Shown: one piece after another, positions 1 to 64,000 of the stretch
Position numbering within the stretch: position 1 is the stretch's first letter
Layout of the letters: the number at the start of each line of letters is the position of its first letter
Origin: an uncultured Eubacteriales bacterium
GTDB lineage: Bacteria; Bacillota; Clostridia; Oscillospirales; Acutalibacteraceae
Assembly (NCBI GenBank): GCA_900316385.1
Contig: ONCP01000004.1
Coordinates: 1-64,000 of the forward strand
DNA: 64,000 nt
Direction: 5' to 3'
Notes under the pieces: generated by a model
Databases searched by the model: none
The model's input: the letters and a program-made list of their open reading frames with translations, nothing else
What the model was told of the DNA's origin: nothing
Translations under genes and position numbers: made by a program

Positions 1-83
1 CCCTCGCGTTACCGCTTGCGCAGGTCACATTAGGATTACCCCGAATGGATAGGGCAGCATTTCTGCAATTAACTGCGCGACTT

Positions 84-395
84 TCACGTCACACTCATTC
101 GCTGTACCCACAGCATTTGATTCTCTGCTTTGAGCTGTTCGGTTACACCTTCCTGTTTGACAAACCGGTTCACGAGTCGGTCGAACATTTCGGTTGCTTC
201 TTCATCAATATCTGCGAGATAGGCGGTGAGCTTACAGCTCGTCAGAAGATTGGTATAGCGGATTGGATGTTGGTTTTTAATGTAGCGTAAATGTCGTTTG
301 CCCCAAATGCCGATTTCAACCTTCGGCTGTTCGGGTAACTTCAAATCTGGCAGTAAGTAATCGCCTTGTTGTGTGTATGTGATCTTTGTAGCCAT
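84..395 (-). pseudogene. TnpV-like transposon protein, C-terminally broken
   Basis: The 103-residue product resembles the small TnpV proteins carried by Clostridia conjugative or mobilizable transposons. Recognisable blocks are GDYLLPDLKLPE, IGIWGKRHLRYIK, LLTSCKLTAYLADIDEEA and EGVTEQLKAENQM. TnpV function is not established. Family members are usually about 120 residues, whereas this frame stops right after QRMSVT; codons beyond the stop look coding-like in another frame, so a frameshift or recombination has probably broken the end. It lies on the same strand as a small companion gene upstream and close to the tmRNA gene, a common integration target. Family call fairly sure, intactness doubtful. 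Confidence 0.6.
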
Positions 396-398
396 AAC

Positions 399-578
399 TC
401 AAACCTCCTCGACTTTGATTATCTTGACTTTGGCTTTTGTGAGCTTGATTAGCAGCTCGTCAATGATGTCGGTGTACCTACCCTGTGAAATGAGGTCATT
501 TCTTAAATCAATCAGGCTGTTGATAACCGTGCGCCGCTCATCGGGCGTTAAGTATAGGTGATATTTCGGATTTTTCAT
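399..578 (-). CDS. small hypothetical protein of a mobile-element remnant
   Basis: A 59-residue acidic/basic helical protein starting MKNPKYHLYLTPDERR. The start was chosen at 578 because GGAGG lies 7 bases upstream of this ATG; the longer reading frame has no such site. No domain is recognised. It precedes the TnpV-like frame by only a few bases, so the two were probably co-transcribed in the parental transposon. The DER-R-V-N-L-DLRN pattern is typical of small accessory proteins found in Clostridia mobile elements; function unknown. Confidence 0.5.
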   Translation of the reverse strand: MKNPKYHLYLTPDERRTVINSLIDLRNDLISQGRYTDIIDELLIKLTKAKVKIIKVEEV

Positions 579-664
579 TGTATTACCTCCGTTCAATTTG
601 TTGATTCCATTATAAACGGAGAACATCGACAAATCGAATGTGTCGATTTAAAAACCAACATAAA

Positions 665-706
665 ACAAAGGCACCGCTTCGATTTCTCGAAACGGTGCTT
701 TTGTAA
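665..706 (-). terminator. terminator downstream of tmRNA
   Basis: On the minus strand an AAAGCACCG...CGGTGCCTTT stem with an inner TTTCGA/TCGAAG extension is followed by GTTTT. It is about 70 bases past the mature 3' end of the tmRNA and fits as its terminator. Confidence 0.55.
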
Positions 707-775
707 GGAGTATCAGAGCATTACCTTGACGGCAAAACCGCCGCTGAAAAAGTAGGTGTTCGTCCAATACTTGTT

Positions 776-1120
776 TGGTGGAGATGGGGAGAATTGAACT
801 CCCGTCCGAAAGCTCATTGCCAAGGCTTTCTACGAGTGTAGTTATTGAATTGGAATTCCCCTTGTCAAACGCCCAATAACAGGCTTTTGATTCGGGTAGT
901 CTCTACGTTATGACCAAAGCGGAGACACACTTCGGTTCACATTTACCGCTGGGTCGATGCCCTTAACAGAGCCGCGGTGCTCTCTGTCAGGACAAGCTGC
1001 TTACGCAGCTAATGCAACTTTATTGTTGTCAGTTATTTTTAAGTTGCGGCTTTTAAAGCGGTTCCGCGCCGCTACTCGCTTACCAAGGTTCAAAACCCCC
1101 GTCGAAACCATTACATCCCC
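776..1120 (-). ncRNA. ssrA: transfer-messenger RNA
   Basis: The 5' end GGGGATGTAATGG followed by TTTCGACGGGGG, and the 3' end GGGAGTTCAATTCTCCC with encoded CCA, are diagnostic of tmRNA. The 7-bp acceptor stem pairs (one G-U). The tag reading frame lies at 1001-1030. Aligned with the Bacillus arrangement after CUUAAAAA, the resume codon is GAC, giving the tag (A)DNNKVALAA ending in the usual ALAA degradation signal. The RNA rescues stalled ribosomes together with SmpB, whose gene ends 16 bases upstream of the tmRNA 5' end on the same strand. The exact resume codon is inferred. Confidence 0.95.
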
Positions 1121-1136
1121 ATATATCAAAGGAGAT

Positions 1137-1598
1137 TCAATATTGTCTCTCCTTCAATGCGCGTTCAATGGTTCTTTTGGCTGATTTTTTCGCCATATCC
1201 TCGCGTTTGTCATAAAGCTTTTTACCCTTGCACAGTCCTATTTCAAGCTTTATATTACTGCCCTTAAAGTAAAGACTGAGAGGGATAATTGAATAACCCT
1301 GCTGTTGCTCCTGACCGAAAAGCTTCATGATCTCCCTTTTGTGCATAAGGAGCTTTCTGACTCTCAGCGGATCCTTGCACCAGAGCGCGCCCTGCTCGTA
1401 AACCGAAATGTGCAGTCCGTTTACAAAGATTTCGCCCTTTACAATGGAGCACCAGCTGTCCTTGAGGTTTACTCTGCCTGCTCTGATCGACTTTACCTCC
1501 GAGCCCATAAGCGAGATACCCGCCTCAAAGGTTTCGATGACAAAGTAATCGTGATAGGCTTTTTTGTTTTTCGCTATTGTTTTTATTGAATCGCTCAA
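1137..1598 (-). CDS. smpB: SsrA-binding protein SmpB
   Basis: A 153-residue protein of normal family length. It carries the SmpB core, with [28 protein letters not shown] and the C-terminal [14 protein letters not shown] segment that enters the ribosomal mRNA channel. It binds the tRNA-like domain of tmRNA and delivers it to stalled ribosomes. The gene overlaps recR by 4 bases and sits just upstream of ssrA, so protein and RNA partner can be transcribed together. Identification is very secure. Confidence 0.97.
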
Positions 1599-2194
1599 AG
1601 CTCGTTCCTGCCTTCCAACGCTCTCGCAAGCGTAACCTGATCGGCGTATTCGAGGTCGCTGCCGACGGGGATACCGTAGGCGAGCCTCGTTACCTTTATC
1701 CCGAGCGGCTTTAAAAGTCTTGAGATATACAGCGCTGTCGCGTCACCCTCAACAGTCGGGTTTGTTGCCATAATGACCTCCGTAACGCTTGAGTCAAGCC
1801 TCGCCAGAAGCTCTTTGATTTTGAGATCATCGGGACCGATGTCGTTAAGAGGGGAGATAGCGCCGTGCAAAACGTGATAAGTGCCTCTGTATTCGTTTGT
1901 TGCCTCCATTGCCATAGCGTCTCTGGGAGTTTCGACAACACAGATAACGCTCTTATCGCGCTTTTCGCTTGCGCAAACGGGACAAAGCTCTTTATCGGTA
2001 AGGTTACAGCAAACAGAGCAGTATTTTATTTTTTCGTGAGCGTCCGTAATTGCCTCGGAAAAAGCCTTCGCCTCTGTTTTTGACAGATTCAATACATAAT
2101 ATGCAAGTCTTTGCGCTGTTTTGTATCCGATTCCGGGCATTTTTTCGAACTGTTCAACGAGGTTTTCGAGCGGAGCTACGTTATAGCCTGCCAT
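1595..2194 (-). CDS. recR: recombination mediator RecR
   Basis: A 199-residue protein with an N-terminal helix-hairpin-helix ([16 protein letters not shown]), a four-cysteine zinc motif (C59, C62, C71, C74) and a C-terminal Toprim domain ([14 protein letters not shown] through [14 protein letters not shown]). RecR acts with RecF/RecO to load RecA on gapped DNA. It starts immediately after the ybaB stop, in the usual dnaX-ybaB-recR order, and overlaps smpB at its end. Confidence 0.97.
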
Positions 2195-2545
2195 TTAGAA
2201 CAGTCCGGGGATATTCAGGCCGCCCGAAAGCGCGCCCATTGTTTCTTCCTTGTCCTGAGCGGCGGCTCTTAAAGCTTCGTTAACGGCTGCCATTACAAGG
2301 TCCGCGAGCATTTCGCTGTCCTCGGGATCGATGACCTCAGGCTCGATTTCAATGGACTTTATTTCCATTTTACCGGTCGCTACTACCTTTACGGCGTTTC
2401 CGCCGGAGGTTGCTGTATATTCCTTTTCCTCAAGCTCGGCTGTCGCTGTTTCCATAGCTTCCTGCATTTTCTGAGCCTGACGGGCGAGCTGCTGCATATT
2501 TCCGGCACCGCCGCCGCCATAACCCTTTGGTAATCTTGCTTTCAT
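2195..2545 (-). CDS. ybaB: YbaB/EbfC family nucleoid-associated protein
   Basis: A 116-residue protein starting MKARLPKGYGGGG, with a Gly-rich N-terminus, a long helix (QQLARQAQKMQEAM) and the conserved DPEDSEMLADLVMAAVNEA and C-terminal MGALSGGLNIPGLF. YbaB proteins are small dimeric DNA-binding nucleoid proteins. The start at 2545 was chosen because GGAGG lies 7 bases upstream; the longer reading frame overlaps dnaX. It sits between dnaX and recR as in most bacteria. Confidence 0.93.
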   Translation of the reverse strand: MKARLPKGYGGGGAGNMQQLARQAQKMQEAMETATAELEEKEYTATSGGNAVKVVATGKMEIKSIEIEPEVIDPEDSEMLADLVMAAVNEALRAAAQDKEETMGALSGGLNIPGLF

Positions 2546-2570
2546 AATTATTCCTCCATAATTTCTGTTA

Positions 2571-4235
2571 TCAGTTTTCCTCGACCTCAATCCCGTTTTC
2601 CTTTAAATCGGAAATCAGAGCTTGAAGCGGGTCATTTTTTTCTTCTTTTTTCTCGGGCTTTTTGTAAGGACCGAGTTTGTATGTTTTTCCTGTTATCTCA
2701 AGGATAGCTCTGCGTATGTTCTCTCGCTGGGAGCTTTGCTTTAACAGATTGAACGCGATCTCACTGTCGGCGTCAATAAGAAGATACTGTCCGCTTTCGT
2801 AGGCGTTTGTGTTAGAGAATGCCGAACCGATAGCCTTGGAATACTTCTTGATATTTTCAACGACCTCAGGCCACTGCCTGAAAGGTTTCGCGTTGTTGTA
2901 TATTTCCTCAAGATTTACGGCAGGGGGGAGAGGCTTGCTTTGTTTAGGCTCAGGGCGTTTCTCTGCTTCCTTTTTAGGAGCCGGAGATTCTTTTTCGACA
3001 GGCTTTGTAATTTCCTCGGAAATAGTTGCAGTCGTTTCTTCTTCTTCTTCTATAAGATCCTGCGTTTTTACAGTCTCCTTGAATACAATACCTGATTTTA
3101 CCGCCTTTTCCAGAGCGGAGATCCTTGCAAGCAATGCTTCGTTCGTGCCGTCTAGCTCAGGCGAGCTAAGCTTTACCAAGGCCATTTCAAGCTCTGTTTT
3201 GTTACTGTTGCCTTTGCCCATCCGCATATAAGCCTGTTGAAGCTCATCCATAATGTAAATGATCTCAGCGAGCGTTAGATAGTCGCACTGAAGCTGCGCG
3301 TCCTCAAATTCCTCGTCGCTCATTATGATCATATCGCGTGGGTGGCGTGTGGTTTTTATCATCAAAAGGCTTCTGAAATGACCGATAAGCTCGTCGCAGA
3401 GCCTTGCCATATCCTTGCTTTCACGATGCAGATCCGAGATCAGCTCAAGCGCCTTGGCGGTGTTTTTGTTTATACACGCGTTCGCAAGCTCAAAAAGGTA
3501 ATCCTTTTTCGCAAGTCCCGCCGCGTCTCTGACTACGTCTGTGGTGATGCTTGTCGTGACGCCGAGGCATCTGTCCATCAAGGAGAGCGCGTCGCGCATG
3601 GCTCCGTCGGCGACTGCGGCGATCAGTCTTGCCGCGTCATCGGTAATAGTCGCGCCTTCCTGCTCGGCAACATAGCTTAATCTTCCGACGATCGCTTCGG
3701 GAGCGATACGGTGAAAATCAAACCTTTGACAGCGTGAGAGAATAGTGGAGGGTAGCTTGTGGACCTCAGTTGTCGCGAGAATAAAGATAACGTGCTCGGG
3801 AGGTTCTTCCAGAGTTTTGAGAAGCGCGTTGAACGCTTCCATTGTGAGCATATGGACCTCGTCAATGATATAGACGCGGTACTTAGCTCGCGCGGGAAGT
3901 ATCTGAGCCTCGTCAATAACATCGCGGATATCGTTGATACCGCGGTTCGAAGCGGCGTCCATCTCAACAACGTCAAGAATACTTCCGTCGTCAAGCCCGC
4001 GGCAGTTTTCGCACTCGCCGCAGGGGTCGCCGTCTGTTAGATTGAGGCAGTTTACAGCCTTTGAGAGAATTTTGGCGCAGGTGGTCTTACCTGTTCCGCG
4101 TGAACCCGTGAAAAGGTACGCGTGGTTGATCCTGTCCGATTTCAGCGCGTTTTTCAGTGTTTCGGTGACCTGAGGCTGACCGACAACGTCGTCGAATTTT
4201 CGGGGTCTCCACTTGCGGTAAAGCACCTGATACAA
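2571..4235 (-). CDS. dnaX: DNA polymerase III subunit gamma/tau
   Basis: 554 residues from a TTG start preceded by AAGGAG. The true N-terminus is (M)YQVLYRKWRPRKFDDVVGQ, the conserved DnaX beginning. Walker A GSRGTGKT spans residues 44-51, followed by a four-cysteine zinc module (C..CGEC..C), IIDEVH and the sensor regions. Residues beyond about 370 form a charged, low-complexity linker and a tau-like C-terminal domain. The protein is the clamp-loader ATPase. Nothing resembling the E. coli gamma frameshift site is seen at the domain III boundary. It follows the SRP RNA gene, an arrangement familiar in Firmicutes. Confidence 0.96.
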   Translation of the reverse strand: MYQVLYRKWRPRKFDDVVGQPQVTETLKNALKSDRINHAYLFTGSRGTGKTTCAKILSKAVNCLNLTDGDPCGECENCRGLDDGSILDVVEMDAASNRGINDIRDVIDEAQILPARAKYRVYIIDEVHMLTMEAFNALLKTLEEPPEHVIFILATTEVHKLPSTILSRCQRFDFHRIAPEAIVGRLSYVAEQEGATITDDAARLIAAVADGAMRDALSLMDRCLGVTTSITTDVVRDAAGLAKKDYLFELANACINKNTAKALELISDLHRESKDMARLCDELIGHFRSLLMIKTTRHPRDMIIMSDEEFEDAQLQCDYLTLAEIIYIMDELQQAYMRMGKGNSNKTELEMALVKLSSPELDGTNEALLARISALEKAVKSGIVFKETVKTQDLIEEEEETTATISEEITKPVEKESPAPKKEAEKRPEPKQSKPLPPAVNLEEIYNNAKPFRQWPEVVENIKKYSKAIGSAFSNTNAYESGQYLLIDADSEIAFNLLKQSSQRENIRRAILEITGKTYKLGPYKKPEKKEEKNDPLQALISDLKENGIEVEEN

Positions 4236-4264
4236 AATACTCACTCCTTTATGCAAAAAGAAAA

Positions 4265-4419
4265 GCAAACCGCTTCATTTAAATAAGTGAACGACAGACT
4301 GACTGCATCGCATCGGAAGTAATGCTTAATGCTGCTCGGTTCCCCGCCTGACATGGTTCGCAGACCCCAATCGTGCAGGGCCTGCCGCTCGCTTATTTAA
4401 ACGAATTCCAACGGTTTGC
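4265..4419 (-). ncRNA. ffs: signal recognition particle RNA (4.5S/scRNA)
   Basis: The minus strand contains the SRP Alu/S-domain signature CATGTCAGGCGGGGAACCGA followed by GCAGCATTAAG. The two ends pair into one long helix: GCAAACCG and AAATAAGCG near the 5' end pair with CTTATTT and CGGTTTGC near the 3' end. The closing helix is followed by TTTTCTTTTT, so it doubles as the terminator. Roughly 155 nt, so larger than the 4.5S type. It lies just upstream of dnaX, with a sigma-A promoter at 4433-4461. Exact ends are inferred from the pairing. Confidence 0.9.
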
Positions 4420-4432
4420 AACGTATATACTT

Positions 4433-4461
4433 ATTATAACACAGATTCTGTAATAAATCAA
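4433..4461 (-). promoter_or_regulatory. promoter of SRP RNA
   Basis: TTGATT and TATAAT on the minus strand separated by 17 bases; the expected start falls a few bases upstream of the SRP RNA 5' helix. Confidence 0.75.
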
Positions 4462-4473
4462 CTGTTTTTTGTC

Positions 4474-4502
4474 AGGGGTAAGAGGATCAGCCTCTTACCC
4501 CT
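4474..4502. repeat. perfect 12-bp inverted repeat
   Basis: AGGGGTAAGAGG and its exact complement flank a 5-base loop, directly after the DUF4358 gene. On the minus strand it is followed by ACAAAAAAC rather than a T tract, so it is a strong hairpin but not a classic intrinsic terminator in either direction; it may stabilise the mRNA 3' end. Confidence 0.6.
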
Positions 4503-4508
4503 GGATGA

Positions 4509-4985
4509 TCACTTAAAGCTTTTTTCAAAAGCCTTTTTCACCTCGTCGGATTTGTCCGACATTATCAGCGCGGCTATGTTGTCTTTAGAGATCACAATAG
4601 CCTTCTCCGCTTTCTTTGCATATTCCGGAGCGTAGTTCTTGTAGAGCCGGACTCGGTCGCCGATGTGGTTGTTGAGCGTAGTTTCCAGCTTTTCAAGGTC
4701 GCCTGCGTCCTTGAGCTTAACCGCGGCTATTTCATATGGAGAGCCGTCGGACGCGTAGGCGAGGAAGAAGCTTTCAATTCCGGAATAGTCAAAATCCGAA
4801 AGAGATTTGAACAGCGTTTCGGCGTTTTCGCTTTTATCGGATACTGTTTTCATTGATGGCAGACTGTCGTCGGCGGACATCATATTTTCTTTTAAGGAAT
4901 TAAAATCCACGCCTTTGCTTCCGCAGGAGCCGAGAGTAAATACCATACAGATCAAAGCGAATATTGAGATTATTTTTTTCATCAT
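4509..4985 (-). CDS. DUF4358 family lipoprotein
   Basis: 158 residues. The N-terminus MMKKIISIFALICMVFTLGSC is a lipoprotein signal with the modified cysteine in LGSC. The remainder fits the DUF4358 family common in Clostridia: FFLAYASDGSPYEIAAVKL and a C-terminal KAIVISKDNIAALIMSDKSDEVKKAF segment. Function unknown; it should sit on the outer face of the membrane. The start overlaps the stop of the transglutaminase gene by 4 bases, so translation is coupled and the two products probably work together. A paralogue lies at 46526-47014. Confidence 0.85.
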   Translation of the reverse strand: MMKKIISIFALICMVFTLGSCGSKGVDFNSLKENMMSADDSLPSMKTVSDKSENAETLFKSLSDFDYSGIESFFLAYASDGSPYEIAAVKLKDAGDLEKLETTLNNHIGDRVRLYKNYAPEYAKKAEKAIVISKDNIAALIMSDKSDEVKKAFEKSFK

Positions 4986-6094
4986 TTCACCGCCTTTGAG
5001 GTCGCGGCTTCGCCGATTTCGCCCTCATCAAAAATTATGTCATTGTTTTCTACGAGGTTTGAGAATACCTTATCGATCGCTTTTCTGATCTTCTCCTCGG
5101 TTTTCTCGTCAATGATGGAATTATCGTCCTCGGGGTCGGGATAAACGATCGAGGCGTAGGCTATAAAATCCTTGCCGTTTTGAATCGTGTTGTATGAGAA
5201 ATAATAATTCTCGTAGTTTTGAGCGCCGAAAACGCTTTCCGATATTTTGTCAAGCATAACCCTGATTTCGGACTTCTGAATGTCCGTAGGATCGGTCATC
5301 TTGTAAGAGAAGAAGGGATCCTTTTTGTCAAGCATTGATTTGAGCTTTTTGGGGATCTGATATGCGTTTTTGATGTTGTCGGCGTTCATAACCGCGTAGC
5401 AATACTCAAAGCTGTTGCCTCTGGGATAAATGCTTTCGTCCCAACTGTAATCGTTCGCGCGCATTGAGTCGGTAAGGTTGAAATGAGCGAATTTTGACTT
5501 TGGCGTGTCAAAATACAGGTCGGTATGATACCAGCCCGAGCCGATCTTGACCAAATCCCAGGTATGGCTGAGATCGTTGTCGTGCACGACCTTGCAGTCG
5601 ATCCCGAGCATTTGCATAAACATCCTGAAGGTCGTCGCGTAGCCAACGCAGACAGCGGTCTTTCCCGCGAGAACGCCCTGAGGTGTATAGGTGTCGGCGT
5701 TCGGGTCCTGTACGACAAGCAGAATATCATTATCGTGCTTTATATTTTTCTGGATCCATTCATAAACCGCAACTTCTTTCTCGTAATCCGTCATACCCTT
5801 TTTTATAATATCCTTCAATATCTTCTTGGCGGTATCGAGAGTTGCCTTGTCGCGTTCGTCAAGACCCGAGCTGTCGCCCGAAATATAGGCGTCGGAAATT
5901 TGCTCCGTGGATTTTACTTCGTAACGGTTAACGATCATAACGCCGTTTTCACGCGAGGGATCGTTCTTTTCGGCGGCGCTTTCGAGCGTGGAAATCTTTG
6001 ATAGTGTAAGTACGTTAAGTCCGAGCGATACGCCCATGATCGCTACGAGAACGACCGCGAAGGCGGCTGTGATTATTTTAGCTGATTTTTTCAT
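4982..6094 (-). CDS. membrane-anchored transglutaminase-like protein
   Basis: 370 residues with an N-terminal transmembrane anchor (about residues 6-28) and an extracellular transglutaminase-like cysteine-protease-fold domain. The triad can be seen as Cys in GKTAVCVGYATTF, His in NDLSHTWDLVKIG and Asp in YHTDLYFDTP. Such domains act as peptidases or protein cross-linkers at the cell surface; the substrate is unknown. The C-terminal third has no recognised domain. It has its own promoter at 6130-6158 and a GGAGG site before the ATG, and is coupled to the DUF4358 lipoprotein gene. Confidence 0.88.
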   Translation of the reverse strand: MKKSAKIITAAFAVVLVAIMGVSLGLNVLTLSKISTLESAAEKNDPSRENGVMIVNRYEVKSTEQISDAYISGDSSGLDERDKATLDTAKKILKDIIKKGMTDYEKEVAVYEWIQKNIKHDNDILLVVQDPNADTYTPQGVLAGKTAVCVGYATTFRMFMQMLGIDCKVVHDNDLSHTWDLVKIGSGWYHTDLYFDTPKSKFAHFNLTDSMRANDYSWDESIYPRGNSFEYCYAVMNADNIKNAYQIPKKLKSMLDKKDPFFSYKMTDPTDIQKSEIRVMLDKISESVFGAQNYENYYFSYNTIQNGKDFIAYASIVYPDPEDDNSIIDEKTEEKIRKAIDKVFSNLVENNDIIFDEGEIGEAATSKAVK

Positions 6095-6129
6095 ATTGCC
6101 CTCCGTATTACCGTTTAAAATATGATAAT

Positions 6130-6158
6130 ATTATGTCACATATGATTGATGTTGTCAA
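6130..6158 (-). promoter_or_regulatory. promoter of transglutaminase-like gene
   Basis: TTGACA and CATAAT on the minus strand with 17-base spacing, about 40 bases ahead of the ATG at 6094. Confidence 0.7.
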
Positions 6159-6164
6159 TAAAAT

Positions 6165-6191
6165 GAACGGTCTCAAAAGGTGAGACCGTTC
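6165..6191 (-). terminator. terminator of the ilv operon
   Basis: GAACGGTCTC and its perfect complement flank a 7-base loop and are followed on the minus strand by ATTTTATT, just after ilvC. Confidence 0.75.
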
Positions 6192-6210
6192 AAAGATATT
6201 GATTGAACAA

Positions 6211-7251
<1,041 letters not shown>

Positions 7252-7279
7252 TTAATCAATATATAAATTAAATGATAGA

Positions 7280-7768
7280 TTAAATAATTTCCGCCTTGCC
7301 TTTTTCAATGGCGACGGTACCTGTTCTTACGATCTCGCGAATACCGTATGATCTGAGCAGATCGATCAGAGTCGCTGTTTTTTCAACAGTTTCACAGTAC
7401 TCAAGAGTGATCGTGTTTGCCGCGACGTCAACGACCTTCGCTTCCATAAGCTCGGCGATCTTAATGATCTCAAACCGCTTGGCGGCGGGGCAGTGGACCT
7501 TGATAAGACTGAGCTCGCGGCTTATGAATTCGCCTTCGATCAGCCTTTTTACCTTGATAACGGGAATAAGTTTGTTGAGCTGTTTTTCAAGCTGTTCCTC
7601 AACATACTCGTCGCCGTTGGCGACAATGGTTATCCTTGAAACAGTCGGGTCGCTTGTTATTCCGACGGCGAGGGAGTCAATATTAAAGCCTCGGCGTGAG
7701 AATAATCCCGAAATTTTTGAGAGAACGCCCGCTTGGTTTTCAACCAGAATTGATAATGTGTATTTCAT
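7280..7768 (-). CDS. ilvN: acetolactate synthase small (regulatory) subunit
   Basis: 162 residues beginning MKYTLSILVENQAGVLSKISG, an ACT domain (residues 1-75), followed by the second regulatory domain (ELSLIKVHCPAAKRFEII). It activates IlvB and mediates feedback by valine. The start at 7768 is preferred over a longer frame that would overlap ilvB. The gene begins 11 bases after the ilvB stop. Confidence 0.95.
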   Translation of the reverse strand: MKYTLSILVENQAGVLSKISGLFSRRGFNIDSLAVGITSDPTVSRITIVANGDEYVEEQLEKQLNKLIPVIKVKRLIEGEFISRELSLIKVHCPAAKRFEIIKIAELMEAKVVDVAANTITLEYCETVEKTATLIDLLRSYGIREIVRTGTVAIEKGKAEII

Positions 7769-7778
7769 ATCGGGCACC

Positions 7779-9404
7779 TCACAGAATCGACGGCGTGTCG
7801 GGGTGAACCTGACATACAAGTACAAACGGTTCATCACTTTCGACGATTTTGCCGATGTATTTTTCAGCGTCCTCGTTAGAGCTTACCTCGGCTGAATCGA
7901 TGCCGTAAGCCTTGGCAAGAGCCACGATATCGGGTTCCTCGTTGAGAACGGTAGCCGAATGACGCTTGTTGTAATTAAAGTCCTGAAGCTCTCTTACCAT
8001 TCCGAGACGGTAGTTACGCATAACAATGATTTTAATGTTAAGCCCGTACTGCTTGATGGTGGAAAGCTCGTTGAGGCTCATCTGGAAGCTTCCGTCGCCG
8101 CATACTACAACGACGTCTCGCTTGGTCAGTCCGAGCTTCGCTCCGATCGCGGCTGGGATAGAGTAGCCCATGGTTCCCATACCGCCTGTGGTGAAGAACC
8201 TTCCCTCGCGGATTCGGAAGTTATTGGCGCACCATATCTGGTTTTGACCGACGTCGGCACAGAGAATAGCCTTCGCCTTGAGCATAGAGCTCAGCTTGCC
8301 GATCAAGGTCCTCGGCTCTACGTAGCCCTCGAAGGTCGAGATCTTGCTCTGATAATGAGCCTTTAAGTCCTTGACCTGAGCGTCCCAGTCATCATTGATC
8401 TTGAAATCTCCGATTTCCTCGATCAGCTTTTTGAGAACGTTGTTCATATCGCCGACTATCGGGATATCAACCTTTACGTTCTTGCCGATTTCCGCAGGGT
8501 CGATGTCTATGTGGATGATCTTTGTGCGCTCGCTCATCTGGTCGGGAGCCGCGATAGCTCTGTCGCCGAGACGCGCACCGCAAACGATCGCGAGGTCAGT
8601 TGTGTGCAGCGCTTTGTTAGCGCATTTTCTTCCGTGAGAACCGAGCATTCCGAGGTATAGGGGATGGTCGCTCGGCATAACTCCGATACCCATCATCGTG
8701 GAAAGGACAGGGATCTGAGAGTTCTCCGCGAATTTTTGTAATTTTAATTTAGCTCCCGAGCTGAGAACTCCGCCGCCCGACACGATGATCGGACGCTTGG
8801 CTTTTTTGATAAGCTCGACTGCGCGCTTGACCTGGATCTGATGTCCCTTGGTGTTGGGCTTGTAGCCCTTGATGCTGACGGTTTCGGGATAAACAAACTC
8901 GTCGATCTCCTTTTGCTGAACATCGATGGGAATGTCGATCAGCACAGGTCCGGGACGACCTGTTGAAGCTATATGAAACGCTTCCTTGAAAACTCTGGGC
9001 AGATCCTCGGTTTTGGAAACAAGATAGCTGTGCTTTGTGAAGGGCTCGCAAGCGCCCGTAATGTCAGCCTCCTGAAAAACATCGCGTCCGAGAAGATCGG
9101 AACGAACCTGACCCGTTATCGCGATAAGCGGGATCGAGTCCATATACGCTGTCGCGATGCCTGTGATAAGGTTCGTCGCGCCGGGTCCCGAGGTCGCGAC
9201 GCATACGCCGGGCATCATCTTGGCTCTTGCGTAGCCGCTGGCGGCGTGAGCCGCGTTTTGCTCCTGACGTACAAGGATATGCTTTATATCCGATTCGTAA
9301 ATCGAATCATAAAATGGACAGATAGCCGCGCCGGGATAGCCGAAAATGGTGTCAACACCCTCGGCTTCAAGGCACTTTACCATAATATCTGCGCCGTTTA
9401 TCAT
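7779..9404 (-). CDS. ilvB: acetolactate synthase large (catalytic) subunit
   Basis: 541 residues of a thiamine-diphosphate enzyme. Visible features are the activating glutamate region (GYPGAAICPFYDSI, RQEQNAAHAASGYARA), the FAD-binding middle domain, and the ThDP/Mg motif GDGSFQMSLNELSTIKQYGLN. It makes 2-acetolactate from pyruvate, the first common step of branched-chain amino acid synthesis. Strong promoter at 9438-9466; no T-box or leader peptide was seen between promoter and start, so control probably comes from a repressor or the enzyme itself. Confidence 0.97.
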   Translation of the reverse strand: MINGADIMVKCLEAEGVDTIFGYPGAAICPFYDSIYESDIKHILVRQEQNAAHAASGYARAKMMPGVCVATSGPGATNLITGIATAYMDSIPLIAITGQVRSDLLGRDVFQEADITGACEPFTKHSYLVSKTEDLPRVFKEAFHIASTGRPGPVLIDIPIDVQQKEIDEFVYPETVSIKGYKPNTKGHQIQVKRAVELIKKAKRPIIVSGGGVLSSGAKLKLQKFAENSQIPVLSTMMGIGVMPSDHPLYLGMLGSHGRKCANKALHTTDLAIVCGARLGDRAIAAPDQMSERTKIIHIDIDPAEIGKNVKVDIPIVGDMNNVLKKLIEEIGDFKINDDWDAQVKDLKAHYQSKISTFEGYVEPRTLIGKLSSMLKAKAILCADVGQNQIWCANNFRIREGRFFTTGGMGTMGYSIPAAIGAKLGLTKRDVVVVCGDGSFQMSLNELSTIKQYGLNIKIIVMRNYRLGMVRELQDFNYNKRHSATVLNEEPDIVALAKAYGIDSAEVSSNEDAEKYIGKIVESDEPFVLVCQVHPDTPSIL

Positions 9405-9437
9405 CAGTATTTCTCCCTTATTTCATACTTAAAAGCT

Positions 9438-9466
9438 ATTATAGTACAAAATATCGAAATTGTAAA
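9438..9466 (-). promoter_or_regulatory. promoter of the ilvBNC operon
   Basis: TTTACA, 17-base spacer, TATAAT on the minus strand; the predicted leader is only about 25 bases. Confidence 0.8.
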
Positions 9467-9481
9467 GACTTTTTTAAAGTA

Positions 9482-9515
9482 AAGCCTTACCTCGGTAAAA
9501 CCACAGGGAAGGCTT
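9482..9515 (-). terminator. probable terminator of the metal ATPase gene
   Basis: AAGCCTT/AAGGCTT stem extended by CCT/AGG and GGT/ACC, followed by TTACTTT on the minus strand; moderately U-rich tail. Confidence 0.5.
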
Positions 9516-9523
9516 GTTATCTG

Positions 9524-11419
9524 TTATTTGAGTATTCTGACCGAGTTGATAACGCAGAGCATACATACTCCCGTGTCGGCGATCACTCCGAGCCAGATCG
9601 GAGCAAAGCCCAGAGCGGCAAGAATAATGACCGACGCCTTGACCGCGAGCGAGAAGATGATGTTCGCCTTTGAGGTGTTTACGGCCTTTTTGGCTATTTT
9701 AAAAGCGGGAACAAGCGGTTTCAGATTTCCGGGGCTCAGTACTGCGTCTGCCGAGGCGATAGCCGCGTCTGAGCCGAGACCCATCGCGAATCCGCAGTCG
9801 CTTGCCGCGAGAACCGGTGCGTCGTTTATTCCGTCGCCGATAAAGCACACTGTCTTTCCGCTTTCTTTAAGACTTTGTACCTTTTTGAGCTTATCCTCGG
9901 GAAGAAGCGAAGCGTAAACCTGAGTGATATCCAGTTCCTTCGCCGCCTTTTGTGCGTTGTCCTTTGAATCACCCGTCAGTATCGTCCTGGAGGTAACTCC
10001 GAGCTTTTTCAGACCGTTTATAGTTTCTTTCGCTTCAGACCTCACAGCGTCGCTCAATTCAAATTTTCCGATCACATTGTCGTCCACGGCAACATAAACT
10101 CCGTCGGAGCGGTTAAGCGCTTTTCCTCCTGCGCAGGTGACTTTATGTCCCTTTAAATACGCCGTGACACCGTCGCCCGACCGCTCGCTGTAATTTTCCA
10201 TCTTGATCGGCTCTCCGTCGTATTCGTCAACTATCGCTTTTGCGATAGGATGAGAGGAATGTCTTTCGACTGACGCCGCGAGAGCCAGTACCTGTTCCTT
10301 TGTATATTTATTGTATGTGATTACATTCGTGACCTTCAGCTTTCCTTCGGTAAGCGTTCCCGTTTTATCGAACACTACGGCGTCGCATTTAGCGATCGCC
10401 TCAAGGTATTTGCCGCCTTTGATAAGAGCGCCTGCTCTTGACGCCGCGCCGATACCTGAAAAATAGGCGAGAGGCACGCTGATAACGATAGCGCAGGGAC
10501 AGGAGGCCACAAGACAAACAAGACCTCTGTAAATCCAGCCTGTAAGATTCCCCAGAAATATCGGAGGGATAAAAGCGATCGCCAGCGCGATAACCATTAC
10601 AATAGGCGTGTAGACGGACGCGAACCGTGTTATCAGCTTTTCGTTATTGCTCTTTACGGCAGAGGCTTCCTCAACCATTTTGATGATTCTTGAAGCGGTA
10701 GAGTTTTCAAAGCTTTTTGTTACTTTGGCAGTTACAAGTCGTTCTCCGTTAATCATTCCGCTTAACAATTCACTGCCTGCGGATTTTTCAACAGGTACGC
10801 TTTCGCCCGTGATGGCGGACGTGTCAAAAAACGAACGTCCGTCAGTTATAACGCAGTCGAGCGGAACCTTTTCAAACGGCTTGATAACAATTGTATCTCC
10901 GATCTCAACCTTTTCGGCGTCCCTGATTTGTTCCTTGCCGTCAACGATAACAGTTGCTGTTTCAACTTGGATGTTTGCGAGCTTTTTAATGCTTTTGCGC
11001 GATTTCTCAACGGCAAAATCCTCGAGCAGTTCTCCGATACCGAATAGCACGGTAACCATAGCGCCTTCTACAAATTCTCCCAGCGCGAACGCCGCTATAA
11101 CTGCGACGGACATCAGGATCGTCTCATCTATTCTCAGCTTTATTATCGATTTTACGCCTTCGATAAATACCTCGTAGCCCGAAAGGACAATTGCCAAAGC
11201 CGAAAGAACAGCGGTAATAACAGGGGAGAGAGCAAATAACTCTGTCAGAAAAGCCGCGATCGTCAATATAATAGAAACAGCGAGCAGGTATTTTTCTAAA
11301 TTAGAATCATTATGCTCATGATTGTGGCCATGCTCGTGATTATGGCTGTGTTCATGATGCTCATGCTCGTGATGCTCGTGCTCGTGATGCTCGTGGTGTT
11401 CACAATGCTTGCATGCCAT
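9524..11419 (-). CDS. heavy-metal P1B-type ATPase (Zn/Cd/Co exporter type)
   Basis: 631 residues. Instead of an HMA domain the N-terminus (residues 4-37) is an extreme His/Glu-rich tail (HEHHEHEHHEH pattern), suited to zinc buffering or sensing. The membrane CPC motif sits in VASCPCAIVISVP; the actuator TGES is in DTSAITGESVPVEK; the phosphorylation site is DKTGTLTEG; and GDGINDAPVLAASDCG forms the hinge. CPC with the SVP sequence after it fits the Zn/Cd/Pb class. It is 17 bases downstream of an SmtB-like repressor whose metal ligands match zinc sensing, so zinc or cadmium efflux is the best inference. Confidence 0.92.
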   Translation of the reverse strand: MACKHCEHHEHHEHEHHEHEHHEHSHNHEHGHNHEHNDSNLEKYLLAVSIILTIAAFLTELFALSPVITAVLSALAIVLSGYEVFIEGVKSIIKLRIDETILMSVAVIAAFALGEFVEGAMVTVLFGIGELLEDFAVEKSRKSIKKLANIQVETATVIVDGKEQIRDAEKVEIGDTIVIKPFEKVPLDCVITDGRSFFDTSAITGESVPVEKSAGSELLSGMINGERLVTAKVTKSFENSTASRIIKMVEEASAVKSNNEKLITRFASVYTPIVMVIALAIAFIPPIFLGNLTGWIYRGLVCLVASCPCAIVISVPLAYFSGIGAASRAGALIKGGKYLEAIAKCDAVVFDKTGTLTEGKLKVTNVITYNKYTKEQVLALAASVERHSSHPIAKAIVDEYDGEPIKMENYSERSGDGVTAYLKGHKVTCAGGKALNRSDGVYVAVDDNVIGKFELSDAVRSEAKETINGLKKLGVTSRTILTGDSKDNAQKAAKELDITQVYASLLPEDKLKKVQSLKESGKTVCFIGDGINDAPVLAASDCGFAMGLGSDAAIASADAVLSPGNLKPLVPAFKIAKKAVNTSKANIIFSLAVKASVIILAALGFAPIWLGVIADTGVCMLCVINSVRILK

Positions 11420-11436
11420 AGCGATTCTCCTTTCCG

Positions 11437-11733
11437 TTACTCCAAAACGTGGTCAAGTCCCATTTCGATGATTTTTTTAACATGATCGTCGTCAAGTGAA
11501 TAGTAGATCTGTTTTCCCTCACGGCGAAGCTTGACGAGCTTGTTGGTTCTCAGCACACGAAGCTGATGGCTGATCGTGCTTTGCTCCATTCCCAGATTTT
11601 CGGCTATTTCTCCGACCGAGCTCTCGTTTTCCGAGAGGGTATACATAATCCTCAGTCTGGTTGAATCGCCGAAAACCTTGAACAGATCGGCAAGCTCAAA
11701 AAGTATTTCAATATCAGGTACGTTGTTATTCAT
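11437..11733 (-). CDS. ArsR/SmtB family metal-responsive repressor
   Basis: 98 residues with a winged helix-turn-helix (SVGEIAENLGMEQSTISHQLRVLR). The C-terminal helix contains D-x-H, ten residues, H-x-x-E (in DDHVKKIIEMGLDHVLE), the spacing and identity of the alpha-5 zinc site of SmtB. No alpha-3 CVC-type cysteine site is seen, arguing against an arsenic or pure cadmium sensor. It should repress its own operon with the exporter and release it when zinc is in excess. An inverted-repeat operator lies just downstream of its promoter. Confidence 0.93.
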   Translation of the reverse strand: MNNNVPDIEILFELADLFKVFGDSTRLRIMYTLSENESSVGEIAENLGMEQSTISHQLRVLRTNKLVKLRREGKQIYYSLDDDHVKKIIEMGLDHVLE

Positions 11734-11756
11734 AATATCGCCTCACTTATCTGAAA

Positions 11757-11776
11757 ATATGAATATGTGTTCATAT
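11757..11776. promoter_or_regulatory. SmtB/ArsR-type operator
   Basis: ATATGAA, six bases, TTCATAT: a perfect dyad of the TGAA-N6-TTCA type bound by ArsR-family repressors. It covers the expected transcription start just after the -10 box, ideal for repression. Confidence 0.8.
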
Positions 11777-11785
11777 GTTATTTAT

Positions 11786-11814
11786 AATATATCATTTATC
11801 TTATTCAAAGTCAA
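11786..11814 (-). promoter_or_regulatory. promoter of the metal-resistance operon
   Basis: TTGACT and TATATT on the minus strand with 17-base spacing, directly upstream of the operator. Confidence 0.7.
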
Positions 11815-11934
11815 GATGATATCAATATATTTAAAAAAATTTTAAAAAATCTGATTCAGTGAGATAAAACGAGTATATGGCGGAATAACGGAGGAAATAT
11901 ACGGTTTTTGACTATTATTTGACTTTTACTGACT

Positions 11935-11963
11935 TTGACTTTCTCTGACTTTAACGCTATAAT
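11935..11963 (+). promoter_or_regulatory. promoter of the ctsR operon
   Basis: TTGACT, 17-base spacer, TATAAT. The -35 hexamer is itself part of a TTTGACT heptad, so CtsR binding would block it. Confidence 0.85.
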
Positions 11964-11975
11964 CAAACCATAAAA

Positions 11976-11992
11976 GGTCAAAGAAAGTCAAA
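11976..11992 (+). promoter_or_regulatory. CtsR operator
   Basis: GGTCAAA, three bases, AGTCAAA: the tandem heptad recognised by CtsR, located just after the -10 box. Reverse-oriented heptads (TTTGACT, CTGACTT) are repeated at about 11918-11953 over the -35 region, giving at least two operator arrays. Confidence 0.85.
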
Positions 11993-12015
11993 CGACCATA
12001 GGAGATGATTAAAAA

Positions 12016-12468
12016 ATGCGTATCAGTGATTTGGTGGCCCAGCATATTCTCTCAATGCTGGATGAAAGCGGAGGCAACGCGGAGATCAAGCGTAACGAGC
12101 TGGCGAACGACCTTGGATGTGTACCGAGCCAGATCAATTACGTAATTACCTCGCGGTTTACGCCTGAACAGGGTTATATCGTTGAGAGCCGCAGAGGCGG
12201 CGGAGGATATATCCGAATCACAAGAGTGAAGATGGATAAAAGCACCGCCATAATGCATATAGTTAATTCGATAGGCAAAACTCTTGATAAAGCGACCGCC
12301 GAGATTATGATCAAGAATATGTATAACCAAAGCGTTATAGACATCACAACCGCAAAGCTTCTCGCCGCGGCGATGTCAGAGAGAGTATACATCGAGGTAC
12401 CTCAGGCGTACCGTGATGTTCTCAGAGCGAGAATTTTTAAGAATATGCTTATTACATTATCCGAATAG
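12016..12468 (+). CDS. ctsR: heat-shock repressor CtsR
   Basis: 150 residues, beginning MRISDLVAQHILSMLDES, with the winged HTH including the conserved glycine loop SRRGGGGYIRITR that senses temperature in this family. The C-terminal helical domain is the target of McsB. It represses its own operon and other clp genes via the heptad operators seen upstream. First gene of the four-gene order ctsR-mcsA-mcsB-clpC. Confidence 0.97.
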   Translation: MRISDLVAQHILSMLDESGGNAEIKRNELANDLGCVPSQINYVITSRFTPEQGYIVESRRGGGGYIRITRVKMDKSTAIMHIVNSIGKTLDKATAEIMIKNMYNQSVIDITTAKLLAAAMSERVYIEVPQAYRDVLRARIFKNMLITLSE

Positions 12469-12480
12469 GAGGTATTGATT

Positions 12481-13029
12481 ATGAAATGTCAAAACTGTAA
12501 GAAGAACGACGCTACTACTCATGTAAAGCGTATGATAAACGGAGTGACCGAGGAATACGAGCTTTGCGCCGAATGTGCCGAAAAGCTTGGATACGGCAAT
12601 ATTTTCAATGATATAAGGAGTGATTTTGAAAATTCCTTCTTCGGCGGCTTCAATTCGCTGTTCAACAGCTTTTTTGAAAACGCTCTTCCCGCGAGAACTC
12701 AGGCTACGCGCTGCGAGACCTGCGGAGCAAGCTATAATGATATCAAGCGCACGGGAATGATGGGCTGCGCCGATTGCTACTCGGTTTTCCGTGATGAGAT
12801 CATGCCGACAGTTGTCAGGGTTCACGGAAACACTGTTCACTGCGGAAAGAACAGCCCGAGCTATAAGGCTGAGACTGTTGAGAAATCCGAAGAAAAGGTT
12901 GAGGAAAAACCTGTTTCCGAGCTCGATTCGCTAAAGAAGGAGCTTGAAACGGCGATCGAAAATCAGGAGTTCGAGAAAGCCGCCGAGCTTCGCGACAGGA
13001 TCAAGGCTATGGAGGAAAACAATGAGTAA
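12481..13029 (+). CDS. mcsA: McsA, activator of protein arginine kinase
   Basis: 182 residues. Four zinc-binding CxxC pairs (CQNC, CAEC, CETC, CADC) lie in the first two thirds and a UVR motif (FEKAAELRDRIKAMEE) at the C-terminus. McsA stimulates McsB. The start at 12481 is chosen because AGGAGG lies 7 bases upstream; a TTG two codons earlier is unlikely. The end overlaps the start of mcsB by 8 bases. Confidence 0.93.
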   Translation: MKCQNCKKNDATTHVKRMINGVTEEYELCAECAEKLGYGNIFNDIRSDFENSFFGGFNSLFNSFFENALPARTQATRCETCGASYNDIKRTGMMGCADCYSVFRDEIMPTVVRVHGNTVHCGKNSPSYKAETVEKSEEKVEEKPVSELDSLKKELETAIENQEFEKAAELRDRIKAMEENNE

Positions 13030-14008
13030 TATAGTAATTGAAACGAGGATACGCCTCGCCAGAAACCTGAAAAAATACCCGTTCCCGATCAGACTCGGCA
13101 GAGCGGGCAAGGAAGAGGTAGCGAATATAATTATCGACGCGGTAAAAAACTCAAACTCTCCGCTGGCTGATGAGCTTGATGTGATTTGGGTCAAGGATCT
13201 GACTGAATATGAGAGAGCCTCACTTGTTGAGAAAAGGCTTGTCAGTCCTGAGTTTGTCTCGGACAGCGACGGCAAAGCTCTTATCCTTTCAAAGGACAGG
13301 ACGATGTCGATCATGCTGAACGAAGAGGACCATATAAGGCTTCAGATTTTCAGCAAGGGCTTTGAGCTTGACAAAGCTTTTGATATCGCCGATAAGCTCG
13401 ATACTCTGCTTGACGAGAATCTTGAGTTTGCCTTTGACGAAAGTCTGGGATATCTTACTCAGTGCCCGACCAATCTCGGTACGGGAATGAGAGCGAGCGT
13501 TATGCTTCATCTTCCCGCGTTGAAAGCGGGAAGAGCGGTATCGCGTATCGCAGGAAATCTCCAGAAGCTCGGTCTCACTATAAGAGGAGCTTTCGGAGAG
13601 GGCAGCGAACCCAAGGGCGCCGTTTATCAGCTATCCAATCAGGTGACGCTGGGTATCAGTGAAAAATCCGCGATAGAGAATTTAAAGAATATCGCAGAAC
13701 AGCTTGTAAAGCGCGAGCTTGACGCTCAGAAGCGTATGTCTGCGAGTATTGAAGCTCAGGACAAGATCATGAGAAGTCTCGGCGTTCTGAAATACGCCAG
13801 ACAGATAAGCTGCGATGAGGCCTTGGAACTGCTTTCTAACGTAAGGTTCGGAATAAACTGCGGTTTGATCGATAGTATCGGCGTTGATGACGTAGATAAA
13901 ATCGCGGAAAAGATCCGACCCGCGACTATTATGTCCGAAAACGGCGAAATGTCCGCCGAACAGCGTGATAAGGTGAGAGCTGAAATTATTAACAAGGCGC
14001 TTTTATGA
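13022..14008 (+). CDS. mcsB: protein arginine kinase McsB
   Basis: 328 residues in the ATP:guanido phosphotransferase fold. Present are SNIVIETRIRLARNLKKYPFP at the start, the NEEDHIRLQ substrate loop, GYLTQCPTNLGTGMRASVMLHLPAL with the catalytic cysteine, and RGAFGEGSEPKGAVYQLSNQ. It phosphorylates arginines on CtsR and on proteins destined for ClpCP. Start placed at the ATG overlapping the mcsA stop; a longer frame through mcsA is rejected. Confidence 0.96.
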   Translation: MSNIVIETRIRLARNLKKYPFPIRLGRAGKEEVANIIIDAVKNSNSPLADELDVIWVKDLTEYERASLVEKRLVSPEFVSDSDGKALILSKDRTMSIMLNEEDHIRLQIFSKGFELDKAFDIADKLDTLLDENLEFAFDESLGYLTQCPTNLGTGMRASVMLHLPALKAGRAVSRIAGNLQKLGLTIRGAFGEGSEPKGAVYQLSNQVTLGISEKSAIENLKNIAEQLVKRELDAQKRMSASIEAQDKIMRSLGVLKYARQISCDEALELLSNVRFGINCGLIDSIGVDDVDKIAEKIRPATIMSENGEMSAEQRDKVRAEIINKALL

Positions 14009-14106
14009 AAATGAATAAATGAAAAAGTGATTTAATGTCCGCGGTAAGCTTGTCTGTACAGCTTGCCGAAATGGGACAGCGGACAAATAAAAAGGAGGTA
14101 TGTGTT

Positions 14107-16524
14107 ATGTATGAATTCAAAGGTTTTACCAGCAAGGCTAACAAGGCTCTGAATCTCGCCATGAAATCGGCAGGAGATATGGGCCACACTTATATCGGAA
14201 CCGAGCATATCCTGCTCGGTCTGGTCAAGGAAGGCAGCGGAGTAGCCGCGACCGCGCTTATTGACGCGGGCCTCAAGGTCGATGAGCTTGAACGCAGGAT
14301 CAAAGACGCCTCGGGTTACGGCAGACCTGTTACTCTCACACCGCGTGACTTTACTCCCAGAGCAAAGAGAGTTATGCAGAACGCCGTGGTAATCGCTTCC
14401 AGAACAGGCAGTTCATATGTAGGTACCGAACATTTGCTTATCAGTATCCTTCAGGAGGACGACAGCTACGCTTACAGCTTCCTTAACGAGCTTAATGTCA
14501 ATATGAATACCGTAATGGACAGCACCGAGAATTTTGTCGGAGACGGTGAAAAGGGCGAAGCCGCAGGCGGTGATAAAAAGTCTCTTGATAAATTCGGCAG
14601 AGACCTTACTAAAGCCGCGAAAAACGGTGAGATCGACCCCGTTATCGGCAGAGAAAAGGAAATCGAGAGAGTTATCCAGATCCTTTCTCGCCGTACAAAG
14701 AACAATCCTGTCCTTATCGGCGAACCGGGCGTAGGTAAAACAGCGGTTGCCGAGGGCTTGGCTCTGAAAATCGTTGAGGGTCAGGTTCCCGAGATTTTAA
14801 AGGACAAGAGAGTTGTCAGCCTTGACCTTACAGGTATGATCGCAGGCTCTAAATACAGAGGCGATTTTGAGGAAAGAATCAAATCCGCGATTGACGAGGT
14901 AAAGAACAGTAAGGATATCATCCTCTTTATTGATGAGCTCCATACGATCGTCGGAGCAGGCTCCGCGGAGGGCTCGACAGACGCTGCTAATATTTTGAAG
15001 CCGTCGCTCGCGAGAGGTGATTTCCAGGTTATAGGTGCGACAACCGTTTCCGAATACAGAAAGTACATCGAAAAGGACGCCGCGCTTGAGCGCAGATTCC
15101 AGCCCGTCAATATCGGCGAGCCGAGCGAGGAAGAGGCGGAGCAGATATTGCTCGGACTCAGAGACCGCTATGAAGCACATCACAAGGTCAAAATCTCAGA
15201 CGAGGCGATCAAAGCCGCGGTTGAGCTGTCGTCAAGATACATCTCAGACCGTTTCCTTCCCGATAAGGCGATCGATCTTATCGATGAGAGTGCTTCAAAG
15301 GTAAGGCTCAAGAGCCTGACCGCGCCGCAGAATCTCAGAGAGCTTGAGGAAAAAATCAATAGCCTTGACGGAGAGAAGCAGAGCGCTGTCAACGAGCAGG
15401 AGTTTGAGAGAGCCGCCAAGCTTCGTGACGAGCAGAAATCGCTTCAGGAGCTCCTTGACGCCGAGACAAAGAAGTGGAACGACGTTAAGTCCTCCGCTAC
15501 GGGAGAAGTGACCGCCGAGGATATCGCCGAGGTAGTTTCGGATTGGACGGGGATCCCCGTTGTTCAGCTCACCGAGGAGGAGAGCGAGAGACTTCTCAGA
15601 ATGGAAGGTATTCTCCACGACAGAGTCGTCGGTCAGGATGAGGCTGTAAAGGCAGTAGCAAAGGCTATCAGACGCGGCAGAGTCGGTCTTAAAGACCCCA
15701 AGAGACCTGTGGGCTCGTTCATCTTTTTGGGACCGACAGGCGTTGGTAAGACAGAGCTTTGCAAGGCGCTCGCGCAGGCGATGTTCGGTGATGAGAACGC
15801 GATGATCCGTCTTGATATGTCCGAGTTTATGGAAAAACATACTGTCAGTAAGCTTATCGGCTCGCCTCCGGGCTATGTAGGCTATGACGAGGGCTCCGCC
15901 TTTACGGAGAAGGTCAGAAGAAAGCCGTATTCCGTAATCCTCTTTGACGAGATCGAAAAAGCGCACCCCGATGTTTTCAACGCCCTGCTCCAGATTCTTG
16001 ACGACGGTCGTCTTACAGACAGTCAGGGCAGAACCGTAGATTTCAAGAACACGGTTATCATTATGACAAGTAACGTCGGCGCGCGGCTCCTCACAGAAAA
16101 GCAGAATACACTCGGCTTTGCGGATGAGGGCAAGGAAAAGGCAGAGGAAGAAATAAAGAAGCTTGTGCTTGATGAGCTCAAAAAGACCTTCCGTCCCGAG
16201 TTCCTTAACCGTATTGACGACATAATCGTGTTCAATAAGCTCACCACCGATGAGATCAGGGAGATCGCCTCAAAGATGCTCGATAATCTCAAGAAAAGAC
16301 TCAAGGCGCTTGAAATCGACGTTGAGTTTACCGATAAGGCCGTTAGCGCTATTGCTGACGAGGGCTTTGATGAGAACTACGGAGCCCGTCCGCTCAGACG
16401 AGCGATAACTTCAAGGATTGAAGATGAGCTCTCGGAGAAAATCCTTGACGGAACCGTTAAAAAGGGCGGGAAAATCATTTGTGATTACGACGAAGGCAAC
16501 TTCGTTTTTAACGAAAAATCATAA
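14107..16524 (+). CDS. clpC: ATP-dependent Clp protease ATP-binding subunit ClpC
   Basis: 805 residues. The N-domain ([18 protein letters not shown], repeats to about residue 145) is followed by AAA-1 with Walker [11 protein letters not shown], a UVR middle segment ([17 protein letters not shown]), AAA-2 with Walker [11 protein letters not shown] and the sensor GARPLRRAI. It unfolds substrates for ClpP, including arginine-phosphorylated proteins. The start was chosen from the AAAGGAGG at 14092-14099; the earlier in-frame ATG lacks a ribosome site. A structured leader (14038-14085, nested complementary arms) separates it from mcsB. Confidence 0.96.
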
Positions 16525-16534
16525 TAATTCAGCG

Positions 16535-16589
16535 AAAGGCGCTGTGAAGTATGAAGTTATCCGCTTCGTTGCTTCACGCGCCTTTTTTT
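16535..16589 (+). terminator. terminator of the ctsR-clpC operon
   Basis: AAAGGCGC plus GTGAAG pair with CTTCAC plus GCGCCTTT around a structured loop, followed by a run of seven Ts. Confidence 0.85.
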
Positions 16590-16600
16590 AAAAAAAACTA

Positions 16601-16629
16601 TTGACAGACTAATAACCATTAGTTATAAT
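16601..16629 (+). promoter_or_regulatory. promoter of the TetR-family unit
   Basis: TTGACA, 17-base spacer, TATAAT, a consensus sigma-A promoter. Its spacer, -10 box and start site lie inside the 43-bp dyad. Confidence 0.9.
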
Positions 16630-16649
16630 TTAACTAATGGTTATTAGTC
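16607..16649. promoter_or_regulatory. double TetR-type operator, 43-bp perfect dyad
   Basis: A 19-base arm beginning GACTAATAACC is repeated perfectly in inverse orientation across a 5-base centre. Each arm is itself a near palindrome (ACTAAT-AACC-ATTAGT), so the site looks like two adjacent repressor-dimer sites covering promoter spacer, -10 and transcription start. Confidence 0.85.
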
Positions 16650-16662
16650 TTTGGAGGTAGCT

Positions 16663-17250
16663 ATGACAACACGGGATAAAATATTGAATGAAACTCTGAC
16701 GCTTTTTGCCGAGAACGGCTATGACGGAACGAGCGTGGAACAAATCGCCGAGAATGTCGGTATCAAAGCGCCGTCGCTCTACAATCATTTCAAGGGTAAG
16801 GAAGATATTTTGAAAGCGCTGATCGATATGGCGGAAGCGCGTTATGAGGAATTTTTCGGCTCTGACAGGCAAATCGGCAAGCTGCCCGAAAACAAAGAAG
16901 AATTTATCCAATCGGCGGTACAAAGAGTAGCTTTTACCATGAATGATCCGATGATCCGTAAAATGCGCAAATTCCTTGTGCGCGAGCAATTCAGGAGCGA
17001 ACGCTTTGCCGAGATGACCACGAAACATCAGCTCAACGGAATACAAGGAATGTACGCCAAGATCATCAAAGGTATGATGGGTCAGGGTTTGTTTAAAGAG
17101 GATGATCACGAGCTGCTCGCGACCGAGGTGACCGCGCCCGTCGCTCTCTGGGTCGCAAAAGCCGACAGACAGCCGCAATGCGCGCAGGAATGTATGAAAA
17201 ACATCGAAAAACACGTCCGACATTTTTGCGATGTGTATATGAATGAATAA
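16663..17250 (+). CDS. TetR/AcrR family transcriptional regulator
   Basis: 195 residues. The N-terminal HTH reads TTRDKILNETLTLFAENGYDGTSVEQIAENVGIKAPSLYNHFKGKEDI in pieces typical of TetR; the C-terminal two thirds form the ligand-binding helical domain. It should repress its own promoter through the dyad at 16607-16649. Start chosen at the ATG 6 bases after GGAGG. Downstream are remnants and a YjdF-like gene on the same strand, so the regulator may once have controlled a longer unit; ligand unknown. Confidence 0.92.
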   Translation: MTTRDKILNETLTLFAENGYDGTSVEQIAENVGIKAPSLYNHFKGKEDILKALIDMAEARYEEFFGSDRQIGKLPENKEEFIQSAVQRVAFTMNDPMIRKMRKFLVREQFRSERFAEMTTKHQLNGIQGMYAKIIKGMMGQGLFKEDDHELLATEVTAPVALWVAKADRQPQCAQECMKNIEKHVRHFCDVYMNE

Positions 17251-17377
17251 ATTTGGAGGAAAGCTATGCGATTACGCTGAAAGCGGAACGGTCGGCGAAG
17301 AACTGTTAAAGGAGATCGCCTCACCGATGATCCCCGAGGAGCAGTATGCTCAGATCGTCAATGGAACCGTCAATTGA
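17243..17377 (+). pseudogene. remnant of an unidentified gene after tetR
   Basis: A 44-codon frame overlapping the end of tetR, ending in IASPMIPEEQYAQIVNGTVN. A good GGAGG site at 17254-17258 is followed by ATG at 17265, but that frame stops after four codons, while the coding-looking frame is offset. This is the pattern of a gene that kept its start and its last ~35 codons around an internal deletion. No family is recognised with confidence. Confidence 0.4.
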
Positions 17378-17780
17378 ATCCAAGCTGACGGTTTACTTTG
17401 ACGAGCCGTTCTGGGTGGGTGTGTTTGAGAAGCTGGACGGCAAAAGGCTCTCGGCGTGCAAAGTGGTGTTCGGCGCGGAGCCGACCGACGCTCAGATTTA
17501 CGCCTTTATCCTGAGGTATTTCAATCAACTGCGATTCAGCCCGCCCGTTAAAACAGAAATCAAGCAAAAAGCGGATAATCCGAAGCGTCGTCAGCGAAAC
17601 GCGCATAAACAGCTTGAAAAATCAGGCGTCGGCACCAAATCACAGCAAGCTTTGCAAAAGCAGTATGAGGAAAACAAGCTCGAACGCAAGCAGCGATCCC
17701 ACGAGCAAAGGGAAGCCGAAAAGCTGCTGCAATTCGAACTGAAACAACAAAAACGCAAGGAGAAACACAGAGGGCATTAG
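17346..17780 (+). CDS. YjdF family protein (DUF2992)
   Basis: 144 residues. The N-terminal core ESKLTVYFDEPFWVGVFEK, then LSACKVVFGAEPTDAQIYAFIL, matches the YjdF/DUF2992 family; the C-terminal half is a long, strongly charged helix rich in Lys, Gln, Glu and Arg, as in other members. Biochemical role unknown; in other Firmicutes the gene is often under a riboswitch sensing azaaromatic compounds, which is not seen here. GAGGAG lies 4 bases before the ATG at 17346; ATG at 17361 is an alternative. Likely co-transcribed with tetR. Confidence 0.8.
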   Translation: MLRSSMEPSIESKLTVYFDEPFWVGVFEKLDGKRLSACKVVFGAEPTDAQIYAFILRYFNQLRFSPPVKTEIKQKADNPKRRQRNAHKQLEKSGVGTKSQQALQKQYEENKLERKQRSHEQREAEKLLQFELKQQKRKEKHRGH

Positions 17781-17781
17781 C

Positions 17782-17934
17782 GTGAGCAGAATGATTATTT
17801 GTAATGCGGCGAACTTTATAACGTCTGTCAGAGTATTGTGCAGCCTCGCACTGCTGTTCTGTATGCCGCTGTCGCTGCCGTTTTATGCGTTATACACAGC
17901 CGCCGGATTATCCGATATCTTTAAGACGAGTTAA
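17782..17934 (+). pseudogene. 5' fragment of a CDP-alcohol phosphatidyltransferase gene
   Basis: 50 codons from a GTG start: SRMIICNAANFITSVRVLCS and then FYALYTAAGLSDI. This matches the beginning of CDP-alcohol phosphatidyltransferases (NxxTxxR, then GLSD-x-x-DG). The reading breaks exactly where the catalytic DG...AR...G...D motif should follow; from about 17915 the DNA is the IS transposase fragment in the opposite orientation. The gene was cut by the insertion or by a deletion joined to it. Confidence 0.75.
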
Positions 17935-18170
17935 GAATTTTTGCCCTTTTTCCTGAACGTGAGCCATATTATTGTAGCTTTCATAACCTCTATCGGTAGT
18001 AAAGATAGTCGGGGTATCAGAATTATACCTGTCAACCATATCGACAAATGCTTTATGTTCGTTTTGATGGCGATATTTCTGAACAACAGCGTCGGAATAT
18101 GTACAGGAGCACAAGTCGTAAAGAGCATTGAGATGATAGAGGTTGAAGGTGGAGTTTTGGTTTTTGCTTA
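17908..18170 (-). pseudogene. IS4-like transposase fragment (middle part)
   Basis: About 85 codons of a DDE transposase: FNLYHLNALYDLCSCTYSD, HQNEHKAFVDMVDRY, TPTIFTTDRGYESYNNMAH and EKGQKFLTRLKDI. The DRGYESYN block carries one of the catalytic aspartates. There is no start codon region: the element's 5' leader joins directly to internal coding sequence, indicating an internal deletion, and the 3' side stops at the phosphatidyltransferase junction. The other broken copy (36086-36872) keeps the C-terminal part instead. Confidence 0.8.
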
Positions 18171-18272
18171 CTTATTTGTCAAGTCTTTTTTGAAAAAATT
18201 TTAAAACATCGTAAAAAAAACAAGGCACCCACTTTTTCTGTGAGTGTCTTGTTTCTTAACTTAATGATATTG
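17911..18272 (-). mobile_element. truncated IS4-like element, copy A
   Basis: The outer end (near 18272, reading inward CAATATCATTAAG) and the next ~100 bases, including a CAAGACACTCAC/GTGGGTGCCTTG hairpin with T tract, match the left end of the element at 36086 almost base for base. Only this end survives; the opposite end is missing. The outer flank is GGCGCC-bearing terminator sequence, so insertion was inside a terminator hairpin. Confidence 0.8.
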
Positions 18273-18283
18273 ACCTTTTGGCG

Positions 18284-18308
18284 CCTTTTTATTTTGGCTG
18301 AGCCGGCG
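18284..18308 (-). repeat. displaced copy of tRNA-Gln 3' end plus terminator start
   Basis: 25 bases identical to 18474-18498, comprising CGCCGGCTCAGCCA of tRNA-Gln and the AAATAAAAAGG that follows it. It lies at the far end of the tRNA-attached repeat, as if the tRNA end had been duplicated around it. Confidence 0.85.
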
Positions 18309-18315
18309 TATGATA

Positions 18316-18432
18316 CATCTTGACAAACGTTTCATATCGTTTGTCGCGGTGTGAGATAAAACTATCGGTTCATCAGCGCTCCTCGCTAAAAACCGTCCAC
18401 AGGACGGTTTTCTTAACACTCGGCTTCGAATC
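18316..18432 (-). repeat. tRNA-attached repeat, Gln copy
   Basis: About 117 bases closely similar to 52052-52169. Conserved blocks, read on the minus strand, are ATTCGAAGCCGAG, AAGAAAAC, a short GC-rich hairpin with TTTTTA, CGAGGAGCG, TGATGAA, and a tail ATGAAACG...CAAGATG. The hairpin stem differs from the Lys copy by paired changes. It begins with an inverted copy of the tRNA-Gln T-arm/acceptor side (CGGCGGGATTCGAA) and ends against a second direct copy of the tRNA 3' end. No known family recognised. Confidence 0.8.
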
Positions 18433-18484
18433 CCGCCGTCTGAATTTTAAAAAATAAAAAGGCACCTTTGGTACCTTTTTATTT

Positions 18485-18559
18485 TGGCTGAGCCGGCGGG
18501 ATTCGAACCCACGAGTGCAGGAGTCAAAGTCCTGTGCCTTACCGCTTGGCGACGGCTCA
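18485..18559 (-). tRNA. tRNA-Gln (anticodon TTG)
   Basis: 75 bases with cloverleaf and encoded CCA. The anticodon arm is CAGGA-CTTTGAC-TCCTG, giving TTG, which reads CAA. The 3' side is followed by an AAAAGGTACC/GGTGCC terminator and then the tRNA-attached repeat. Promoter at 18575-18603. Confidence 0.95.
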
Positions 18560-18574
18560 ATATTCAACTGTGCC

Positions 18575-18603
18575 ATTATAACACAGTCGGTTTAAAAGTT
18601 CAA
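18575..18603 (-). promoter_or_regulatory. promoter of tRNA-Gln(TTG)
   Basis: TTGAAC, 17-base spacer, TATAAT on the minus strand, overlapping the last codon of nnrD. Confidence 0.75.
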
Positions 18604-19454
18604 GGGAAAATTCTCATAAACGCGTCGGGAAGACATTTTATTATGTCTGTCGGAAGCATAGAGATCATTCCCAGCTTTTCTTTCGCGATATCTCCGGCAA
18701 GGGCGTGAATAAATACAGCCGAGCATGCCAAGCCGAAAATGTCAAAGCCCTGCGCCGCAAAAGCTGCCGTTATTCCTGCCAGAACATCGCCGCTTCCGCC
18801 GACAGCCATTCCCGCGTTGCCGTGCTCGGTGTTTATCGCGAGCTTTCCGTCTGGTGAAGCTACTACGGTTTTATGTCCCTTCAAAACTACCGTAACTCGG
18901 TGCTTTTCGGCAAATTCTTTTGCGTATCTTTCTTTATCAGAATTAATATCGTCAACCGATTTTCCTGAAAGCCTCGAAAATTCCCTTACGTGCGGAGTGA
19001 TTATAACTGGAGCCTTCGCGTTTTTCAGGACTTCGGTATTCTCTGAGACAATGTTCAGCGCGTCAGCGTCAAGAACAAGTGGGATCGTCGATTGTTCAAT
19101 AACCTTTTTCACGAGCTCTCTTGTACCGTTGTTGACCGAAAGTCCGCAGCCGATAAGAATCGCCGAGCAGTATTTTGACAGCGCTGAAAGCTTTAACTCG
19201 TCCGAATATTTATACGGAATAAATACAGCCTCGGGGACGGAGCCCGCGAGAATAGGGTAGACGCTTTCGGGAACGCAAAGCTTTAACAGTCCCAATCCCG
19301 AGCGCAGAGCGGCGTTAGAGGACATTATTGCGGCGCCTGCCATTCCGTAGCTTCCGCAAATCGAAAGCAAGGTGCCGATTTGAGTTTTGTCCGCTTCCGC
19401 GGTGCGTGGGATAATCGTATTTTTTACAAGAGCTTCGTCAATCTGAATAATCAT
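18600..19454 (-). CDS. nnrD: ADP-dependent NAD(P)H-hydrate dehydratase
   Basis: 284 residues of the ribokinase-like CARKD/YjeF C-terminal family: GTLLSICGSYGMAGAAIMSSNAALRSGLG in the N-terminal half, LDADALNIV, ITPHVREFSRL, and the ATP-site GNAGMAVGGSGDVLAGITAA. It repairs hydrated NAD(P)H. The epimerase half (NnrE) is not fused here and not nearby. Two bases separate it from the DUF6106 gene upstream; AGAGGA precedes the ATG. Confidence 0.92.
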   Translation of the reverse strand: MIIQIDEALVKNTIIPRTAEADKTQIGTLLSICGSYGMAGAAIMSSNAALRSGLGLLKLCVPESVYPILAGSVPEAVFIPYKYSDELKLSALSKYCSAILIGCGLSVNNGTRELVKKVIEQSTIPLVLDADALNIVSENTEVLKNAKAPVIITPHVREFSRLSGKSVDDINSDKERYAKEFAEKHRVTVVLKGHKTVVASPDGKLAINTEHGNAGMAVGGSGDVLAGITAAFAAQGFDIFGLACSAVFIHALAGDIAKEKLGMISMLPTDIIKCLPDAFMRIFP

Positions 19455-19455
19455 T

Positions 19456-19995
19456 TTATCCTCTGTGATAAAAAACCTTTAGGACGATATCTTTTTTGAG
19501 GTACGGCTTCATTGCGTTGAGTATTTTTTCGTTAGGGCAGAAAAACAGCGCTCTTTTTCCGCCGCCCGCGAAGGAATAAATCGCGACTGTGTTGTCCTTG
19601 TCGTTGTTCATGTTCTGAACAGCCTCAACAACCTTGACTACGCGCAGATCTCCGACCTTGTCGGCCTTTTCGAGGCTTTCAATATTATGGACGTCCAGTC
19701 TGAGCAGTTCCTTTCTCTTGCGTTTCGCTATGATCTTGCTTACAACGAGAGTGTCCTGAACCATCTGATACTCATATTCGCTGTCCTGGTGAGAGCGGAC
19801 GAACCAGATCGCCCAAATTCCCATCAAAAACGCAAACAGTCCCAGTACCACAAAATAGTGTATTATTAAGTTTTTCAGCGCAAGAATAAGAACGGTTCCG
19901 GGGATCGCGAATGTAAGAATAATGGTGAGCGCGAAAATCATTCTGTCTCTTAACGTTCTGTCTCTTTTAATGATTTGTTCAATAAATATATCCAT
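19456..19995 (-). CDS. DUF6106-like two-helix membrane protein
   Basis: 179 residues with two transmembrane helices (about residues 19-41 and 46-67) followed by a cytosolic domain rich in basic and aromatic residues (GGGKRALFFCPNEKILNAMKPYL near the end). The overall look matches DUF6106 proteins of Clostridia, which have no known role. It is directly upstream of nnrD on the same strand, likely co-transcribed. Confidence 0.65.
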   Translation of the reverse strand: MDIFIEQIIKRDRTLRDRMIFALTIILTFAIPGTVLILALKNLIIHYFVVLGLFAFLMGIWAIWFVRSHQDSEYEYQMVQDTLVVSKIIAKRKRKELLRLDVHNIESLEKADKVGDLRVVKVVEAVQNMNNDKDNTVAIYSFAGGGKRALFFCPNEKILNAMKPYLKKDIVLKVFYHRG

Positions 19996-20074
19996 TTAAA
20001 CCTCCCGCGTTTTCATTTTTAGAAAACGAACATAAATATATTATCATATAACCGAAAAAATTTCAACAAAACTA

Positions 20075-20103
20075 TTGCAAAAGATAAATGAAAATGGTAA
20101 AAT
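20075..20103 (+). promoter_or_regulatory. promoter of the pheST leader
   Basis: TTGCAA, 17-base spacer, TAAAAT, ending just before the T-box leader. Confidence 0.7.
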
Positions 20104-20109
20104 ACGTAA

Positions 20110-20358
20110 AGATAACACGGTGACGAAGAAAGTAGCTTCTCAAGTCCCTTTGTAAAGAGAGCGCGCGTCAAGGCTGAAAACGCGCGACAGAGAGCGAGAG
20201 GTGAAGTTCACTTCCGAGTGGTGAGGCTGAACCACAGTAGGCTTCAACGGCAGACCCCGTTACAGGTCGGGAAAGTGTTTGCTTTTTGCGAAAATATAGG
20301 GTGGTACCGCGGATTATTTTTGAAATTCGTCCCTTCGTTTGAAGGGGCTTTTTATTTT
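20110..20358 (+). promoter_or_regulatory. T-box riboswitch (Phe) controlling pheST
   Basis: The T-box core AGGGTGGTACCGCGG is at 20298-20312, preceded by the structured stem I region (GACGAAGAAAGTAG onward) and AGTAGG element. A terminator CCCTTC-GTTT-GAAGGGG followed by TTTTTATTTT lies at 20331-20358. Uncharged tRNA-Phe should stabilise the antiterminator and switch on the genes. A TTC at 20207-20209 inside a GAAG/CTTC stem is the best specifier candidate and matches the phenylalanyl-tRNA synthetase genes downstream. Confidence 0.93.
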
Positions 20359-20391
20359 GTTAAAACTTATCTTAAATAAACGGAGGTAATT

Positions 20392-21450
20392 ATGGACGAA
20401 AAAATCAAAGGTCTGAAGCTTCAGCTCGAAGAAGAACTGAACAAAATCAAGAACACTGTCGATCTTGACAAGGTTCGTGTTTCGTATCTTGGAAAAAAGG
20501 GTACCGTTACAGAACTTTTGAAGGGTATGAAGGAGCTTTCGGGCGAGCAGAGAAAGGAATTCGGTAAAAAGGTGAACGAGCTCAAGCAGCTCGCGGCCAA
20601 GAAAATCGAGGAAAAAAGCGAGGAATTGAAGAAGCTCGAGATCGAGGCGGAGATCAACTCGATGCCCAGGTTCGACATTACAACTCCTGTTGACCTTGAG
20701 CGCGGCTCCTATCATCCGATAACTCTTGTTCAGCGCCAGTGCGAGAGCATATTCAAGTCAATGGGCTTTACGGTTGAGGATTACAGCGAGGTAGTTACTG
20801 ACTATGAGTGCTTTGAGTCGGTCAACATTCCCAAGCATCATCCCGCCAGAGATATGCAGGACACCTATTACCTTGAAAACGGTCAGCTTCTCAAGTCCCA
20901 GACCTCCGCGGCGCAGAACGCTATTATCAAAAAGTACGGCAAGGGACTTAAAGAGAACGGTGTTCCGATCAAGGCTATTTTTCCGGGACGCTGTTTCCGT
21001 AACGAGGCTACCGACGCCACTCACGAAAACACCTTCTTCCAGATGGAGGGCGTAATGGTAGACAAGGATATCAGTATTTCCAACCTCATCTATTTTATGA
21101 AAACCATGCTTTCCGAGGTTTTCCGAAAGGATATCAAGGTAAGACTTCGCCCGGGCTTTTTCCCGTTCGTTGAACCCGGTTTTGAGCTTGACATTAACTG
21201 CCTTATCTGCGGCGGCGACGGCTGTCCCTCGTGCAACCACAGCGGCTGGCTGGAGCTTTGCCCCTGCGGTATGATCCATCCCGAGGTACTCAGGGAGGGC
21301 GGAGTCGATCCCGAGGAGTATACGGGCTTCGCGTTCGGTTTGGGTCTGACAAGACTCGCTATGATGAAATACGGCGTTAAGGATATCCGCGACCTCAACT
21401 CGGGCAGACTCAAGGCTCTTGCCCAGTTTACGGACGATGACAGAGAGTAA
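20392..21450 (+). CDS. pheS: phenylalanyl-tRNA synthetase alpha subunit
   Basis: 352 residues. An N-terminal coiled coil (residues 1-85) precedes the class II catalytic core: HPARDMQDTYYL (motif 2 region), PGRCFRNEATDATHENTFFQMEG, and motif 3 GFAFGLGLTRLAMMKYG. An inserted cysteine cluster (CLICGGDGCPSCNHSGW) is seen before motif 3, as in many Clostridia. The enzyme is an alpha2beta2 tetramer with PheT. GGAGG site before the ATG; the gene directly follows the T-box. Confidence 0.97.
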   Translation: MDEKIKGLKLQLEEELNKIKNTVDLDKVRVSYLGKKGTVTELLKGMKELSGEQRKEFGKKVNELKQLAAKKIEEKSEELKKLEIEAEINSMPRFDITTPVDLERGSYHPITLVQRQCESIFKSMGFTVEDYSEVVTDYECFESVNIPKHHPARDMQDTYYLENGQLLKSQTSAAQNAIIKKYGKGLKENGVPIKAIFPGRCFRNEATDATHENTFFQMEGVMVDKDISISNLIYFMKTMLSEVFRKDIKVRLRPGFFPFVEPGFELDINCLICGGDGCPSCNHSGWLELCPCGMIHPEVLREGGVDPEEYTGFAFGLGLTRLAMMKYGVKDIRDLNSGRLKALAQFTDDDRE

Positions 21451-21471
21451 TTTGGAAAGGAAAGTGCGGTT

Positions 21472-23841
21472 ATGTTTTTATCAATGAATTGGATCTCCGA
21501 TTTTGTGGATTTATCGGGACTTGATAAGGTTGAGCTTATCAATCGTTTCTCTCTTTCCACAGCAGAGGTCGAGAATGAGATTTTTTATAAAGGAAAAGAT
21601 TTATCGGGAATAGTTGTGGCGGAGATCAAGTCCGTTGAAAATCATCCCGAGAGCAAGAAGCTTCACCTTCTCAAGGTTGACGCGGGCGGGGAAGAGCTTG
21701 TTGACGTAGTATGCGGCGCGCCGAATGTCAGAGTCGGTATGAAGACCGCTTTCGCGAAGGTCGGCGCAAAAATCGGCGAGATAGAGATCTCGCCCAGAAA
21801 GCTTGCGGGCTATACCTCCAACGGTATGTGCTGCGGCGAGGCTGAAATCGGGATCAGCGACGATAATTCGGGCATTATGGAGATTACCGACGATGTCGCC
21901 AACGGAACCAATTTAAAGGACATTTATGAGATCGAGGATATAGTATTTGAGGTTGATAACAAATCTCTTACGAACCGTCCCGACCTTTGGGGCCATTACG
22001 GAATCGCAAGAGAGTTCGCGTCTCTCGCGTGTCGTCCCTTGAAGCCGCTCGACGTAGACAATCTTACAAAGTACGACGCTTTGCCCAAGGTCGATATGAA
22101 GATCGAGGACAAGCTCTGCTACCGTTACTCGTGCCTCCAGTTTGAAAACATCAAGAGAGCCGTGAGCCCCGTTAATATGAGGATCCGTCTCTACTATTGC
22201 GGAATGAGAGCTATCAACTTCCTTGCTGACCTTACAAACTATCTTATGCTTGAAATGGGTCAGCCTATGCACGCCTTTGATTCAAGAAAGGTCGGAGCGA
22301 TTCGCGTCAAGCGCTTCTCCGAGCCGTTCAGTTTTACCACGCTTGATGAAGTCGAGAGGAATATCGACGAGAACACCTTGATGATCTGCAACGGCGATAC
22401 TCCTGTCGCAATCGCCGGAATTATGGGCGGACTTGATTCCGAGATCGTTGAGGACACAACCACTCTCACACTCGAATCAGCTACCTTTGACGCTGTTTCT
22501 ATCCGTAAATCCAGCGTGCGTCTCGGCCATCGTACAGACGCTTCTCAGCGTTACGAGAAGTCACTCGATCCCGAGCTCACCGTACCCGCTATCGCGCGTT
22601 TTGTAAAGCTTCTCAAGACTTATGACTGTAATGTTGAGGTCGTATCCTCGCTCACGGATGAGTATGCGTACAGGTACGACACTGTTACCCTCAGCTTTGA
22701 CAAGGCGTTTGTCGACAGATATACGGGTATCGAAATATCAAACGACACTATTGTAAAAACGCTGACCTCGCTCGGCTTTGAGGTCGAGCTTAACGGCGAC
22801 TGCTTCAAGGTTGTTGTTCCTTCATGGAGAGCTACCAAGGACGTCACGATCAAGGCAGACATAATAGAGGAGATCACCAGAATTTACGGTTACGATAATT
22901 TCGAGATCCACACCACACGGTCGCCGCTTTATCCCGTCCGTCCCGACGCCGTAAAGCGCGACGAGGAAAAGCTCAAGGATCTGCTTGTTAAGCGATATAA
23001 CCTTCATGAGCTCCATTCTTATGTATGGCAGTACGCCGACGAGCAGAACGCTCTCGGAATCCCTGTTGAAGATAATTTGAAGCTTTCGGGTGCTACCAAC
23101 CCCAATATCGAGACGATCCGCCGTTCGCTTATCCCGACACAGCTGTGTCAGGTCAGAACCAACGTCGGATACGCTCCCGAGTTCGGTATTTTTGAGATCG
23201 GCCGCGCCGTAGAGGGCGTTGACGGGAACAATCTCGCTGTTGAGAAGAAAAACCTCGCTATCACGCTTTATTCAAAGGTAAAGGATATCAAGACGCTTTA
23301 CTTTGAGCTCAGGGATATTCTGGCGACAGCGACAGACGATCTCAAGCACAAGACTCTCGGCTTTGTTCCGACACAGCCCGCCCACGTATATGAGCACCCT
23401 GTCAATCTGAACGAAATTACGCTTGACGGCGAGGTGATCGGTAAAATCGGTATCGTTCATCCCGTTGTCAATAAAAAGATCGATAAAAAGGCCAACATAG
23501 TATTCGCGGAGATAGATATGAAGAAGTTCTCAGAGTGTGAGAACGCTTCCATCAAGTATCAGGAACCCTCAAAGTTCCCGCCGATGACGTATGACCTCAG
23601 CCTTGAGCTCGGCAAGAACGATTTGTTCTCAAGTCTCAGAGAAACTTGGGAGGGAATTGCCGACGAGCTTCTCAGAAGCACAAAGATCGTCGATACCTAC
23701 GATACCGAGTTTATTCACAGTATCACCGTGCGCTTTGAGTTCGGCTCCAACGAGAGAACTCTCTCCTCGGCGGAGATACAGGATATTATGGATAAGATCA
23801 TAGCTAATCTTAATAATATTGGCGTCAAGCTCAGAGGATAA
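21472..23841 (+). CDS. pheT: phenylalanyl-tRNA synthetase beta subunit
   Basis: 789 residues, normal length. An OB-fold tRNA-binding domain lies at residues ~38-150 (VVAEIKSVENHPESKKLHLLKVD); the B3/B4 editing domain, B5 and catalytic-like domains follow, and the C-terminal ferredoxin-like anticodon-binding domain ends the protein (SVTVRFEFGSNERTLSSAEI region). It lies 21 bases after pheS and ends at a strong terminator. Confidence 0.97.
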   Translation: MFLSMNWISDFVDLSGLDKVELINRFSLSTAEVENEIFYKGKDLSGIVVAEIKSVENHPESKKLHLLKVDAGGEELVDVVCGAPNVRVGMKTAFAKVGAKIGEIEISPRKLAGYTSNGMCCGEAEIGISDDNSGIMEITDDVANGTNLKDIYEIEDIVFEVDNKSLTNRPDLWGHYGIAREFASLACRPLKPLDVDNLTKYDALPKVDMKIEDKLCYRYSCLQFENIKRAVSPVNMRIRLYYCGMRAINFLADLTNYLMLEMGQPMHAFDSRKVGAIRVKRFSEPFSFTTLDEVERNIDENTLMICNGDTPVAIAGIMGGLDSEIVEDTTTLTLESATFDAVSIRKSSVRLGHRTDASQRYEKSLDPELTVPAIARFVKLLKTYDCNVEVVSSLTDEYAYRYDTVTLSFDKAFVDRYTGIEISNDTIVKTLTSLGFEVELNGDCFKVVVPSWRATKDVTIKADIIEEITRIYGYDNFEIHTTRSPLYPVRPDAVKRDEEKLKDLLVKRYNLHELHSYVWQYADEQNALGIPVEDNLKLSGATNPNIETIRRSLIPTQLCQVRTNVGYAPEFGIFEIGRAVEGVDGNNLAVEKKNLAITLYSKVKDIKTLYFELRDILATATDDLKHKTLGFVPTQPAHVYEHPVNLNEITLDGEVIGKIGIVHPVVNKKIDKKANIVFAEIDMKKFSECENASIKYQEPSKFPPMTYDLSLELGKNDLFSSLRETWEGIADELLRSTKIVDTYDTEFIHSITVRFEFGSNERTLSSAEIQDIMDKIIANLNNIGVKLRG

Positions 23842-23842
23842 C

Positions 23843-23870
23843 AAAAAGGCTCCGAAAGGAGCCTTTTTCT
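23843..23870 (+). terminator. terminator of pheST
   Basis: AAAGGCTCC-GAAA-GGAGCCTTTTTCT, a compact GNRA-looped stem with T tract, right after pheT. Confidence 0.9.
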
Positions 23871-23871
23871 C

Positions 23872-23900
23872 TTGACTATATTATTTGGTTCTGTTATAAT
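23872..23900 (+). promoter_or_regulatory. promoter of ireB unit
   Basis: TTGACT, 17-base spacer, TATAAT, beginning two bases after the pheT terminator. Confidence 0.85.
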
Positions 23901-23939
23901 ACTATTTGGTAAATAATTTTTTATTGGGAGGTGTTTGGG

Positions 23940-24188
23940 TTGATTGATAAGACCATGATATTCTCGATAGACGACAACAGAGGCGATGCTATCAAGAAAA
24001 CGCTCAACACGGTTTACAGGGCGCTTGAGGAGAAGGGTTATAATCCCATCAATCAGATCGTCGGATATATCCTGTCCGAGGATCCGACATATATTACCAC
24101 CTACAACAACGCCCGTAATCTTATCAGCCGTATCGACCGAGACGACCTGCTTGAAGCTCTCGTTAAATCGTACCTGAATTTACAATAA
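23940..24188 (+). CDS. ireB: IreB family regulatory phosphoprotein
   Basis: 82 residues, (M)[17 protein letters not shown] through [21 protein letters not shown] and ending [12 protein letters not shown], the UPF0297/IreB signature. In enterococci IreB is a substrate of the IreK kinase and influences cell-envelope stress resistance. A TTG start is preferred because GGGAGG lies 8 bases upstream; the GTG at 23931 would overlap that site. Usually followed by ruvX and a DUF1292 gene; here a different small gene follows. Confidence 0.88.
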
Positions 24189-24205
24189 CCGAAAGGATGA
24201 TGTTT

Positions 24206-24499
24206 GTGGCGGATACAAAGTTCCCTACATACAAGGGCAAACCGCTTGTACGCTGCGGAGATGAGATCTATTACGGTAATATGGATGACGATTATGTTAT
24301 TCACCTTATTATCAAGTCCAAAAAGGAAGTAGGCGGAATTGAGATCGCCGACAAGGTCACAGTTCAGCTTATGGCTACCGATCCCGGTCTTTCGCCCCGC
24401 AGACAGCTCGTTAAATCGAGTGAAAAGCAAGGCTTATTTGTCGCTATGGATATCGGCGACGCTTGGCTTGAAAGAGCCTTGAAAGAAAGCAAAAAATAA
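24206..24499 (+). CDS. uncharacterised small protein between ireB and metK
   Basis: 97 residues from a GTG start with GAAAGG 9 bases upstream (ATG at 24197 would overlap that site). The sequence ADTKFPTYKGKPLVRCGDEIYYGNMDD...VIHLIIKS is followed by a small beta-rich stretch and ends in a basic helix. No domain is recognised. The position directly after ireB is where ruvX/DUF1292 genes occur in relatives. Cytosolic, no signal peptide. Codon usage matches neighbours and a clean terminator follows. Confidence 0.7.
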   Translation: MADTKFPTYKGKPLVRCGDEIYYGNMDDDYVIHLIIKSKKEVGGIEIADKVTVQLMATDPGLSPRRQLVKSSEKQGLFVAMDIGDAWLERALKESKK

Positions 24500-24500
24500 G

Positions 24501-24527
24501 AAAAGCTCCCTTTCAGGGAGTTTTTTG
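24501..24527 (+). terminator. terminator after the ireB unit
   Basis: CTCCC-TTTCA-GGGAG followed by six Ts. Confidence 0.75.
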
Positions 24528-24556
24528 TTAGATGGTTTTATGGAAAGGGTAATTTT

Positions 24557-25738
24557 ATGGCTAAATATTTGTTCACATCGGAGTCGGTAACGGAGGGCCA
24601 TCCCGACAAGGTCTGTGACCAGATCTCCGACGCAATTCTTGATGAAATACTCAAGCTTGACAAAAATGCTCACGTTGCGTGTGAGACCACCGCGACGACA
24701 GGTATGATCCATGTTATGGGCGAGATTTCCACAGAATGCTACGTAGATATTCCCGCTGTTGTACGTAAGGTAGTCAACGGTATCGGATATGATAATCCCG
24801 AGTGCGGCTTTAACGGCAGCACTTGTGCCGTGCTCACCTCGATCGACGCTCAGAGCCCCGATATCGCTATGGGCGTAAACGAAAGCCTCGAGCTTCGCGA
24901 CGGCGAGAAAGACGAGGATAATCAAATCGGAGCGGGTGATCAGGGTATGATGTTCGGCTATGCCTGTAACGAAACGCCCGAGCTTATGCCTTTGCCCATT
25001 TCACTTGCTCACAAGCTTTCTAAGAAGCTTGCCGAGGTTCGCAAGAACGGCACGCTTCCTTATCTCAGACCCGACGGAAAAACACAGGTCACTGTTGAGT
25101 ATGATGACGGCGTTGCTCAGAGAGTTGATACGGTTGTAGTTTCAACCCAGCACAACGAGGAGATCAGTCTTCGTAAGATTCGTGAGGATATCATTAAGTA
25201 CGTTATTGAGCCTGTTATTCCCGAACAGTTTTATAAGGACACTAAGATTTTTGTCAATCCCACAGGAAGATTTGTTATCGGCGGTCCCGTAGGCGATTCG
25301 GGATTAACAGGACGGAAAATTATCGTCGACACCTACGGCGGTTTTTCGCGTCACGGCGGCGGAGCTTTCAGCGGAAAGGATCCGACAAAGGTAGACAGAA
25401 GCGCCGCGTATTACAGCAGATATATCGCCAAGAATATCGTAGCCGCAAAGCTTGCCGATAAGTGCGAGGTACAGCTCGCTTACGCGATCGGCGTCGCTAA
25501 GCCTGTTTCTGTTATGGTTGACACCTTCGGTACAGGTAAGGTCAGTGACGAAAAGCTTTCAAAGGCTGTCAAAAAGGTGTTCGATCCGCGTCCTCACTCA
25601 ATCATCCGTGAGCTTGACTTAACGAACACAACATATCTTCCCGTTGCCTCTTACGGGCATATGGGCAGAGAGGATCTTGGCGTAAAGTGGGAGAACACCG
25701 ATAGGGTTTCGGAGCTTCTTCGTGCTGTTGAGCTTTAA
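24557..25738 (+). CDS. metK: S-adenosylmethionine synthetase
   Basis: 393 residues. Family motifs are present: [20 protein letters not shown] at the start, [12 protein letters not shown] in the ATP site, and [19 protein letters not shown] (P-loop-like). It makes SAM from methionine and ATP. No SAM riboswitch is visible in the short upstream gap, so it is not obviously methionine-regulated. GGAAAGGG precedes the ATG. Confidence 0.98.
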
Positions 25739-25746
25739 ATTAATTC

Positions 25747-25778
25747 AAAAGCCGCCGCGTTCAGCGACGGCTTATTTT
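25747..25778. terminator. bidirectional terminator between metK and mazF
   Basis: AAGCCGCCGC-GTTCA-GCGACGGCTT with TTTTATT on the plus side and an A-rich left flank; it can serve both convergent genes. Confidence 0.75.
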
Positions 25779-26121
25779 ATTGCAATCCAAAGGAGATCGA
25801 TATTGCGTTATCCACCTGTGACATTGCCGTGTCGTTGACGCTGCCCATTTTTTCGCGCAGGCGGCGTTTGTCGATGGTTCTTATTTGTTCAAGAAGCACA
25901 ACGCTGTCCTTTGACAGACCGCAGCCCTGTGCCTCTATCGGAATATGTGTCGGAAGCTTTGCCTTTGACTGCTGACTTGTGATCGCCGCTGCTATCACTG
26001 TCGGGCTGTATCGGTTGCCTACGTCGTTTTGAACGATAAGTACAGGGCGTATACCGCCTTGCTCCGAGCCGACAACGGGGGACAGGTCGGCGTAAAAAAT
26101 ATCTCCTCTTTTTATGCTCAA
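25777..26121 (-). CDS. mazF: MazF/PemK/NdoA-type endoribonuclease toxin
   Basis: 114 residues with [30 protein letters not shown] at the start, then [19 protein letters not shown] and [20 protein letters not shown], i.e. the complete NdoA/MazF core including the active-site arginine and threonine/serine regions. It cleaves mRNA at specific short motifs. Start at TTG 26121, 8 bases after GGAGG. No MazE-like antitoxin frame is visible on either side; the upstream gap is 98 bases. A strong hairpin lies in its leader. Confidence 0.93.
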
Positions 26122-26145
26122 GGTTCTTACCTCCAAAATATCTTC

Positions 26146-26185
26146 TAACGGTATTTTCCCCTTTTGGAAAAACTTTATACCGTTA
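26146..26185 (-). promoter_or_regulatory. hairpin in the mazF leader
   Basis: TAACGGTAT and its exact complement bracket an inner TTTTCC/GGAAAA stem, about 25 bases upstream of the mazF start. It could be an operator for a regulator or an mRNA structure limiting toxin synthesis. Confidence 0.5.
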
Positions 26186-26219
26186 ATATAATATTTTTGA
26201 GATCGTAAGTCGTGAGCGC

Positions 26220-26702
26220 TTATGAAAATAACGCGGTAAGTTTTATCTCTTTTATTTCTAATTCAGAAATATAACCTGTATTTATATCTGTTTTAAGGGT
26301 ATAGTTTCCACTATTGCATTTGCCTTTATATTCTGCTAAAGAATTATAACTTCCGTTAAGCACCGCTTTTTCTCTGTTGACCGATTTTAAGACATTGTAA
26401 ATAGCTCCCGCGAAGGATGTTGAGGGAAGATAATCATCGGCACTGTCAGTATTAAGTTCTTTATAATTAACGTTCAGCCTTCCGCCTTTATACGTGTAAG
26501 TGTAACCCTCAACACCGCTTGGCTCGAGCATTTTTATTACGAGATCATTGTGCTTTTCTGCGTTGATCTCGGCTTTAAGCTTAGTTCCGTTATAATCGCA
26601 GTCAATCGTTGCAGAAAAATCCTTTTTTATTTCGGCAGGTTTTTTTGAGCATGAGCAGAGAATTAAGCACAGGATTAAAATCGTAATCATTCGGAGTTTC
26701 AC
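26220..26702 (-). CDS. hypothetical lipoprotein
   Basis: 160 residues with a short lipoprotein signal ([18 protein letters not shown], lipidation at the Cys of LCSC). The mature part is beta-rich with alternating Lys/Glu/Tyr, reminiscent of outer-face lipoproteins that hold small hydrophobic ligands or cell-wall partners, but no family is recognised. It lies upstream of mazF on the same strand and is divergent from the cobalamin riboswitch operon. Confidence 0.65.
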
Positions 26703-26741
26703 ATTATCACCGTAAAATTATATGTTTAATCGCTCAAAAAC

Positions 26742-26770
26742 TTGACTGCCGACGATAAACGTGATATAGT
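26742..26770 (+). promoter_or_regulatory. promoter of the cobalamin-riboswitch operon
   Basis: TTGACT, 17-base spacer, TATAGT, about 15 bases before the aptamer. Confidence 0.8.
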
Positions 26771-26787
26771 ATTTTGGTAAAAACAGA

Positions 26788-26948
26788 ATAGATTACGCGG
26801 TTTCGCGAGAATTAATCGGGAAGACGGTCAGAGTCCGTCGCAACAGCCATTACCGTGTTCGGCTAAAGAAAGCGATATGCCACTGAGAAATCGGGAAGGC
26901 GCTTTGTAATATAAGCCGTAAGTCGGGAGACCTGCCGCGTATGTTTTC
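26788..26948 (+). promoter_or_regulatory. cobalamin riboswitch aptamer
   Basis: Conserved blocks appear in order: AATTAATCGGGAA, GACGGTC...GACCGTC-like pairing with GCAACAGCC, the invariant B12-box region ATGCCACTG, AATCGGGAAGGCG, and AGTCGGGAGACCTGCC. Together these are diagnostic for the AdoCbl-type element. A terminator follows at 26984-27023, so cobalamin binding should stop transcription of the downstream uptake genes. Confidence 0.95.
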
Positions 26949-26983
26949 GGTATTGATTTTTGGGCAAGGGAAAATCGGTTCAT

Positions 26984-27023
26984 CTCTCTTAAAGGAGTAA
27001 CTATGCCCTTTAGGAGTTTTTTT
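26984..27023 (+). terminator. riboswitch-controlled terminator
   Basis: CTCTTAAAGG pairs with CCTTTAGGAG around a 10-base loop, followed by seven Ts, just ahead of the first gene of the operon. Confidence 0.85.
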
Positions 27024-27047
27024 ATTTATTTTAGGAGGAATCAGAAA

Positions 27048-28511
27048 ATGAAAAAATTCATTTCAGTAGTTCTCGTCGCTTTGATGATTATGTCGCTTTT
27101 CGCGATATCGGTAAGCGCCGAGGATGGATCAGTCAGCGTTCGTATTGAGGGCGCAACAAATACCATTTATGTCGGGACGGTCGGGTTAGAAATTAACGAC
27201 GACACAACCGTTGCCGATGTGCTCAAGGCTTTGATCGACAGCGGAAGCGGCGTTTCGATCACAGGTCTCGACACAGGCTATATCACTGAGATCAACGGTG
27301 AAAAGGCGGATCAGTTCAGCCGGCCTGACGACTATGTTTACGACGGTTGGTATTACGCTGTTTCTGACGTAGTTCCCTCTGAGGGCATATCTTCGTGTGT
27401 CGTTTCTGACGGTGACGAGATAGTTCTTTTCTACGGAGACTATCCCTGTCAGTTCCCGGTAATGGACACAAATGATTATCAGAACGGCAAAATCAAGTTT
27501 GAAAGCTATGATTATGTCAATGGATATATGGATGAAGAAAGCAACGAATGGATCAGCGAGTATGATTGGTGTCCCGTGAAGAACGCTGTTGTTTATCTAA
27601 ACGACGATGTGTATACAACGAATGATAACGGTGAAATCACTGTTGAGCCGACCGATTACACAGGCTTTGTAACTGTCCAAATCTCCAAGACAAGCTCGAT
27701 CGGAGCTCCCGCAGTCTGCCGTTTCGCTTCCGATTATGGGTTTGACGCTGATGAAGAAAACGCTAAGGACGAGACAACAGAGCCTTTAACAGAGGAACCT
27801 ACAACAGAGGAACCCACAACAGCAGAGCCTACAACTGAGACTCCCACCACAGAGGAACCCACAACAGAAGAGCCTACAACTGAGGCTCCCGTGACAGAGG
27901 AACCCACAACAGCCGAGCCTACAACCGAGGCTCCCGCGACGGAGGAACCCACAACAGCCGAGCCTACAACAGAAGCTCCCGTAACAGAGGAACCCACAAC
28001 AGCCGAGCCTACAACCGAGGCTCCCACTACCGAGAAACCTACCGAAGGTACTGTCATCAAACCCACGGTAACCGTAACTCCTTCGGCAACTTTTAAGTTC
28101 ACGAAAACGCTTTTTGTAACAGGTACCTTTAAGTTTGATTACACAAGTGAAAGTAAGATAAAGTTCACAAGCTCCAAAAAGGATGTAGCCAAGGTTGACG
28201 GAAAAGGCAAAGTTACCGCTCTCAAGGCAGGAAAAGCCACTGTAACAGCGAAGCTTGGTAAAATCAAGGTTCAGTATGTTGTAACCGTAAAGAATCCGAC
28301 ACTCAATTCCGCAAAGCTCAAGCTCAATAAAGGCAAGAGCTTTACACTCAAGGTGAAGGGGCTTATCGGCAAGGCGAAGTTTGTTTCCGTAAACAAGAAT
28401 ATCGCGTCTGTCAGCTCCAAGGGTAAAATTATTGCAAAGAAAAAGGGTAATGCCGTAATCAAGGTTATTGCTAACGGTGTTACATTAAAGTGTAAGGTAA
28501 CAGTAAAATAA
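27048..28511 (+). CDS. secreted DUF4430 / Ig-like repeat protein, putative cobalamin-binding surface protein
   Basis: 487 residues. Signal peptide 1-24 (cleavage after VSA). Residues ~40-135 are a DUF4430 domain (DDTTVADVLKAL, GWYYAVSDVVPSEG, DGDEIVLFYGDYPC), the fold of the C-terminal domain of transcobalamin. Residues ~170-215 look like a carboxypeptidase-regulatory-like beta domain (VKNAVVYLNDD..TTNDNGEITV). Residues ~241-331 are a Thr/Glu/Pro linker of TEEPTTAEPT units. The C-terminus holds two Ig-like (Big_2 type) domains. There is no LPxTG motif or membrane tail, so cell association may rely on the Ig-like part. First gene after the cobalamin riboswitch. Ligand binding is inferred from fold and regulation. 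Confidence 0.85.
   Translation: MKKFISVVLVALMIMSLFAISVSAEDGSVSVRIEGATNTIYVGTVGLEINDDTTVADVLKALIDSGSGVSITGLDTGYITEINGEKADQFSRPDDYVYDGWYYAVSDVVPSEGISSCVVSDGDEIVLFYGDYPCQFPVMDTNDYQNGKIKFESYDYVNGYMDEESNEWISEYDWCPVKNAVVYLNDDVYTTNDNGEITVEPTDYTGFVTVQISKTSSIGAPAVCRFASDYGFDADEENAKDETTEPLTEEPTTEEPTTAEPTTETPTTEEPTTEEPTTEAPVTEEPTTAEPTTEAPATEEPTTAEPTTEAPVTEEPTTAEPTTEAPTTEKPTEGTVIKPTVTVTPSATFKFTKTLFVTGTFKFDYTSESKIKFTSSKKDVAKVDGKGKVTALKAGKATVTAKLGKIKVQYVVTVKNPTLNSAKLKLNKGKSFTLKVKGLIGKAKFVSVNKNIASVSSKGKIIAKKKGNAVIKVIANGVTLKCKVTVK
27776..28035 (+). repeat. in-frame repeat encoding TEEPTT/TEAP linker
   Basis: About 20 imperfect 12-18 base units (ACAGAGGAACCCACAACAGC and variants) encoding an extended Thr-Pro-Glu stalk. 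Units stay in frame and differ at third positions; length is likely variable between strains. Confidence 0.85.
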
Positions 28512-28523
28512 TAGAGGTAGATT

Positions 28524-29927
28524 ATGGGTAAAAGACTTTTTGCGACAATTCTGGCTGTTTTTACAGCCATAGCCGCGTCTTTTACCGTTAACGGTGTTGA
28601 AATCAACGCTCCCGATGATGTTAAAGACGTTATCGGGAGCGCTGTTTCGTATAAATGCGCCGATATGGGCTGCGAAAGCATATCGGAGTTACTTGACGCG
28701 CTCAGCAAAAACGCGGGAAATTTTTCATCTGACTGGTATTTTATAGCTCTTTCCCAGTTGGGAGAAAAATGTGAAAACGATAAATGCGTCAACGCTCTGA
28801 AAAGCACAGTAAATAATTTTTATGATGAGGGCCTTGAAAAGCAGAAGGTCACGGATCTTCAGCGCGTGGCGTTCGCTTTGAGCGCTTTCGGAGTTGATAT
28901 TACCGATATTGATGGTCACAATCTGCTTGCCGACGCGAGCTATAACCGCAAAGCCGTAAATAAACTTGACAGTCAGGGTGCGAACTCCGCTTCCTATGGT
29001 CTGCTGTTGCTTGATTCAAAGAATTATCAGCTTCCGAAAAACGCGTTGAATACACGCGGCGAGATCATTGATATGATACTTGATAAGGAGCTTGAAAACG
29101 GCGGCTTCGCGCTTTTCGGCGAATATGCCGATATCGACGTAACGACTATTGCGCTCCAGGCGCTGGCTCAGTATAAGAACAACGATAGGGTAGAGCCTGT
29201 GGTCGAGCGCTGCGTAAATATCCTTTCAAAGCGTCAGAGTAAGTCAGGCGCTTACAAGTCATTTGCCAATCAGATCTCCTGCGAGAGCACGGCACAGGTG
29301 ATTCTCGCGTTGACCTCGCTCGGTATTGACCCGAGCTCTGATGAGCGCTTTATCAAAGATGGCAATTCCGTGCTTGACGGATTGCTTAGGTTCAGGCTTG
29401 AGAGCGGAGCTTTTTCTCATTTTGAGAACGGGAAAGCGGATAATATGGCGACATATCAGTCGTTGTGCGCGCTTGTTTCGGTTTACCGATTTATGAAGGG
29501 AGAAAAGAGCTTTTATGATTTTTCGGAGAAGCCAGAACCCGAGACTGTTAAGGTCAACACCGAGCCCGCTTCCGAATTTCTTGAAACAGAAGCGAGAAAA
29601 ACAGATAATAATTCTGTATCAGAAAATAAAATAATTGAAACAACAACACAAAAACCTACCGAAGCTTCTGTATATAACACTGAAAAGACAGAAGAAACAC
29701 AGAAGACGACCTTTAATAATTCAAAAAAAATAAAGCAAAAGAAAAATGAACCGACAACCGTTGCGCCAACAACTGTCGCGACTGTTTCAACACAGAAAAT
29801 ATCGGAGAGCGAAAGCATTACTCCGTTTAAATATAATTCCAAGAAAGAAAATAAACCGAATGTGCAGTATATTTCGGTTATTGTTTTAACAATCGGATAT
29901 ATTGCTGTCGTAATAAGAAAACGATGA
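28524..29927 (+). CDS. surface-anchored alpha-toroid protein (terpene cyclase/prenyltransferase-like, intrinsic-factor alpha-domain-like)
   Basis: 467 residues. A signal peptide (1-25) is followed by a helical-repeat region (~30-345) with recurring ALSALG, TTIALQALAQY, STAQVILALTSLGIDP, LRFRLESGAF and TYQSLCALVSVYR. This is the alternating pattern of alpha6/alpha6 toroids, shared by squalene cyclases and by the N-terminal domain of intrinsic factor and transcobalamin. There is no cyclase DxDD motif, arguing for binding rather than catalysis. A Thr/Lys-rich linker (~346-440), one transmembrane helix (VQYISVIVLTIGYIAVVI) and RKR anchor it. It lies 12 bases after the preceding gene and overlaps the next by 4. 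Confidence 0.8.
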   Translation: MGKRLFATILAVFTAIAASFTVNGVEINAPDDVKDVIGSAVSYKCADMGCESISELLDALSKNAGNFSSDWYFIALSQLGEKCENDKCVNALKSTVNNFYDEGLEKQKVTDLQRVAFALSAFGVDITDIDGHNLLADASYNRKAVNKLDSQGANSASYGLLLLDSKNYQLPKNALNTRGEIIDMILDKELENGGFALFGEYADIDVTTIALQALAQYKNNDRVEPVVERCVNILSKRQSKSGAYKSFANQISCESTAQVILALTSLGIDPSSDERFIKDGNSVLDGLLRFRLESGAFSHFENGKADNMATYQSLCALVSVYRFMKGEKSFYDFSEKPEPETVKVNTEPASEFLETEARKTDNNSVSENKIIETTTQKPTEASVYNTEKTEETQKTTFNNSKKIKQKKNEPTTVAPTTVATVSTQKISESESITPFKYNSKKENKPNVQYISVIVLTIGYIAVVIRKR

Positions 29928-30421
29928 AAAGAAACTGTCTGTTACTGATCACAATTATAATAATTTCGATTCTAAATTCCTGCGAGATCAAATCCGCGGA
30001 CGAGTATTATTCCTCTGCCGCGAGCAAGACCTCGCTCAAAGCCTCTATCCTGATCAATTGCCAAACTGCCGTTGATTATAAGGACTCAAAGAGGGAAAAA
30101 GCCGATATCCTCAAAAAAACAGAGATCGGTTTTAATAAGGGCGAAACTGTGTTTGACGCTCTAAAACGAGCCTGCAAAAACAACAAAATACAGCTTGAGT
30201 TCAAGGGCGACGGCGAAAGCGTGTATGTTGAGGGGATAGATTATCTCTATGAATTTGATTGCGGCTCGCTGTCAGGGTGGGAATACAGCGTGAACGGTGA
30301 GTTCCCGAGCGTAGGCTGTAACGCTTACGAGCTTAAAGAAAATGATGAAATAAGCTGGCTTTACACATGCGAGCTCGGCGCCGATATCGGCGACCGATAT
30401 GAGGGGGCGGAGAATGACTAA
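29924..30421 (+). CDS. DUF4430-domain lipoprotein, transcobalamin beta-domain-like
   Basis: 165 residues. Lipoprotein signal with Cys20 in ILNSC. The C-terminal half is a clear DUF4430 domain: GETVFDALKRACKNN, GSLSGWEYSVNGEFPSVGC, LKENDEISWLYTCELGADIG. In animal B12 carriers this domain covers one face of the corrin ring while the alpha toroid covers the other. Overlaps the toroid gene by 4 bases and the EcfT gene by 8, so translation is tightly coupled. Likely the membrane-proximal binding partner; binding itself is inferred. Confidence 0.85.
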   Translation: MKRNCLLLITIIIISILNSCEIKSADEYYSSAASKTSLKASILINCQTAVDYKDSKREKADILKKTEIGFNKGETVFDALKRACKNNKIQLEFKGDGESVYVEGIDYLYEFDCGSLSGWEYSVNGEFPSVGCNAYELKENDEISWLYTCELGADIGDRYEGAEND

Positions 30422-31238
30422 GCATTTACATCCTTTAACGCTGTTCCTTTGGTTTGCGCTGATAATATCAATGTGTGTTATTACTATGAACCCGTTTTGT
30501 CTTGCGGCGGGCTTTATCGGCGCCGCTCTGTTTTTGATTTGTCAAAAAGGTCACGCCGCCCTGAAAATAATCGGGTTCTCATTTTTTATTGTTGTTATCG
30601 TCGCTGTTACTAACCCTGTTTTTTCTCACAACGGAGCTACGATCCTGTTCTTTGTCAACGACACAAGAATCACTCTTGAAGCGTTGATTTACGGAATCGC
30701 GGCGGGCGTTAAGCTTGCTTCGGTAGTGCTGTGGTTTTCGTGCTTTAACGCTGTGTTTGACAGTGAAAGGCTTATATATATTATAGGTCGCGCTTTTCCG
30801 AAGCTTGCGTTGGTGATTTCGATGTCGCTCGGACTTGTTCCGAGAATGCTCAGGGATTTTCGCTCGATCAATTCTTCGTTGAAAGCTGTGGAAAAGCGGC
30901 GTATCAAAAGGCACCTCGGAGCTTTTTCCGCCTTGTTCACGAGAAGTATGGAGGACGCTATCGTTACAGCTGACTCTATGAGGGCGAGGGGCTACGGACT
31001 GAAGGGGCGAACCTTCTTCAACCGTTTTTGCTATAAATTTCGCGACGTTGTTTATTCGCTGCTGTTTATCGTTTTATTTATGTTCAGCGTTGTTTTAAAT
31101 GTTGAACCTGAGTTTTATCCTATGTATTCTTGTGAGCTGTCGCTCGGATTTGTGTGTTTTGCGGCGCTTGCTTTGATTATGACCGTTTTTGAGCTAAAGG
31201 AGAGTCTGAAATGGAAGCTTTCAATATCAAGAATCTGA
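30414..31238 (+). CDS. ECF transporter T component
   Basis: 274 residues, five to six transmembrane helices, and the coupling helix motif with ADSMRARGYGLKGR, where the Ala-Arg-Gly contacts the ATPases. It is the scaffold linking ATPases to the S component. Start taken at 30414, where GAGGGGGCGG precedes the ATG; it overlaps the lipoprotein stop by 8 bases. Distinct from the general EcfT at 61591-62403, so this operon carries its own complete (group I type) transporter. Confidence 0.9.
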   Translation: MTKHLHPLTLFLWFALIISMCVITMNPFCLAAGFIGAALFLICQKGHAALKIIGFSFFIVVIVAVTNPVFSHNGATILFFVNDTRITLEALIYGIAAGVKLASVVLWFSCFNAVFDSERLIYIIGRAFPKLALVISMSLGLVPRMLRDFRSINSSLKAVEKRRIKRHLGAFSALFTRSMEDAIVTADSMRARGYGLKGRTFFNRFCYKFRDVVYSLLFIVLFMFSVVLNVEPEFYPMYSCELSLGFVCFAALALIMTVFELKESLKWKLSISRI

Positions 31239-32761
31239 GCTTTAAATATGCGGGCTCGGATTTTTGCGCTCTCAAAGATATCGATCTTAACATTGAAAAG
31301 GGAGAGTTTGTCGCGCTGATAGGTGAAAGCGGAAGCTCAAAAACAACTCTTTTGAAGCTGCTCAAAAAGGAGCTCAGCCCAAAGGGCGAGCTGAACGGAG
31401 AAATATTCTTTGAAGGAATTAAAATAAAGGAGCTTTCACACAGAGACAGCGCTCAAAAAATCGGATACATCTCTCAAAATCCCGACAGTCAGCTTGTCAC
31501 CGATAAAGTATATTCGGAGCTGGCGTTCGGACTTGAAAATCTCGGCTTCGGAAAAGAGGAGATACGTTCGCGCGTTTCCGAATTTGCTTCTTTTTTCAAG
31601 CTTTCCGATTGCTTTAATATGAACGTAAACGACCTTTCGGGCGGTCAGAAGCAGCTTTTGAATCTTGCCTCTGTTATGACGATGCGTCCCGAGGTGCTTC
31701 TTCTTGACGAGCCTACATCAATGCTCGATCCTGTTTCGGCGATAGATTTCATCACAGCGCTCAAGCGTTTATGTGATGACCTAGGTACTACCGTTATAAT
31801 CGCCGAACACCGTCTTGCTGATATCCTTCCGATCGCAGACAGGGTAGTTTGCCTCGAAAACGGCGAAATCATCGCCGACGCTCCGCCGCGATCAATTTGT
31901 TGTCAATTGAAAGACAGAAGAATATACAGAACCTTGCCTGAGGTCTCAAGACTTTTCTATAAGCTTGGAGGTGAGGGAGAGGCTCCGCTTACCATTCGGG
32001 AAGGTCGTAAATTTCTCTACAAGAAAAATAATTTACATATTAATTATTCTGTTAACGAAATAAAGACCGAACCGATCCTTTCGGCGAAAGAGCTTTGGTT
32101 CCGTTACGAAAGAAAAACGCCTGATATCCTAAAGGGTGTGAGTTTTAATGTGAACCGAGGCGAGGTTTACGCTCTTGTCGGAGCGAATGGTTGCGGTAAA
32201 TCAACCTTGATCGGCGTTTTGTCGGGACGACTGAAAGCGTACAGAGGAAAGGTGAAGCGCGGCGGGAAAATTGCGGTCTTACCTCAGAATCCAAGGGATC
32301 TGTTCGTAAAGGATACGCTTGAGGAGGATTTTAAGAGTGTTAATAATTCTTATACAGAATTATGTAATGCTTTTGAGATTATCTCTTTGCTTTCCCGACA
32401 TCCATATGATCTGTCGGGCGGAGAGCTTCAGAAGGCGGCTGTCGTCAAGCTTCTGCTATCTTCGCCGAGCATTCTTATGCTTGACGAGCCGACAAAGGGT
32501 CTGGACAGCTTTGCAAAGTCAGAGCTCGGCGAGCTGCTTGGAAATCTCGGCGATATCACTGTTCTGCTTGTGACCCACGACCTCGAATTTGCCGCGGAGT
32601 TTTCCGACAGGTGCGGTCTGCTCTTTGACGGTGAAATCACCAGCGAAGACAATTCGCGCGAGTTTTTCAGCTCTAATAATTTTTACACTACACGCGTTGT
32701 TCGCCTTACAAGAGGGATCATCGAAGGCGCTGTTACCGAAAAGGATTTGTATGAAGAATAA
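31211..32761 (+). CDS. fused ECF transporter ATPase (EcfA-EcfA')
   Basis: 516 residues with two ABC ATPase domains in tandem. Domain 1 (1-~225): Walker A GESGSSKTT at 38-46, SQNPDSQLV Q-loop, LSGGQKQ signature, LLLDEPTSMLDP. Domain 2 (~290-516): Walker A GANGCGKST, LSGGELQK signature, LMLDEPTKGLDS. The first Walker A has Ser instead of the usual Gly before the Lys. It powers uptake with the EcfT and S component of this operon. The start overlaps the EcfT end by 28 bases. Confidence 0.92.
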   Translation: MEAFNIKNLSFKYAGSDFCALKDIDLNIEKGEFVALIGESGSSKTTLLKLLKKELSPKGELNGEIFFEGIKIKELSHRDSAQKIGYISQNPDSQLVTDKVYSELAFGLENLGFGKEEIRSRVSEFASFFKLSDCFNMNVNDLSGGQKQLLNLASVMTMRPEVLLLDEPTSMLDPVSAIDFITALKRLCDDLGTTVIIAEHRLADILPIADRVVCLENGEIIADAPPRSICCQLKDRRIYRTLPEVSRLFYKLGGEGEAPLTIREGRKFLYKKNNLHINYSVNEIKTEPILSAKELWFRYERKTPDILKGVSFNVNRGEVYALVGANGCGKSTLIGVLSGRLKAYRGKVKRGGKIAVLPQNPRDLFVKDTLEEDFKSVNNSYTELCNAFEIISLLSRHPYDLSGGELQKAAVVKLLLSSPSILMLDEPTKGLDSFAKSELGELLGNLGDITVLLVTHDLEFAAEFSDRCGLLFDGEITSEDNSREFFSSNNFYTTRVVRLTRGIIEGAVTEKDLYEE

Positions 32762-33428
32762 GACATTGGTTTTTGCTATCTTTTTTTTACTGATACTTTT
32801 GACTGTGATCGGAGGAACTGCTGTTTGGGGTTCAGGCGCGTTCCCGTATATTTCACTTATTACCTCTGTTTTCGCGTGCGTTCCCTTTTTCCTTAGCTTC
32901 GAGGGAGAAAAAAACACGAGGAGAGTGGTTCTCCTCGCGGTTACTGTCGCGATAAGCGTTGCGGGACGCTTTGTTTTTGCGCCTATCCAGTTTTTTAAGC
33001 CCGTTTCGGCTATCGTTATTTTGGCAGGAATGTACTTCGGTTCGGAGTTTGGTTTTCTTACGGGCGCTTTGTCTGCGGTCGTGTCCGATTTTTACTTTGG
33101 TCAGGGTCCGTGGACGCCGTTTCAGATGATTTCGTGGGGCGTTATCGGGCTTTTAGCCGGGATTCTCAGCCGATACCTGATAAAAAACAAGATAATATTA
33201 CTCGTTTTCGGAGCGCTGTCCGGCGCATTGTTCTCGCTGATTATGGATATATGGACGACGCTGAGTATTGAAAACGGCGTTTTTAATATTATGAGGTTTT
33301 TTGCCGCGGTGACAACCTCGTTGCCCGTTATGGCTGTTTACTCTGTATCTAATGTGATTTTTCTTATGATTCTGTCACCGATCTTCGGTAAAAAGATCGA
33401 GCGCCTTAAAACAAAATACGGAATATAA
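32751..33428 (+). CDS. ECF transporter S component, predicted cobalamin-specific
   Basis: 225 residues with about six transmembrane helices. The sequence around GRFVFAPIQFFKPVSAIVILAGMYFG (in parts) and GALSAVVSDFYFGQGPWTPFQMISWG matches the ECF substrate-binding family. The small-side-chain helix 1 that contacts EcfT is present. Specificity for cobalamin (CbrT-like role) is inferred from the riboswitch and the transcobalamin-like proteins, not from a residue signature. Overlaps the ATPase gene by 11 bases; last gene of the operon. Confidence 0.82.
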   Translation: MKNKTLVFAIFFLLILLTVIGGTAVWGSGAFPYISLITSVFACVPFFLSFEGEKNTRRVVLLAVTVAISVAGRFVFAPIQFFKPVSAIVILAGMYFGSEFGFLTGALSAVVSDFYFGQGPWTPFQMISWGVIGLLAGILSRYLIKNKIILLVFGALSGALFSLIMDIWTTLSIENGVFNIMRFFAAVTTSLPVMAVYSVSNVIFLMILSPIFGKKIERLKTKYGI

Positions 33429-33429
33429 A

Positions 33430-33463
33430 AAATGTCATCCCGTTGCAGTTTGGGATGACATTT
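33430..33463. terminator. bidirectional terminator after the B12 operon
   Basis: AAATGTCATCCC and its complement with a 10-base loop, T-rich on the plus side and A-rich on the left; serves the convergent UPF0210 gene as well. Confidence 0.8.
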
Positions 33464-33469
33464 ATTGTA

Positions 33470-34831
33470 TCAGTTTTTCAGAGCCTGTAAGGGAGCGGGA
33501 AGTCTTCCGCCTCTGTTGATGAATACAGAGGGATCGCCTTCTCTTACCGGCATTACGGGACCCTTGCCGAGCAGACCGCCGAAGTTGAGCTCGTCGCCGG
33601 CTTTTTTTCCGATTGCCGGGATAAGTCTTACAGCGGTCGTCTTTGAGTTGACCATTCCGATTGCCGCCTCGTCGGCGATGATAGCGGAAATCTTCTCCGC
33701 GGAAATATCTCCGGGCACGACGATCATATCAAGCCCGACGGAGCAAACGGCTGTCATACACTCGAGCTTGGTGATGTCGAGCGTTCCGCGCTTAGCTGCA
33801 GCGATCATTCCCGCGTCCTCCGAAACAGGGATAAACGCGCCCGACAGTCCTCCGACATGCGACGAAGCCATAACGCCGCCCTTCTTGACTGCGTCGTTAA
33901 GCAAGGCGAGCGCGGCGGTGGTGCCGTGACATCCGCAGCTTTCAAGTCCCATTTCCTCCAAAATATACGCTACGCTGTCGCCTACTGCGGGCGTGGGAGC
34001 GAGGGAGAGGTCAACGATTCCGAATGGCACGCAGAGCCTTTTTGAAGCCTGCTGAGCCACAAGCTGTCCCATTCTGGTGATTTTGAACGCCGTCTTTTTG
34101 ACCATATCCGCAATTTCATCGACGGTTTTTCCGTCGCCCTCCTTGGCGAGAACAGCTCGTACAACTCCGGGACCCGATACACCGACGTTAATGACGCAGT
34201 CGGCTTCTCCGACGCCGTGAAAAGCGCCTGCCATAAAAGGGTTATCCTCTGGAGCGTTGCAGAATACGACGAGCTTCGCGGAGCCTATACAGTCGCGGTC
34301 GGCGGTTCTTTCGCTTGCTTCCTTTACGATTTTTCCCATCATTTTTACAGCGTCCATATTCAGTCCCGCCTTGGTGGAACCGATATTAACGGAGGAGCAG
34401 ACCTTCTCCGTTACGGACAACGCTTCGGGGATGCTTTCGATTAGCGCGTAGTCGCCTGCGGCAAAGCCCTTTTGTACAAGAGCGGAGTATCCGCCGATAA
34501 AGTTTACGCCGAGCGTATCTGCAGCTTTGTCGAGTGCCTTTGCGAATTTTACAACATTTTTGCTCTGACAGGGAGCGGCGATCATACCGATCGGGCTGAC
34601 AGATATTCTTTTGTTGATGATCGGGATACCGTATTCGCGCTCAATATCTTCGCCTGTCTTTACAAGATCCTGAGCGTATCGGCAAACCTTTTCGTAAACC
34701 TTTGAGCACGCTTTGTCGATATCCTCGTCTATGCAGTCGAGAAGCGAGATGCCCATTGTAATGGTGCGAACGTCAAGGTGCTCGTTGTCTATCATATTTA
34801 TGGTTTCAAGTATGTCTTTTGTTTCAAGCAT
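33470..34831 (-). CDS. UPF0210 (DUF711, PFL) family protein
   Basis: 453 residues starting [27 protein letters not shown], the hallmark of UPF0210. Conserved glycine-rich segments include [32 protein letters not shown], and [19 protein letters not shown]. Predicted TIM-barrel-like protein of unknown activity. It is nearly always next to an ACT-domain protein (UPF0237), as here (16 bases upstream), suggesting ligand-regulated function. Confidence 0.95.
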
Positions 34832-34847
34832 AGCTTCTCATTACTCC

Positions 34848-35117
34848 TTAAATGCGGTGCATACTGTTAAAGATATCCTCATGCATCACGTGGATTTTTG
34901 TGTTTGAGCTTTCTCCGACCTGCTCCAGCTTTTCTCTGAGAGCGTCAAAGCCGAGAGCGCTTTTGTCGATTTCCACGAGCATGATCATAGCGAACATATC
35001 CTGAAGCACGCTCTGAGTTACCTCAATGATGTTTACGTTGACCTCGGCGCAGGCTGAAGAAACCTTTGCGAGTATTCCGACAGAATCCTTGCCGATAACG
35101 GTGATAATAGCTTTCAT
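34848..35117 (-). CDS. ACT domain protein (UPF0237)
   Basis: 89 residues: MKAIITVIGKDSVGILAKVSSACAEVNVNIIEVTQSVLQDMFAMIM, a single ACT domain. The start at 35117 follows AGGAGG by 5 bases. ACT domains bind amino acids; this family pairs with UPF0210 and probably modulates it. Lies after the palindrome at 35147-35167. Confidence 0.94.
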   Translation of the reverse strand: MKAIITVIGKDSVGILAKVSSACAEVNVNIIEVTQSVLQDMFAMIMLVEIDKSALGFDALREKLEQVGESSNTKIHVMHEDIFNSMHRI

Positions 35118-35146
35118 ATCGTCCTCCTGAATATTCAATCATTCGT

Positions 35147-35167
35147 CTTAGTATACTATATACTAAG
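35147..35167. promoter_or_regulatory. 21-bp palindrome between divergent genes
   Basis: CTTAGTATA-CTA-TATACTAAG, perfect 9-bp arms. Located 30 bases before the ACT gene start and 75 before the PHP gene; candidate operator for an unknown regulator. It also holds TATACT/TATAGT, possible -10 sequences. Confidence 0.5.
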
Positions 35168-35196
35168 CTGTTTTTTAATCTTAATCGGAAATATGA

Positions 35197-35225
35197 TTGA
35201 TTAAATCAAAAAAGTGTATTATAAT
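35197..35225 (+). promoter_or_regulatory. promoter of the PHP gene
   Basis: TTGATT, 17-base spacer, TATAAT; predicted leader only about 10 bases. Confidence 0.75.
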
Positions 35226-35241
35226 AGTAACGGTGATTAAA

Positions 35242-36069
35242 ATGAAAATACTTGCTGATATTCACATTCATTCCGATAATTCCTTTGACGGTGAAAGCTC
35301 GGTAAGAGAGCTGTGCGAAAGCGCCGTTAAAAAAGGGATAAGCGTAATTACTGTTACAGATCATATGGAAGCCCCTGAGATCAGGCTCGGCGACAGAAGC
35401 GTTTTCGGTAATATGATCAATCAAATCGGTAAATCCGTTGCGGACGTTGAGGCGGCAAAGCCTGAGTTCGACGGAAAGCTCGAGGTTTTGAAGGGCATGG
35501 AGCTTGGCGAGCCGATGCACGATCCCAAGCTTACCAAAAGGGCTATGTCGGTCGCGGATTTTGATTTTGTGCTAGCTTCGATCCATAACGTCAGGGACTC
35601 GGAGGATTTTTATTATCTCAAATACGACGAGAAGAATGTTCCGTTTCTGCTTGAGCGTTATTTTGACGAACTCCTTGAAACGGCAGAAAACGCTGAGTTT
35701 GACAGCCTTGCTCACTTGACCTATCCGCTCAGATATATTGTAGAGAGAACGGACATCAAGCCCGATCTTGATCCGTACGTCGAAGTAATAGATCAAATAC
35801 TCGGCGCGCTTGTTAAGCGTGAGAAGGCGCTTGAGATCAACACATCGGGGCTTTTCAAACCGATCGGCGTCACGCTTCCGGATATCGACATAATAAAAAG
35901 ATTCAGGGAGCTTGGCGGAAAGTACGTAACTCTCGGCTCGGACGCTCACAAGGCTGACAGAGTAGGAGCTGGGATAGAAAAAGGACTTGAGACGGCGAGG
36001 CTGTGCGGCTTTGAGCATTTTACAATTTATAAAAACCATCAGCCGAAAATGATTGAAATATGGTATTAA
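35242..36069 (+). CDS. PHP-domain histidinol-phosphatase-like phosphoesterase
   Basis: 275 residues starting MKILADIHIHSDNSFDGESS. Metal ligands are visible in DIHIHSD, VTDHME, LASIHNVRD, DSLAHLTYP and GSDAHKADRVG. The length and order fit HisJ/HisK-type histidinol-phosphatases, but his genes are not nearby, so the substrate could be another small phosphate ester. The start was set at the conserved beginning of the domain; the longer frame overlaps the promoter. Confidence 0.85.
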   Translation: MKILADIHIHSDNSFDGESSVRELCESAVKKGISVITVTDHMEAPEIRLGDRSVFGNMINQIGKSVADVEAAKPEFDGKLEVLKGMELGEPMHDPKLTKRAMSVADFDFVLASIHNVRDSEDFYYLKYDEKNVPFLLERYFDELLETAENAEFDSLAHLTYPLRYIVERTDIKPDLDPYVEVIDQILGALVKREKALEINTSGLFKPIGVTLPDIDIIKRFRELGGKYVTLGSDAHKADRVGAGIEKGLETARLCGFEHFTIYKNHQPKMIEIWY

Positions 36070-36083
36070 AAAAAGCTCCCGAA
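36067..36083 (+). terminator. left half of a terminator split by the IS
   Basis: AAAAAAGCTCCC follows the PHP stop; its complement GGGAGCTTTTTT is at 36878-36889, on the far side of the IS. Together they form the ancestral bidirectional terminator of the convergent PHP and galU genes. Confidence 0.75.
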
Positions 36084-36085
36084 AC

Positions 36086-36872
36086 GGCAATATCATTAAG
36101 ATAAGAAGCAAGACACTCACAGAAAAAGTGGGTGCCTTGTTTTTTTACGATGTTTTAAAATTTTCTCAAAAAAGCTTGACAAATAAGCAAAAGTGTGCGG
36201 CGAATTTTGTTTACTAAACAAAATTCGCCCTTGTAATTAGGAACTAATCCAATCTTAATTACAAGGAGAACAAAAATGAGCTACACATAACTGACGATTT
36301 ATTTGAAGTCCTTGTTACTAACTTAGATGAGAATGAATTTCCGCCGTGTATATTAAAACAGCTTTATTCTATGCGTTGGGGTATTGAAACTTCTTTCAGA
36401 AAACTCAAATATACTATTGGTCTGTCCGCTTTTCATTCTAAAAAATCGGAGCATATCCTTCAAGAAATTTTTGCGCGCCTTACTCTTTACAACTTCTCCG
36501 AATTTGTTACTTCACACATAGCTATTCGAAAAAAGAAAAGAAAACATCTCTACAAAATTAACTTTTCTGTTGCTGTGTACGCTTGTCGCAATCTTTTACT
36601 TGGCAGATATGCTCCGAAAGCAGTTGAAGCTGTAATTAGCAAACATATTTTGCCCTATCGTCCTAATCTTTCCAAGCCGAGAAACCTCCGTAGTATCCCT
36701 CCTGCCAGCTTCTCTTACAGAGTAGCATAATTCCTCTGTTTTTTCAATATCTCTTTTTTGGCTGACTCTTATGTCGGTCTTTTTGTCTTGTTCTTTTTTA
36801 CGAAAAAACACACCTGCTTTTCGCAAGTGTGTCTTTTTTTGCGCTCCTTCGGCTTATCTTAATGATATTGCC
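36086..36872 (+). mobile_element. IS4-like element, internally deleted, copy B
   Basis: Perfect ~20-bp terminal inverted repeats beginning GGCAATATCATTAAG at 36086 and ending at 36872. Just inside each end is an intrinsic-terminator hairpin (CAAGACACTCAC/GTGGGTGCCTTG at ~36109-36148; ACACACCTGC/GCAAGTGTGT at ~36809-36839), insulating it from outside transcription. The left ~100 bases match copy A. No direct target duplication is visible; the flanks are the two arms of a terminator stem. Confidence 0.85.
36277..36730 (+). pseudogene. IS4-like transposase, internally deleted (C-terminal part)
   Basis: An ATG with an AAGGAG site begins MSYT and stops at once; the coding frame resumes out of frame as TDDLFEVLVTNLDENEFPPC and continues with QLYSMRWGIETSFRKLKYTIG, carrying the family's catalytic glutamate region (Y-x-x-RW-IE), to SFSYRVA. 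So the start and C-terminal ~145 residues remain and the middle is lost. It cannot make an active enzyme but the ends could be mobilised in trans. Confidence 0.85.
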
Positions 36873-36890
36873 CTTTGGGAGCTTTTTTAT

Positions 36891-37766
36891 TTACAGTGTT
36901 TTTGCGATCTCTTTTATGTACTCTCTAAGCTTATCCTTGGTTTCGGGATGCTTTAAGCCGAGTTCGATATTCGCCTCAAGTATACCGAACTTGTTGCCGA
37001 TGTCAAATCTTTTGCCTTCCATTTCGACAGCGGTCATACCTTTTTCTCTTGCGATGACCTTCATCGCGTCGGTCAGCTGGATCTCTCCGCCCGCTCCGGG
37101 CTTAGTGTCCTCGAGAATATCAAAAATAGAGGGAGGAAGCACAACTCGGTCTGTTATTGAGTAAAGCGACATAACGTCCTCGGGGCGCTGGGGCTTTTCA
37201 ATCATATCCGTGCACTTGAAAAGGTTGTCCCTGATCGGTTCGACCTTGAGGGAACCGTACTTGTGTATTTCGCTCTCGGGAACCTTTTTGACGCCGAGCA
37301 CGCCGTCGCCGAAAACGCCGTAGGCGTCAATCAGCTGCTTGATCGCGGGTTTTGTTTCGCTGTGGATAACTCCGTCGCCGAACATTATGGCGAAGGGTTC
37401 GTTACCGACAAAGGATTTAGCCTTGAGTACGGCGTGTCCGAGACCTTTCATTTCCTTTTGTCTGATGAAGGTGATATCCGCAAGGTTCGCGATCGAGCGC
37501 ACCTCCTCGAGTATATCGTTTTTGCCTGCTTTTTTAAGCGCGGCTTCAAGCTCGGGAGCGTAGTCAAAATGATCCTCCATGAGATTCTTTCCGCGGTTTG
37601 TAATTATGAGAATGTCGGTTATTCCCGCCGCGACAGCTTCCTCGACGATGTATTGGATCGTCGGCTTGTCGACAATGGGGAACATCTCCTTCGGCATATT
37701 TTTGGTCGCGGGCAGAACTCTCGTTCCAAAGCCCGCCGCTGGGATAACAGCCTTTTTGATCTTCAT
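36891..37766 (-). CDS. galU: UTP-glucose-1-phosphate uridylyltransferase
   Basis: 291 residues with MKIKKAVIPAAGFGTRVLPATKNMPKEM, the nucleotidyltransferase signature, then IQYIVEEAVAAGI, GDGVIHSE and EMEGKRFDIGNKFG. It makes UDP-glucose for cell-surface polymers. The start at 37766 has GGAGG 5 bases upstream. It now reads into the IS after its stop, but the terminator arm AAAAAAGCTCCC and the IS end terminator still follow. Confidence 0.96.
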   Translation of the reverse strand: MKIKKAVIPAAGFGTRVLPATKNMPKEMFPIVDKPTIQYIVEEAVAAGITDILIITNRGKNLMEDHFDYAPELEAALKKAGKNDILEEVRSIANLADITFIRQKEMKGLGHAVLKAKSFVGNEPFAIMFGDGVIHSETKPAIKQLIDAYGVFGDGVLGVKKVPESEIHKYGSLKVEPIRDNLFKCTDMIEKPQRPEDVMSLYSITDRVVLPPSIFDILEDTKPGAGGEIQLTDAMKVIAREKGMTAVEMEGKRFDIGNKFGILEANIELGLKHPETKDKLREYIKEIAKTL

Positions 37767-37787
37767 TACGTCCTCCAAAATTCTAAA

Positions 37788-38771
37788 TCAATATCCGAAA
37801 ATCAACATCGGTATTACGTTTATCGCAAAGTAGATCGCGAACATACTTGCCGCGAGGGGAAGGTTCACGCCACCCTTGCTTTCGATTGCCTGATTCGGAT
37901 TGCTCTCGCTGTCTTTGATCTTTTTGACCTTTGATTTGCAGTCCGAGAAATACCAGCGGTTAACGAGACAGCCCGTTACGATCTGAATAACAAGTCTTGC
38001 CGCGGAACAAAAGCCCATCAAAGCCAGCAAAAGCTGTGAGCCGCTGTCAAGCGTAGCGTATGCGTTTATAAGTCTCGTGTAGCCCGAAAAGTAATCCAAT
38101 CCGCCCGATGAGGTCGAGCTGACAGCCTGTTGAAGCGCCGTGTAAGCAGGGCTGTATTCGATGTAGGTCTCAAAAATCATCATCGCTATGGAAAGCGATG
38201 TGAGCACTGCTCCGAGCTTGTACATCTTGCGGTAAAGCAGATACCAGCCTCCGAAAAGAAAGCCCGCGAGACTGAATTTTCCCTTATCAAAGAGCTTTAA
38301 CCTGCTGAATACTCTCATAAAATACGGAGTGTTGGTTCTGACGTACTTGGAGAGCTCACCGGCGGTAACGTTGTCGCCCATATCTTCCTCGGGGTTAACT
38401 CCTCCCATCGGGTCAAACGCGTCGGAAAAGCCGAACGGCATTGAGCTTTGAGGGTTTTGATAACCGTTTCGGTTGTTCTGATAAGTTCTGCTTTGTGTTT
38501 CTAAATTAAGCGGAGAGCCGCATTTTGAACAGTAGAAAGCGGTTTTAGGGTTATCAAAACCGCAATTTCCGCATCGAACGGTACTGCTTTCGTTTTCGCT
38601 TTGTGAATCATATTCAAATCCCTCGCTGTGCTTGTCCTCAAACGCGCAGCGATTTTCTTTTTCATAGCAAGCCCTGTGGTGCGGAGCGCCGCATTCGGGA
38701 CATACTACGATATCGTCGCCGTCTTTGAATTCCTCTTGGCAGACGGGACATTTGATTCCATTGAATTCCAT
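37788..38771 (-). CDS. RING-like/zinc-ribbon DUF2628 membrane protein
   Basis: 327 residues. The N-terminus holds a RING-finger-like cluster (CPVCQEEF, CPECGAPHHRAC, C) and a second zinc ribbon (RCGNCGF, YCSKCGSPL). After a Gln/Asn/Pro linker come about four membrane helices with the DUF2628 pattern (KFSLAGFLFGGWYLLYRKMYKLG). Role unknown; possibly a membrane adaptor. Start at 38771 with GGAGAA before it. Probable unit with galU. Confidence 0.8.
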   Translation of the reverse strand: MEFNGIKCPVCQEEFKDGDDIVVCPECGAPHHRACYEKENRCAFEDKHSEGFEYDSQSENESSTVRCGNCGFDNPKTAFYCSKCGSPLNLETQSRTYQNNRNGYQNPQSSMPFGFSDAFDPMGGVNPEEDMGDNVTAGELSKYVRTNTPYFMRVFSRLKLFDKGKFSLAGFLFGGWYLLYRKMYKLGAVLTSLSIAMMIFETYIEYSPAYTALQQAVSSTSSGGLDYFSGYTRLINAYATLDSGSQLLLALMGFCSAARLVIQIVTGCLVNRWYFSDCKSKVKKIKDSESNPNQAIESKGGVNLPLAASMFAIYFAINVIPMLIFGY

Positions 38772-38800
38772 ATACTTCTCCAATCGGATATATTTATAAT

Positions 38801-38829
38801 ATTATATCATAGCGTTGTGTTTATTGCAA
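38801..38829 (-). promoter_or_regulatory. promoter of the DUF2628-galU unit
   Basis: TTGCAA, 17-base spacer, TATAAT on the minus strand. Confidence 0.75.
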
Positions 38830-38843
38830 GTTTTAAAAAACAG

Positions 38844-38872
38844 TTTACACTTTCTTCGCGCTATGGTATAAT
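38844..38872 (+). promoter_or_regulatory. promoter of prfB
   Basis: TTTACA, 17-base spacer, TATAAT, divergent from the preceding promoter with 14 bases between their -35 boxes. Confidence 0.8.
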
Positions 38873-38901
38873 AAAAGATAAGATTGATTTGAGGTGATTT
38901 T

Positions 38902-40017
38902 ATGGTTCAGTTTGAAGAACTTATGCTTAGATTAGAGAGCTCAAAGGCGGATATCGACGACCTTGCCGACGCTCTCGGGCTGAAAGCCATGATGTCGGAG
39001 ATCCAGCAGCTGGAGCTCAGAGCGACAGAGCCCGGCTTTTGGGACGATGTAGAAAAATCTCAGGCTGTTTTGCAGAAAACAGGTGCGCTCAAGGGCGCTG
39101 TTGAGGAATATGATAAGCTCAAGTCACATTATGACGACGCTCACGCGCTGATCGAGCTCGCTAACGAGGAAGAAGACGAGGATCTTTACGACGAGGCTCT
39201 CGGTGAGGTAGAGGCGGTTGAGAATGAGCTTGCCAAGCAAAAACTGAAAACTCTCTTAACGGGCGAGTATGATAAAAACAACGCGATATTGACCTTTCAC
39301 GCGGGTTCCGGCGGCACAGAGGCTCAGGACTGGGCGGAAATGCTTTTCAGAATGTACACCCGATGGGCTGCCGATCACGATTTTAAGCTAAAGACCGTCG
39401 ATTATCTAGATGGCGACGAGGCGGGACTTAAATCCGCGGTGTTGCTTGTTGAGGGCGAGAACGCCTACGGCTATCTCAAAAGCGAGGCGGGAGTTCACAG
39501 ACTCGTCAGGGTTAGCCCCTTTGACTCTCAGGGCAGACGTCATACAAGCTTCGCTTCTCTTGAGGTTATGCCCGAAATCAACGACGATATTCACGTTGAT
39601 ATCAATCCCGAGGATATTAAAATGGACGTTTACCGCGCGAGCGGCGCGGGCGGTCAGAAGGTAAACAAGACCTCATCGGCCGTACGTCTTACACATATTC
39701 CGACGGGTATCGTTGTAGCCAGTCAGGTTGAGCGAAGCCAGTATCAGAACCGTGACGTAGCTATGAAAATGCTTATTTCGAAATTGATGGAGATCAAGGA
39801 GCGCGAGCACCTTGACAAAATCGAGGATATCAAGGGCGTCCAGAAGGAAATCACGTGGGGTTCTCAGATACGCTCATATGTATTTATGCCGTACACAATG
39901 GTAAAGGATCACCGCACTTCTTATGAAACGGGAAATATCGAGAAGGTAATGGACGGCGACCTTGACGGCTTTATAAACGCCTATCTCAAGGCTTTGAGCA
40001 CAGGCACATTAAACTAA
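38902..40017 (+). CDS. prfB: peptide chain release factor 2
   Basis: 371 residues. The stop-codon-reading motif SPF (RVSPFDSQGRRHTSFAS) identifies RF2, and GAGGQKVNKTSSAVRLTH contains the GGQ peptidyl-hydrolase motif. The reading frame is continuous from the first ATG: the autoregulatory in-frame UGA/+1 shift near codon 25 found in most bacteria is absent. A bidirectional terminator follows. Confidence 0.96.
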   Translation: MVQFEELMLRLESSKADIDDLADALGLKAMMSEIQQLELRATEPGFWDDVEKSQAVLQKTGALKGAVEEYDKLKSHYDDAHALIELANEEEDEDLYDEALGEVEAVENELAKQKLKTLLTGEYDKNNAILTFHAGSGGTEAQDWAEMLFRMYTRWAADHDFKLKTVDYLDGDEAGLKSAVLLVEGENAYGYLKSEAGVHRLVRVSPFDSQGRRHTSFASLEVMPEINDDIHVDINPEDIKMDVYRASGAGGQKVNKTSSAVRLTHIPTGIVVASQVERSQYQNRDVAMKMLISKLMEIKEREHLDKIEDIKGVQKEITWGSQIRSYVFMPYTMVKDHRTSYETGNIEKVMDGDLDGFINAYLKALSTGTLN

Positions 40018-40022
40018 GTAAC

Positions 40023-40060
40023 AACGGGCTTCCGCAAAAGCGGAAGCCCGTTAGCTTTAT
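40023..40060. terminator. bidirectional terminator between prfB and thrH
   Basis: AACGGGCTTCCGC-AAAA-GCGGAAGCCCGTT followed by AGCTTTATTT. Confidence 0.85.
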
Positions 40061-40662
40061 TTCTTCATTTGTTCCTTTATCGCGTTAAGAAGCTCGTCAT
40101 AGGTTTCGTAAGCGGGAAGCTCGGGGTAATCAGCCTTGATCTTATCCGTGCTTTTGAAGAGAAAGCCCGCTTTGCTGTGCAATATCATTCCGAGATCGTT
40201 GTAACTGTCTCCGCTTGCGATGATGTCATAACCGATCGATTCAAGAGCTTTGACTGTCGCGTATTTGGATTTTTCGATCCTCATCTTAAAGCCTGTGATT
40301 TCTCCGCTTTCTGCGACCTCAAGCGAATTGCAGAAGATCGTAGGCCAGCCGAGCTTTTTCATAAGCGGTGACGCAAACTGCGTAAATGTGTCGCTGAGAA
40401 TGATCACCTGACCGATAGAGCGAAGCTCGTCAAGGAACTCTCTCGCTCCGGGAAGAGGATCGATCGTAGAGATAACGTTTTGGATCTCCTTCAAGCCGAG
40501 ACCGTGCTCCTTCAAAATCGCAAGCCTGTAATTCATCAGCTTGTCATAATCGGGCTCATCACGGGTTGTCCTCTTGAGCTCGGGGATTTCCGTAGCCTCC
40601 GCGAAAGCTATCCAGATTTCGGGTACCAATACGCCCTCAAGGTCTAAGCAGGTTATGTACAT
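40057..40662 (-). CDS. thrH: phosphoserine phosphatase / homoserine phosphotransferase ThrH
   Basis: 201 residues of the HAD superfamily. CLDLEGVLVPEIW is the characteristic ThrH variant of the DxD motif; ILSDTFTQFASPLM, KSKYATVKAL and GDSYNDLGM follow. The enzyme dephosphorylates phosphoserine and can pass the phosphate to homoserine. Start at 40662, with GAAGGCG upstream; the frame six codons longer has no ribosome site. Confidence 0.9.
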   Translation of the reverse strand: MYITCLDLEGVLVPEIWIAFAEATEIPELKRTTRDEPDYDKLMNYRLAILKEHGLGLKEIQNVISTIDPLPGAREFLDELRSIGQVIILSDTFTQFASPLMKKLGWPTIFCNSLEVAESGEITGFKMRIEKSKYATVKALESIGYDIIASGDSYNDLGMILHSKAGFLFKSTDKIKADYPELPAYETYDELLNAIKEQMKK

Positions 40663-40729
40663 ATTTTCGCCTTCTCTCATAAAATTACCGAATCATTATA
40701 GCACTCTTTGCTTTTTAAGTCAATAAGAA

Positions 40730-40749
40730 AGGCTGTCTCGCGACAGCCT
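40730..40749 (-). terminator. terminator of the TSCPD gene
   Basis: AGGCTGTC-GCGA-GACAGCCT followed by TTCTTATT on the minus strand. Confidence 0.7.
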
Positions 40750-40754
40750 CTAAA

Positions 40755-41009
40755 TCAATTTCTTTCGAGCGCCTGTTCCAGAGCCTTAGCCAGCTGGTCG
40801 GGACAGGAGGTTCCTCTGCCCGCGCAGTCAATGCCCTTGAGCCTTTTTATCGCGTCTTCGGCGTTCATTCCGATAACAAGTCTCGAGACTCCCTGAGTGT
40901 TTCCCGAGCAGCCGCCGATAAAGCCGCAGTTTTTGATAACGTTATTTTCATCAAGCTCGATATTGATCAGGCGCGAGCAAACGCCGTAGGGTGTGTAGGT
41001 ATAATTCAC
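40755..41009 (-). CDS. TSCPD domain protein (TIGR03905 type)
   Basis: 84 residues, (M)NYTYTPYGVCSRLINIELD...NCGFIGGCSGNTQGVSRLV and GRGTSCPDQLAKAL, the TSCPD signature with conserved cysteines, related to the C-terminus of adenosylcobalamin-type ribonucleotide reductases. Stand-alone members have no proven function. GTG at 41009 is preferred as the start (GGAGG 7 bases upstream); the ATG at 41015 abuts that site. The tRNA-Gly lies directly upstream. Confidence 0.85.
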   Translation of the reverse strand: MNYTYTPYGVCSRLINIELDENNVIKNCGFIGGCSGNTQGVSRLVIGMNAEDAIKRLKGIDCAGRGTSCPDQLAKALEQALERN

Positions 41010-41032
41010 AATCATGCCTCCGAATAGAAAAA

Positions 41033-41107
<75 letters not shown>

Positions 41108-41123
41108 ATTTAACGCTTTATTT

Positions 41124-41152
41124 ATTTTACTCCAATTATTTTTAGCTGTCAA
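41124..41152 (-). promoter_or_regulatory. promoter of tRNA-Gly
   Basis: TTGACA, 17-base spacer, TAAAAT on the minus strand. Confidence 0.8.
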
Positions 41153-41243
41153 GAAAATTATTTGCCGATTTTTGTAGCGTTTTCGGAGATTTTATGTTAT
41201 ACTAACTATATATGTATATTTTTTCAGCAAAAGGATAGTGGAA

Positions 41244-42212
41244 ATGTCTGTTCGTATTAACCTGGGAGAATGGGGAAGCGTGTTTGCGGTGCCGTCATCC
41301 GTTGTGGACGATCACCTCAGGATCGCGTCTCAGAATCAGTTAAAGGTACTGCTTTTTCTGCTTCGTAACAGTGAGAGCTCGTACACATACAATGAAATAG
41401 GGGACAGACTTCGCATTCATGAGGAGGACGTCAAGGACTGCGTCGCGTTTTGGATAGACAGAGGAGTGCTTTCGCAAAACGGAGATGAGCTTCTTCCCGA
41501 TAAAGGCAAAGAGGCAAAGCCCGAGAATGCAAAGCACGAGAAATCAGAATCCGAAAAGACGGTCACGAAAAAGACCTTGGTTTCGCGTCCTCAAAAGCCC
41601 GATACGATAACCGCCGCTCAGCGTGTTAACAGCGACGAAACCCTTTCTCACGTTTTGCTTGAGGTTGAGTCGGCTCTCGGAGCTCCGCTTTCAAGCGGTA
41701 ATCTCGCCACTCTTGTTATGCTTTACGATACCTGCGGGCTTCCCGCGGAGGTGATTGTAATGCTTGTCAATTACTGCGTGAGCATAGGCAAAGCGAATAT
41801 GCGCTCGATCGAGACCATCGGCGTGCGCTGGGCCGACGAGGGGATTTACAGCGCCGACGCCGCCGACAATAAGATAAAAATGTCGCGTCAGTCAAGTATG
41901 AACTGGTCAAAAGTGAGCTCCGTTTTCGGACTGAAAAATATCGGCTCCCCAACGTCAAAGCAGCTTGAATTTGCCGACAGATGGGTCAAGGAATGGCATT
42001 TTTCGGACGATATGCTTCGAAAGGCTTATGAGATTTGCGTTGACAGCAAAGGCGAAACTAAGCTCGGTTACATAAACGGTATTCTTCAAAAATGGCATAA
42101 AAACGGGCTTGTTACTCCTGAGGACGTTGAAAAGTACGACAGGAAGAAGCCCGCGGGTAATTCAAAGAAAAAATCCTCGTTTGATATCGACGAGCTTGAA
42201 AAAATTGTCTGA
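41244..42212 (+). CDS. dnaD: DnaD domain replication protein
   Basis: 322 residues. An N-terminal winged-helix-like part (NQLKVLLFLLRNSESSYTYNEIGDRL) is followed by a charged linker, then a DnaB/DnaD_2 domain ending in the conserved KLGYINGILQKWHKNGLVTPEDVEK. These proteins remodel origin DNA and help the helicase loader. ATG at 41244 has AAAGGA 8 bases upstream. It lies 9 bases before the DnaC-like loader, a functional pair. Confidence 0.88.
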   Translation: MSVRINLGEWGSVFAVPSSVVDDHLRIASQNQLKVLLFLLRNSESSYTYNEIGDRLRIHEEDVKDCVAFWIDRGVLSQNGDELLPDKGKEAKPENAKHEKSESEKTVTKKTLVSRPQKPDTITAAQRVNSDETLSHVLLEVESALGAPLSSGNLATLVMLYDTCGLPAEVIVMLVNYCVSIGKANMRSIETIGVRWADEGIYSADAADNKIKMSRQSSMNWSKVSSVFGLKNIGSPTSKQLEFADRWVKEWHFSDDMLRKAYEICVDSKGETKLGYINGILQKWHKNGLVTPEDVEKYDRKKPAGNSKKKSSFDIDELEKIV

Positions 42213-42221
42213 GAGGTTTTT

Positions 42222-43211
42222 ATGGGTTACAGTAAAGAAGTAAAACGAAAGGCAAGGGACATACTCAGTGAGCGCAGGCTGATAGCGCAGAAATCGGCAG
42301 ATATCCGCAGAGAGCAGATTTTCTCCGAGCTTCCCGAGGCTGAGGAGCTTGAACGTCGTATAGCCTCCTGCGGTATCAACGCCGCGAGAGCTATCGTCAA
42401 GGGCGGAGATGTCAAAAAAAAGCTTGAAGAGCTCAAAGCCTTGAGTCTCCGACTCCAGAACGAGCAGGAACAGCTGCTTCTCTCAAAGGGCTATTACCGT
42501 TCCGACTTACAGCCGAAATATCACTGTCCTATCTGCTCCGACAAGGGCTTTTACGAGCATAACAACCGCAGTATTATGTGCGAATGCCTGAAAAAGGTTA
42601 TGATCGACGTTGCCTGCGAGGAGTTGAACCGTACCTCTCCGTTAAAGCTTTCTACCTTTGAGGATTTCAGCCTGAAATATTATCCGATGGATATCGAGGA
42701 AGGTTTCCCGCGTTCATCTTACGAGCAGATGAACAGAAATCTGACTTATTGTAAGGAATACGCGAAGAATTTCTCAGTAAACTCAGAGAGCATTTTTATG
42801 AAGGGCTTGACAGGACTCGGCAAAACCCATCTCAGCCTCGCGATCGCTAATGAGGTCATCAGAAAGGGCTTCGGCGTTATTTATATCTCGTCTCCGCGTC
42901 TTTGCTCAGTGCTTGAGAAGGAGCATTTCGCGAAGAATAAGCCCGAAACCTCTACCGAGGAGCTTTTGCTTGAGTGCGATCTTCTTATCGTGGACGATCT
43001 CGGAACCGAGTTTTCAACCGCTTTTTCCAATACCGCGTTATACAATCTCTTTAATTCGCGGCTGCTTTCGGGAAAGCCCGTCATTGTAAATACAAATCTT
43101 GAGCTTAAGCAGCTCAGAGATTTATATACAGACCGCTTTGTATCAAGAATTATCGGTCAAGCCAAGCGCCTTGACTTTTTCGGCAGGGACGTACGGATTC
43201 TAAAAAAATAA
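42222..43211 (+). CDS. dnaC: DnaC/DnaI-like helicase loader ATPase
   Basis: 329 residues. N-terminal coiled coil, a zinc-finger-like cluster (YHCPICSDKGF...CECLKK), then AAA+ ATPase with Walker A GLTGLGKTHLSLAIANE, Walker B LLIVDDLGTE and the arginine-finger segment DRFVSRIIGQAKRLDFFGRDVR. The cysteine cluster resembles the helicase-binding domain of DnaI. Loads DnaB-type helicase with DnaD. Confidence 0.9.
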   Translation: MGYSKEVKRKARDILSERRLIAQKSADIRREQIFSELPEAEELERRIASCGINAARAIVKGGDVKKKLEELKALSLRLQNEQEQLLLSKGYYRSDLQPKYHCPICSDKGFYEHNNRSIMCECLKKVMIDVACEELNRTSPLKLSTFEDFSLKYYPMDIEEGFPRSSYEQMNRNLTYCKEYAKNFSVNSESIFMKGLTGLGKTHLSLAIANEVIRKGFGVIYISSPRLCSVLEKEHFAKNKPETSTEELLLECDLLIVDDLGTEFSTAFSNTALYNLFNSRLLSGKPVIVNTNLELKQLRDLYTDRFVSRIIGQAKRLDFFGRDVRILKK

Positions 43212-43239
43212 TTCTATTTTAGAATAAAGGGGTATTTTT

Positions 43240-44433
43240 ATGAGTCATTTTTATCCGGCAGACATTCTTCTTCCTAAGAAAGACATTGAAAAATGGGCGG
43301 TAGTCGCCTGTGATCAGTACACCTCGGAACCCGAGTACTGGGATGACGTTGAGCGTATCGTGGGCGATTGTCCCTCGGCTCTCAACATAATTTTGCCCGA
43401 GGTTTTTCTGAAAAAGGACAATTCGCGACGTATTGAGAAAATCAACGCAACTATGAAGAAGTACATAGAGGAGGGAGTTTTTGAGGAACATAAAAACTCT
43501 ATGATCTATGTTGAGAGACGCGCTCACGGAACCATAAGAAAGGGAGTTGTGGGCTTGGTCGATCTCGAGGAGTACGATTATTCAGCCGACAGCCACGCTC
43601 TTATCAGAGCTACCGAGGCCACCGTAGTCGACAGACTTCCTCCGAGAATAGAGATCAGAAAGAACGCTTCTCTTGAAATGCCGCATATACTTCTGCTTAT
43701 CGACGACCCCGATCGTAGCGTCATTGAGCCGCTCAAGAACAAGAAGTATGATTATACAGAGGCTTACAGCTTTGAATTGATGAAGCGCGGAGGCGGTATC
43801 AAGGGCTGGTTCCTTGATGAAAAGACGATAGCTCAGGTTCAGGACGCGCTTGATAACCTTGTAAAGGGCAGGGGGGATAAGATGCTTTTTGCCGTGGGAG
43901 ACGGAAACCATTCTCTCGCTACGGCAAAGGAGTGTTATAATCTCAACAAAAATCCGCTCAGCCGCTACGCGCTTGTTGAGATAGTCAATATTCACGACGA
44001 GAGCATTCAGTTTGAGCCGATTTACCGCGTTTTGTTCAATATCGATCCGCTTGACTTCATCCGTAGCTTTGAGGAATATACCGAGGAGCACAGCGACGGC
44101 GAGGAGTATCAGCGCTTTAACTTTATCGCTCAGGGCGCCGCGGGAAGCATACACGTTCCCGCGACCGCTAAGCTTCCGATCGGAACGCTTCAGCATTTTA
44201 TTGATATTTACGCGGAAACTCACCCAAAGATGACGGTGGATTATATCCACGGCGCTGATGTTGTGGCTAACCTCAGCAAAACAAAGGGCACGTTGGGATT
44301 TATATTTGACGGTATGTCAAAATCCGAGCTTTTCCCCGCAATCAGAGCCGACGGCTCGCTCCCTAGAAAAACCTTCTCTATGGGTCATGCCGAGGACAAG
44401 CGCTTCTACATTGAAGCAAGAAAAATCAAGTAA
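43240..44433 (+). CDS. DUF1015 family protein
   Basis: 397 residues. It starts MSHFYPADILLPKKDIEKWAVVACDQYTSEPEYW, with KGRGDKMLFAVGDGNHSLATAKECY and GTLGFIFDGMSKSELFPAI, all typical of DUF1015. Some members have free-serine-kinase activity (SerK-like), so ADP-dependent serine phosphorylation is a possibility, unproven here. Strong AAAGGGG site before the ATG; followed by a terminator. Confidence 0.9.
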   Translation: MSHFYPADILLPKKDIEKWAVVACDQYTSEPEYWDDVERIVGDCPSALNIILPEVFLKKDNSRRIEKINATMKKYIEEGVFEEHKNSMIYVERRAHGTIRKGVVGLVDLEEYDYSADSHALIRATEATVVDRLPPRIEIRKNASLEMPHILLLIDDPDRSVIEPLKNKKYDYTEAYSFELMKRGGGIKGWFLDEKTIAQVQDALDNLVKGRGDKMLFAVGDGNHSLATAKECYNLNKNPLSRYALVEIVNIHDESIQFEPIYRVLFNIDPLDFIRSFEEYTEEHSDGEEYQRFNFIAQGAAGSIHVPATAKLPIGTLQHFIDIYAETHPKMTVDYIHGADVVANLSKTKGTLGFIFDGMSKSELFPAIRADGSLPRKTFSMGHAEDKRFYIEARKIK

Positions 44434-44459
44434 AAAAAGGGCTCATTGAGTCCTTTTTT
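44433..44459 (+). terminator. terminator of DUF1015 gene
   Basis: AAAAAGGGCTC-ATT-GAGTCCTTTTTT. Confidence 0.75.
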
Positions 44460-44489
44460 CTTTACTATGTATTATCTGTTACATATATG

Positions 44490-44518
44490 AAAACGGGTAC
44501 CCGATGGATACCCGTTTT
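44490..44518 (-). terminator. terminator of tRNA-Gln(CTG)
   Basis: AAAACGGGTA/TACCCGTTTT stem directly after the tRNA CCA on the minus strand. Confidence 0.75.
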
Positions 44519-44520
44519 AA

Positions 44521-44594
44521 TGGCTGAGGAATAGGGATTCGAACCCCAACAAACAGAGTCAGAGTCTGTCGTGCTACCGTTACACTATTCCTCA
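44521..44594 (-). tRNA. tRNA-Gln (anticodon CTG)
   Basis: 74 bases with encoded CCA; anticodon arm ACAGA-CTCTGAC-TCTGT gives CTG, reading CAG. No attached repeat follows this one, unlike tRNA-Gln(TTG). Confidence 0.93.
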
Positions 44595-44624
44595 ATATTT
44601 ATATGCTCCGCTGAGCACTTTATT

Positions 44625-44652
44625 ATTATATATCAAAATTTCAAAAAGTCAA
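44625..44652 (-). promoter_or_regulatory. promoter of tRNA-Gln(CTG)
   Basis: TTGACT, 16-base spacer, TATAAT on the minus strand. Confidence 0.7.
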
Positions 44653-44685
44653 GTGTTTTTTACAAAAATATTTTTTAATTCGCTC

Positions 44686-44714
44686 TTGCAACGCAGGAAA
44701 AAGTGTGTTATAAT
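44686..44714 (+). promoter_or_regulatory. promoter of tRNA-Pro
   Basis: TTGCAA, 17-base spacer, TATAAT, 17 bases ahead of the tRNA. Confidence 0.8.
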
Positions 44715-44730
44715 AACTCTCGTTGAATAA

Positions 44731-44807
44731 CGAGGTGTGGCTCAGTTTGGTAGAGCGCTGCGTTCGGGACGCAGAGGTCGCAGGTTCAAATCCTGTCACC
44801 TCGACCA
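44731..44807 (+). tRNA. tRNA-Pro (anticodon CGG)
   Basis: 77 bases, CGAGGTG/CACCTCG acceptor stem and encoded CCA; anticodon arm CTGCG-TTCGGGA-CGCAG gives CGG. Confidence 0.95.
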
Positions 44808-44853
44808 TTTTATGGGGCTGTGATAACAGCTCCATATTATATTGTTTAGAATC

Positions 44854-44887
44854 ATAGGAACTTTCAGGGTTCCTATTAATTTTTTTA
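44854..44887 (+). terminator. terminator after tRNA-Pro
   Basis: ATAGGAAC/GTTCCTAT stem with 7-base loop, then TAATTTTTTT; about 45 bases after the tRNA and just before the GtrII-like gene. Confidence 0.7.
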
Positions 44888-44900
44888 AGGTTGATATATT

Positions 44901-46436
44901 ATGACTAAGACATCTTCTTTTTTGGAACCTAAGCTTTGCAGGCTCAAGACGCTTTTGTTTAAGTACAAACCAGTGCTTCTGACAGTGTTGATTACGGGTC
45001 TGCTGTGTTATATGTATGCCTTTACCAATAAGCTGCCGAATCATGACGACGTTTATATGATGTTCACCAAGGGCGTATCACTGGAATCGGGAAGGTGGGG
45101 GCTCGAGCTTATCTCGCTTGTGTTGCCTGATTATTCTATGCCGTGGATTTACGGCTTAGTGTCGATTTTGTTTGTTGCGATCGCGATTTGTTATATCATT
45201 AAGCTTTTTGAAATTAAAAATATGCTTTTGCAGGTCGCTTTGACTGCCGTGATTGTCAGCTTTCCATCTCTTACATCGGCGTTCTCGTATATGTATTTTT
45301 CGTCCGCGTATACTATGGCTTTTATGCTGACGGTTATTTCGGTTTATTTTATCGTAAAGCGCGGTATTTTGAGAAGCGTCATTTCTATATTGCTTCTGGC
45401 TTGTGTTTCGGGTATATATCAAGGCTTTGTCTCTATGGCGTCAGGCTTGATTGTGGTATATTTAGTCAGGCTTTTGGTCTCGGAAAAAATCGAGTTGAAG
45501 GCTATTATTCTCGAGGCGTTGAGATGCGCTGTGATCATGGTGCTTTCACTTTGCCTATATTTTGGGATAACCTTTATGATCTTTGCTGTAACGGGCACAG
45601 GCTACGGACATTACGCCCGCAATAGTATTTCCGCTTTGAACGAGTCTTTTCTGACGCGGCTTTATAATGTTTACGCTATGTTTATACGCGAGTTTCTTCA
45701 TTCGCAGAACGGTCTTGTTAACGGGCTTTTGTGTAAGAGTTTCAACATCGGGGTTGCCGCCTTTGTGACGGTTTCGGGATTAATATTCCTTTTCGGAAAA
45801 AATAAAGCATATAAAAAGATTTTGCTGGTATTTGCCGCAGTGTTATATCCGCTTGCTGTCAATTCTCTTTATCTGATCACACAGCCTAAGGGTGTGCACA
45901 CGCTTGTGGTGTTTAGCTTTATCAGCGTCTATGTCCTTGCGGCGGTGTTCGCGGAGGATATCCTTCCCGAGAACTTTTCGTATAAGTCGGCTTTTAAGGA
46001 CGTTTTGATCGTTCTGCTCTCGGCAATTGCGCTGAAAAACGCCTTTTATGCAAACGAGGCGGCGCTCAGAATGCAGCTTTCCTTTCAAAACACATACTCC
46101 TTCTATACCTCGATCGCGTCCGAGATACAAAACAACCCGCGCTTCAAAAAGGGTATGAAGGTTGCGGTTATAGGAAAGGAAAACGAGAACTTCTATGATT
46201 ACGGGGAGTTCTCCAACATAGAGGATATCAAGGGTATCCAGTGTATGTACGCAGGAATGTATTCCAAGGAGGATTTCTTTAAATATTATATCGGACTTGA
46301 TATCGATTTTGCCTCGGCAAAAGTCGCAAAAAGGCTTTCAAAACGCGAGGCGGTAAGAAAAATGCCTGCTTATCCTTACTATGGATCCATAAAGAAAATC
46401 GGTAACTATATGGTCGTGAAGCTCGAGGATATGTAG
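44901..46436 (+). CDS. GtrII-like membrane glucosyltransferase
   Basis: 511 residues with about ten transmembrane helices. The first outer loop carries NKLPNHDDVYMMF with adjacent acidic residues, as in GtrII/GT-C type glycosyltransferases that use lipid-linked sugars outside the membrane, followed by SLESGRWGLELI. The C-terminal ~110 residues form an external domain. It would modify a cell-surface polymer; donor and acceptor unknown. Weak ribosome site (AAGG) at normal distance. Confidence 0.8.
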   Translation: MTKTSSFLEPKLCRLKTLLFKYKPVLLTVLITGLLCYMYAFTNKLPNHDDVYMMFTKGVSLESGRWGLELISLVLPDYSMPWIYGLVSILFVAIAICYIIKLFEIKNMLLQVALTAVIVSFPSLTSAFSYMYFSSAYTMAFMLTVISVYFIVKRGILRSVISILLLACVSGIYQGFVSMASGLIVVYLVRLLVSEKIELKAIILEALRCAVIMVLSLCLYFGITFMIFAVTGTGYGHYARNSISALNESFLTRLYNVYAMFIREFLHSQNGLVNGLLCKSFNIGVAAFVTVSGLIFLFGKNKAYKKILLVFAAVLYPLAVNSLYLITQPKGVHTLVVFSFISVYVLAAVFAEDILPENFSYKSAFKDVLIVLLSAIALKNAFYANEAALRMQLSFQNTYSFYTSIASEIQNNPRFKKGMKVAVIGKENENFYDYGEFSNIEDIKGIQCMYAGMYSKEDFFKYYIGLDIDFASAKVAKRLSKREAVRKMPAYPYYGSIKKIGNYMVVKLEDM

Positions 46437-46463
46437 ATATCAATTTCAATCTTGTAACTTTGG

Positions 46464-46492
46464 TTGACTTTTGGATATGTTCACCTTATAAT
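46464..46492 (+). promoter_or_regulatory. promoter of the second DUF4358 gene
   Basis: TTGACT, 17-base spacer, TATAAT. Confidence 0.8.
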
Positions 46493-46525
46493 GTGTATAT
46501 CAAAAACGGAAATGGAGAGATAAAT

Positions 46526-47014
46526 ATGAAAAAAATAATCGCATTGACTATGGCAGCTCTTATGATGATCGCCGTATTTGCAGGCTGCGGTTCCGAAAAA
46601 TCCGAGAGCAAGGCAGCTTCTTTAAATGAGGTTCTTACACAGATCAATAAAGATTTCCCTGACGCTACAAAGGGTCTTACAGAGCTTAAGGAAAAATCTG
46701 ACCTCAACCGTTATTACAGCATTGACGAGAGCAAGGTTGACGATTTTGCCGCTGAGATTAACACCGATTCCTCTAAGGCTTCGCTTGAGATCGTCATCGT
46801 AAAGGCTAAGGATTCCGACGCCAGAGATGAAATCAAGGAAAAGCTCACAAACCGTTACAACGCTATTCTCAGTCAGTACGCTTCATACAGCGCCGATCAG
46901 CTCAAGATGGCGAAGGATTGCGGCGTTACCGAGGTCGGAGATAATTATGCTGTGTTGGTCGTTGCCGAGGATTATGACGGTATTACGGAAATCATCAACG
47001 GCAAGCTCGGATAA
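46526..47014 (+). CDS. DUF4358 family lipoprotein (paralogue)
   Basis: 162 residues with lipoprotein signal MKKIIALTMAALMMIAVFAGC and a DUF4358 body (ASLEIVIVKAKDSDARDEIKEKL, NYAVLVVAEDYDGITEII). Similar in size and order to 4509-4985 but in its own monocistronic unit with promoter and terminator. Start at 46526 because GGAGAG lies 6 bases upstream. Function unknown. Confidence 0.85.
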   Translation: MKKIIALTMAALMMIAVFAGCGSEKSESKAASLNEVLTQINKDFPDATKGLTELKEKSDLNRYYSIDESKVDDFAAEINTDSSKASLEIVIVKAKDSDARDEIKEKLTNRYNAILSQYASYSADQLKMAKDCGVTEVGDNYAVLVVAEDYDGITEIINGKLG

Positions 47015-47032
47015 TATTCTGTAACAGAATTA

Positions 47033-47070
47033 AAAAGTCACAACTTTGTAGTTGTGACTTTTGTTTTTTT
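47033..47070 (+). terminator. terminator of the DUF4358 gene
   Basis: AAAAGTCACAACT/AGTTGTGACTTTT stem and seven Ts. The promoter of pcrA overlaps its 3' arm. Confidence 0.85.
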
Positions 47071-47080
47071 ATGGTATAAT
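47052..47080 (+). promoter_or_regulatory. probable promoter of pcrA
   Basis: TTGTGA, 17-base spacer, TATAAT, inside and after the preceding terminator. Confidence 0.55.
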
Positions 47081-47108
47081 CTATCGGATATTGAAAGTAG
47101 GTAAGCGG

Positions 47109-49322
47109 ATGAACATCAAGGATAATTTCAGACATATGAATGAAATGCAGCAGCAGGCGGTGTTTTGCACGGAAGGACCATTGCTGATTCTCGCGGGAGC
47201 CGGTTCGGGAAAGACCACTGTGCTTGTCAATAGGATCGCGTATATACTTCAAAGCGGTCTATGCAGGCCGTGGCAAATTCTCGCGATTACCTTTACAAAT
47301 AAGGCGGCGGGTGAGCTTAAGGAGCGTATCTGTAACGCGGTGCCCGAAGGCGGTGACGATATATGGGCTGCGACCTTTCACTCGACCTGCGCCCGTATTC
47401 TCAGACGGTACGGGGATAGGATCGGTTATTCAAGTCATTTCACCGTCTACGATTCGGCTGATCAGAAAAGTCTTGTAAAGAAAGCGATGGCGCAGCTCAA
47501 CATAGATGAAAAACGCCTTCCTGCGCGTTCCGTGCTTTCTGAGATCTCCAAGGCAAAGGATAAAATGCTCTCTCCCGAGAAGCTTCTTGACAAAGCCTGC
47601 GGCGATTTCCGCAGAGAGCAGATCGCTAAGATTTATCGTATCTACCAAAATGAGCTTCAAAATTCCGACGCTATGGATTTTGACGATATGCTGTGCAACA
47701 CGGTCAGGCTTTTTAAGAAAAATCCCGACGTTCTTGAGTTTTATCAGCGTCAGTTCAAGTACATAATGGTCGATGAGTATCAGGATACCAACAAGGTTCA
47801 GTATAAATTTGTAGCGATGCTTGCCGAAAAATCCGGTAACATCTGTGTTGTAGGTGACGACGACCAGAGTATCTATAAATTCAGAGGAGCTACTATTGAG
47901 AATATCCTCTCCTTTGAGTCAACCTTTAAGAATGCGCGGGTCATCAGACTTGAGCAGAATTATCGAAGCACTAAGAACATTTTGAATGCCGCGAATGAGG
48001 TAATAAGCAACAATACAGAGCGAAAAGGAAAGACGCTTTGGACCGAAAATGCCGAAGGCCGCAAAATCACAGTGCATACCGCCGAATCCGAGCGTGATGA
48101 GGCTATGTATATCGCGGATAAGATTCTCGAAGGCGTCGCAAACGGAAGGAAATTCAGCGATTTTGCCGTGCTTTATCGTATGAACGCTCAGTCAAATACA
48201 CTTGAGCAGGTTTTCTCGCGCTCAAGCATTCCACATCGAATCATCGGCGGACACCGTTTCTACGACCGTGAGGAAATCAAGGATATGACCGCTTATCTGC
48301 GCGTTATAGACAATCCCGACGATAACGTAAGGCTGAACCGAATTATAAATGTTCCGAAGCGCGGTATCGGAAAAACCACGATGGACAGGGCAGGTGAGAT
48401 CGCCGTAACGCAAAACCTAAGTGTTTATCAGGTCATCAAAAACGCGTCGGCTTATCCCGAGCTTTCCAGAGCCGTTGCGAAGTTCAAGCCTTTTCTTGAG
48501 CTTATTGACGGACTGATGGAGGCTCATAACAGCGGTGATTATTCTCTTGCGGAATTATATGAGCTGATACTTGAGCATACCGAGTATGAAGATTATCTTA
48601 GATCCGAAAAGGAGAACGCTGACGTTCGTATCGAGAACATTGAAGAATTAAAGACTAATATCGTCAAATTCGAGGAAGAATACGGCGATGAGGCATCGCT
48701 TTCCGCGTTCCTCGAGGAGATTTCTCTTATGACCGATATTGACAATTATGACGCCGACAGTGATACCGCCGTAATGATGACCCTTCACAGCGCTAAGGGG
48801 CTTGAATTTCCCGTGGTTTTCATTGCCGGAATGGAGGAGGGAGTTTTCCCCGGAGTAGCGGTTTTCTCAAATCCCGACGAGCTGGGCGAAGAGCGCAGGC
48901 TTGCGTATGTGGGTATAACGAGAGCCAAGGAGGAATTGTACCTCACCAAGACCCGCAGCCGTATGCTGTTCGGATCCACAACTCATAACGCACCGTCGCG
49001 GTTTGTCTCGGAAATTCCCGAAAACCTCATCAACAGAACAGGGGAGAGCTTTGGCTTTAAGAAATCAGTCGCGCCATCATTTGCCGAAAGAAGCTCTCAG
49101 CCATATAACTATAACCCCAAGCTTTCGCCTGCTTTTTCAAAGCAGTCTCAAAAGTCCGGCACAACTTATAAGGTCGGTGACTCGGTTTTGCATAAGGTTT
49201 TCGGTAAGGGAATGGTAGTTAAGGCGGAAAAAATGGGTAACGACACAATGCTCGAGATAGTTTTTGAAACCAAAGGTACCAAAACTTTGATGGCAAATTT
49301 CTGCAAAATGGAAAAAATTTGA
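47109..49322 (+). CDS. pcrA: ATP-dependent DNA helicase PcrA/UvrD
   Basis: 737 residues, the PcrA length. Superfamily 1A motifs occur in order: Q motif (MNEMQQQAV), Walker A AGAGSGKTT (residues 30-38), TFTNKAA, DEYQDTNKVQY, GDDDQSIYKFRGA, QNYRST, TLHSAKGLEFPVVF, VGITRAKEELY. The C-terminal tail ends in the small RNAP/UvrB-binding Tudor-like domain (VGDSVLHKVFGKGMVV). It unwinds DNA in repair and removes RecA. Start chosen at the conserved beginning (MNIKDNFRHMNEMQQ). Confidence 0.97.
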   Translation: MNIKDNFRHMNEMQQQAVFCTEGPLLILAGAGSGKTTVLVNRIAYILQSGLCRPWQILAITFTNKAAGELKERICNAVPEGGDDIWAATFHSTCARILRRYGDRIGYSSHFTVYDSADQKSLVKKAMAQLNIDEKRLPARSVLSEISKAKDKMLSPEKLLDKACGDFRREQIAKIYRIYQNELQNSDAMDFDDMLCNTVRLFKKNPDVLEFYQRQFKYIMVDEYQDTNKVQYKFVAMLAEKSGNICVVGDDDQSIYKFRGATIENILSFESTFKNARVIRLEQNYRSTKNILNAANEVISNNTERKGKTLWTENAEGRKITVHTAESERDEAMYIADKILEGVANGRKFSDFAVLYRMNAQSNTLEQVFSRSSIPHRIIGGHRFYDREEIKDMTAYLRVIDNPDDNVRLNRIINVPKRGIGKTTMDRAGEIAVTQNLSVYQVIKNASAYPELSRAVAKFKPFLELIDGLMEAHNSGDYSLAELYELILEHTEYEDYLRSEKENADVRIENIEELKTNIVKFEEEYGDEASLSAFLEEISLMTDIDNYDADSDTAVMMTLHSAKGLEFPVVFIAGMEEGVFPGVAVFSNPDELGEERRLAYVGITRAKEELYLTKTRSRMLFGSTTHNAPSRFVSEIPENLINRTGESFGFKKSVAPSFAERSSQPYNYNPKLSPAFSKQSQKSGTTYKVGDSVLHKVFGKGMVVKAEKMGNDTMLEIVFETKGTKTLMANFCKMEKI

Positions 49323-49350
49323 TATAACACAAAAATAAGTGAACAGAGAA

Positions 49351-49388
49351 AAAAGCTCAAAGCCTGAGATAAACGGCTTTGAGCTTTT
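49351..49388. terminator. bidirectional terminator between pcrA and ilvE
   Basis: AAAGCTCAAAGCC/GGCTTTGAGCTTTT with a 10-base loop. Confidence 0.85.
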
Positions 49389-49406
49389 GTAATGTTTTGG
49401 TTTAGA

Positions 49407-50429
49407 TTATTTGATCTCGTGGATCCAGCCCTCGGGAGCTTCGATCCTGCCCATCTGGATACCCGTGAGAGTATCATAGAGCTTCTTTGTGATGGGCCCC
49501 ATCTCGTCCATACCGCTCGGGAAGCAAATCTCCTCGCCGTGGTCTACGATCTTTCCGACAGGGGAGATAACTGCGGCTGTTCCGCAAAGACCGCACTCTG
49601 CAAAGTCCTTGACTTCCTCAAATTTAACGGGTCTGTGCTCAACCTTGAGTCCGAGATACTTTTCGGCTACTACCATTAGACTTCTTCTTGTGATAGACGG
49701 AAGTATGGAATCCGACTTAGGCGAAACAACAGTGCCGTCCTTTGTTACAAACAGGAAGTTTGCGCCGCCTGTTTCCTCAACGTGGGTGCGGGTTGCCGCG
49801 TCAAGATACATATTTTCGTCAAAGCCCTTTTCGTGAGCGTCAACGATCTGGAAAAGACTCATCGCGTAGTTGAGACCTGCCTTGATGTGACCTGTTCCGT
49901 GAGGCGCGGCGCGGTCATAATCACATACTCTGATCGTGATCGGCTTTGCGCCGCCCTTGAAATAAGGACCAACGGGAGTAACAAATACTCTGAATTGATA
50001 TTCGTCGGCAGGCTTTACGCCGATAACGGGGTTAGTGCCGAAAACATAGGGGCGGATGTAAAGCGTAGCGCCCGAGCCGTAAGGCGGAACGTAATCTATA
50101 TTAGCCTTTACTGTCTTTTCAACAGCGTCTATAAACTTTTCCTCGGAAATAACGGGGATCTCAAGTCTTTTGCAGGAGCTGATAAGCCTTTCGGCGTTCA
50201 GGTCAGGGCGGAAGGTAACGATTCTGCCGTCCTCGGTTGTGTATGCCTTCAAGCCCTCAAATACTGTCTGAGCGTACTGAAGAACACCCGCGCACTCGTT
50301 GAGGACAACGGTGGCGTCCTCTGTGATTTTGCCATCGTCCCATTTTCCTTCCTTAAATTCGGAAACATATCTCTTTTCGGTCTGAATATAACCGAAGCCG
50401 AGGTTTTTCCAATCAATGTTTGCTGCCAT
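49407..50429 (-). CDS. ilvE: branched-chain amino acid aminotransferase
   Basis: 340 residues of fold-type IV PLP enzyme, class II BCAT. Seen are GVLQYAQTVFEGLKAY, FRPDLNAERLISSCKRLEIP, LYIRPYVFGTNP, the PLP-lysine region NYAMSLFQIVDAHEKGFDENMYLDA, and GTAAVISPVGKIV. Final step of valine, leucine and isoleucine synthesis, complementing ilvBNC at 6211-9404. Start at 50429, after AAAGGAAG. Confidence 0.96.
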   Translation of the reverse strand: MAANIDWKNLGFGYIQTEKRYVSEFKEGKWDDGKITEDATVVLNECAGVLQYAQTVFEGLKAYTTEDGRIVTFRPDLNAERLISSCKRLEIPVISEEKFIDAVEKTVKANIDYVPPYGSGATLYIRPYVFGTNPVIGVKPADEYQFRVFVTPVGPYFKGGAKPITIRVCDYDRAAPHGTGHIKAGLNYAMSLFQIVDAHEKGFDENMYLDAATRTHVEETGGANFLFVTKDGTVVSPKSDSILPSITRRSLMVVAEKYLGLKVEHRPVKFEEVKDFAECGLCGTAAVISPVGKIVDHGEEICFPSGMDEMGPITKKLYDTLTGIQMGRIEAPEGWIHEIK

Positions 50430-50472
50430 AGTAAGACTTCCTTTCATTTTGGCATTCGATTTAACACACTAA

Positions 50473-50501
50473 ATTGTATCACCTATTATCTTTACTGTCA
50501 A
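50473..50501 (-). promoter_or_regulatory. promoter of ilvE
   Basis: TTGACA, 17-base spacer, TACAAT on the minus strand. Confidence 0.8.
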
Positions 50502-50602
50502 GAAAATCAAATTAATTTGCATCTTAAAAATTATTTATTATTCTAATTCGGAAATAAAATAACAGCTTGTTCTACTAAAATATAATAAAAGCGGTGATAA
50601 TA

Positions 50603-51685
50603 ATGAAAAAAGTGACAAAAATTGTACTGACAGGCGGTCCCTCAGGCGGAAAGACACACGCTCTAAAGGCGCTTCGTGAGGAGCTGGAAAAACTCGGACT
50701 TGACGTGATCTGTGTTACCGAATCTGCTGAGGGTCTTATATCAGAGGGCTTTGACCGCTCACGTTCCGTGTATGAATTTCAGAAGGAGATAGCTCTATGT
50801 CAGCTTGCGGGAGAGCTTGAAGCGGAAAAACGGGCGAAGGATAACTCTGTCATTATATGTGACAGAGGTCTTATGGATTGCCGCGTTTATCTTGATGATG
50901 AGGAATTTGAAAGGCTGAAGAAGGAACTCGGTTTGACTGATATCGAGCTTCGCGATCGCTATGACGCAGCGTTCCATCTGGACAGTACCTCATCCGATAC
51001 TCAAAGCGAGTATCATTCGGGCAATGTAAGAACCGAAACAAGAGAGCAAGCGGAGCTTCTGAATGAAAAATCGCTCAGAGCTTGGTGCGGCAACCCGCAT
51101 TACAGGTTTATTCCAGTCAAAAGCACCTTTGAGAAAAAACTGGAGCTGTTGCTGAAGGAAGTTAAGGCGTTTCTTGGTATTCCAAAGCCGCTTGAGATTG
51201 AGCGAAAGTTTCTTATCGAGTACCCTGATACTAATAAACTTTTAAGTTTTCCGTGCTGTAAAGTCAAGGTCGAGCAAACGTATCTGTTTGATGCGAACGG
51301 TCGTTACAGGCTTAGAAAACGCGGTGAAAACGGGAGCTTTATCTATATCAAAACCGTTAAAAGAAAGATTTCCGAGACGGTTCGGGAGGAAATCGAGCAA
51401 CGACTCAGCGAAAGTGAATACAACGAGCTTATGAAGTCGGGAAATAAAATCGGAAGTATAAAAAAGGATAGATATTGCTTGATGTACGGCGGCGTTTATT
51501 ACGAGATCGACGTGTTCCCGTTTTGGAAAAATCAGGCGTATCTTGAGATCGAGCTTCACAGTGAGGAAGAGAGGATAGAGCTTCCCGAATTTATTAAAGT
51601 GATTCGCGAGGTTACATATGATCCCGGTTACAAGAACTACGCGTTGTGTATGAAAATCCCCGAGGAAGACTGTAAGAAGCTTTGA
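50603..51685 (+). CDS. AAA nucleotide-kinase-like domain fused to CYTH domain
   Basis: 360 residues. Residues 1-185 form a P-loop kinase-like domain (TGGPSGGKTHALKAL; ICDRGLMDCRVYLD). Residues ~195-360 are a CYTH triphosphate-tunnel domain with its signature ExExK (LEIERKFLIEYPD) and further basic/acidic strands (RYRLRKRGENGS, VYYEIDVFPFW). CYTH proteins hydrolyse inorganic or organic triphosphates. The fusion suggests a two-step reaction on one nucleotide or cofactor; the substrate is unknown. Stand-alone gene before a tRNA cluster. Confidence 0.88.
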   Translation: MKKVTKIVLTGGPSGGKTHALKALREELEKLGLDVICVTESAEGLISEGFDRSRSVYEFQKEIALCQLAGELEAEKRAKDNSVIICDRGLMDCRVYLDDEEFERLKKELGLTDIELRDRYDAAFHLDSTSSDTQSEYHSGNVRTETREQAELLNEKSLRAWCGNPHYRFIPVKSTFEKKLELLLKEVKAFLGIPKPLEIERKFLIEYPDTNKLLSFPCCKVKVEQTYLFDANGRYRLRKRGENGSFIYIKTVKRKISETVREEIEQRLSESEYNELMKSGNKIGSIKKDRYCLMYGGVYYEIDVFPFWKNQAYLEIELHSEEERIELPEFIKVIREVTYDPGYKNYALCMKIPEEDCKKL

Positions 51686-51714
51686 AGAAAAAATAAAATA
51701 TCGGTCGAAAAGTC

Positions 51715-51743
51715 TTGACAAATCAGACCTCTTTAGATATAAT
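51715..51743 (+). promoter_or_regulatory. promoter of the Arg-His-Lys tRNA operon
   Basis: TTGACA, 17-base spacer, TATAAT, 28 bases before tRNA-Arg. Confidence 0.88.
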
Positions 51744-51770
51744 AGTTAGGCTGATTATTTAATCAGATTT

Positions 51771-51847
51771 GCGCCAATAGCTCAGCTGGATAGAGCAACT
51801 GCCTTCTAAGCAGTAGGTCAGGGGTTCGAGTCCCTTTTGGCGCGCCA
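51771..51847 (+). tRNA. tRNA-Arg (anticodon TCT)
   Basis: 77 bases, acceptor GCGCCAA/TTGGCGC, CCA encoded; anticodon arm ACTGC-CTTCTAA-GCAGT gives TCT. Confidence 0.95.
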
Positions 51848-51851
51848 TATG

Positions 51852-51928
51852 GTGGGATTAGCGTAGTTGGTTAACGCGCCAGTTTGTGGCACTGGAGACC
51901 ACCGGTTCGAATCCGGTATTCCACCCCA
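51852..51928 (+). tRNA. tRNA-His (anticodon GTG)
   Basis: 77 bases; acceptor GTGGGAT/ATTCCAC, CCA encoded; anticodon arm CCAGT-TTGTGGC-ACTGG gives GTG. G at 51851 is the expected encoded G-1. Confidence 0.95.
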
Positions 51929-51929
51929 T

Positions 51930-52005
51930 GATCCATTAGCTCAGTTGGCAGAGCACTTGACTTTTAATCAAGGTGTCCGGAGTTCGAATCTCCGATGGAT
52001 CACCA
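51930..52005 (+). tRNA. tRNA-Lys (anticodon TTT)
   Basis: 76 bases; acceptor GATCCAT/ATGGATC, CCA encoded; anticodon arm CTTGA-CTTTTAA-TCAAG gives TTT. The tRNA 3' end and its terminator are duplicated at 52177-52246. Confidence 0.95.
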
Positions 52006-52009
52006 AAAG

Positions 52010-52038
52010 AAAAGGCAGTCCAAAAAGGGCTGCCTTTT
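52010..52038 (+). terminator. terminator of the tRNA operon
   Basis: AAAAGGCAG/CTGCCTTTT stem with 11-base loop, 5 bases after tRNA-Lys. Confidence 0.85.
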
Positions 52039-52051
52039 GTATTGCCATCGG

Positions 52052-52169
52052 AGATTCGAAGCCGAGGGTAAAGAAAACGCTCCGGGGGAGCGTTTTTACC
52101 GAGGAGCGATGATGAAATATTTCCCACTAACGTGAACCACATAAACGAGATGAAACGCTTCGCAAGATG
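52052..52169 (+). repeat. tRNA-attached repeat, Lys copy
   Basis: About 118 bases similar to 18316-18432 (minus strand). Shared blocks are ATTCGAAGCCGAG, AAGAAAAC-hairpin-GTTTTTA, CGAGGAGCG, TGATGAA, ATGAAACG and GCAAGATG. It is preceded by an inverted copy of the tRNA-Lys 3' part (CCATCGGAGATTCGAA at 52045-52060) and followed by a direct copy of the tRNA end. The hairpin at ~52073-52098 has a run of five Ts and could terminate transcription. Confidence 0.8.
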
Positions 52170-52176
52170 AAACCGG

Positions 52177-52246
52177 CTCCGATGGATCACCATAACAAAA
52201 GGCAGTCCAGAAGGATTGCCTTTTGTTTTGCCATCGGAGAGTCGAA
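52177..52246 (+). repeat. second copy of tRNA-Lys 3' end, terminator and inverted T-arm
   Basis: Direct repeat of 51990-52060: CTCCGATGGATCACCA, then an AAAAGGCA/TGCCTTTT terminator, then CCATCGGAGA-TCGAA. The two copies differ at roughly ten positions, mainly in the terminator loop. Together they bracket the 118-bp repeat. Confidence 0.85.
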
Positions 52247-52249
52247 CCC

Positions 52250-53210
52250 TAGTCTCAAGAGAAGCTTTAAGAAGGTGATCGATAAGATAATCGTAAAGCT
52301 TAAAAAGCTCTGCAACGAGATAAAGGCTGTTTATGGAGCGCGCAACGAGTACGCCGAGGAGCTGGAGAGCAGTATCAATGACCTTGAGGATATCCGTAGG
52401 CAGTGGGAGAAAGCCGTCAAGCAGGGCGTGAAGAATCAGAACACGAAACAAGCGGTGAAAGAAAAAAGCTCCGACACGGGAGTGCAGGAGTTAGCTAGGG
52501 TCGCTAGAAAGAATAGTTTTGATAAAGCTCTTACTAAAGCTGAATGGGCTTCATTCTATTCATCTTTGACAAAAAACAATCAAAGAGATTATTTTAGAGT
52601 AAACGAGAATGGTATTCTGATACCTGACGCTAATAATTCGTATAAATATAAGCTTGTATATTATGATTACATAAATCAGTCGGTTGAAGCTGTTTACATT
52701 TTAGAAAATTATGATTATAATATACACAGTGATATTATAGACGCTGCTCAGTTTATAATTCAATTTCAAAAAGAGGTGAGCCTTGGTGAAGAGCACGCAA
52801 CAGCAGTTTTGGAAAATATTTCAAACATGTATGGAACAATATTCAAGAGATACCGCCCTTCAAGTAGGCGCTTTATTAAACTCACACGAAAGAGTAATAG
52901 CGGCAGAGCAAATTCTCAAAACGAATCCGACAGAGGAAGAGCTTCTGCAAAAACTCAACAATATCAAGACCGAAAAGCCGAACAGATAGACCGTGTTTAT
53001 CTTGCTGCGGTTGAGAACGGCGATACTGAGACCGCGCAGCGAATGGTTGACGAAGCGGCTAAGGCTGCGGGGTACACACCGAAGATGATGTATCACGGTA
53101 GCCCGAATTTCTTCACCACTTTTGATAAGAAGCGGGCACGGTACAGCGGCTATTATGGAAAGGGCTTCTATTTCTCCGAACCAACATTGAAGGTAAGCCA
53201 ATTGAAGTGA
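52250..53210 (+). pseudogene. 5'-truncated prophage polyvalent protein fragment with ADP-ribosyltransferase-like motif
   Basis: An open frame that begins inside the tRNA-attached repeat has no own start. Recognisable protein begins near VKLKKLCNEIKAVYGARNEY and runs through a charged linker to YTPKMMYHGSPNFFTTFDKKRARYSGYYGKGFYFSE, the H-G-[ST] and GxGxYF pattern of ADP-ribosyltransferase domains found in phage polyvalent proteins. The frame ends shortly after this and continues as a shifted fragment, so it is decayed. Likely the remnant of a prophage or integrative element at tRNA-Lys. Confidence 0.7.
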
Positions 53211-53296
53211 AAATAACTATAAGAAAGTCTGCTAGAAAAAATAAGTTCTATGTTCATAACATCATAAAAAATCAGCACCAGAATAGTCTTATTTAG
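53188..53296 (+). pseudogene. shifted fragment of the same phage protein
   Basis: In a different frame, overlapping the previous end, ~35 codons read IEGKPIEVKITIRKSARKNK then FYVHNII and stop. This block (V-x-V-T-I-R-K-S) is typical of phage polyvalent-protein nuclease-like regions. It shows that the remnant contains at least two breaks. Confidence 0.5.
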
Positions 53297-53798
53297 AGAA
53301 GTATATTCTGAGAATAAACCAATCTTAGCTGTTATTGAACTAAGTCCAATGAATAAAAACGGATTAGCCTTAGATGAACTAAAAATTGTAAGTGCCTATG
53401 GAAAAGATAATGCGCAAAGATTTATCAATGATTCCGAAGTTATATATTTAGAATCGAATAAAAAAAGAGTTAGAAAATGGGAAAAGCGTACTAGGCTCCA
53501 ATTGCCGGTCGGCATTTCCTATTCCAACTCTAATATTATTATATCTGATAAGAGCGAAGATGTCAACAACAATATACAATTCCGAGACCGCGACTACATA
53601 TCAGCTGTTGAGCGCGGAGATATTCCTCTTTCCGAGCGTTTTAAGACGGATAACAAGGATATACGTTTTCAAGACCGCGAAAGCATAAGCTCCGAGGACG
53701 AGCTGCTTGCAAACGCTTCCGCCGTGAGATCGGCATTAATAAATCGAATAAAACAGAACAAAACAGACGCGGTTTCCGTTTTTGAACCGCGTCTGTGA
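53285..53798 (+). pseudogene. MuF C-terminal-domain-like phage fragment
   Basis: Frame continuing LFREVYSENKPILAVIELSP, then LDELKIVSAYGKDNAQRFIND and a KKRVRKWEKRTRLQLPVG block, which fits the MuF C-terminal domain of phage head-associated proteins. Two RFQDRE/QFRDRD-type linkers follow, typical of polyvalent proteins. ATG at 53349 is internal; there is no ribosome site and the N-terminal part is missing. Ends at a strong terminator. Confidence 0.65.
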
Positions 53799-53804
53799 TT
53801 TTTT
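53763..53804 (+). terminator. terminator after the phage remnant
   Basis: ACAGACGCGGTT/AACCGCGTCTGT stem with 10-base loop and GATTTTTT. Confidence 0.85.
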
Positions 53805-53879
53805 AAAAATATCTTGTCTGTTATTATCAACGATTAATTATATTCTGAGGTTAGCCGATCAAGCGCCAATTGGAAAGAA

Positions 53880-54881
53880 TCAAAGAATCGTAAATATCAT
53901 ATGCGCTCTGACGTTTTCCAACTGCGCGGTTCCTTCAAGGTCAGCGAGAGTGCCGCTGAGCCTGCCGTTGATGAAGCTGAGTTTTTCGCACTTGCAGCCA
54001 ACCGCCTTTCCGTCGGCCTCATCGGGAGTGAACACAAGCTCGGCGCTTTTGTCCGACGAGGTAAAATACCATTGTCCGAGCGGGTTCTTCTCGTCTCCGC
54101 CAACCTTGAGCCTACCGATCTTTCTCATATAATTATCCAGAAAATAGCAGTTTTCACTGCCTTTGCGGTTGCTTCCGACCTTTGACGCGAGATTGATCGC
54201 AAAACGTTTTCCGTTAACGTTAGTTACTGCGGAAAGCGCCTGAAATTTTTGTTTTTTCGGCAAATAATAGCGGTTCCAGTTAAAGTAAACATAACTGTTT
54301 TCCTCGTCAAGAATATAGTCTGTTCCTCCAAGGCGAACAACGCCGCTTGCTATAAATTTCGGAACAAACCTCTTAAGATAAAAGCATTTCGGAAATTTTT
54401 CAAAAGGAGCTACCATATTCAGACTGTCGCCCGATTTTTTGGTAACAAGAACCTTTACAAATAAGTTTTTGTAATTATTAAAATCAATAAAGTCGCATTT
54501 GATATATCGTCCGTCGACCGTGTTGGTCATAGTAAGGGCGATCCTTTTGTCTGTATACGAAAATTCTCCCAAACTTCCCGATTCGGGCAGGCTTCTTGGT
54601 TCAAGCCAGAATTTTTTCGTTACATAATCCCTGATTATTTCGCCTGTGTTAAAGTCAGTGAAAACAAGCTTTATCGAGAGCTCTGTTCCTACTGTTTCGA
54701 CCGAAAAGTAAAAGCCCATATCCTTGTTTGAGATATAATAACAATCCTTTTCCGTAAGCTTGTTAGGTAAAGAGCATAATTCTTTGTTGTATTCAAAAAG
54801 AGGGGCTTTTGACCATCCGCCTACTTTGACCTCTCCGTTTTCGTTGAAAATCTTTTGAGTGTTTTCAGTTACTTGGGACAT
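53880..54881 (-). CDS. DUF2804 family protein
   Basis: 333 residues starting MSQVTENTQKIFNENGEVKVGGWSKAP. Conserved pieces are YYISNKDMGFYFSVETVG, KFWLEPRSLPESG, YFNWNRYYLPKKQKF and KVGSNRKGSENCYFLDN. DUF2804 proteins are predicted lipocalin/tocopherol-cyclase-like beta barrels of unknown role, possibly handling hydrophobic molecules. Start at 54881 after GGGAGG. Confidence 0.88.
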   Translation of the reverse strand: MSQVTENTQKIFNENGEVKVGGWSKAPLFEYNKELCSLPNKLTEKDCYYISNKDMGFYFSVETVGTELSIKLVFTDFNTGEIIRDYVTKKFWLEPRSLPESGSLGEFSYTDKRIALTMTNTVDGRYIKCDFIDFNNYKNLFVKVLVTKKSGDSLNMVAPFEKFPKCFYLKRFVPKFIASGVVRLGGTDYILDEENSYVYFNWNRYYLPKKQKFQALSAVTNVNGKRFAINLASKVGSNRKGSENCYFLDNYMRKIGRLKVGGDEKNPLGQWYFTSSDKSAELVFTPDEADGKAVGCKCEKLSFINGRLSGTLADLEGTAQLENVRAHMIFTIL

Positions 54882-55009
54882 AATTACCTCCCTGTTACTC
54901 TTATTTTCCTCATTATACATATAATTATTTTGCCAATCAAGAAATATAACAAAACTGTAAATCAGTTATAAACACTTTTGGCAAACAATATATATGAATG
55001 GGTGAAAAT

Positions 55010-55339
55010 ATGAAAATCAAATATGCAATAGTGCTAATCGTTGTGACTCTTTTGACCTCCTGTACGCGGATAATGTCGAATCCTTCGGACGAAATCAAGC
55101 TCAATAACTGGAAGGCGGAGCTGAAAAACGGATATACCGTGAGTCTCGATTTTGTCGGTGATAACGCTGATCTTGAACTTAACGGTGATATCAAAACAAG
55201 CATTAAGGGCTTGTGCGTAATAGATAGCGAAGAAATGATCATCTACGGAGCCGAGCCTTATGTTTTTCGTTATGCTCTCAGCGGCGACAGCCTCAAACTT
55301 ATTCGGGGAAAAGGGAAGGTTACGCTTTTAAAAAATTGA
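55010..55339 (+). CDS. small hypothetical lipoprotein
   Basis: 109 residues. Lipobox LLTSC (Cys 18 of the chosen start), followed by a short beta-rich domain (GYTVSLDFVGDNADLELNGD). No family recognised. It lies 41 bases upstream of the O-antigen ligase-like gene on the same strand and may be co-transcribed. Confidence 0.6.
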   Translation: MKIKYAIVLIVVTLLTSCTRIMSNPSDEIKLNNWKAELKNGYTVSLDFVGDNADLELNGDIKTSIKGLCVIDSEEMIIYGAEPYVFRYALSGDSLKLIRGKGKVTLLKN

Positions 55340-55379
55340 CATAAGCCTTTAAAAGATGTATCATATTTTCGGTGATACG

Positions 55380-56693
55380 ATGAATGAAAAATACCGCGCC
55401 GTGAATATAATTACCGATATTTATCTTATCCTTATTTTCTCGGTCTTTCCGTTGTTTTTTACAAATCAATATGCGAATATACGTCACGACAAGTATTATT
55501 TTTTTCTGATATGCTCGAGCTTGTATATCCTGTCCTGCCTGACTGTTCTGTTTTTATTCGGAGGTTTTAGGCAACTGCGCGGATTTAACATAACCGACGC
55601 CGCGTTTCTATCGCTGATAATCGTGTTTTCAATATCAACGCTCCTTTCCGACAGTCCGTACGAAAGCTTTTTCGGAACTCTTGGCAGAAACAACGGATTG
55701 TTGCTGTACCTTGTGCTTTTTGCCGTTTATCTTGCGGTATCACGGATGTATCGGCGCGGAGATTATGTGTTTATTGCCTTTGCCGTTGCTTGTGCGATCG
55801 TGTTTATGCTTTGCATTCTTAACCGATTCGGATTTGATCCGCTGAAGATGTATGAGGGATATACTGATTATGTCAGAAATGATTTTACCTCCACGATAGG
55901 TAATAAAAACATTATGTCGTGTTACTGCTGCCTTACCGCTCCGACTTTTTTCGCTCTGTTTATAAACAGAAAAAATACGGTGAGGTATCTGTATCTTTTT
56001 ATATCGATCATCGGTATTATCGCTTTTTTATGCTCCGACAGTTCGGGCGGATATCTCGGAATCGTTCCTGTATTCGCAGGTATTACGCTATATTTATTGC
56101 GTAAAAAGGGCTTCAAAAAATTGTTTTGGATTTTCCTTGGGATCATAGCGCTTGCTGTTTTGGTATCGGCTGTTTTATTAATTTATTATACCTTCTTTGA
56201 TACAAGGACTCAGCTAAATGGCTTTACTATGTTCTTTCGTTTTAACGAGAAGTGGGGGACCCACAGAGGCTATATGTGGATAAAATCTGCCGAGATCTTC
56301 GCGGGCTTTGACATAAAATCGATCCTGTTCGGTTGCGGCCCCGATCGGTTTTACGCGGCTTTTGCTCCGTTCTTTGAAGAGCTTTCCTCGCGTTACGGCG
56401 ATATTACCACAAACTGCGCTCATAATGAGTTTTTGAATTATTTGATAACAACGGGAATTTTAGGGCTTGCTTCATATCTTTTTCTGTTCGGTTCCGCTGT
56501 CGCGAGAGCCCTGAAAAATGCAGTGAAAGCACCCGAGGCGCTTGTATTTATTGTTCCTATAATCAGCTATCTTTTGCAAAGCGTCGTAAATATCGCGACG
56601 CCGATAACAACGCCGCTTTTGTTCATTTTTCTCGCTTTGTCTGAATCTCAGACAGTGGGTGTCGGTTATTCCAAAAAGGATATGTTACTGTGA
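55380..56693 (+). CDS. O-antigen ligase/polymerase-like membrane protein (Wzy_C type)
   Basis: 437 residues with about eleven membrane helices. The long external loop reads FGCGPDRFYAAFAPFFEE...TNCAHNEFLNYLITTGILGL, and the H-N-E-x-L-N-x-L-x-x-x-G motif is characteristic of Wzy_C/O-antigen ligase family. In Gram-positives these proteins polymerise or attach surface glycans. Start at the ATG of MNEKYRAV, after GGTGA; the gene's neighbours give no operon clue except the lipoprotein. Confidence 0.85.
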   Translation: MNEKYRAVNIITDIYLILIFSVFPLFFTNQYANIRHDKYYFFLICSSLYILSCLTVLFLFGGFRQLRGFNITDAAFLSLIIVFSISTLLSDSPYESFFGTLGRNNGLLLYLVLFAVYLAVSRMYRRGDYVFIAFAVACAIVFMLCILNRFGFDPLKMYEGYTDYVRNDFTSTIGNKNIMSCYCCLTAPTFFALFINRKNTVRYLYLFISIIGIIAFLCSDSSGGYLGIVPVFAGITLYLLRKKGFKKLFWIFLGIIALAVLVSAVLLIYYTFFDTRTQLNGFTMFFRFNEKWGTHRGYMWIKSAEIFAGFDIKSILFGCGPDRFYAAFAPFFEELSSRYGDITTNCAHNEFLNYLITTGILGLASYLFLFGSAVARALKNAVKAPEALVFIVPIISYLLQSVVNIATPITTPLLFIFLALSESQTVGVGYSKKDMLL

Positions 56694-56725
56694 AAGTCTT
56701 CTCCTCACGGGGAAGGCTTTTAATT
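56694..56725 (+). terminator. terminator of the O-antigen ligase-like gene
   Basis: AAGTCTTCTCC pairs (with G-U) to GGGGAAGGCTT, followed by TTTAATTT. Confidence 0.65.
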
Positions 56726-56758
56726 TACAAAAATGCTGAAAAGTACATATGATTTTTA

Positions 56759-56787
56759 TTGCTATATCGGGCTTATTGTGATATAAT
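56759..56787 (+). promoter_or_regulatory. promoter of the ruvCAB unit
   Basis: TTGCTA, 17-base spacer, TATAAT. Confidence 0.7.
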
Positions 56788-56828
56788 TATTCAGATAAAT
56801 TGGGTTATTATGTGAAGGAGCGGGCGAA

Positions 56829-57338
56829 TTGATTATCCTCGGAATCGACCCCGGTTACGCTATTGTCGGCTGGGGCTTGGTGGAATATAAAAACAACAAA
56901 TTCTCACCGCTTCGTTACGGCGCGATCATTACCGAAGCCGATATGGACTTCAACTCGCGGCTCGAGGTCATTTTTAACGACCTTAACGATATTATCGCCG
57001 CCTTCAAGCCTGATTCAATGGCGATCGAAAAGCTTTATTTTACCACGAATCAAAAAACAGCGATTATGGTCGCCGAGGCAAGAGGAGTTATCCTTCTCTC
57101 AGCAAAAAGACAGGGCTTGCCGATTTTTGAGTATACGCCTTTACAGGTCAAAACCGCTGTCACGGGTTACGGCAAAGCTAAAAAACCTCAGGTTATGGAA
57201 ATGACCAGAAGGCTTTTGAAGCTGCCCTCTGTTCCAAAGCCCGACGACACCGCCGACGCTCTTGCTATCGCCTTGACGCACATTCAGGCGGCAGGCAGCG
57301 AGCTCAGGCAAAAGCTATTCAGAGAGGGGAATATTTAG
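56829..57338 (+). CDS. ruvC: Holliday junction resolvase RuvC
   Basis: 169 residues from a TTG start after GGAG. Catalytic acids appear in ILGIDPGYAIVGWG (Asp), AIEKLYFTTNQKTA (Glu) and KPDDTADALAIALTH (Asp pair). It cuts four-way junctions. The stop codon overlaps the ruvA GTG by one base. LexA sites were not evident. Confidence 0.97.
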   Translation: MIILGIDPGYAIVGWGLVEYKNNKFSPLRYGAIITEADMDFNSRLEVIFNDLNDIIAAFKPDSMAIEKLYFTTNQKTAIMVAEARGVILLSAKRQGLPIFEYTPLQVKTAVTGYGKAKKPQVMEMTRRLLKLPSVPKPDDTADALAIALTHIQAAGSELRQKLFREGNI

Positions 57339-57934
57339 TGTATTACAGTGTTCACGGCGAGGTGATTAACCTCGGTCCCGGTGTCGCCGTCATAGAATGC
57401 GGCGGTGTGGGATACAGGTGCCTTACCACAATCAATACTCAAAAGAACCTTTCCCTCGGCAGCGAGGCGAAGCTATATACATATCTGAGCGTTCGTGAGG
57501 ACGCTATGGAGCTGTTCGGGTTTTATTCCGAAGAAGAATTAAACGCGTATAAAACACTGATCGCCGTCAGCGGAGTAGGTCCGAAGGTCGGACTTTCGAT
57601 CCTTTCGGCGCTTACACCTCAGCAGTTGTCTATGGCGATAGCCTCGGGCGACGTCAAGACTATCACTCTCGCTCAGGGAGTGGGAAAGAAGCTTGCTCAA
57701 AGGTTGATTCTTGAATTAAAGGACAAGTTTAACTTCGGTTCATCAGAGCAGTTTGATGTGTCGGGCGCTCCGTCTCAGAGCTATGCTGTCGGCAATGTCC
57801 CCAAGGCTGTTGAGGCGCTCGCTGTTCTCGGTTATTCTTCCGCGGACGTTACGCCGTTTATCTCGACCCTCGACCCGTCGCTTCCCGTTGAGAGGCTTAT
57901 CGGCGAGACCTTGAAGATGATGGGCAGAAAATAA
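57338..57934 (+). CDS. ruvA: Holliday junction helicase subunit RuvA
   Basis: 198 residues from GTG. OB-fold domain I (residues 1-62), two helix-hairpin-helix motifs (LIAVSGVGPKVGLSIL; TLAQGVGKKLAQRLILELKDK) and the C-terminal domain III (VEALAVLGYSSADV) that binds RuvB. Forms a tetramer on junctions. Confidence 0.97.
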   Translation: MYYSVHGEVINLGPGVAVIECGGVGYRCLTTINTQKNLSLGSEAKLYTYLSVREDAMELFGFYSEEELNAYKTLIAVSGVGPKVGLSILSALTPQQLSMAIASGDVKTITLAQGVGKKLAQRLILELKDKFNFGSSEQFDVSGAPSQSYAVGNVPKAVEALAVLGYSSADVTPFISTLDPSLPVERLIGETLKMMGRK

Positions 57935-57950
57935 TAAAAGGTAAATTAGA

Positions 57951-59021
57951 ATGAGTATAGAATTTTCAGATGAATTTGATTTTGAAAACAGAATAGTTGA
58001 TACCTCCTCGATTCCCGAGGATGTCGCGGATGGTGAAAATCCTCTCAGACCCAGGACGCTTGACGACTACATCGGTCAGGAAACAGTAAAGGAAAATCTG
58101 AGGATCTTTATTGACGCGGCAAAGCAGAGGGGAGAGAGCCTTGATCACGTTCTGCTTTACGGTCCCCCGGGGCTAGGAAAAACCACTCTTTCCGCGATAA
58201 TAGCGAACGAGCTCGGCGTTGCCGTCAGGATAACCTCGGGACCCGCGATCGAAAAGCCGGGCGATCTTGCCTCGCTTCTTACAAATCTTAGCTCGGGCGA
58301 CGTGCTTTTCATTGACGAGATACATCGTCTCAGCCGAGCGGTTGAGGAGATACTTTACCCCTCTATGGAGGATTTCGCGATAGATATCATCACGGGAAAG
58401 GGTCAGATGGCGACTTCCTACCATCTTCCGCTTCCCAAATTCACGCTTGTAGGAGCGACTACAAGGGCGGGTCAGCTCACGGCTCCTCTGCGTGACCGCT
58501 TCGGAGTCGTACTGAGGCTTGAGCTTTACACGCCCGAGGAGCTCGCGAGGATCGTTGAGCGTAGTGCGGGGATACTCGGGATCAAGATTGAGCGTGACGG
58601 AGCTCTTGAGATCGCCTCGCGATCACGTGGAACGCCGAGAATCGCAAACCGCTTTTTAAAGCGTGTGCGCGATTTCGCGCAGGTGCTTTCCGACGGTGTT
58701 ATCACTCTTGAGACAGCGAGGATCGCGCTTGAACGTCTCGGAGTTGACGAGCTCGGTCTTGATAATAACGACAGGCGAATGCTTGAGGCGATCGTAAAAT
58801 TCTACAACGGCGGTCCCGTCGGACTGGAAACTCTCGCCGCCGCGATCGGCGAGGAAGCTGTTACGATCGAGGACGTCTACGAACCGTATCTGATGCAGAT
58901 CGGATTTTTGAGCCGTACTCCGAGAGGGCGTTGCATAACCGCAAAGGCGTGCGAGCATCTGGGGCTTCCTTTTCCGAAAGGAACGGCAGTAACGCCTCAA
59001 CCTACATTATTTGATAACTGA
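57951..59021 (+). CDS. ruvB: Holliday junction helicase RuvB
   Basis: 356 residues of AAA+ motor: [11 protein letters not shown], Walker [19 protein letters not shown], Walker [34 protein letters not shown], and the winged-helix C-terminal domain ending in [14 protein letters not shown]. Drives branch migration with RuvA. 16 bases after ruvA. Confidence 0.98.
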
Positions 59022-59042
59022 TTTGGCAGAAAGGCTGATTAA

Positions 59043-59906
59043 ATGAGAGCTTCCGAAAATTGGAAGGATTATGAGCTGATCGATTGTTCCGACGGCGAAA
59101 GGCTTGAAAGATGGGGAAACATCATTCTTATCCGTCCCGACCCTCAGATAATTTGGAGCTCGGGCAAGAGAAACCCGCTTTGGAAAAACGCTCACGCACG
59201 ATATCACCGCTCCAATAAAGGCGGCGGAAGCTGGGAAATGTACAAAAAGGTTCCCGATAACTGGAGCGTAAATTTTAAAAATCTGGTTTTTAACGTAAAG
59301 CCTATGGGCTTTAAGCATACGGGTGTTTTCCCCGAACAGGCTGTCAATTGGGAATGGGCTCAGAATAAAATAGAATCCGAGCGCCGCCCGATGAATATCC
59401 TTAATCTATTCGGCTATACGGGTTGTGCTACTCTGGCTTGTCTCGACGCCGGCGCCAAGGTTTGTCACGTTGACGCGAGCAAGGGAATGGTTAACTGGGC
59501 TAAGGAAAACGCGTTCAGTTCAAAGCTTAATGATAAACCTGTCAGATGGCTTGTCGACGACTGCGTCAAGTTTGTACAGCGCGAGATTCGGCGTAAAAAT
59601 AAATATGACGGGATCATTATGGACCCGCCGTCCTACGGCAGAGGTCCTAACGGCGAGGTTTGGAAGATAGAGGAAAAGCTTTATTCTTTTATGGAATTAT
59701 GTATTCAGGTTTTATCCGACGATCCCTCGTTTCTGATCCTTAATTCTTACACAACGGGATTATCTCCCGCGGTTATGGAGTATCTTTTGAACACAATGCT
59801 CGTCAAGAAATTCGGCGGGCGCGTCAGCTCGGACGAGATCGGGCTGAAAGTAACGGAGTCGGGGCTGTTTCTGCCTTGCGGCTCAACGGTAATTTGGGAG
59901 AAATAA
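59043..59906 (+). CDS. class I SAM-dependent methyltransferase (RlmI-like)
   Basis: 287 residues. ILNLFGYTGCATLACLDAGAKVCHVDAS is SAM-binding motif I/II; IIMDPPSYGRGPNGEVW is the DPPSYGR motif of 23S rRNA cytosine-C5 methyltransferases of the RlmI/SAM-dependent family. The N-terminal 85 residues lack a clear PUA domain, so the target may differ from RlmI. Between ruvB and the ecf genes; its stop is directly followed by the ecfA1 ATG. Confidence 0.85.
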   Translation: MRASENWKDYELIDCSDGERLERWGNIILIRPDPQIIWSSGKRNPLWKNAHARYHRSNKGGGSWEMYKKVPDNWSVNFKNLVFNVKPMGFKHTGVFPEQAVNWEWAQNKIESERRPMNILNLFGYTGCATLACLDAGAKVCHVDASKGMVNWAKENAFSSKLNDKPVRWLVDDCVKFVQREIRRKNKYDGIIMDPPSYGRGPNGEVWKIEEKLYSFMELCIQVLSDDPSFLILNSYTTGLSPAVMEYLLNTMLVKKFGGRVSSDEIGLKVTESGLFLPCGSTVIWEK

Positions 59907-60734
59907 ATGAGTTTTATCACGGCTGAAAATATCAAGTTTTCGTACGACGAGGAGAACAAAAACGTTCTTGACGGCGTAAGCCTGAAAATAGAAAAGGGCG
60001 ATTTTGTCGCTCTTCTCGGCCATAACGGATGCGGGAAATCCACTATGGCTAAAATGCTCAACGCGATGCTGCTTCCCGACGAGGGAACGATCGTTATTGA
60101 GAATATGAGCACGAAGGACGAGGAGCTGACTTTTGAGATCCGCAGGACAGTCGGTCTGGTGCTTCAGAATCCCGATAATCAGCTTGTTGCCAGCGTTATC
60201 GAGGAGGACGTCGCTTTCGGACCCGAGAATCTCGGAGTTGAGCCGTCCGAAATACGTAAAAGAGTAGACGAGGCGTTGAAAGCCGTTGATATGTACGAAT
60301 ATCGCACGCACGCGCCTCACAAGCTTTCCGGTGGTCAGAAGCAGAGAGTCGCCATTGCAGGTATATTGGCTATGCAGCCCTCCTGCGTCGTTTTTGACGA
60401 GCCGACTGCTATGCTTGATCCCAACGGCAGGGAAGAGGTCATGAAAACGATCCATACCCTTAAAAGCAGGGGGATCACCGTCGTTCTGATCACTCACTAT
60501 ATGAACGAGGCTGTTCAGGCTGACAGGGTCGTTGTTATGGACAGCGGAAAAATACTTACAGAAGGCACGCCAAAGGAAGTTTTTTCTCAGGTCAATCTTC
60601 TCAAAAAGCACTCGCTCGACGTTCCGCAGGCGACAGAGCTTGCTTATAAGCTCATCGGAGTAGGGCTTCGTTATACCGAAATGCCACTTACCGCCGAGGA
60701 ATGCGTCTCCTTTCTTGAGGGGGTGCTGAGATGA
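59907..60734 (+). CDS. ecfA1: energy-coupling factor ATPase EcfA1
   Basis: 275 residues: Walker [12 protein letters not shown]-loop [24 protein letters not shown], signature [12 protein letters not shown], Walker [15 protein letters not shown]. Overlaps ecfA2 by 4 bases. With EcfA2 and EcfT it forms the general energising module shared by many vitamin and metal S components. Confidence 0.95.
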
Positions 60735-61594
60735 GTATCATTGAGGTGAAGAACCTTCGCTATACATACGGAATAGGAACTCCTTTTGAGATCAACGCTG
60801 TCGACGACGTCAGCGTGAGCGTCAACGAGGGCGAGGTAATAGGACTTATCGGTCACACAGGCTCGGGAAAAAGTACCTTTGTGCAGACGCTTAACGGTCT
60901 TATCAAGCCCACCTCGGGTCAGATCTTGCTTGAAGGTAAGGATATTTGGGAAAAGCCAAAGGAGATACGTAAAATCCGTTTCAGGGTCGGAATGGTTTTT
61001 CAGTATCCCGAATATCAGCTCTTTGACGATACGGTTTACAAGGACATTTCCTACGGCCCCAAAAACAAGGGGCTCAGTGATGAAGAAATAGATAAAACAG
61101 TAAGAAGCGCGGCAAAGTTTGTCGGTCTTTCGGACAAGCTTTTAGATAAATCTCCCTTCGATCTTTCGGGCGGAGAGAAGCGCAGAGCCGCCATAGCGGG
61201 CGTTATTGCCATGGATCCCGACGTGCTCGTGCTTGATGAGCCCACCGCGGGACTTGATCCCAAGGGTCGCGATCTGCTTCTGGCTCAGATAATGCAGTAC
61301 CACAAGGAGCGCAACAACACGATTTTCATCGTTTCCCACAGTATGGAGGACATCTCCCGTATTGCCGACAGGATAATGGTTATGAGCAAGGGGAGGCTCG
61401 TGATGTTTGACACTCCCAAAAAGGTTTTCAGTGAGGTTGAAAAGCTCGAGAAAATCGGTCTCAGAGTACCGCAGATAACTAAAATAATGATGTCGCTCAA
61501 GGAAAAGGGCTTTCCTGTCTCCGACGGCATACTCACTGTCGAGCAGGCTATGTCAGAAATAGTTGACCTGCTGAAAAAGGAGGGAAGACTATGA
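60731..61594 (+). CDS. ecfA2: energy-coupling factor ATPase EcfA2
   Basis: 287 residues: Walker [12 protein letters not shown]-loop [22 protein letters not shown], signature [12 protein letters not shown], Walker [15 protein letters not shown]. The YPEYQLF form of the Q-loop distinguishes EcfA2 from EcfA1. Overlaps ecfT by 4 bases. Confidence 0.95.
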
Positions 61595-62403
61595 TCCGCG
61601 ATATTACTCTCGGTCAGTTTGTACCGGGTAAGGGAATTATCCACAGAATGGATCCGCGAGTTAAGATCCTGCTTTTGATTGCGTTCATCGTGTTCATCTT
61701 CTGCACCTTTAATTTTGTTTCGCTCGGCGTTTGCGCGGCGGCGGTGCTTTTTGTGATTTTTCTCTCGGATGTGCCATTTAAGCTGTACTTAAAGAGTTTG
61801 AAGGTGATAATACTCATCATAATAATCACCTCGATCCTAAATATCTTTTACGGCTCGGGAACACCGATTTTTGAGCTGGGCTTCCTGAAAATAACTCTTT
61901 CGGGAATATACAGAGCGATTTTTGTCTCTGTCAGGATCATTTGCCTGATACTGATAAGCTCTTGTCTGACCTTTACAACGTCTCCGACCGATCTTACCGA
62001 CGCTATTGAAAGATTGATGAAGCCGTTGAAGGTTTTCCATATCAAGGTTCACGAAATCGCTATGATGATGACGATCGCGCTTCGTTTTGTGCCGACTCTG
62101 CTTGAAGAAACCGACAAGATCATGTCGGCTCAGAAGGCGAGAGGCGCCGATATGGAATCAGGCGGGATAATAAAGAAAATCAAGGCTATGACGCCTGTTT
62201 TGATACCGCTGTTTGTCTCCGCGTTCAGACGCGCCTATGAGCTTGCGATGGCTATGGAATGCCGTTGCTACCGAGGCGGAAACGGACGCACAAGAATGAA
62301 AATATTACATATGAAGCCGCTTGATTTTGGCTGTGTCGGCTTTGCGGCGGCTTTGTTAGCCGGAATTATAGTATGCAACCTGATTTTACCTGCCGTGATT
62401 TAA
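61591..62403 (+). CDS. ecfT: energy-coupling factor transmembrane protein EcfT
   Basis: 270 residues, about five membrane helices and the two coupling motifs AQKARGADMESGG and MAMECRCYRGGNGRT (the A-R-G and C-R-x-Y-R-G types). General-purpose scaffold of group II ECF transporters. Its C-terminus overlaps truA by 31 bases. Confidence 0.95.
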   Translation: MIRDITLGQFVPGKGIIHRMDPRVKILLLIAFIVFIFCTFNFVSLGVCAAAVLFVIFLSDVPFKLYLKSLKVIILIIIITSILNIFYGSGTPIFELGFLKITLSGIYRAIFVSVRIICLILISSCLTFTTSPTDLTDAIERLMKPLKVFHIKVHEIAMMMTIALRFVPTLLEETDKIMSAQKARGADMESGGIIKKIKAMTPVLIPLFVSAFRRAYELAMAMECRCYRGGNGRTRMKILHMKPLDFGCVGFAAALLAGIIVCNLILPAVI

Positions 62404-63137
62404 GAAATCTTCTGATTACAATTTCATACGACGGAAAAGCCTTTCACGGCTGGCAGATACAGCAAAACGCCGTTACGGTTCAGGAGGTTTTTCAAGAAGC
62501 TCTGTCAAAGATAGTCGGCGAGTTTTATGACCTCAAGGGCTGCAGCAGGACGGACAGCGGAGTTCACGCGGATATGTATTGTGTTAGCGTTAAAATTAAG
62601 CATCCGATTCCCGAGGAAAGGCTCAGGGCGGCGCTCAACCGATGGCTGCCCGAGCAGGTGGTTTGTCTTGACATAAAGCCCTGCGCTCCTGATTTTCACG
62701 CAAGATATAACTGCAAAAGCAAGCGTTATGTCTACAAAATCTGGAACAGCGAAACCCGTAATCCCTTTCTTAACGGCTACGCGTTGTTTTACAGATATCC
62801 GCTTGACGTTGAACTTCTCAACAAATCGGCTCAGGCATATGTCGGCAGTCATGATTTCACCTCTTTCTGTACGGCGGACAAGCGTGAAATGCTCAATATG
62901 ACGCGTAACGTTAAGCTCTTTGAGGTGAAACGCGAGGGAAAACTCGTTACAATGACTGTTGAAGCTGACGGCTTCCTGTATAATATGGTCAGGATAATGG
63001 TCGGAACTCTTCTCGGTATCGCTCAGGGAAAGATAGCTTCCGATTCTATCCCGAAAATAATCGCCGAAAAAGACCGTTCCTTTGCGGGTGTTACTGCTCC
63101 GGCGTGCGGGTTGTATCTTAACAAAGTCAATTATTGA
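62373..63137 (+). CDS. truA: tRNA pseudouridine synthase A
   Basis: 254 residues: ITISYDGKAFHGWQIQQNAVTVQE, CSRTDSGVHADMYCVSVK with the catalytic Asp, and YNMVRIMVGTLLGIAQGK. It modifies U38-40 of tRNA anticodon stems. The only ATG in frame lies inside ecfT; coupling of translation is likely. Following ecfA1-ecfA2-ecfT in this order is typical for Firmicutes. Confidence 0.96.
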   Translation: MQPDFTCRDLRNLLITISYDGKAFHGWQIQQNAVTVQEVFQEALSKIVGEFYDLKGCSRTDSGVHADMYCVSVKIKHPIPEERLRAALNRWLPEQVVCLDIKPCAPDFHARYNCKSKRYVYKIWNSETRNPFLNGYALFYRYPLDVELLNKSAQAYVGSHDFTSFCTADKREMLNMTRNVKLFEVKREGKLVTMTVEADGFLYNMVRIMVGTLLGIAQGKIASDSIPKIIAEKDRSFAGVTAPACGLYLNKVNY

Positions 63138-63158
63138 TATAAATAAAGGAAGAAATAT

Positions 63159-64000
63159 ATGAAATTTATGAAGGGACAGCGTCACAGCGTCCGAAATATC
63201 GAAAAAAAGAAAAAGCCTAAACGCGAGGTGTTAAGCTACGAGGACGTTCCTCTTGAAGAACCGAAGCAGGAAAGCATTGAGATAAATAAGACTGCGGTCA
63301 AGCGTATCCTCATCGTTGTAGCGATACTGATCGTTATGGGACTGACGGTCTTTGCGGTAGCGAACCGTGACAACCTCACTCCCGAAAAAATCTCCAACTG
63401 GGTCAAATATGATCTTCTCGGCTCGCACGATACAGGGTATCCCGTAAAGGTCATCGGTACAGGCGTTAATGAGAACAATTTTCTCTGCGACAACGGAGCG
63501 TTCTATGTTTCCGATACCGCCTATGTGAGTCTCAGCTCCTCGGGTAATGAGCTTTGCTATAACCGTCACAGCTTTTCAAAGCCCGTTCTGACCTCCGACG
63601 GCGACAATGTGCTGATCTATAATCTTGGCGGCAACGGCTATGTTGTCGGCAATAAAAAACAGCTTGGCAAATTCAGGACTACCAAGGATGATAAGTATAT
63701 CATCACCGCTGACGTTAATAAGAACGGTTACTATTGCATTGTCAGCGAAACCGACGGTTACCTTTCAAAGATTTTTGTCTATAATAAAGATAACGAACAG
63801 ATTTACGCGTATTCCTTCGCCGATTATTATATCAACGCCGTGGCTCTTAACAGCGCGGGTACGGGTTGTATCGCTTGCGGCGTTTCGGGCGACAACGGAA
63901 GCCTTTTGAGCATTGCCTATCAGCTTGATTTTACAAACGAAAAGCCGATCGCTACCTACACTCTTGACGAAAACACCATTTATGACGTTCAGTATCTCAG
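63159..64000 (+). CDS. DUF5711 family protein (truncated by window end)
   Basis: The first 280 codons are present; the gene runs off the end. Cytosolic basic N-terminus (KGQRHSVRNIEKKKKPK), one transmembrane helix (about residues 47-67, ILIVVAILIVMGLTVFAV), then an extracellular repeat region with alternating VTSDGDNVLIYNLGGNGYVV and ITADVNKNGYYCIVSETDGY, the WD/PQQ-like blades typical of DUF5711. Function unknown. AAAGGAAG precedes the ATG. Confidence 0.85.
   Translation, partial: MKFMKGQRHSVRNIEKKKKPKREVLSYEDVPLEEPKQESIEINKTAVKRILIVVAILIVMGLTVFAVANRDNLTPEKISNWVKYDLLGSHDTGYPVKVIGTGVNENNFLCDNGAFYVSDTAYVSLSSSGNELCYNRHSFSKPVLTSDGDNVLIYNLGGNGYVVGNKKQLGKFRTTKDDKYIITADVNKNGYYCIVSETDGYLSKIFVYNKDNEQIYAYSFADYYINAVALNSAGTGCIACGVSGDNGSLLSIAYQLDFTNEKPIATYTLDENTIYDVQYL

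Follow-up and report, generated by a model that had tools for sequence, protein, structure and literature searches.

A candidate gene-free mobile element of fewer than 200 bases at the 3′ ends of tRNA genes in gut Clostridia, with ends that fit the adjoining tRNA

Islands of the tyrosine-integrase type target the 3′ ends of tRNA and tmRNA genes, leave the gene intact, carry the displaced 3′ fragment at their far end in direct orientation and form tandem arrays; the crossover subsites of their integrases are given in a passage of PMC4383910 as the anticodon loop, the T loop and the T/acceptor junction. The repeat unit described here, whose hosts are many tRNA genes of gut Clostridia, resembles these islands in all of the above respects, but is ∼130–190 bases long where islands measure kilobases, contains neither an integrase nor any other gene, carries an antisense copy of the tRNA end in its interior and has one core family at many tRNAs. 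MITEs and other nonautonomous elements are likewise short, gene-free and multicopy with terminal inverted repeats. The inverted repeats of the unit, in contrast, are host-tRNA sequence and differ from site to site, its direct repeat of 13–14 bp is the tRNA end, terminal inverted repeats of the element's own, in common with an autonomous transposon, are lacking and no autonomous partner was seen in three genomes. Integron attC sites and cassette arrays also place an imperfect inverted repeat around a variable structured middle, in tandem beside an anchor site; however, the arms of the unit are tRNA sequence and it has no cassette genes. The core sites of attC are a GTTRRRY/RYYYAAC pair, and none was noticed in the unit. 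The REP/BIME sequences of RAYT transposases are similar to the unit as hairpin-bearing extragenic repeats in tandem, but the unit is tied to tRNA ends and no match to the Y1 transposase (PF01797) was found in the copy-rich genomes G000, G008 and G015 (G000 is the genome to which the DNA studied here belongs, other G-numbers are further genomes and L-numbers are fetched loci). Tycheposons are mobile elements located at tRNA genes together with displaced tRNA parts, but they are gene-bearing and kilobase-sized, unlike the unit. A search of the open-access literature gave no description of the element, and our statement of its absence extends as far as that search.

Two units were analysed in the window (the whole stretch of DNA under study, 64 kb). 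Read on the tRNA strand, a unit consists of an intact tRNA, a terminator (t1), an antisense copy of the adjacent tRNA 3′ end that stops at T54 of the T loop (A′), a core (X) and a sense copy of tRNA positions ∼63–76 whose last bases are CCA (a). The core has 116 nt in both copies and contains no gene and no integrase of its own within this length. The features, with the basis of each in parentheses, are as follows.

18485..18559, (−) strand: tRNA-Gln(TTG), intact host gene (ARAGORN, Rfam)
18439..18484, (−) strand: terminator-like hairpin t1 between the tRNA CCA and A′ of the Gln unit (inverted repeat and sequence)
18425..18438, (−) strand: A′ of the Gln unit, antisense to tRNA-Gln from T54 to the acceptor, CGGCGGGATTCGAA (inverted repeat and sequence)
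18309..18424, (−) strand: core X of the Gln unit, 116 nt (DNA query, covariance model, sequence)
18389..18411, (−) strand: hairpin P3 within the Gln core, AAAACCGTCC-TGT-GGACGGTTTT (fold, covariation)
18295..18308, (−) strand: a of the Gln unit, sense copy of tRNA-Gln ∼63–76, CGCCGGCTCAGCCA (direct repeat and sequence)
18277..18294, (−) strand: partial second copy of the terminator, Gln unit (direct repeat)
51930..52005, (+) strand: tRNA-Lys(TTT), host gene (ARAGORN)
52006..52044, (+) strand: terminator t1 of the Lys unit (repeat analysis)
52045..52060, (+) strand: A′ of the Lys unit, antisense to the tRNA-Lys 3′ end, CCATCGGAGATTCGAA (repeat analysis and sequence)
52061..52176, (+) strand: core X of the Lys unit, 116 nt (covariance model, sequence)
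52074..52096, (+) strand: hairpin P3 of the Lys unit (fold)
52177..52192, (+) strand: a of the Lys unit, sense copy of the tRNA-Lys 3′ end, CTCCGATGGATCACCA (direct repeat and sequence)
52193..52249, (+) strand: second terminator and truncated second A′, a distal Lys unit cut off at its start (sequence and repeat analysis)

The core is bracketed by inverted tRNA ends, and the tRNA and the far copy are in direct orientation. A preliminary description of the window had reported that the repeat behind tRNA-Gln(TTG) recurs behind tRNA-Lys and that a 25-bp perfect copy of the tRNA-Gln 3′ end and the start of its terminator lies on the far side. Both statements are correct: the Lys core is real, and the direct repeat (18284–18308 versus 18474–18498) is part of a 32-nt pair at 94%. 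The inverted copy of the tRNA end between the terminator and the core had been missed in both units. The complement of the final tRNA bases is usually missing from A′, and a reading of A′ as a retroviral-type primer-binding site was dropped for that reason. Directly 3′ of the Lys unit, the window (52167–53798) contains ORFs of a mobile-element remnant, one of which gives a weak match to ART-PolyVal (E 2.6e-4, below the cut-off).

Our preferred reading, to which we assign a probability of about one half, is that t1-A′-X-a is a very small, gene-free, nonautonomous mobile element whose insertion sites are tRNA and tmRNA 3′ ends and whose own ends are re-matched to each host tRNA. At the level of sequence, this reading is supported by the distribution of the unit, by an empty orthologous site and by shared cores.

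As a DNA query, the window element gave 16 rows in its own genome and matched 25 of 59 genomes and two of 24 genera. A covariance model built from 49 sequences matched 39 of the 40 genomes of the genus, well beyond the two copies from which the preliminary description had proposed a wider search, and identified 23 copies in G000, 37 in G033 and 25 in G015 (85 in total). With 23 copies in its own genome, the repeat cannot be ascribed to chance. Beyond the genus, a pattern scan with the hairpin and its edges as query gave at least 117 stretches in the genome collection and nine in viral contigs, one of the nine (L258) having by eye an A′ of the T-arm type. The matches listed come mostly from Oscillospiraceae, Ruminococcaceae and other Clostridia; among 140 hits in these loci, 43 have a same-strand tRNA ≤400 nt upstream, three have an opposite-strand tRNA downstream, one has a same-strand tRNA downstream and 93 have none, and the last group includes some with a T-arm type A′ but no recognised tRNA and others that are differently arranged. 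Also among the matches listed are related cores in other Clostridia, at the 3′ end of rpsI (at least six loci: L142, L164, L166, L179, L181 and L205) and of infB (L155 and L238); here part of the gene end is present twice and X has the opposite orientation (gene names read by eye from translations). We treat these copies as relatives of the core and not as the same unit as the tRNA-end element, and their orientation counts against the mobile-element reading. A target motif, GGTTCNAA, was dropped because the infB-type and other non-tRNA copies do not fit it. Two Bifidobacterium records (L156 and L198) among the matches listed show the hairpin pattern with a GAGCC/GGCGAGG base. At Rfam gathering scores neither the window nor 17 further loci showed a family at X, and a search of five loci at E values up to 5 gave only sub-threshold matches; as no score on X in these loci exceeded the cut-off of any family, a known RNA was dropped as the identity of X. 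Searches of a phage collection and a plasmid collection gave no match in either, and a phage or plasmid origin was dropped on this account.

Analysis of copy positions in G000, G033 and G015, with tRNAs located by Rfam RF00005 (120 of 124 used, keeping two weak sub-cut-off fragments and leaving out four weaker matches), places 57 of the 85 copies behind a same-strand tRNA, at a distance of ≤700 nt on its 3′ side, whereas no copy is close to a tRNA in a different arrangement; random placement would put ∼0.7% of copies near the 3′ side of a tRNA. The remaining 28 copies, 27 of which were fetched and read, comprise 14 with a displaced 3′ fragment of a tRNA or tmRNA just before them, eight at contig edges (including the one not fetched) and six (6/85 overall) with no tRNA end nearby, the last counting against the mobile-element reading. 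The preliminary description had asked whether the repeat always lies 3′ of tRNA genes; in these three genomes 71 of 85 copies lie behind tRNA or tmRNA genes or their fragments, where the tmRNA assignment is based on a match to the 3′ end of the tmRNA located in the window. The fetched loci, in which the element is over-represented, supplied 186 tRNAs; an A′ 10-mer occurs within 130 nt on the 3′ side of 66 of these and within 130 nt on the 5′ side of none, and for a second occurrence of the sense 13-mer the corresponding numbers are 59 and none.

The fit between ends and host was assessed on 72 distinct units with an upstream tRNA, covering 22 tRNA types. Left flanks (A′) had a longest match of 11.5 nt to their own tRNA and of 5.0 nt to other types; for right flanks (a) the values were 11.7 and 4.5 nt, respectively. 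The own tRNA was strictly best for 47 left flanks and 63 right flanks, and none of 10000 shuffles reached the summed own-tRNA match. In 88 distinct loci, selected for an A′ of ≥10 nt, A′ ends exactly at T54 in 71 and 1–3 nt beyond it in 17. An exact sense copy with terminal CCA is present in 52 of these loci, with a length of 13–16 nt in 38, 17–23 nt in 11 and 10–12 nt in three; 14 nt is the most frequent value (27/52) and 13 nt occurs in five. The absence of an exact a from the other 36 loci counts against the mobile-element reading, as do two exceptions in which a belongs to another tRNA: L090 (tRNA-Arg) has that of another tRNA-Arg and L139 that of another tRNA-Leu variant. Most copies of a start at ∼63, near the T/acceptor junction; other families start in the T loop, and starts near the anticodon were seen in L183 and L204/L267. 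We infer insertion by a tyrosine integrase because these starts sit at the reported crossover subsites.

Occupancy was compared at two sites. The 28 tRNA-Gln(TTG) loci of the genus include eight with A′ and a core, 17 with neither, one followed by another tRNA, one at a contig edge and one not recognised; the eight occupied loci have several subfamilies, adapted in each case to the tRNA variant present there. Only G000 and G033 share the upstream gene, and therefore no orthology is claimed for the empty Gln loci. The G033 locus, one of the 17, was rejected as a clean empty site since its terminator is interrupted. The 25 Arg-His-Lys loci comprise three with units, one with a remnant right half, 18 with none and three that were unreadable; among the 18, tRNA-Gln lies directly behind in seven and <100 nt was available in two. 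At the tRNA-Lys site the same gene lies upstream in G000, G033, G015, G031 and G008; X is present in the first three, and G008 has a plain terminator with no A′ or X. Empty tRNA sites, which the preliminary description had proposed to look for in sister strains, are thus found. The tRNA-Leu(TAA) sites of G015 and G033 were not counted as unoccupied, being probably occupied by islands; in G015 the same contig also carries a unit, located past the end of an integrase-like gene and 14 bp of tRNA end. In the loci read, A′ was never seen without at least the first bases of a core; L294 has A′ and nine core bases.

A single subfamily is found at several tRNAs, tandem arrays occur and a single tRNA may be followed by a tandem of different subfamilies (Met in G033, L302). 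For the 72 units, the closest core is at another tRNA of the same genome in 27 cases (7.6 expected from shuffling), at the same tRNA in another genome in five (3.3 expected) and in neither category in 40 (61.2 expected), indicating that there is no separate lineage of cores for each tRNA. Cores would either move between tRNAs and acquire new ends or, once resident, convert each other, and gene conversion (concerted evolution of the cores) could equally yield the similarity within a genome. A second short MITE-like repeat (CACCAAAATATAGTCGTTG ... CAACTCCTTATTTTGGAG, with an GGCGGCGGTCGCAACGCTAC tail) lies behind or inside X units (L057 ∼780–870, L062, L063 ∼1185–1260, L275, L280, L286, L290 and L300); in L286 it splits the core in two copies.

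Covariation in X is restricted to the hairpin P3 and its base P2, where pairing is kept through many double changes, and a structured RNA beyond the hairpin was rejected for this reason. Among ∼1730 cells of P3, almost all (∼1709) are Watson–Crick, with eight G·T/G·U and six A·C; these numbers give no sign that one strand is favoured as RNA. Either a bidirectional terminator or homogenised DNA arms would give the P3 pattern. The tandem G·A in P2 has its stable form on the tRNA strand alone and so points to a single-strand role of some kind. In the right half of X the sequence is conserved and no helix is seen; by eye, no shared open frame was noticed in it, and its GATGAA repeats could be candidate recombinase arm sites. 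Hammerhead-like and box C/D-like words (CTGATGA and GAAA, by eye) were dropped because they are not common to all copies. Template switching makes the arms of imperfect inverted repeats perfect, according to PMC7202029, and is proposed in PMC8794818 to create and maintain hairpins with compensatory changes.

On the preferred mobile-element reading, we hold it most likely that the unit would be integrated by an integrase acting in trans and that A′ would be copied from the tRNA. A tyrosine integrase supplied in this way may carry out site-specific recombination at the tRNA 3′ end, leaving the tRNA intact and a as its displaced 3′ end (attR), with new units entering beside the tRNA and pushing older ones away. 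A′ is not explained by conservative recombination alone. Since a cut-and-paste element could not bring the right antisense T arm for each tRNA, we infer that A′ is fitted by DNA synthesis templated on the local tRNA, which might take place either at the time of insertion or afterwards, through template switching inside the tRNA-3′/t1/A′ hairpin. A more far-reaching version, which we regard as possible but doubtful, is that of 'chameleon' ends, in which the antisense left end and the sense right end would both be taken from the new target tRNA by templated synthesis at each insertion, so that one core could spread to almost any tRNA, to tmRNA and to certain protein-gene 3′ ends and leave the gene unharmed. 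Islands with tyrosine integrases do use the same tRNAs as the units. In G015, a ∼7-kb element (L292:170–7272) is inserted in tRNA-Thr(GGT), between the tRNA and the unit; it encodes a Phage_integrase protein (PF00589, E 4.5e-31), a G2P-like rolling-circle replication protein (REP_ORF2-G2P, PF23343) and an HTH regulator and carries a long tRNA-half repeat. At ∼60.7–64.3 kb of contig C16 of G000 (L065 and L273), ∼3.2 kb separates two pairs of tRNA-Arg(CCT) and unit, the first with an intact tRNA and the second with a 3′ half that starts at the anticodon. No autonomous partner, excised form or dedicated enzyme came to light, which weighs against the mobile-element reading. A search of three genomes with the right half of X, allowing ≤1 mismatch, gave 47 places, chance-level matches included (13 for the control), almost only inside units and with no convincing non-unit context.

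Fitted ends would also result from target-copying transposition without a tyrosine integrase, in which the end of a single-stranded or RNA intermediate of X is extended on the tRNA gene and both A′ and a are made from the target each time. This alternative, the best placed of three yet still unlikely, fits the usual end of A′ at T54, the agreement of A′ with the local tRNA variant even when tRNA-Gln is occupied by different subfamilies in different species, the strand preference of the P2 G·A pairs and the frequent truncation of distal units inside X (by eye, uncounted). However, P3 lacks any strand asymmetry and copy number does not go with the presence of reverse transcriptase (15/40 genomes) or of Y1 transposase (22/40): G008 has 26 copies and neither enzyme, and G015 has 25 copies and no Y1. 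Reverse transcriptase gave one match each in G000, G033 and G015 and none in G008, G031, G018 and G006.

The unit could instead serve the cell as a structured RNA or terminator module under selection, with a protecting or insulating effect on tRNA transcription units. The covariation of P3 and P2 described above, the likeness of P3 to a bidirectional intrinsic terminator and the company of tRNA, tmRNA, rpsI and infB, all of which are translation genes, speak for such a module; we nevertheless judge it improbable, given that only 44 of the 120 tRNAs in the three genomes carry the unit, its presence varies between sister species, tRNAs already possess a terminator, P3 has eight G·U and six A·C cells and template switching, in the account of PMC8794818, can make such double changes. 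The preliminary description had offered both a nonautonomous tRNA-targeting element and a conserved small-RNA module; the former is supported, while the latter is unsupported because a given tRNA may have the unit in one species and not in another, or a different subfamily of it, and because covariation is limited to the terminator-like hairpin and its base. The weakest alternative, in which larger tRNA islands would have integrated repeatedly and been imperfectly excised, leaving scars that tandem duplication multiplied, draws on the integrase islands at the same tRNAs and on two islands in which an integrase-like gene end (by eye) and a 13–14 bp tRNA end directly precede a unit (L279 and L282), but is very improbable in that the observed island ends are unlike X, the core is uniform across tRNAs (116 nt in both window copies) and the right half of X is hardly found outside units.

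If the mobile-element reading is true, a gene-free element of fewer than 200 bases colonises many tRNA genes with the ends of each copy fitted to its own tRNA, and the usual rule that a tRNA-targeting element is bound to one att sequence would be broken. The units would then offer a natural system for studying the re-templating of mobile-DNA ends, would account for tRNA 3′-end fragments that annotation tools may meet in Clostridia and would show how template switching could imitate RNA covariation.

Follow-up and report, generated by a model that had tools for sequence, protein, structure and literature searches.

A cobalamin-riboswitch operon putatively combining toroid and DUF4430 surface proteins with a CbrT-like ECF importer in an uncultured Clostridia bacterium

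Organisation of the operon

Sequence inspection, Pfam searches and a covariance model revealed that positions 26742 to 33428 of the window, the whole 64,000-nucleotide stretch of DNA analysed here, carry a promoter, a cobalamin riboswitch with a terminator and six packed genes, of which neighbouring ones overlap or almost touch:

26742–26770, + strand: putative sigma-70-type promoter, TTGACT-17 nt-TATAGT with an extended -10 TG (consensus match only)
26781–26953, + strand: full-length cobalamin riboswitch aptamer, RF00174 (84.7 bits, E 2e-19)
26986–27023, + strand: intrinsic terminator hairpin and U tract, the riboswitch expression platform (fold and sequence)
27048–28511, + strand: gene 1, secreted DUF4430 (SLBB, transcobalamin-like) protein (PF14478, 38.2 bits; PF02368, 53.6 bits)
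28524–29927, + strand: gene 2, membrane-anchored alpha6/alpha6 toroid protein (family conservation, structure model, PDB toroid matches)
29924–30421, + strand: gene 3, DUF4430 (SLBB) lipoprotein or signal-anchored protein (PF14478, 72.5 bits)
30414–31238, + strand: gene 4, EcfT (CbiQ-like) transmembrane energy-coupling protein (PF02361 just under cut-off)
31211–32761, + strand: gene 5, fused EcfA-EcfA ATPase (two ABC_tran stretches; TIGR04520, 309 bits)
32751–33428, + strand: gene 6, CbrT-like ECF S component (family profile against the PDB)

The promoter, the riboswitch with its terminator and the six tightly spaced or overlapping genes described in an earlier note on this DNA were all found, and Pfam matches support the roles given to the genes. 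The earlier coordinates held overall, but the starts of gene 1, EcfT and the S component were corrected: gene 1 starts at ATG 27048 and not at ATG 27003, because the latter sits in the terminator loop, and starts at 30414 for EcfT and 32751 for the S component are more likely.

The curated cut-off for RF00174 is 31.5 bits, and the match in the window is the sole cobalamin riboswitch in the source genome. AdoCbl is the usual ligand of this family. The terminator hairpin, at about 26986–27016, is followed by seven U and folds with -14.1 kcal/mol (z -2.7).

Gene 1 encodes a signal peptide, DUF4430, a Thr/Pro-rich stalk and two Big_2 Ig-like domains. The gene 2 product has a signal peptide, a toroid, a Thr-rich linker and a C-terminal membrane anchor; its toroid has a weak Pfam match and was modelled as a helical alpha6/alpha6 toroid with a pLDDT of 96. 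The gene 3 product is 42–69% identical to its relatives and has an atypical lipobox (LNSC), with clear lipoboxes in close relatives and, in distant ones, mostly a hydrophobic N-terminus as anchor instead. At a PF14478 cut-off of 23.8 bits, genes 1 and 3 (38.2 and 72.5 bits) both encode the SLBB/DUF4430 domain expected of the transcobalamin-like clade. No TonB-dependent outer-membrane receptor domain was found by Pfam in the six operon proteins.

The ECF module and B12 genes of the source genome

Genes 4 to 6 have a Group I ECF organisation: the S component has an EcfT and two ATPase domains of its own in the operon. EcfT has six hydrophobic segments and is conserved among relatives. The family profile of gene 6 found 6fnp_A (CbrT) as its best PDB match (E 1.5e-19, full length, positions 49–222), the sole other match being 4hzu_S (E 6e-6); CbrT is thus the nearest among solved S components. 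Riboflavin specificity, which the Pfam name of PF07155 would suggest, was rejected because the family profile leads to CbrT. The structure 6FNP is the ECF-CbrT complex of Lactobacillus delbrueckii, and CbrT is a proven B12 transporter that also imports cobinamide (PMC5997447). Both systems consist of a CbrT-family S component, EcfT and two ATPases; the module in the window is dedicated, has fused ATPases and shares one operon with extracellular capture proteins, whereas in L. delbrueckii one ECF module serves both CbrT and other S components.

The source genome encodes a B12-dependent MetH with a B12-binding domain. Single Pfam searches of this genome, aimed at these families and not at other uptake routes such as BtuM or BacA-like proteins, found no BtuC-type (FecCD) permease, no CbiC and no PduO-type adenosyltransferase. 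In a wider comparison, CbiC was absent more often from genomes with the toroid (63 of 69) than from others (99 of 128; p 0.018).

Two other substrates have to be weighed. CbiQ/CbiO-type ECF systems transport cobalt in many bacteria (PMC2667541) and such genes also occur under B12 riboswitches in cobalt uptake, with which the weak CbiQ match of EcfT would agree; but the S component groups with CbrT, the operon encodes no CbiM/CbiN-like protein, and with CbiC absent the source genome has no evident use of free cobalt for B12 synthesis. We therefore consider a cobalt transporter very improbable. Import of another corrinoid or a precursor, such as cobinamide or other cobamides, in place of cobalamin itself would be in keeping with the dual substrates of CbrT (PMC5997447); against it stands that a Pfam search aimed at CbiC, and not at CobU and CobS of later salvage, found no match, and we judge it unlikely.

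Toroid and DUF4430 domains compared with animal B12 carriers

In intrinsic factor (IF) and transcobalamin (TC), two domains close on B12 from two sides. Human IF, TC and haptocorrin (HC) consist of an alpha6/alpha6 toroid and a C-terminal DUF4430/SLBB domain, the same two domains as in the window proteins. The human carriers are single chains with the toroid first, whereas in the window toroid and DUF4430 lie on two membrane-anchored chains. The C-terminal domain of transcobalamin is DUF4430/SLBB (PMC4350170, PMC1796856).

In five relatives (L079, L087, L106, L136 and L035), the toroid is followed by DUF4430 on one chain. In these natural fusions, unlike in the human carriers, a membrane hairpin separates the two domains and places both of them outside. 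With the model of the L106 fusion, the top 14 PDB matches were all 14 IF, TC and HC chains (E 4e-8 to 4e-7), the next family following at E 4e-5. The two domains of this model do not adopt the closed arrangement of the carriers (rmsd 11–16 Å over both). In the same model, which is of the relative and not of a window protein, strands at 483–486 and 495–499 follow a helix at 468–478, as the transcobalamin-like SLBB clade demands.

The toroid alone gave a different picture. The gene 2 model matched TC (2bb6) with E 2.9e-4, other toroids equalling it in score, and terpene cyclases, prenyltransferases and GH105 matched at least as well as TC. Toroid sequence profiles reached terpene cyclases and other toroids only; among solved structures, searches with the DUF4430 profile, the toroid profiles and the fusion profile returned neither IF nor TC, and similarity of the bacterial toroids to those of IF and TC was not found at the sequence level. 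Since the generic toroid dominates rigid-body alignment of both models, this alignment is uninformative on the toroid-DUF4430 pair. By itself, the toroid is not specifically intrinsic-factor-like; its model resembles any toroid of the terpene-cyclase type.

The best profile and rigid-body matches of the toroid, squalene-hopene and drimenyl diphosphate synthases, could also indicate a secreted terpenoid-type enzyme located by chance in a B12 operon. The toroid is, however, extracellular and membrane-anchored, is fused to DUF4430 in relatives and is conserved alongside the riboswitch and the ECF genes, and there is little chance that this explanation is right.

Distribution, proposed mechanism and significance

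A survey of Clostridia proposed in the earlier note showed that genes for the toroid, DUF4430 and the ECF transporter are found in company throughout the class and extend into Bacilli. The toroid family is present in 69 of the 197 genomes from the source's order and in a third (97/291) of the sampled genomes of its class; the scan of named genomes was based on a 13-row alignment. At 80 loci identified through the toroid only, many of which are cut off by contig ends, DUF4430 was encoded in 78, EcfT in 72 and the full set of EcfT, EcfAA and S component in 66. ECF genes were present in 27 of 40 toroid regions, and the riboswitch was likewise not detectable at every toroid locus. Among 56 toroid-bearing genomes, RF00174 lies within 4 kb upstream of the toroid gene in 32; 35 of their 60 RF00174 matches have this position on the same strand, where 0.17 would be expected. 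Gene order and riboswitch, on whose conservation the earlier reading had been staked, are both kept in all eight best-matching loci, which have identical gene order and RF00174 (85–97 bits) directly upstream.

Many relatives of the surface proteins carry SLH, dockerin, Ig-like, FIVAR or Glug domains, and the toroid fold is common to sugar-active enzymes. The ECF part might accordingly import B12 while the toroid and DUF4430 proteins act in surface or glycan attachment, or in wall display of the transporter, without touching B12. Yet toroid and DUF4430 are constant while the attachment domains vary, and cobalamin riboswitches as well as ECF genes of the CbrT type accompany the pair, which is also fused in intrinsic-factor order; this division of labour seems improbable to us.

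We conclude, with a probability of about 0.82, that the operon serves the scavenging of B12 or a broader range of corrinoids, with capture by toroid and DUF4430 proteins and import by a CbrT-like ECF transporter. The B12 role proposed earlier is supported by independent evidence: the unique riboswitch, the CbrT-type S component, a genome with MetH but no BtuC-type permease or CbiC, the RF00174 matches upstream of toroid genes, the natural fusions and the PDB matches of the fusion model. When B12 is scarce, the riboswitch would permit transcription through the terminator. The toroid protein, anchored on the outside of the membrane, and its DUF4430 partner would then clamp the corrinoid from two sides, with the secreted, stalked gene 1 protein widening the capture zone. 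The corrinoid would be handed on to the CbrT-like S component and driven across the membrane by EcfT-EcfA-EcfA with ATP, and imported B12 would chiefly feed MetH. Cobalamin binding, the two-sided clamp and the handover are what we infer, as is the identity of the DUF4430 protein that partners the toroid.

The central concept is an older one. In 2007, Burroughs et al. predicted that toroid and SLBB (DUF4430) cooperate to bind B12 on the surface of Gram-positive bacteria, with paralogous SLBB proteins within one operon, CbiO/CbiQ genes and B12-synthesis-poor hosts, and proposed lateral transfer of the pair to animals (PMC1796856). Here too, genes for toroid and SLBB proteins lie beside CbiO/CbiQ-type genes, and the hosts are poor in B12 synthesis; the window operon differs from the 2007 systems in having toroid and SLBB on separate chains. 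That study had a far smaller sample and did not include the riboswitch, the S component and its CbrT assignment, or the structure of a bacterial fusion. The present analysis adds the link to the riboswitch, the assignment to CbrT, the split and fused topologies and the prevalence. In the literature searched, we found no experimental test of the system predicted in 2007 and no paper tying DUF4430 to bacterial B12 uptake.

The Bacteroides proteins BtuB/BtuG, BtuH and BtuJ also catch B12 at the surface for an importer, as proposed for the window proteins (PMC6143338, PMC8941943, PMC13398666), but they serve a TonB-dependent outer-membrane route and have unrelated folds, so that the two are analogous only. 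The odds seem about even that a split, membrane-tethered intrinsic factor docks on the CbrT-type S component to deliver B12, the whole forming an ECF transporter with dedicated extracellular delivery proteins. To our knowledge, substrate capture in ECF transporters has been described as by the S component alone, so that no such transporter would previously have been seen with an external capture-and-delivery module.

The source is a gut-type Clostridia bacterium, and B12 is a contested resource in the gut. According to a 2019 survey of gut genomes, identifying the B12 transport systems of many of these genomes was an open problem (PMC6593275). If confirmed, the operon would represent a major Gram-positive route of B12 capture and a living counterpart to the B12 carriers of animals, and the 2007 proposal that animals acquired their carriers from such bacteria would become testable.

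Organisation and regulation of the operon

The region 26742-33428, described in the earlier note as a cobalamin-riboswitch operon, was found to hold a promoter-like site, a cobalamin riboswitch, a terminator and six genes as described, the genes all lying on the + strand with overlaps or gaps of at most about a dozen bases.

Features of the operon
26742-26770, +, promoter-like site preceding the riboswitch
26781-26953, +, full-length cobalamin riboswitch (RF00174, 84.7 bits)
27048-28511, +, gene 1, secreted protein; Pfam DUF4430 plus Ig-like domains
28524-29927, +, gene 2, anchored toroid; Pfam prenyltransferase/squalene-cyclase toroid, sub-threshold
29924-30421, +, gene 3, lipoprotein or signal-anchored protein; Pfam DUF4430
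30414-31238, +, gene 4, EcfT; Pfam CbiQ, just under the cut-off
31211-32761, +, gene 5, fused EcfA-EcfA (EcfAA); Pfam two ABC ATPase domains
32751-33428, +, gene 6; Pfam ECF S component

The terminator that follows the riboswitch is a hairpin with seven consecutive U; because 27003 falls within its loop, the sequence indicates that gene 1 must start at 27048 rather than 27003. In the first ATPase half of EcfAA, the P-loop near residue 40 reads GESGSSKT versus GxxG(C/S)GK(T/S) in relatives, a Gly-to-Ser change. A small lipoprotein gene (26220-26702, -), with no confident family match, is divergent from the operon, and a T-box leader (RF00230, 117 bits) is located at 20111-20337.

The riboswitch is kept in relatives: RF00174 was found directly upstream of gene 1 in all eight of the best-matching loci (L072-L079), at 85-97 bits. 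Among 56 toroid-bearing genomes there were 60 RF00174 matches, of which 35, spread over 32 genomes, preceded a toroid gene on its strand by at most 4 kb, versus a chance expectation of about 0.2. One genome, G055, has eight cobalamin riboswitch matches, and five lie next to a toroid operon in a stretch of about 15 kb (G055:C1:184493-199267).

Conservation of the gene set and the S component

Of 197 genomes searched in the same order, 69 have the gene 2 toroid domain, and the toroid family occurs in 97 of 291 genomes of the class. EcfT was found in 27 of 40 regions around toroid matches of the order, nearly all 27 also with EcfAA and the S component. A scan of named genomes revealed at least 531 stretches coding for toroid relatives, and the best 80 were taken as loci for gene-content counts; they include Ruminococcus bromii, Clostridium cadaveris, Clostridium tagluense, Desulfosporosinus, Papillibacter cinnamivorans, Kurthia, Siminovitchia and Pseudogracilibacillus. 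Toroid, DUF4430 and ECF genes, proposed earlier for a joint survey, do occur together: although many of these best 80 loci are interrupted by contig ends, DUF4430 was found in 78, EcfT in 72 and the complete EcfT-EcfAA-S set in 66.

A second EcfT gene adjoins the S component at L085:15091, L086:655, L093:15587, L102:15175, L109:14333, L113:6470, L118:13558, L127:9506 and L137:9351. Some of the gene clusters also encode giant proteins, about 940-2060 aa long, that combine a toroid or DUF4430 with Glug, Big, FIVAR, InlB-repeat or SLH domains (L041:11296-17487, L068:1229-7222, L083:1867-5304, L100:3441-7256, L064:8107-10923). Toroid proteins of about 360 aa without nearby ECF genes were found at L047:4008-5090 and L055:8148-9224, and an RF00174 search of their genomes (G131, G077) gave no match.

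A profile built from 30 S components of these operons had as its top match CbrT of Lactobacillus delbrueckii (6fnp_A, E 1.5e-19, nearly full-length alignment); the only other S component matched, 4hzu_S, was far weaker (6e-6). Since CbrT comes first, the ambiguity of the Pfam name for gene 6, riboflavin S component, is removed. Cobalamin and cobinamide transport has been demonstrated for ECF-CbrT (PMC5997447). Among 66 loci, 11 have EcfA-EcfA and, behind it, the S component joined in a single reading frame, the linker mostly having two hydrophobic segments (L121:12270-14954, L129:11806-14481, L130:3897-6560, L131, L135, L143, L146, L148, L151, L089, L116). Such a covalent tether is hard to square with the model in which every cycle detaches the S component from the ECF module (PMC12075633).

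Toroid fold and natural fusions

A high-confidence model (pLDDT 96) was obtained for the gene 2 toroid. As a predicted fold, the toroid alone is no proof of a B12 role: its structural matches span many alpha/alpha toroids, among them terpene cyclases, farnesyltransferase beta and GH105, with transcobalamin at rank 27. A separate rigid-body alignment put squalene cyclase first (Z 23.0, rmsd 3.0 over 261 residues). Several relatives, however, carry toroid and DUF4430 on one chain in the order of intrinsic factor, differing from it by two hydrophobic segments between the domains, which would leave both domains outside the membrane. For one such fusion, L106 (pLDDT 84), the 14 best PDB matches comprised all listed intrinsic factor, transcobalamin and haptocorrin chains (E 4e-8 to 4e-7), and terpene cyclases came next at 4e-5. 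Its modelled DUF4430 domain has two strands after the helix, consistent with the hairpin by which transcobalamin contacts B12 (PMC1796856). The domain placement differs from the closed arrangement of the animal carriers, and so the clamp itself stays a prediction.

Host B12 economy and proposed uptake

The host genome (G000; 1.83 Mb, 99.9% complete) encodes a single clear B12-binding protein, which is a methionine synthase resembling MetH. Searches of it for FecCD permeases, to which BtuC belongs, for CbiC, whose step is common to both B12 synthesis routes, and for a PduO-type adenosyltransferase found none. With MetH present and these three absent, gene content makes it very likely that the host needs external B12. 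The operon, which holds the only two DUF4430 domains of the genome, is the only candidate B12 importer found there. CbiC was absent from 63 of 69 toroid-bearing versus 99 of 128 other genomes of the order (p 0.018, uncorrected for kinship). The PduO-type enzyme is lacking although adenosylcobalamin is the usual ligand of this riboswitch family; either another adenosyltransferase is present or the riboswitch senses another form.

The data show the regulatory element, the gene set and its conservation, an S component of the CbrT type, toroid and DUF4430 domains that are anchored and extracellular, and their natural fusion. In the mechanism we propose, B12 would be held with the toroid cavity on one side and the DUF4430 hairpin on the other. 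The gene 3 product, the counterpart of which forms one chain with the toroid in relatives, may be the main partner of the toroid, while the secreted gene 1 product, with its stalk and Ig-like domains, may serve as an auxiliary collector. The loaded complex would dock onto the S component.

Burroughs et al. 2007 (PMC1796856), who defined the SLBB superfamily, already described bacterial fusions of toroid and SLBB. They placed such genes in operons with CbiO-/CbiQ-like genes, in bacteria that are poor in B12 synthesis, and proposed that the proteins scavenge B12 and form complexes at the cell surface; they also suggested that the toroid-SLBB pair passed to animals. No experimental test of the predicted system was found in the open-access papers searched. 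Given that earlier proposal, it is strongly supported that the operon is a case of the kind predicted in 2007 and not a new kind. The present analysis adds to that picture the link with a riboswitch, the assignment of the S component to CbrT, the membrane-hairpin topology, the prevalence of the system and the structural match of a bacterial fusion to the animal carriers.
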